From Pseudomonadota bacterium (lineage in GTDB: Bacteria; Pseudomonadota; Gammaproteobacteria; Acidiferrobacterales; Acidiferrobacteraceae): a stretch of 15,162 nucleotides of DNA. The DNA is taken from positions 1-15,162 of the forward strand of contig JAJZZU010000019.1 in NCBI GenBank assembly GCA_021797365.1. The letters run 5' to 3'. A program made the position numbers and the translations under genes. Shown in pieces: positions 1 to 15,162 of this stretch (position 1 is the first letter of the stretch; each line of letters begins with the position of its first letter). A model generated the notes under the pieces. It worked only from the letters and a program-made list of their open reading frames with translations, made no database searches and was not told where the DNA came from.

Positions 1-217
1 TATCGACCGCCCTCGCATTCGGTCGCCCGGAACTCGAGCGCGCATCCCTCCACTTCCTCGTAATCGTCGTATAGGAGCGGCATATCGGGCGCATCATCCC
101 AAAGCGTTCCATTGGCAAAGCGCGCCTCGGCTTTCGCGCAGGCCTCTTCTTCGGAGTCCGCCTCGACTCCGACGCGGCAGATGTGCTCGTAGGGGAGTAC
201 TCAACCAGATATTTCAT
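1..217 (-). pseudogene. 5' part of a small acidic hypothetical protein, apparently frameshifted, truncated by window edge
   Basis: On the minus strand an ATG at 217 lies 8 nt after a GGAGG ribosome site (226-230) and begins MKYLVEYS. After the C4 run at 192-195 (G4 on the plus strand) this frame turns into a basic, low-quality sequence. A second frame entered at the same point continues smoothly as YEHICRVGVEADSEEEA and then an acidic stretch containing GTLWDD and MPLLYDDYEE, open to the window edge. Adding one C to the run joins the two frames into a single plausible protein. The acidic pattern is like that of small hypothetical proteins found on phages and mobile elements, though I cannot name the family. 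It is either a frameshifted gene, a slippage site, or a sequencing error in a homopolymer. It is divergent from the gene starting near 318. Confidence 0.55.
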
Positions 218-272
218 CAGGGGTGCCTCCGGCATGAGGGAGTCGCGCCACGCATTGCGCGGCTCGATGGCG

Positions 273-281
273 TGGTATAGT
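273..281 (+). promoter_or_regulatory. Extended -10 promoter candidate for the DsbC-like gene
   Basis: TGGTATAGT at 273-281 fits an extended -10 element (TGn followed by TATAGT). A TTGCGC at 255-260 could be a weak -35 with 15-nt spacing. Transcription would begin near 288, about 30 nt before the GTG at 318. That supports GTG 318 over the in-frame ATGs at 183, 234 and 267, which lie upstream of this start point. Confidence 0.35.
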
Positions 282-317
282 ATAACAAATAGCACACAGA
301 CACAGGGCAAACACCTC

Positions 318-1379
318 GTGTACGTCGACCGCATAAAGGATTATCCGCGTTCCCGCCTGACCACCCGTAACGAGTCCGGCCGGGCGCGAGGCACCGTCCG
401 TATCGCTATCTATGCGCTGGCCGCGAGTCTCCCAGCGGCTTCCGCCATCGGCTTTTGCGCGGCGCTGGGCGTACTCGCGGCGCAGTCGCTTGCCGTGCGC
501 GATCCTTCACAAGGGCCTCTTGCGCCGCGAGCCGTCGCCGCACTGGTTCACGAGGCGAGCCGCGGCCGCGCCCGGTTCGCGGGCACCTTGACCGGCACCT
601 TCGCGCGGCTTCATGACGGCGCCGTGCCCGGGGGATGGACACCGGTGCGCGTCAGGGCCGCCGCGGGGCCGGAGGGGCCCGGCACGGTCGCGTGGGCCTC
701 CCCCCATGGCCGCTATCTCTTCATCGGTGCCGTCATAAACCGGCAGGGCGTCAACGTGACGCGCCGGCTGGCGCAGGCGGCGCACATGCTGCCGGCGGCA
801 CAGGGCGGCCAGACGGCGGCAGCGGCGCAGGGCGCGTCCCCCGGCAGTCTCCCGGCGCCGGTGGCCGTCCTGAGCCACCAGGCCTTTTGGCAAGCCACCC
901 GGACGGCTACGACCGGGATCCGGCAGTACCAGGTGGGCGCCCGTCATACGCTGTATGTCTATTTCGATCCGGACTGCATCTTTTGCCATCACCTCTACGA
1001 CCGTCTGCACGCCGACCGCGCGCTTTTGAAGGCCCGTCATGTGCGCGTCGACTGGATCCCGGTGGCGATCCTGCACCCGGGGTCCGCGGCGCGCGCGGAT
1101 GCGATCCTTGCGGGAGGACGCAAGGTGCTGGTCGCCAACGAGACGCACTTCGATGTGGCGAAAGAGCGGGGTGGGGCGCCCCGTCGCGTGAGCCCCAAGG
1201 AGACGGCCAGGCTCATCGCCAACATGAAAGTCTTTCTGCACGGCGGCGCCGATCTGGGCACGCCGACGTTGTCCTGGCGGTCCGCCGGCGGGCACGCCCA
1301 TTACCTGGTCGGCCTGCCGAACAAGACCGGCCTTTCGTCCATTATCCGGTCCTTCGGGCCGGTCATTGCGCAACACTAA
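318..1379 (+). CDS. Membrane-anchored DsbC/DsbG-like thiol-disulfide isomerase
   Basis: A 353-residue protein if started at GTG 318. A hydrophobic segment (roughly residues 25-52, IYALAASLP to GVLAAQ) would act as an uncleaved signal-anchor placing the rest in the periplasm. The C-terminal half is thioredoxin-like: LYVYFDPDC followed by the active-site motif CIFC (codons 975-986, residues 220-223), then a helix, and near the end LGTPTLSW, whose Thr-Pro is the cis-proline loop typical of DsbC, DsbG and conjugative TraF/TrbB proteins. By family knowledge it shuffles or reduces disulfides in secreted proteins. The N-terminal half (about residues 60-200) resembles the DsbC dimerisation region only loosely. 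Such genes are common in conjugative elements, where they assist pilus or secretion proteins, but no transfer gene is visible here. The start is uncertain: ATGs at 183, 234 and 267 are in frame, while 318 fits the promoter. Confidence 0.75.
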   Translation: MYVDRIKDYPRSRLTTRNESGRARGTVRIAIYALAASLPAASAIGFCAALGVLAAQSLAVRDPSQGPLAPRAVAALVHEASRGRARFAGTLTGTFARLHDGAVPGGWTPVRVRAAAGPEGPGTVAWASPHGRYLFIGAVINRQGVNVTRRLAQAAHMLPAAQGGQTAAAAQGASPGSLPAPVAVLSHQAFWQATRTATTGIRQYQVGARHTLYVYFDPDCIFCHHLYDRLHADRALLKARHVRVDWIPVAILHPGSAARADAILAGGRKVLVANETHFDVAKERGGAPRRVSPKETARLIANMKVFLHGGADLGTPTLSWRSAGGHAHYLVGLPNKTGLSSIIRSFGPVIAQH

Positions 1380-1396
1380 CGTGCCAGAGGCACAGG

Positions 1397-1403
1397 AAGG
1401 AGG
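1397..1403 (+). promoter_or_regulatory. Perfect Shine-Dalgarno site
   Basis: AAGGAGG lies 4 nt before the ATG at 1408. It decides the start of the 420-residue gene: the frame is also open upstream, to 1366, but that upstream start would overlap the DsbC-like gene. Confidence 0.7.
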
Positions 1404-1407
1404 ATGT

Positions 1408-2670
1408 ATGAGTGAAGCTACGAAGAGCCGCCCCGCGTTCCTGCAGGCGAAAAAGCCGGGCGGGGCCGGCGGTACGCAATACAACATCGTCGCCGAAGTC
1501 GTGTCGGTGAACCCCGAGACGCAGGAGCTCATCTGCCGTCTGCCCGGCGATGCGCGCACGTTCGCCGTGGGCGTCTTCAAGAAGAGCGCCGAGCGGCCGG
1601 TCCAGAAAAAGGCGGTCTGGGAAGGCAACCACATCGACGAGCGCGCGGCCGAGCGGCTGAATCCCATGACGGTCATGGCCGACGGCAAGGAGCAGAAGGT
1701 CCATCAACGCGTCATTCTCGAGCACGCGGTCGTGTTCGGCAAACCGGAAAACGGCACGGCCGCCGCCCGCGACGCGCTGCTGAACGAGTTCCTGAACAAG
1801 AAGAACCCGAAGCTCTTCGCCAACTGGATCCATGCGGCGACGTCCAATCCCGACAAGGTCCGTCAGGGCTTTGTGACGGTCGCGGGGTTTAAGAACGAGG
1901 TGCAGCGGGTGATCGTCTGGGACGGTGCGCCGGTGGCCGCCGACGACAAGGCGGCCATGGCGGCGCTTGCCGCCCGCATCGCCAAACAGAACGTGTCGCT
2001 CAAGGAAGGCGAGAAGCGTCCGGTGAAGCCGCAGGTGGCCGTCACCGTGCGCGCGGTCGGCGAAAACGGCGAGATCATCGGCGTGGGCCCGGTCGTCTCC
2101 TACAACGGGGAGGCCAAGCGCCCCTTGAATAGTGAGGACCTGGCCGCCTATGTCGGGGCGTTCAAGGAGGACTTCCCGAACGCAGCCCTGGATGTACTCG
2201 TGGGGGATGCCTATCCCGCCAGCCAAAAGGGCGTCCAGGGGCTTACGCTGAAGACCGGCGAGGAGGGTACGCGCGAGGCGAACAGCCGCGCCATGTACTA
2301 CCTGCACGGCCTGCTGCGCGATACCCGGGATCCGGAAAACGGCGCGTATACCGGCATGATCGGCACGCACGCGGTCGTCGAGTTTTCGCCCGGCAAGCCG
2401 GACCCACGCCTGCCGAATGTCATGAAGGGCGCGGAGCATGACTGGGTGACGAGCGTCTTCTTGAGCCGCCAGGAAGACCTGCTGACGGCCATTCCGGGCC
2501 GCGACGGCAAGCCGCTGCATATGCCCGAGTACCTGGTCCGCGAGGACTATCAGCCGGAGCCCCACGCAAGCGAGGCGGGGGAGGGCGAGGATCCCGTGCC
2601 CCGCGCAAGTGGGGATGAAAGGAAGGAGGAGGATGACGACGACAGCCCGTTCGCGGGACTGGGTGGCTGA
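1408..2670 (+). CDS. Hypothetical protein (420 aa) with acidic SSB-like C-terminal tail
   Basis: Begins MSEATKSRPAF at the ATG directed by AAGGAGG. I do not recognise the family. The protein is soluble, with no signal peptide or membrane segment. Residues about 20-60 look like a small beta-rich domain (YNIVAEVVSVNP, ELICRLPGD). The middle is alpha/beta, containing VAVTVRAVGENGEIIGVGPVVSYNG. The last 30 residues are a disordered acidic tail rich in Glu and Asp, ending DDDDSPFAGLGG. That resembles the DDDIPF tip by which single-stranded DNA-binding proteins recruit partners, but here extra residues follow the Phe. A DNA-processing role for a mobile element is only an inference. It starts 29 nt after the DsbC-like gene, so the two are probably co-transcribed and end at the terminator at 2722. 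The tail coding region contains a CRISPR-repeat-like unit. Confidence 0.8.
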   Translation: MSEATKSRPAFLQAKKPGGAGGTQYNIVAEVVSVNPETQELICRLPGDARTFAVGVFKKSAERPVQKKAVWEGNHIDERAAERLNPMTVMADGKEQKVHQRVILEHAVVFGKPENGTAAARDALLNEFLNKKNPKLFANWIHAATSNPDKVRQGFVTVAGFKNEVQRVIVWDGAPVAADDKAAMAALAARIAKQNVSLKEGEKRPVKPQVAVTVRAVGENGEIIGVGPVVSYNGEAKRPLNSEDLAAYVGAFKEDFPNAALDVLVGDAYPASQKGVQGLTLKTGEEGTREANSRAMYYLHGLLRDTRDPENGAYTGMIGTHAVVEFSPGKPDPRLPNVMKGAEHDWVTSVFLSRQEDLLTAIPGRDGKPLHMPEYLVREDYQPEPHASEAGEGEDPVPRASGDERKEEDDDDSPFAGLGG

Positions 2671-2703
2671 TCGGGGTTAGCCCGCGCAAACGGGGATGAA
2701 AGG
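2597..2703 (+). repeat. Two imperfect CRISPR-repeat-like direct repeats
   Basis: Two 24-nt units at 2599-2622 and 2680-2703, 81 nt apart, match at about 21 positions. Each has a short dyad (CCCC/GGGG in the first, CCCG/CGGG in the second) followed by ATGAAAGG. From memory both resemble the type I-E CRISPR repeat core (CCCCGCGC-AAGCGGGG-ATGAA). The first lies inside the 3' end of the 420-residue gene and the second just after its stop codon. The spacing does not fit the usual 61-nt period, and there is no third copy or cas gene, so this is not called an array. Confidence 0.5.
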
Positions 2704-2721
2704 GGTACGGATGGAGGGAAG

Positions 2722-2745
2722 AGGGGGGCTTAGCCCCCCTTTTTT
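2722..2745 (+). terminator. Strong rho-independent terminator
   Basis: An 8-bp stem AGGGGGGC/GCCCCCCT (2722-2729 and 2733-2740) with a TTA loop is followed by a T tract ending at 2745. It ends the transcript covering the DsbC-like and 420-residue genes and separates them from the gene at 2818. Confidence 0.9.
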
Positions 2746-2817
2746 ATGGTGCGGCTTCGCACCGCGCCCGGAATCCGTATCGTAGGGGCATCGGAGGGAT
2801 AGGGAGAGCTTTTTGCT

Positions 2818-3249
2818 ATGGGGGATTCAGAGACAGCTCGGCTGCCGGCGAGCGCTGCGATAGCCGTGCTGTTCCAGGCGGCGCGCGACATGGCCATCGC
2901 GCCCGATCCGGAGATCGATGACAGCCAGCCGCGCCGGCGCCTGGCCGGGGCCTATCTCCGCTACCGGCGATCCGTCGCCAACCGGATCTCTGCCATGCTC
3001 TGGATGGCGGGGCTCTGGGAAGGCGGCGTATCCGTGCACGAATCGATCGATGCCATTCGCCACACCACGGCGGATGAAGGTGACCCCGCCATCATGACAC
3101 CGCTTGTGTGGGCTGTATCGCTGCTGGCCGCGGATGACCGCGGCGACCTCCCCGGTATCGCCGCGGGGCTCAACATGGTGGACGGTTCGCCGTCGCCACC
3201 CCGCGCCGCTTGCCGGCCCGGTCTCGATGATGACCGATTCCGCCGCTAG
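2818..3249 (+). CDS. Hypothetical protein (143 aa)
   Basis: Starts at ATG 2818 with AGGGAGAG at 2801-2808 as a plausible ribosome site. The protein is mostly alpha-helical by eye (SAAIAVLFQAARDMAI, RRRLAGAYLRYRRSVANRI, WMAGLWEGGVSVHESIDAI). Its last 25 or so residues are Pro- and Arg-rich and look unstructured. No family is recognised. Its 3' end overlaps the start of the EAL-like gene by 23 nt, so the two are likely translationally coupled and may act together. A shorter reading, with the last residues being only overlap with the next gene, cannot be excluded. No transmembrane segment or catalytic motif is evident. Confidence 0.6.
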   Translation: MGDSETARLPASAAIAVLFQAARDMAIAPDPEIDDSQPRRRLAGAYLRYRRSVANRISAMLWMAGLWEGGVSVHESIDAIRHTTADEGDPAIMTPLVWAVSLLAADDRGDLPGIAAGLNMVDGSPSPPRAACRPGLDDDRFRR

Positions 3250-3922
3250 GGCGCCGTCTCTGTCGCTGCCGCGGGCCTACGCGCTGTCGGCGATCGTGCC
3301 GGCCGAGAACCGCCCGCGGCCCGGTGGCGGCGCCCTGGAGGAGGCCGAATTCTCCTGGCGCCGGCGGGTACGGGATGACTGGATTTTCGACTCCACCCTG
3401 CAGGAGCGCCTGGCCGGCGTGGTCGCGAACGCGGTGGCGCTGGACGTGCGGCAAGTGACGATCCGGCTCACTACCGCCCAGATCCTGGATCGCCGGGCTT
3501 CGCGTTTCGTGTCCCTGGCCGCCCGGCTGCCGGTGGAAATCAGCTGGATGGGCCCCGATGGCGATGGCGACCGCGCCGCGCGCGTGGCGAAGGCCTTGCG
3601 CCTCTGGCGTGCCTACGGCATCCGGTCCTGTATCGAAGCGCCTGGGGCTGCTGCCGGCCCCGCGACGCTGGCTCTGGCGGTCCGGGCGAAATCGGACCGC
3701 GTGCGGATCGTGCTGCGGGGCGCGCAGTGGCACGCAGGCTCTCCTGAGCGCACCCCTCTGTCCCGCTTCTTCCGCACCTGCCGCAAATCGGGACTCGCGG
3801 TGGTAGCCAGCGGCGTCGACACACGTGAGGCTTTGGCGGCCGCCGTCGCGCTTGGCGCCACTCATACCCAGGGACGCCTCTGGCGGGACTTGGGTTACGA
3901 GATCACCGGCATCGCGCCGTGA
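3227..3922 (+). CDS. Degenerate EAL-domain-like protein, probably catalytically inactive
   Basis: A 231-residue protein starting MMTDS at 3227 (3230 is equally possible), overlapping the previous gene by 23 nt. The C-terminal part LAVVASGVDTREALAAAVALG...TQGRLW (about residues 190-219) follows the EAL-family pattern of an AEGVET-like strand, a helix, and a QGYLF-like strand. Earlier pieces also line up: VTIRLTTAQILD for the usual VNLS...QL segment, LPVEISWM for the ELTE segment, YGIRSCIEAPG for GV..ALDDFG, and VRIVLRG for LKID. At these places the metal-binding and catalytic residues (the Asn, the Glu of ELTE, the DD pair, the Lys) are replaced, so cyclic-di-GMP hydrolysis is not expected. 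Known dead EAL proteins act by binding ligands or proteins; that is inference for this one. The fold assignment rests on eye alignment. Confidence 0.6.
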   Translation: MMTDSAARAPSLSLPRAYALSAIVPAENRPRPGGGALEEAEFSWRRRVRDDWIFDSTLQERLAGVVANAVALDVRQVTIRLTTAQILDRRASRFVSLAARLPVEISWMGPDGDGDRAARVAKALRLWRAYGIRSCIEAPGAAAGPATLALAVRAKSDRVRIVLRGAQWHAGSPERTPLSRFFRTCRKSGLAVVASGVDTREALAAAVALGATHTQGRLWRDLGYEITGIAP

Positions 3923-3993
3923 TCGCATGGAAGTCCATTTTCTGGGCAATCAATCCTGATTCTCTTCGCCCCGAGGTTGCCTTCGTTTTGGGC

Positions 3994-4014
3994 AGGACGC
4001 CATTTTGGCGTCCT
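3994..4014. repeat. Perfect 9-bp inverted repeat (hairpin)
   Basis: AGGACGCCA and TGGCGTCCT are separated by TTT. It lies 71 nt after the EAL-like stop codon and could act as a terminator or RNA-stabilising hairpin, but no clear T tract follows on either strand. Confidence 0.6.
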
Positions 4015-4031
4015 TGCGTAGATTGCCGAGC

Positions 4032-4066
4032 TTATCCCCAGATCTATCCCCAAAATCTGTGGATAA
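4032..4066. promoter_or_regulatory. Cluster of DnaA-box-like sequences, possible replication origin element
   Basis: TGTGGATAA at 4058-4066 is the exact complement of the DnaA box TTATCCACA. TTATCCCCA (4032-4040) and CTATCCCCA (4044-4052) are near matches on the other strand. The outer two form an inverted pair with 12-nt arms differing at one position. Clusters like this occur in plasmid and chromosomal origins. No replication initiator gene or set of iterons is visible nearby, so an origin is only suggested. Confidence 0.45.
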
Positions 4067-4097
4067 AGCGAAATGCCAGGGCGTGGAACATGAAGTA

Positions 4098-4145
4098 GGT
4101 CTTCAGGCTTTCGTGTGGGCAAGGGGGGTATTGGGCTTGCGTAAG
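4098..4145 (+). repeat. Left copy of 48-bp direct repeat flanking the ATPase module
   Basis: Matches 7119-7165 at all but three substitutions and one G insertion. Both copies run the same way and end GGGCTTGCGTAAG. The pair encloses the two-gene module with its flanks. It may be a duplicated attachment or recombination site, or a dispersed genomic repeat; no integrase or transposase is present in between. Confidence 0.85.
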
Positions 4146-4490
4146 GCGCCCCGCAAGTAAGTAGGACGCCCCGCGCGATATCGAACTGTGCCAAATCTCT
4201 CGGGATTACAGGCGTTGTGGCGAGTCACGCGCGGTAATGGTCCAAAAAAGCCTCGGGCGATGCGCCGCTTAAGCGAGATGCTGGTGCGCATAGGGTGGCC
4301 GATAAACTGCCCTAAGTGTGAGGCCGTGCCCCCCGACCTGCCCCCAATAACAGTCGCTGTGCACCAAGGAGAGCGAAGTGGGGGCACGTAGTATCGGAAT
4401 GTCACTCAATACCGCATCGCAATTCTCTTTCATTGCGGGAAGCTTGACCTCTATTCAGCGGAGTGCCCGTCATGAGGCTTTTGTGGGCTA

Positions 4491-4538
4491 CCGACACAAA
4501 ACCCGGAAAAGCCACTTCATCTACCGGATTCGTGTCGG
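4491..4538. repeat. Imperfect inverted repeat
   Basis: CCGACACAAAACCCGG (4491-4506) faces CCGGATTCGTGTCGG (4524-4538), with 17 nt between. The outer CCGACAC/GTGTCGG and inner CCGG arms are perfect, with one mismatch-plus-gap region between them. It could be a relic of an insertion-sequence end pair, an RNA hairpin or a protein-binding site. It sits about 110 nt beyond the ATPase gene stop codon. Confidence 0.5.
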
Positions 4539-4645
4539 GCTAAAAACCAGATAAGTGCGTTTTGCGTAGACAACAAACTGTGGCCACTAGATCGGTTAGA
4601 AATCCCCCACCGACGTGTGGGTAGAGAGACCCCGTCTGTCGGCAC

Positions 4646-6154
4646 TTACATCCAAATGGCCTGATAGACAACATCCCGGATGGTCCGAATTTTCGCGACA
4701 CCTATGTAGCTGATGTCGTCAAGCTCCAAATCGGAACTATTCGCCACTTGTCCAACTGTCATTTTTCCCGCCCCTTTGAGGCGCTCAATGACATTGGGGG
4801 TAAGGCCATATGGGTACGCCATTGACCGTCCGAGATCATCTATTGGCCTGTCCAATATGGCAAGGCCCTGTTTTTCGGGCAGTTCAGGAAGTTTGATATT
4901 CTTAAATGTAGGTCCCGTAACATGAATCTCAGCTGGCTCGGCGGAACCCGCCGTCCATTCGTCAATCATCTCTTGCGTTAGTCTCTTGGTTGGTACTGAG
5001 TCCAGAAGATTGCACAAGTTAACCGCAAAAATCGGGCCGCGTCCTCCAGATTTCAATGCACGAGATGCTTCCCGTCGCGCTACAAAACCTAAATATTCCA
5101 ATATCTCAAATATTTTCATATATTTATTAACAAGCTGCCGATGTATCAGCACACTATCTTGGGCGATAGTGCGCGTTTTTTCTTTCACCGACCTTGATGC
5201 ATGCTCAACTATTGCCTCAACGACTTCGCGTGCTGGCTCAATTAATTCCTCGTAGATCCCAAGCTTCGGGGCGACTTCCTCCATCAACGGCCAGAAATAA
5301 TCCGTAGCCATAGCAAGGAGACACTTTGTTAGCTCCGGAATACCGACACGATCCATGTCCTCAAACCTGTTGCAGGCGAGAATAAAGCCGCGAAGATTTC
5401 CTACAACAGCGCGCCCGAGCAAATTAGCGAATTGTTTTGGCGATAATCTATCGGAGAACGTTGAGCGCATCGCCAGTTTTGGATAGCGCGCTTGCAGGAC
5501 ATCGGGAAAAAAATCAGGAAAAGATGAAACATCCAATCGACTTATATCTATCACAGTGGAATCATTGAAAACATCAAACCTAATGCCAAACTTTGTAACG
5601 CCAGGATATATTGATGCCTTACACGATATTGCACTACTAGACAGTGTGCGAAACAGATCGAAAAATACCTCGAGCGGTTTTTCGCGCCCGATATGCGCTG
5701 CGTCATCAAAGAGAAAAACGAGTCGCATGTTAAGGGATCGCGACAACTCTGTAAGTTGGAGCTGAAGTGAGACTTGGTCGGACACATTTTCAAAGTCAAC
5801 GGATAATTTGCGCATACTCAGCTCCGTCTGAATAGCGTTAGAAAGTAACGTACAGAAGTGACCGATATACTCCTGCCCATCAGATTGCAACAAGGGCAGA
5901 TAACGCAAACTAACGTACACGGGGAATATGCCTCGCGTAAGTCGTAACCTTCGTCGAGTCTCAAGCAACAGGGCACTCTTCCCGCTGCCCCGTCCACCAC
6001 GCAACAACACAGGGCCGTGCGCACTCAATTTGCGAACAATGACTTCGTCGTGAGAGGAAAAGCTGTGATATTGGCCGAATTTTTCCGGAGGGCATTCTTC
6101 TGCCGCCAAGATCAGGCCTGAGTCCGAATCAGCATTATTCGTAGAGGTATTCAA
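4646..6154 (-). CDS. ORC/Cdc6-like P-loop ATPase with C-terminal helix-hairpin-helix region
   Basis: A 502-residue protein if started at the TTG (6152-6154), which overlaps the upstream stop codon as TTGA and has AGGAAG about 8 nt before it. Residues about 24-40 (PPEKFGQYHSFSSHDEV) are followed by Walker A GGRGSGKS (53-60) and Walker B LVFLFDD (145-151). This is the layout of the bacterial P-loop ATPases annotated as Sll1717 or ORC-CDC6 family. Residues about 160-390 are helical. The last 55 residues (GLTPNVIERLKGAG..TVGQVANSS..ELDDISYIGVAKIRTI) look like a helix-hairpin-helix unit, suggesting DNA binding. A role as ATP-driven sensor or effector in defence is inferred from this architecture and the RM neighbourhood. 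The frame is open to 6334, but that region is coding for the upstream gene in another frame. Base use is AT-richer than in the neighbours. Confidence 0.75.
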   Translation of the reverse strand: MNTSTNNADSDSGLILAAEECPPEKFGQYHSFSSHDEVIVRKLSAHGPVLLRGGRGSGKSALLLETRRRLRLTRGIFPVYVSLRYLPLLQSDGQEYIGHFCTLLSNAIQTELSMRKLSVDFENVSDQVSLQLQLTELSRSLNMRLVFLFDDAAHIGREKPLEVFFDLFRTLSSSAISCKASIYPGVTKFGIRFDVFNDSTVIDISRLDVSSFPDFFPDVLQARYPKLAMRSTFSDRLSPKQFANLLGRAVVGNLRGFILACNRFEDMDRVGIPELTKCLLAMATDYFWPLMEEVAPKLGIYEELIEPAREVVEAIVEHASRSVKEKTRTIAQDSVLIHRQLVNKYMKIFEILEYLGFVARREASRALKSGGRGPIFAVNLCNLLDSVPTKRLTQEMIDEWTAGSAEPAEIHVTGPTFKNIKLPELPEKQGLAILDRPIDDLGRSMAYPYGLTPNVIERLKGAGKMTVGQVANSSDLELDDISYIGVAKIRTIRDVVYQAIWM

Positions 6155-6960
6155 GGTACAAGCTTCCTGAACAAAATGTAGTGTTCTAGAGCTTCGTCCG
6201 GCTTTAAGGAAGAGTAGGCCGTTGGTACAAAATGTGAGACTAGCCCTAGGCAACTGACAAGCACGAGTGTGTCTCGGATTGTCGACTTTACGGTCACTTC
6301 GTCGAAGAGTAGTGCACTCGTAAAAAATTCCCAATGTATCGCTTTCGAGAGTGTTGAATAGAGTTGAGCACTTCGCCCCTGCGTTTCCTTTATGTAGCGT
6401 TCCGGATCAAGTGACAATAACTCAGTATACATGGGGTCTGTTGACCCTGCCGGGCGTGCTGTTACGAAGTCAAGCATATTCTTCACGGCCGGTTTCCAGT
6501 ATATGTGCTCGAGATGCCTCGAAAATAGGGCCCTACTAATCTTCGGCATATCGTTCTCTATACTCCAGAGAGGCTGGGTAGGCTTATCATCCGGCATTAC
6601 GTCTCCGAACCAGCTGAAGGCGGAACGAGCGCGTTTTCCATGTTCATACTCAGGTTGAGCCTGGAACTCGCTTAGATAAAGCATTCGAAATGGGTCGAAA
6701 CGCCCAAGCATGGCCGCGCACGAATTTTCAAGGACAACGCGGGCACATAATGGCCCAAAGCTTTGAGCCTCAGTTGATGCAGCGCTCTCTATAAATCCCA
6801 TGGCCATTGTCGCAAAACGTTCAATAGACGAAGAAAGCTGGATTAAGGCAATCTTAGCCGTTCCTTGACAGTCATCGTTGCCGCATACCAGTCGTGCAAT
6901 ATGGCTCATTGTCGCTGATTGCTGCTCACATAGACGTTCTTCTATTCGCCTTTCGGTCAT
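6151..6960 (-). CDS. Hypothetical helical protein, partner of the ATPase
   Basis: A 269-residue protein from ATG 6960; a GTG at 7011 in the same frame would add 17 residues and lies directly behind GGAG. I do not recognise the family. It appears largely alpha-helical and soluble, with an N-terminal Cys-rich stretch (CEQQ, LVCGNDDC). It also has Trp/Phe-rich patches (SAFSWFGD, LEHIYWKP) and a conserved-looking YSTLSKAIHWEF near residues 210-221. The LSK.IH pattern recalls helical HEPN or Abi-type proteins where a late His sits in a helix, but no Arg is correctly spaced, so this is weak. Its stop TGA overlaps the TTG start of the ATPase gene, so the two products are probably made together and may form one system. 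The AT-richer composition suggests separate acquisition. Confidence 0.7.
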   Translation of the reverse strand: MTERRIEERLCEQQSATMSHIARLVCGNDDCQGTAKIALIQLSSSIERFATMAMGFIESAASTEAQSFGPLCARVVLENSCAAMLGRFDPFRMLYLSEFQAQPEYEHGKRARSAFSWFGDVMPDDKPTQPLWSIENDMPKISRALFSRHLEHIYWKPAVKNMLDFVTARPAGSTDPMYTELLSLDPERYIKETQGRSAQLYSTLSKAIHWEFFTSALLFDEVTVKSTIRDTLVLVSCLGLVSHFVPTAYSSLKPDEALEHYILFRKLVP

Positions 6961-7044
6961 GCAAACACGAGCGCCCCTGCATGTTAGAGAATGGTTGAGC
7001 CACGCGCGCACCTCCGCGACTCGTCATAGTAACTGAAGTCCCAA

Positions 7045-7072
7045 GGTATACGTCTGCGATTATTGTGTCCAA
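7045..7072 (-). promoter_or_regulatory. Candidate promoter of the ATPase module
   Basis: On the minus strand TTGGAC (7067-7072) and TATACC (7045-7050) are separated by 16 nt. Transcription would start near 7038, giving a leader of about 78 nt to ATG 6960. It lies inside the direct-repeat pair, so the module carries its own promoter. Confidence 0.4.
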
Positions 7073-7118
7073 GCACGGTACGGTGAAACTCTATACGGTC
7101 ACGTAGCTAATCTCAATG

Positions 7119-7165
7119 GGTCTCCAGGCTTTCGCGTGGGTAAGGGGGTATTGGGCTTGCGTAAG
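7119..7165 (+). repeat. Right copy of 48-bp direct repeat flanking the ATPase module
   Basis: The partner of 4098-4145, one nt shorter in the G run. It ends 19 nt from the hsdR stop codon (7185-7187), placing the junction of the module exactly at the 3' end of the RM operon. Confidence 0.85.
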
Positions 7166-7184
7166 CGGTTTGTGGGAGTACGTG

Positions 7185-10100
7185 TCAGGCCATTGCCCGA
7201 TGTGGTGCTGACCATCCGAACGACAGCGCTTCTGCTTGTTGCAACACTGTCTGCACCGCAGAATCTTGCAAATCCGGCGGATAACCATACTTTCGCAGGA
7301 TGCGTTTCACAAGAACGCGCATCCTTGCGCGTGCGGAATCGCGACGCGCCCAATCCACTGACACGTTCTCGCGTAGGCTTACCAGTAATTCATGCGCGAT
7401 GACTCGCAGCTTGTCATCGCCCATTACCTGCACGGCGCTTAAGTTTTCCGCCAGCGCATCGTAGAAGGCGATCTCCTCGTCGGATAACCCGGCCTCTTCG
7501 CCGCGCTGACGGGCCGCACGAATGTCCTTGGCCAGTTGAATCAGCTCTTCCAATACCTCGGCGGTGGTGATGGCGTTGGCATGATAGCGTGCTACGGCGT
7601 CTTCCAGTCGTTCCGAGAAGGCCTTCGCCTGTACCACGTTAGTCTTGCTTCGCGAGCGTATGCTGTCGTTTATCAGCTTGCGTAACGCCTCCAGTGCGAG
7701 GTTTTTACGCTCCATTTGCTGAACTTCGGCGAGGAACTCGTCGGAGAGAATGGAGATATCCGGGCTTTTGATGCCGGCCGCTGCCAAGATGTCCACGATC
7801 TCGGTCGAGATAACCGCGCGACTGATGATCTGCTGGATTGCCAATTCACGCTCTTGCTGGGCGACCCCAGAACCGGTGCTACTCTTAACCAGCGCGGCAC
7901 GGATCGCCTGGAAGAAACCGACTTCCTCGCGGATTGCTTGGGCCTCATCGGAGGCGGATGCCAGGGCGAACGCCTTGGACAGAGCCAGCACGGCGTCCTG
8001 GTAACGGCGATGAGCATCCCTCTTGGCCTCCTTGGTCTTTTCTTTCGCCGCCAGTTTTTGTTGCAGGTCGAGAATCCACTCAATGGCTCCCGCCATCATT
8101 GCCAAGCGTTCTTGTGGCGTCCCGGTCAGCGCGGAGGCGTAGTCGAAGCCATGGTACATATCGCGCACGACCTCGTATTTCTCCATCATCATCGCGATGG
8201 CCTGCGCTTCGTCGACACCGGTGTTTTCCTGGTCGCTTTTTGAGTACTTCTGCAGAGCGGATTTTAGGTTCTGTGCGATGCCGATGTAATCGACGATCAG
8301 ACCGGCTGGCTTGTCGCGGAACACCCGATTCACACGCGCAATCGCCTGCATAAGGCTATGTCCTTTCATCGGCTTGTCCACGTACATCGTGTGTATGCAG
8401 GGCGCATCAAAACCGGTGAGCCACATATCGCGGACGATTATGAGCTTCAGAGGATCTTGGGGATTGCGGGCGCGCTTGGCCAGCAGATCGCGCCGGGTCT
8501 TGTTGCCGATGTGCTGCTGCCACTCCTGTGGATCGCTCGCGGCCCCCGTCATCACGATCTTGACCGAGCCCATGTTATCGTCGGCGTTGTGCCAGTCCGG
8601 GCGCAGCTTGATAATCTCGTCGTAGAGCTTCACACAAATGCGGCGGCTCATGCACACGACCATCGCTTTGCCATCGAGAGCCGCCACGCGATTCTCCAAG
8701 TGGGTGACAATGTCGTTGGCCACCAGTGCCAGGCGCTTGTCGCTGCCGACTAAGGCCTCGACCGTGGACCACTTTTCCTTGAAGCGCTCCTGATCAGCTT
8801 CGGAATCCTCCTCAGTTAGTTCGTCGACCAGGGCGTCGATATTCGGCTTCTCGTCCTCGTCCAGTTCAATGCGCGCCAGTCGCGATTCGTAGTAGATTGG
8901 CACGGTCGCACCATCCTCGACCGCACGGCTGATGTCGTAGACATCGATATAGTTGCCGAATACCGCCGGGGTGTTGACGTCATCGGCTTCGATGGGTGTA
9001 CCGGTAAAACCGATGAAGGATGCGTTCGGCAGGGCATCCCGCACGTACTTGGCGAAACCATAGGAAATTTCGCCGGTCTTCGCGTCCACTTTGGCCTTGA
9101 AGCCGTATTGACTGCGGTGGGCTTCATCCGCGATGACGACCACATTGCGCCGTGTGGTGAGTGGCTCCGTGATCTCACCAAACTTCTGCAAGGTCGTGAA
9201 AATCACGCCGCCGGATGCCCGGCCCAACATCTTCTGCAGATCTTCGCGGCTTTCGGCCTGCACCGGCGTCTGCCGAATCAGGTCGCGGCACATCGAGAAC
9301 GTCGAGAAGAGCTGGTCATCGAGGTCGTTCCGGTCGGTCAGCAGCACCAGTGTCGGGTTGGCCATTGCCGGGTGTTTGACCAGTAGTCCCGCGTAGAACG
9401 CCATCAGCAGGCTTTTGCCGGATCCCTGGGTGTGCCAGATGACCCCGACTCGTTGATTGCCCTCCGGCGAGGACGCAGTCACCGTGCTCTTGACGGCGTG
9501 TCGCACCGCGTGGAACTGGTGATAGCCTGCGATGATTTTGGCAAGCCCGGAACCGGTTTCGCCGAAGACCGTGAAGTGACAGAGCAGATCGAGTAGGCGG
9601 CGGTGCTCGAACACGCCCTCGATCAGTGTCGAGATTTCCGGGGCTCCCCTCGGTGCAACCGCCGTGCCGTCAGTGGTGCGCCAAGGCATGAAGCGCTCAA
9701 GGTCAGCGGAGAGCGACCCCACCCGTGCCGTGATACCGTCCGACGTCACCAGCAAGGCGTTGGTATTGAACAGCGCGGGAATCTGCTGCTTGTAGGTCTG
9801 CAATTGGTTGAACGCACCCAATAGATGCGCCCCGGCACTACCCGGTGCCTTCAGTTCGATCACGGCCAGCGGCAATCCGTTTACGAACACCACCAGGTCG
9901 GGTCGCCGGTTGTTCTGGCCGTTGATCACCGCGAATTGGCTCACTGCCAACCAATCGTTCTGCTCGGGATGCTCGAAGTCGATGAGCGCGATTTTGCCTG
10001 CAGTCAGCGTGCCGTCGTCGGCGTAGTACTCGACGTCCACGCCTTCCGTCATCAGCTTGTGGATGCGGCGGTTTTCTTCGAGCAGCGAGGGTAGCTCGGA

Positions 10101-10328
10101 CTGCATCACGCGTCGCACGGCATCTTGACGCGCCTCCAATGGCAGATTAGGATTCAGGCGCGTTACGGCGTCCTCAAACCGCTTCTTGAGCACGACCTCA
10201 TTGTGACTCTCGCGCTCCGGTCGGTGTCCGTCGGGGCCGATATCCTCCTCACGCTCGATGCTATAATCGAGCGCGCGCAGTTGATCCAGCGATGCGCTTT
10301 CGACTTCGGCCTCCGACAGAAACGCCAT
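7185..10328 (-). CDS. hsdR: Type I restriction endonuclease, R (motor and nuclease) subunit
   Basis: 1047 residues, the normal HsdR size. The N-terminal nuclease has [19 protein letters not shown] (Asp144, Glu158, Lys160) and a following QLQTYK (QxxxY) motif, matching the PD-(D/E)xK site of this family. The SF2 translocase has Walker A TQGSGKS (300-306), DEAH (401-404) and TGTP (442-445). A later [15 protein letters not shown] and QAIARVNR represent motifs V and VI. It joins HsdM2S to translocate and cut DNA lacking the host methylation. Its ATG shares one base with the stop of the Abi-like gene (TAATG), so it is translationally coupled. It appears intact and is the last gene of the operon. 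Confidence 0.97.
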
Positions 10329-11074
10329 TACGATTCTCCTTGTTCTTCGACGGGCTCCACAGTCGGGGCCGGTGCCCCGCGCGCAGCGTTCAACGCCTCC
10401 ACATAGGCGTCCCGATCCAGTTGGTAGAGCAGACGGCTCACTTCGATATTGATGGGTAGCTCATCACCGCCCGGCAGCAGGAAGCGCAAGGTCGGGGAGT
10501 CGCCATCCTCGGCGTCCACCGCCAGTCCCACATGCGCGTCGATTAGCGCGTTGTCCTGAGCAAACCGCTCCCACGGTTCGCGGGAACAGATTGGGTCGAG
10601 CTGCGCATCCAGATAGGCCTGATGTAGAAAGGTCACGATGGCATCGGCCGCCAGAACCGCACTGCGGCGGTGGTGTTCTGCCAACCGTTCCAGATACGGA
10701 TCTTTGCCGTGGCTCGCAGGGCCAGCCTTGTTGCGCAGATCATTCAGCGCCTCGGCCAGCTTGTGATGGCTGGATACCAGCTTCTTGAACCGGTCATCAC
10801 GCACGTCGCCCAACTTGAGGGCGCGAATTGCTGCGGTCAGCCAGTCTGATAGCGAGGGCGTCTCTTGCGTGGGCTTGAGCGGGGCTTTCTGGGTGTGGAA
10901 ACTCTCCACCACAACGCGACACACCACCTCGACTACGGCCTTGGCGCAGTCGATGCATGCATCGTTGTTCTGATCCAGATTGCGCTCCATCGCCTCGAGG
11001 GTTTGCTGCAACATCGGCGCGTCACGCCAATACCCGCAGGCCTCGCGGATGCCAGGGCACCAATCCAAGGTCAT
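10328..11074 (-). CDS. Abi_C-like (abortive infection C-terminal family) protein inside the RM operon
   Basis: 248 residues. The middle matches the abortive-infection C-terminal (Abi_C) pattern: [14 protein letters not shown], then [26 protein letters not shown] (about residues 103-128), then a helix [15 protein letters not shown]. The LRNK...SHG core is the conserved hallmark. The N-terminal 80 residues are helical ([29 protein letters not shown]). The C-terminal 70 are acidic ([16 protein letters not shown]) and may form a small beta domain. Genes of this type are sometimes found with type I RM systems and may be a backup that acts when restriction fails; that role is inferred. The start overlaps hsdS by ATGA and the end overlaps hsdR by TAATG, so it is built into the operon and likely made in step with HsdS and HsdR. 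Confidence 0.75.
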
Positions 11075-12388
11075 ACCGCCGCTCCGACGATACGCTCGGC
11101 ATCCGGAACGCGTAGTTCGCCGGAGATCAGCTTGGGCAGCAGTGTGTCGCGGAGCTGGGCGAGGGAGCGGGACTCACGTTCGTTTTCCGCCAGCTGTCGA
11201 TAAAGGGGGCCAGCCGACCTTGTGAAACTTGTCAGCACCGGGTCGGAAGGAACTACGACGCGAAGTGGTCGGAAATTGCTTTTGCTGATTTCCTGGAACG
11301 TCGAGCCGTTGGCGTTACCGACGATGGCATCCATGCTTTCCCTGCACCACGGCAGCACGAAGACATTTGGCAGAGCGCCATCACATTTCATCGCAATGAA
11401 GCCTTGGTTGATCGCTGTAGGAACTTCGGCAATCGCCAAATAGCCGATTGGCGCCCGTGAAGAGAGCAACACCGTGCCGACTGGCAAGAGGCCCGAACTG
11501 ATCTTTGCAAGGCCGGCATTCGTAATCTTTCGATCCGTGTCCAGCAAAACGGGAAACTTCAGGGCGGACAGGTCTTTGGGCGTTGCCCAGCAGTGTTGCC
11601 CACCTTCCCAAAATTCCGGTTCTTTTGTGCTGGGCGTAGACCCGCCGCAGACCGTCACTTCTTCGCCAATCGTCGAATGACGCCACCCCTCCGGAGTCTC
11701 CCCAAATTCTGATTCAACGAGTCGATCGGGGAAAAGGTCGTAGAAGTGCGCGGGTAGGCCGGGCAGGGATTGGCCGCGCCTCCAACGGCCTTCCATCTTG
11801 GCGCGTACGGGTTCGAAGTCCACGAACCAAGCCCTGAACAGGGTACGTGCCATCGCCTCCAGGGTTTCGTTCTGCCTGCGGTTGAGTTCGATTTTGTCGT
11901 CCAGCGTGCCGAGGATGTGAGCGATGGCGCGTTGTTCGGCTGGCGGTGGAATGGGAAATGGCAAACTCTTGAGCACATTCGTATCCAGCTTGCCGGCACC
12001 AATACCTGTATTCTCCACCTTCGACAGCAGCACTGTTTCATTGCCAGCTAACCAGTAGTACAAAAAATCCTCAACAAGATCGTCCTTCGCACGTAAGGCT
12101 TTTACATCTTGGTTAAAAGAAACGTCTCGTGACGCGATTCCAACAGGAATACGCTTGTGAAGTTCACTACCCCGTACCAACAGAAGCACATCACCTTTTC
12201 TTGCGAGCCTACTTCCTTTCTTCAAACCTTCAGGCGTGAGCGTCCTATCCGAATCTGCCAGACGTCCAGTTTTCATGGAACTGGCGCTTATCCAAGGAAT
12301 ACCACCACCCCAAAATGCGGGATTGCTTTTGGGAGGCGTTCCACCTGAAGACCAGTCGGTCACGTCACCGAGCGTGCGCTCCCGCCAC

Positions 12389-12399
<11 letters not shown>
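11071..12399 (-). CDS. hsdS: Type I restriction-modification specificity subunit
   Basis: 442 residues from ATG 12399, which has AAGGGG 7 nt upstream; an in-frame TTG at 12405 is less likely. Two target-recognition domains are visible: TRD1 starts [21 protein letters not shown] with [10 protein letters not shown], and TRD2 starts [19 protein letters not shown] with CWATPKDL. The central conserved region [24 protein letters not shown] links to a long helix ([15 protein letters not shown]). The C-terminal repeat is [20 protein letters not shown]. The two TRDs read the two halves of a bipartite target and bring HsdM and HsdR to it. The target sequence cannot be read from the protein. It overlaps hsdM by 11 nt and the Abi-like gene by 4 nt. 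It is full-length. Confidence 0.95.
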
Positions 12400-13939
<1,540 letters not shown>

Positions 13940-13977
13940 GCTTTTTATCCTTGTGGGTTAGCTTATTCTCCATCCCC

Positions 13978-14694
13978 TCAATACACCCGCATCTTCATTA
14001 CCACGACCCCCACGATCGTCATCTCCTGGGTAACCGGGACAAGCGGATACCGCCGGTTCGCGGGTTTGAGGTATCGTTGATCATTCACCTCGATGATCAA
14101 TTGCTTAAATGTAGGCTCCGCCGAAGGTTTGCCGATCACGATGACGTAATCCCCGCCCTTGGGCACACGATCGGGATCGACAATGATCGTATCTCCCTCC
14201 CGGAAGGCTGGCTCCATGGCATCACCGCACACATGGAGCCCAAAGGTGCGTGATCCGAACGTGCCGACAACCGCCACATGCTCTAGCATTGTGATCGAGG
14301 AGTGGATGTCACTCGTTTCATGCCAATCTCTCACCTGGGCCCAGGTGAAGAGAGGGATTAAGGATGCTTTGGGGCTCGATCCTCGGTAAACATCTTGGTC
14401 AACGGTCGTTTGGTTGGATGATGTAAATGCGTCGCGCGCTGTCGTGGAAGCGTCCTTGGGTAATCGTTGTCCAGCTTCTAGTTCTTCGACCGACACGCCA
14501 CCTAGGCATTTCGCGAGCTTTGTCAAATTGGCGAGAGGCACTCCCCTCTGCTCCCAATGACGATATAGCTGCGGATTTTTAAGCTTAAGGACCTCTAAGG
14601 CGTATTCGCGCTTTGAGAGGTGACGACGTAGCCTTTCCGTCTCCAGAAAGCGAAACGCATTTGCCGACCCAGTTAGCTCCTTTGATTTGGCCAT
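13978..14694 (-). CDS. CI/LexA-like repressor with a defective S24 peptidase domain
   Basis: 238 residues. The N-terminal part (about 13-75) is a helix-turn-helix region: LRRHLSKREYALEVL.. NPQLYRHWEQRGVPLANLTKLAKCLGG. A linker of about 30 residues leads to an S24 domain (about 110-238). The usual G-D-S-M-E-P nucleophile motif reads CGDAMEP with Ala159 instead of Ser (codon GCC, one base from TCC). The site where relatives have W-V-Q-A-G-D-W reads WAQVRDW (118-124), so the Ala-Gly scissile pair is Val-Arg. The general-base Lys is kept (FKQL, Lys197), as is the rest of the fold. Self-cleavage, the way RecA inactivates such repressors in the SOS response, is therefore unlikely. It probably binds the operator at 14748-14770, repressing the divergent Cro-like gene and perhaps itself. 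No obvious ribosome site is seen before ATG 14694. Confidence 0.88.
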   Translation of the reverse strand: MAKSKELTGSANAFRFLETERLRRHLSKREYALEVLKLKNPQLYRHWEQRGVPLANLTKLAKCLGGVSVEELEAGQRLPKDASTTARDAFTSSNQTTVDQDVYRGSSPKASLIPLFTWAQVRDWHETSDIHSSITMLEHVAVVGTFGSRTFGLHVCGDAMEPAFREGDTIIVDPDRVPKGGDYVIVIGKPSAEPTFKQLIIEVNDQRYLKPANRRYPLVPVTQEMTIVGVVVMKMRVY

Positions 14695-14742
14695 AGCCGG
14701 ATAGCATCTAGTCTTTCCGCATTCAGGGGAATAACCGCAATG

Positions 14743-14770
14743 TTGACAGTATAACCATGGTGGTTATACT
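14743..14770 (+). promoter_or_regulatory. Strong promoter of the Cro-like gene
   Basis: TTGACA (14743-14748), 16 nt, TATACT (14765-14770). Transcription should begin near 14777, one base from the ATG at 14778, so the mRNA is effectively leaderless. Confidence 0.75.
14748..14770. promoter_or_regulatory. Repressor operator, 9-bp inverted repeat
   Basis: AGTATAACC and GGTTATACT are perfect complements 5 nt apart. They cover the whole spacer and -10 of the Cro-like promoter, so a bound dimer would block RNA polymerase. The left arm read on the minus strand is also TATACT (14748-14753), a possible -10 for the repressor gene. A weaker half site AATAACC lies at about 14731-14737. Confidence 0.75.
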
Positions 14771-14777
14771 TAGGGCC

Positions 14778-14975
14778 ATGAATGGACTTCAAAAGGCAAT
14801 CGAGCATTTTGGCAGCCAAGCAGCGCTGGCGCGCGCCCTCGGTGTGGTTCCCATGGCAGTGTCGCATTGGAGCCATCGTGGAATACCAGTAGATAAGGCT
14901 ATTGCTATAGAACGCGCAACGCGAGGCGCTGTTACGCGGTCGCAACTTCGCCCCGATCTATTTGGCCATGATTAA
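14778..14975 (+). CDS. YdaS/Cro-like small DNA-binding protein
   Basis: 65 residues from ATG 14778: MNGLQKAIEHFGSQAALARAL, then GVVPMAVSHWSHRG (helix-turn-helix) and IPVDKAIAIERATRGAVTRSQLRPDLF. This is the standard pattern of the YdaS/Cro family of phage and mobile-element regulators, which oppose the CI-type repressor. It is divergent from the CI-like gene across an 83-bp control region with the shared operator. A longer reading starting at ATG 14757 would begin inside the promoter and is unlikely. AGGG sits only 2 nt before the ATG, too close for a normal ribosome site, and fits leaderless translation. Confidence 0.85.
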   Translation: MNGLQKAIEHFGSQAALARALGVVPMAVSHWSHRGIPVDKAIAIERATRGAVTRSQLRPDLFGHD

Positions 14976-15001
14976 CCATCACTCCTCCCTTGATGGGCAT
15001 T

Positions 15002-15027
15002 CCCTCGCAAGGATGCGGGGGCTTTTT
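15002..15027 (+). terminator. Rho-independent terminator after the Cro-like gene
   Basis: CCCTCGCA (15002-15009), loop AGGA, TGCGGGGG (15014-15021) with one U-G wobble, then C and TTTTT (15023-15027). It lies 26 nt after the stop codon and may end or attenuate the early transcript. Confidence 0.75.
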
Positions 15028-15162
15028 ATGAACCGCGCATTATCCCATAGGCCCGGGGAAACAGCTTGTCAGGCAATGGAGGGGCGACTTGCCGTGTGGG
15101 GGTTAGGGCAGATGCGGCGTTATGCCTGTCGAGTGGTAACGAGCAAACGGCAGCCCAGCATT
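15028..15162 (+). CDS. Possible start of a downstream phage-type gene, truncated by window edge
   Basis: The frame from ATG 15028 is open to the window edge (45 codons): MNRALSHRPGETACQAMEG, then RLAVWGLGQMRRYACR. A more likely start is the ATG at 15076, since short early phage proteins often begin with a MExxLxxWG-like helix. Not enough is visible to name it, and a chance open frame is possible. Confidence 0.25.
   Translation, partial: MNRALSHRPGETACQAMEGRLAVWGLGQMRRYACRVVTSKRQPSI

Follow-up and report, generated by a model that had tools for sequence, protein, structure and literature searches.

The window, which is the whole 15,162-nucleotide stretch of DNA analysed here, carries on its minus strand a gene for an all-helical HEPN-like protein (6151..6909) and a gene for an ORC/Cdc6-type AAA+ ATPase (4646..6154), and on balance we favour the view that these two genes are a compact, horizontally transferred defence-type module, consisting of an ATPase sensor and a HEPN-like effector. 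They form an adjacent, mostly overlapping and co-diverging pair at every locus examined, in unrelated genomic places. The pair travels between unrelated bacteria and resembles an antiviral defence of a kind not described before, and we infer that defence is its function. The first-pass annotation had described a mobile defence cassette bracketed by direct repeats at the 3' end of an RM operon; the mobile, defence-type pair was borne out, and neither the repeats as its definition nor a constant linkage to RM was.

The helical gene, the first of the pair, ends at 6151 and the frame of the ATPase gene starts with TTG at 6154, which gives the TTGA overlap noticed earlier. The helical gene was directly upstream of the ATPase gene in all 32 other loci examined, so that the two genes do co-occur elsewhere and it is false that they are never found together outside the window. 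The hosts of these 32 loci were mostly Proteobacteria and Cyanobacteria, with one Firmicute MAG, and the two proteins co-diverged with a Mantel r of 0.94 (18 loci). Searches returned 305 homologues of the helical protein and at least 1,067 of the ATPase; the pair is rare and patchy in its distribution. A PHROGs search with both window proteins gave nothing, and PADLOC, Pfam, NCBIfam and PHROGs, as scanned, held no model specific to the family.

The two genes have a GC content of 48%, as compared to 59% for the RM operon and 67% for bases 1-4097, confirming that they are AT-richer than their surroundings, and the pair was AT-richer than the host locus in 26 of 28 loci. Its settings included an integron-type array in Vibrio, a prophage-edge slot in E. 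coli, places beside defence genes and places between apparent housekeeping genes. In the Vibrio locus (L024), attC-like repeats of about 120 bp, which we take to be VCR, stood on both sides of the pair, with no fewer than 40 matches across the genome, the attC consensus being judged by eye. Apart from the pair itself, no gene was common to more than three of 28 loci, and one such gene was a serine recombinase. Only remote relatives were carried by plasmids (3 and 5 of 72,556) and none were found in the phage search; the idea of a phage or plasmid gene was dropped. Pairing in 32/32 loci, foreign GC in 26/28, sporadic occurrence and occasional proximity to defence genes uphold the earlier reading of a mobile, defence-type two-gene unit, but not the repeats as its bounds.

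The direct repeats themselves are real. The left copy (4098..4145, plus strand, 48 bp) and the right copy (7119..7165, plus strand, 47 bp), the latter 19 bases from the hsdR stop codon, differ by three mismatches and one indel, and a 22-mer common to both copies is present in the window two times and no more, where 0 were expected from shuffling (200 shuffles, up to three mismatches). As cassette boundaries they were not supported, because 25 of 29 places had no comparable flanking repeat and three others had unrelated repeats, the unrelatedness among the four repeat-bearing places being judged by eye; the controls for this comparison left out loci shorter than 9 kb, L020 and L024 among them, so that the integron background is absent from the controls, and the threshold was chosen after the data had been seen. 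Three loci examined later were likewise without flanking repeats. A wide scatter of the repeat, which the first-pass annotation had named as evidence against its reading, was not seen in the sets searched: the repeat had no match in plasmids, its exact 22-mer had none in viral contigs, and in 199 genomes from the family of the L011 host (G006) only short pieces were found, in 17 of the 199 and with E up to 0.1. Rfam and tRNA scans at the repeats gave no RNA near the gathering score and no tRNA, and folding of the window repeat on four strands gave z-scores from +0.3 to -1.7, none outstanding. The window repeat has 48 bp, as against about 120 bp for the attC-like repeats in Vibrio L024. The flanking repeats seem to be a local feature, outside the module proper.

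The type I RM operon next to the pair (hsdM-hsdS-Abi_C gene-hsdR, 7185..13939, minus strand) was recognised with Pfam and NCBIfam models for hsdR and hsdS, the Pfam Abi_C model, and PADLOC models for hsdM, hsdS and hsdR. Its link to the pair is local to the window. At 28 loci the flanking DNA retrieved, which reached 10 kb at most and was often shorter, contained no relative of the window HsdR, HsdM or HsdS. This speaks against a constant linkage to RM, and the pair as a part of the RM operon was dropped on the same ground. A promoter of its own was also not established, because the two promoter-like sites that precede the pair (7116-7088 and 7087-7059, within 7059..7116, minus strand) reached 9/12 matches each and the region held 7 such sites versus 3.8 +/- 1.8 in shuffles, which is not clearly above expectation. 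An RM locus on a Klebsiella plasmid was tried as an empty-site comparison, but its match begins at window base 7255, inside hsdR, and it therefore yields no empty site; in Bradyrhizobium the search found mostly a dispersed repeat, and no clean empty site resulted because five relatives aligned as expected on the downstream side alone. Defence genes adjoin the pair at some loci. Neighbours were scanned with models for the window operon and 14 chosen proteins from 11 loci, the others being inspected by eye, and no PglZ or other BREX component was recognised in that scanned set; the BREX/RADAR partner scan gave one partial match, a type IIG enzyme that matched PglX models weakly (E 4.6e-8) and far below its IIG score.

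The helical partner has 252 aa from an ATG start that was set by homology: ATG 6909 encodes the residue at which the majority of the aligned homologues begin, and P0003, P0004 and P0006, among the closest ones, have longer predicted N-termini. It is entirely helical, and its invariant SKxxH is part of a YSxLSKxxH motif (6334..6360, minus strand) that is the candidate active site. K189 and H192 were invariant in 38/38 aligned members, and among the 120 homologues listed of the 305 the full pattern was present in 117, and the remaining three have another residue in place of the first Ser. In the E. coli copy the motif is YSQSSKGVH. The structural model (pLDDT 90.8) was all-helical, and its highest VIA rows were HEPN proteins, a suggestive rather than decisive result; the absence of a family from the VIA tables does not exclude that family. 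We infer from the model a putative HEPN-type fold. The SKxxH lies at the place where HEPN ribonucleases have Rx4-6H, and this latter pattern was absent, with an Arg 5-7 residues before H192 in only 1/38 members. Helix 46-71 carries R57 in 38/38 and E61 in 37/38 members, in the order Rx3E as against the Ex3[KR] of helix 2 in HEPN proteins. A fold search of viral models with the helical protein gave no match, and the family profile against the Planktothrix partner was insignificant, though the aligned stretch spans the LSxxVH motif. HEPN-fold proteins without the motif can be RNA-binding, according to an excerpt of PMC3710099.

The second gene encodes 502 aa, and the model of its product has an AAA+ fold of ORC/Cdc6/STAND type, in which the Walker motifs are intact and the tail is a helix-hairpin-helix. 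Both Walker motifs are where they had been noticed, the Walker A GGRGSGKS at 5975..5998 and the Walker B LVFLFDD at 5702..5722 (both minus strand); among the 120 homologues listed of the 1,067 or more, a Walker A pattern was kept in 119 and DDAAHIG in 117. The C-terminal helix-hairpin-helix (4646..4804, minus strand), which ends in QAIWM, was also supported, with Q[AS][IV]WM closing the tail in 120/120 homologues listed, and its likeness to the RNA-polymerase alpha-CTD was weak in a profile search of PDB sequences (best E 0.003 to alpha chains) and in PF03118 (28/35 members). The earlier assignment as ORC/Cdc6-like stood at the level of fold, where ORC/Cdc6 proteins were the best Foldseek matches, but not at that of sequence, where the window protein scored 13.1 bits with PF24389 (ORC-CDC6-like) against a gathering cut-off of 27; PF24389 matched all 35 aligned members with E up to 1 and a best E of 1.4e-7. 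In VIA, ORC/Cdc6 was tied with other AAA+ ATPases, and BrxC and Avs AAA+ proteins were also matched.

As compared to known systems, BrxC/DUF499 proteins of BREX and BREX-related systems are ORC/Cdc6-clade ATPases that belong to defence systems, whereas our pair stands without recognised PglZ or BREX components among the scanned neighbours and its ATPase has the alpha-CTD-like tail. The distant plasmid relatives L098-L100 (91-147 bits with PF24389) share the AAA+ core and a YPG motif with the window ATPase, show a weak helix-hairpin-helix match in the tail and each have an adjacent small partner gene; the partners of two of the three carry Rx4H, whereas the window family has SKxxH. The HEPN ribonucleases of HepT/MntA and Csm6 differ from the window partner, which lacks the Arg of Rx4-6H and is paired with an AAA+ ATPase instead of a nucleotidyltransferase or CARF domain. 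RADAR (RdrA-RdrB) differs in that no deaminase was among the listed fold matches of the partner and the ATPase scored 9.9 bits against an RdrA cut-off of 600, and Avs differs in size, Avs3 having 2,028 residues. Weak similarity in the P-loop region was seen to Sll1717-family P-loop ATPases (35/35 members, best E 1.9e-6; window 13.1 versus 75 bits) and to DS41_1 (31/35 members, best E 1.6e-4; window 16.3 versus a cut-off of 370 bits). DS-41 is described as an anti-phage protein in an excerpt of the DefensePredictor paper (PMC13092281).

An addiction module of toxin-antitoxin type, with the helical protein as toxin and the ATPase as its neutraliser, selected for upkeep of the carrying element and not for defence, would account for the pairing at all loci seen, the effector gene in first position, the short overlap and the suggestive HEPN-like fold, as in HepT toxins. 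It would also suit the copy in the Vibrio integron-type array, where toxin-antitoxin cassettes are common. We nevertheless consider it unlikely, because addiction modules are frequent on plasmids and phages while this pair is hardly found on the former and was not found in the latter, because broken copies of the pair occur, and because typical antitoxins are far smaller than this ATPase. The ATPase might instead be a house regulator that uses its tail to act on transcription or replication, with the helical protein as a subunit for binding a ligand or RNA, but we consider this quite improbable. The ORC fold, the weakly alpha-CTD-like tail and the RNA binding of HEPN-fold proteins that have lost their motif (excerpt of PMC3710099) are consistent with it, but a house function is a poor fit for genes that occur patchily, have a foreign GC content and lie at insertion sites unrelated to each other. 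We give equally little credence to a transposon-like element, in which a MuB/TnsC-like ATPase would work with a helical accessory protein, the element having direct repeats of its own and being moved by an enzyme supplied in trans, because the repeats of the four places looked unrelated, most other places had none, and no further gene, the serine recombinase included, recurred beyond three loci.

Under the defence-type reading, the ATPase would use its helix-hairpin-helix tail to oligomerise on nucleic acid and would sense a state of DNA or transcription associated with an invader. The partner would be an RNA-cutting (or RNA-binding) effector kept inactive in complex with the ATPase, and an ATP-driven rearrangement would release or activate it and abort the infection. 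Having no transposase of its own, the module would move with any vehicle that happens to capture it, presumably the RM island in the case of the window, and the 48-bp repeats may be a scar or a site of recombination peculiar to this locus, through which the 3.0-kb unit could be lost or exchanged. A bolder version, which we put forward only tentatively and hold to be doubtful, is a stand-alone two-gene immune system in which an ORC-like ATPase with an alpha-CTD-like tail engages DNA or the transcription machinery and controls a HEPN-fold ribonuclease whose active-site signature, SKxxH without an Arg, would be new; the whole would spread as a cargo of about 2.5-3 kb through integrons, prophage slots, RM islands and bare intergenic sites.

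If the defence-type reading is right, ORC/Cdc6-type ATPases, HEPN-type effectors and an RNA-polymerase-like tail would be joined in one minimal portable module, and SKxxH would be an unusual candidate active site for a HEPN-fold protein. The pair would also offer a case in which the movement of defence genes by themselves, with no recombinase of their own, could be tested. Since one copy is present in an E. coli genome, laboratory E. coli would be a natural host for tests of the pair.

The helical (HEPN-like) gene (6151..6909, minus strand) and the ORC/Cdc6-type AAA+ ATPase gene (4646..6154, minus strand) form a real, conserved pair. Protein database searching gave 305 relatives for the helical protein and at least 1,067 for the ATPase (120 listed for each), the latter count covering the best 7,995 candidates that were scored. 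A scan of genome contigs demanding one of two exact peptides, which gives a lower bound, found at least 28 loci carrying the pair, and the helical gene was immediately upstream of the ATPase gene in all 28. By longest frames, with the start at locus L004 placed by hand, the two genes overlapped at 23 of these and were separated by 2-3 bases at the remaining 5. Three further loci in the family of locus L003 and one E. coli chromosome carried the same gene pair (32/32). Distance matrices built for each protein over 18 loci, the window included, had a correlation of 0.942, and none of 2000 permutations was as high. The helical gene was broken across two frames in L008, L016 and L023 and the ATPase gene in L005, and the database protein P0222 is an apparent fusion of the pair, though a frameshift might account for it. 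Since most homologues of the helical protein begin at the residue matching ATG 6909, its length is most likely 252 aa; three of the closest are predicted to be longer.

The pair moves as a unit, and the mobile cassette proposed by the first-pass annotation was right in substance. At E 1e-40, the ATPase was missing from 368/368 other genomes in the class of genome G006, from 288/288 in the class of G002, from 394/397 in the family of G003 and from 196/197 in the family of G004, where the sole carrier has the coordinates of L006. Among 5,426 E. coli genomes, DNA searches, which divergent copies may escape, found a single carrier. The GC content of the pair was more than 2 points below the rest of the locus in 26/28 cases, with differences of up to 26 points. 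In E. coli KS-NP019 (locus L101), the left flank was 99% identical to two other strains as far as base 10647, and about 83 bp of similarity to them picked up again at about 13386; between these points the other two strains have different content, a hypothetical and a lipase-family gene, and beyond this stretch one of them has an RM pair and the other has prophage tail genes. At the Azospirillum locus L002, 0.8 kb stood in place of bases 9064-11676 in one relative, and in another the flanks were about 0.25 kb apart. The pair in Vibrio (L024) sits among attC-like repeats, presumably VCR, which match at least 40 times across the genome concerned (40 of 110 candidates scored). No copy of the pair was found in phages or in IMG/VR, and plasmids held remote relatives only. 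As a separate observation, L101 10648-13385 is a cargo slot adjoining paoD, also present in L102 and L103, which holds different genes in the three E. coli strains, with prophage genes close by in two.

A serine recombinase gene lies near upstream of the pair at L006 (8177-8839, Pfam), L008 (8192-8824, Pfam), L027 (8114-8686, by cluster) and L076 (7621-8205, by eye), and an integrase is a near neighbour at L019. The neighbours at about a dozen loci were taken by eye to be housekeeping genes, and that at L018 was confirmed by profile as ribonucleotide reductase. Profile scanning of 14 hand-picked proteins from 11 of the 32 loci gave defence-type matches at 5 of the 11, an uncontrolled count: PDC-S60 at L006 (DUF4062 below cut-off), DndB at L008, HEC-01A at L020, Abi_C and AbiJ at L025 and an MmeI-like type IIG protein at L076. 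L014 gave a weak PLD/ZacB match. Relatives of the window's own HsdR, HsdM, HsdS and Abi_C proteins were found in the fetched flanks of 0/28 loci (E 1e-5).

The repeats, gene overlap, motifs and low GC described at first pass are all present in the window, while a promoter of the pair's own is suggested at most. The direct repeat copies (4098-4145 and 7119-7165) differ by 3 mismatches and 1 indel, and their common 22-mer occurs twice vs 0 expected; the right copy and the hsdR stop are 19 bases apart. GC is 48% in the pair against 59% in the RM operon, and reaches 67% in the DNA to the left of the repeats. At 29 places the two flanks, each taken to a maximum of 1.5 kb (six of them <1.2 kb), were aligned. 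Four of these places had a direct repeat scoring at least 60, counted as strong: 48 bp long in the window, 57 bp and with a stem-loop at L004, about 165 bp at L020 (exactly 2 occurrences in its draft genome), and the attC-like site at L024. Scores at L003, L005, L007, L008 and L009 were barely above the best of 30 shuffles, and the three later-found loci had no strong flanking repeat. Control places in the same locus set gave a strong repeat at 1/124 (Fisher p 0.005, with the threshold fixed after the data were seen); these controls omit loci <9 kb, including L020 and L024, and leave the integron array unrepresented. By eye the four repeats share no common sequence, and they are therefore read as the outcome of several local routes of recombination rather than the module's own ends; their role is local. 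The window repeats would let the pair be lost via homologous recombination; possibly an integrase supplied in trans uses them as attachment sites.

Some stretches of the RM operon (within 7255-13904, making up 27% of the window) match the Klebsiella plasmid LR890742.1 at 84% identity, which suggests that the RM genes are themselves mobile. Between hsdS and hsdR there is an Abi_C-domain gene (10328-11074, minus strand). The RM island has at its right edge a divergent S24/cI-like repressor gene (13978-14694, minus strand) and phage-repressor-like HTH gene (14757-14975, plus strand), a phage-like switch. Left of the pair, an ORF at 3104-3922 (plus strand) carries an EAL domain barely over the Pfam cut-off (31.8 vs 31.3 bits). 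Two 23-bp repeats (2599-2622 and 2680-2703; 81 bases apart, 0.01 chance matches expected), one within the 3' end of an ORF and the other right after its stop, resemble type I-E CRISPR repeats.

According to PMC12839542 and PMC10853773, ORC/Cdc6 ATPases occur across conflict systems, and HEPN fusions with DUF499 ATPases and with DndF exist; DS-41 is named in PMC13092281. Searches largely of open-access literature, judged by titles and abstract openings, gave no paper on an alpha-CTD-tailed ORC-like ATPase with such a partner. Three plasmid proteins (loci L098-L100) were 20-30% identical to the ATPase of the window or of E. coli, scored 91-147 bits with the ATPase profile and were above the PF24389 cut-off, one just barely. 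Each adjoins a small gene. Two of the small partners show homology to one another, with 31% identity at E 2e-23, and carry RHxxxH; one had a weak RiboL-PSP-HEPN match (E 0.0012, below cut-off) and the other matched nothing in Pfam. The third carries YRxLSxxVH, and its profile link to the window's helical partner was not significant; the helical profile gave no meaningful score with any of the three. The Planktothrix plasmid operon (L099 2357-9043) comprises a PAPS-reductase-family gene, a small helical-looking gene, the ORC-CDC6-like ATPase gene, a DEAD helicase gene and a gene for a HATPase_c_3 protein, and is possibly a phosphorothioate-related defence operon. Going by the plasmid relatives, ATPases paired with HEPN-like proteins seem to exist in more than one branch. 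The pair is conserved, mobile and of defence type, and we infer that the ATPase would act as sensor and the HEPN-like protein as effector.
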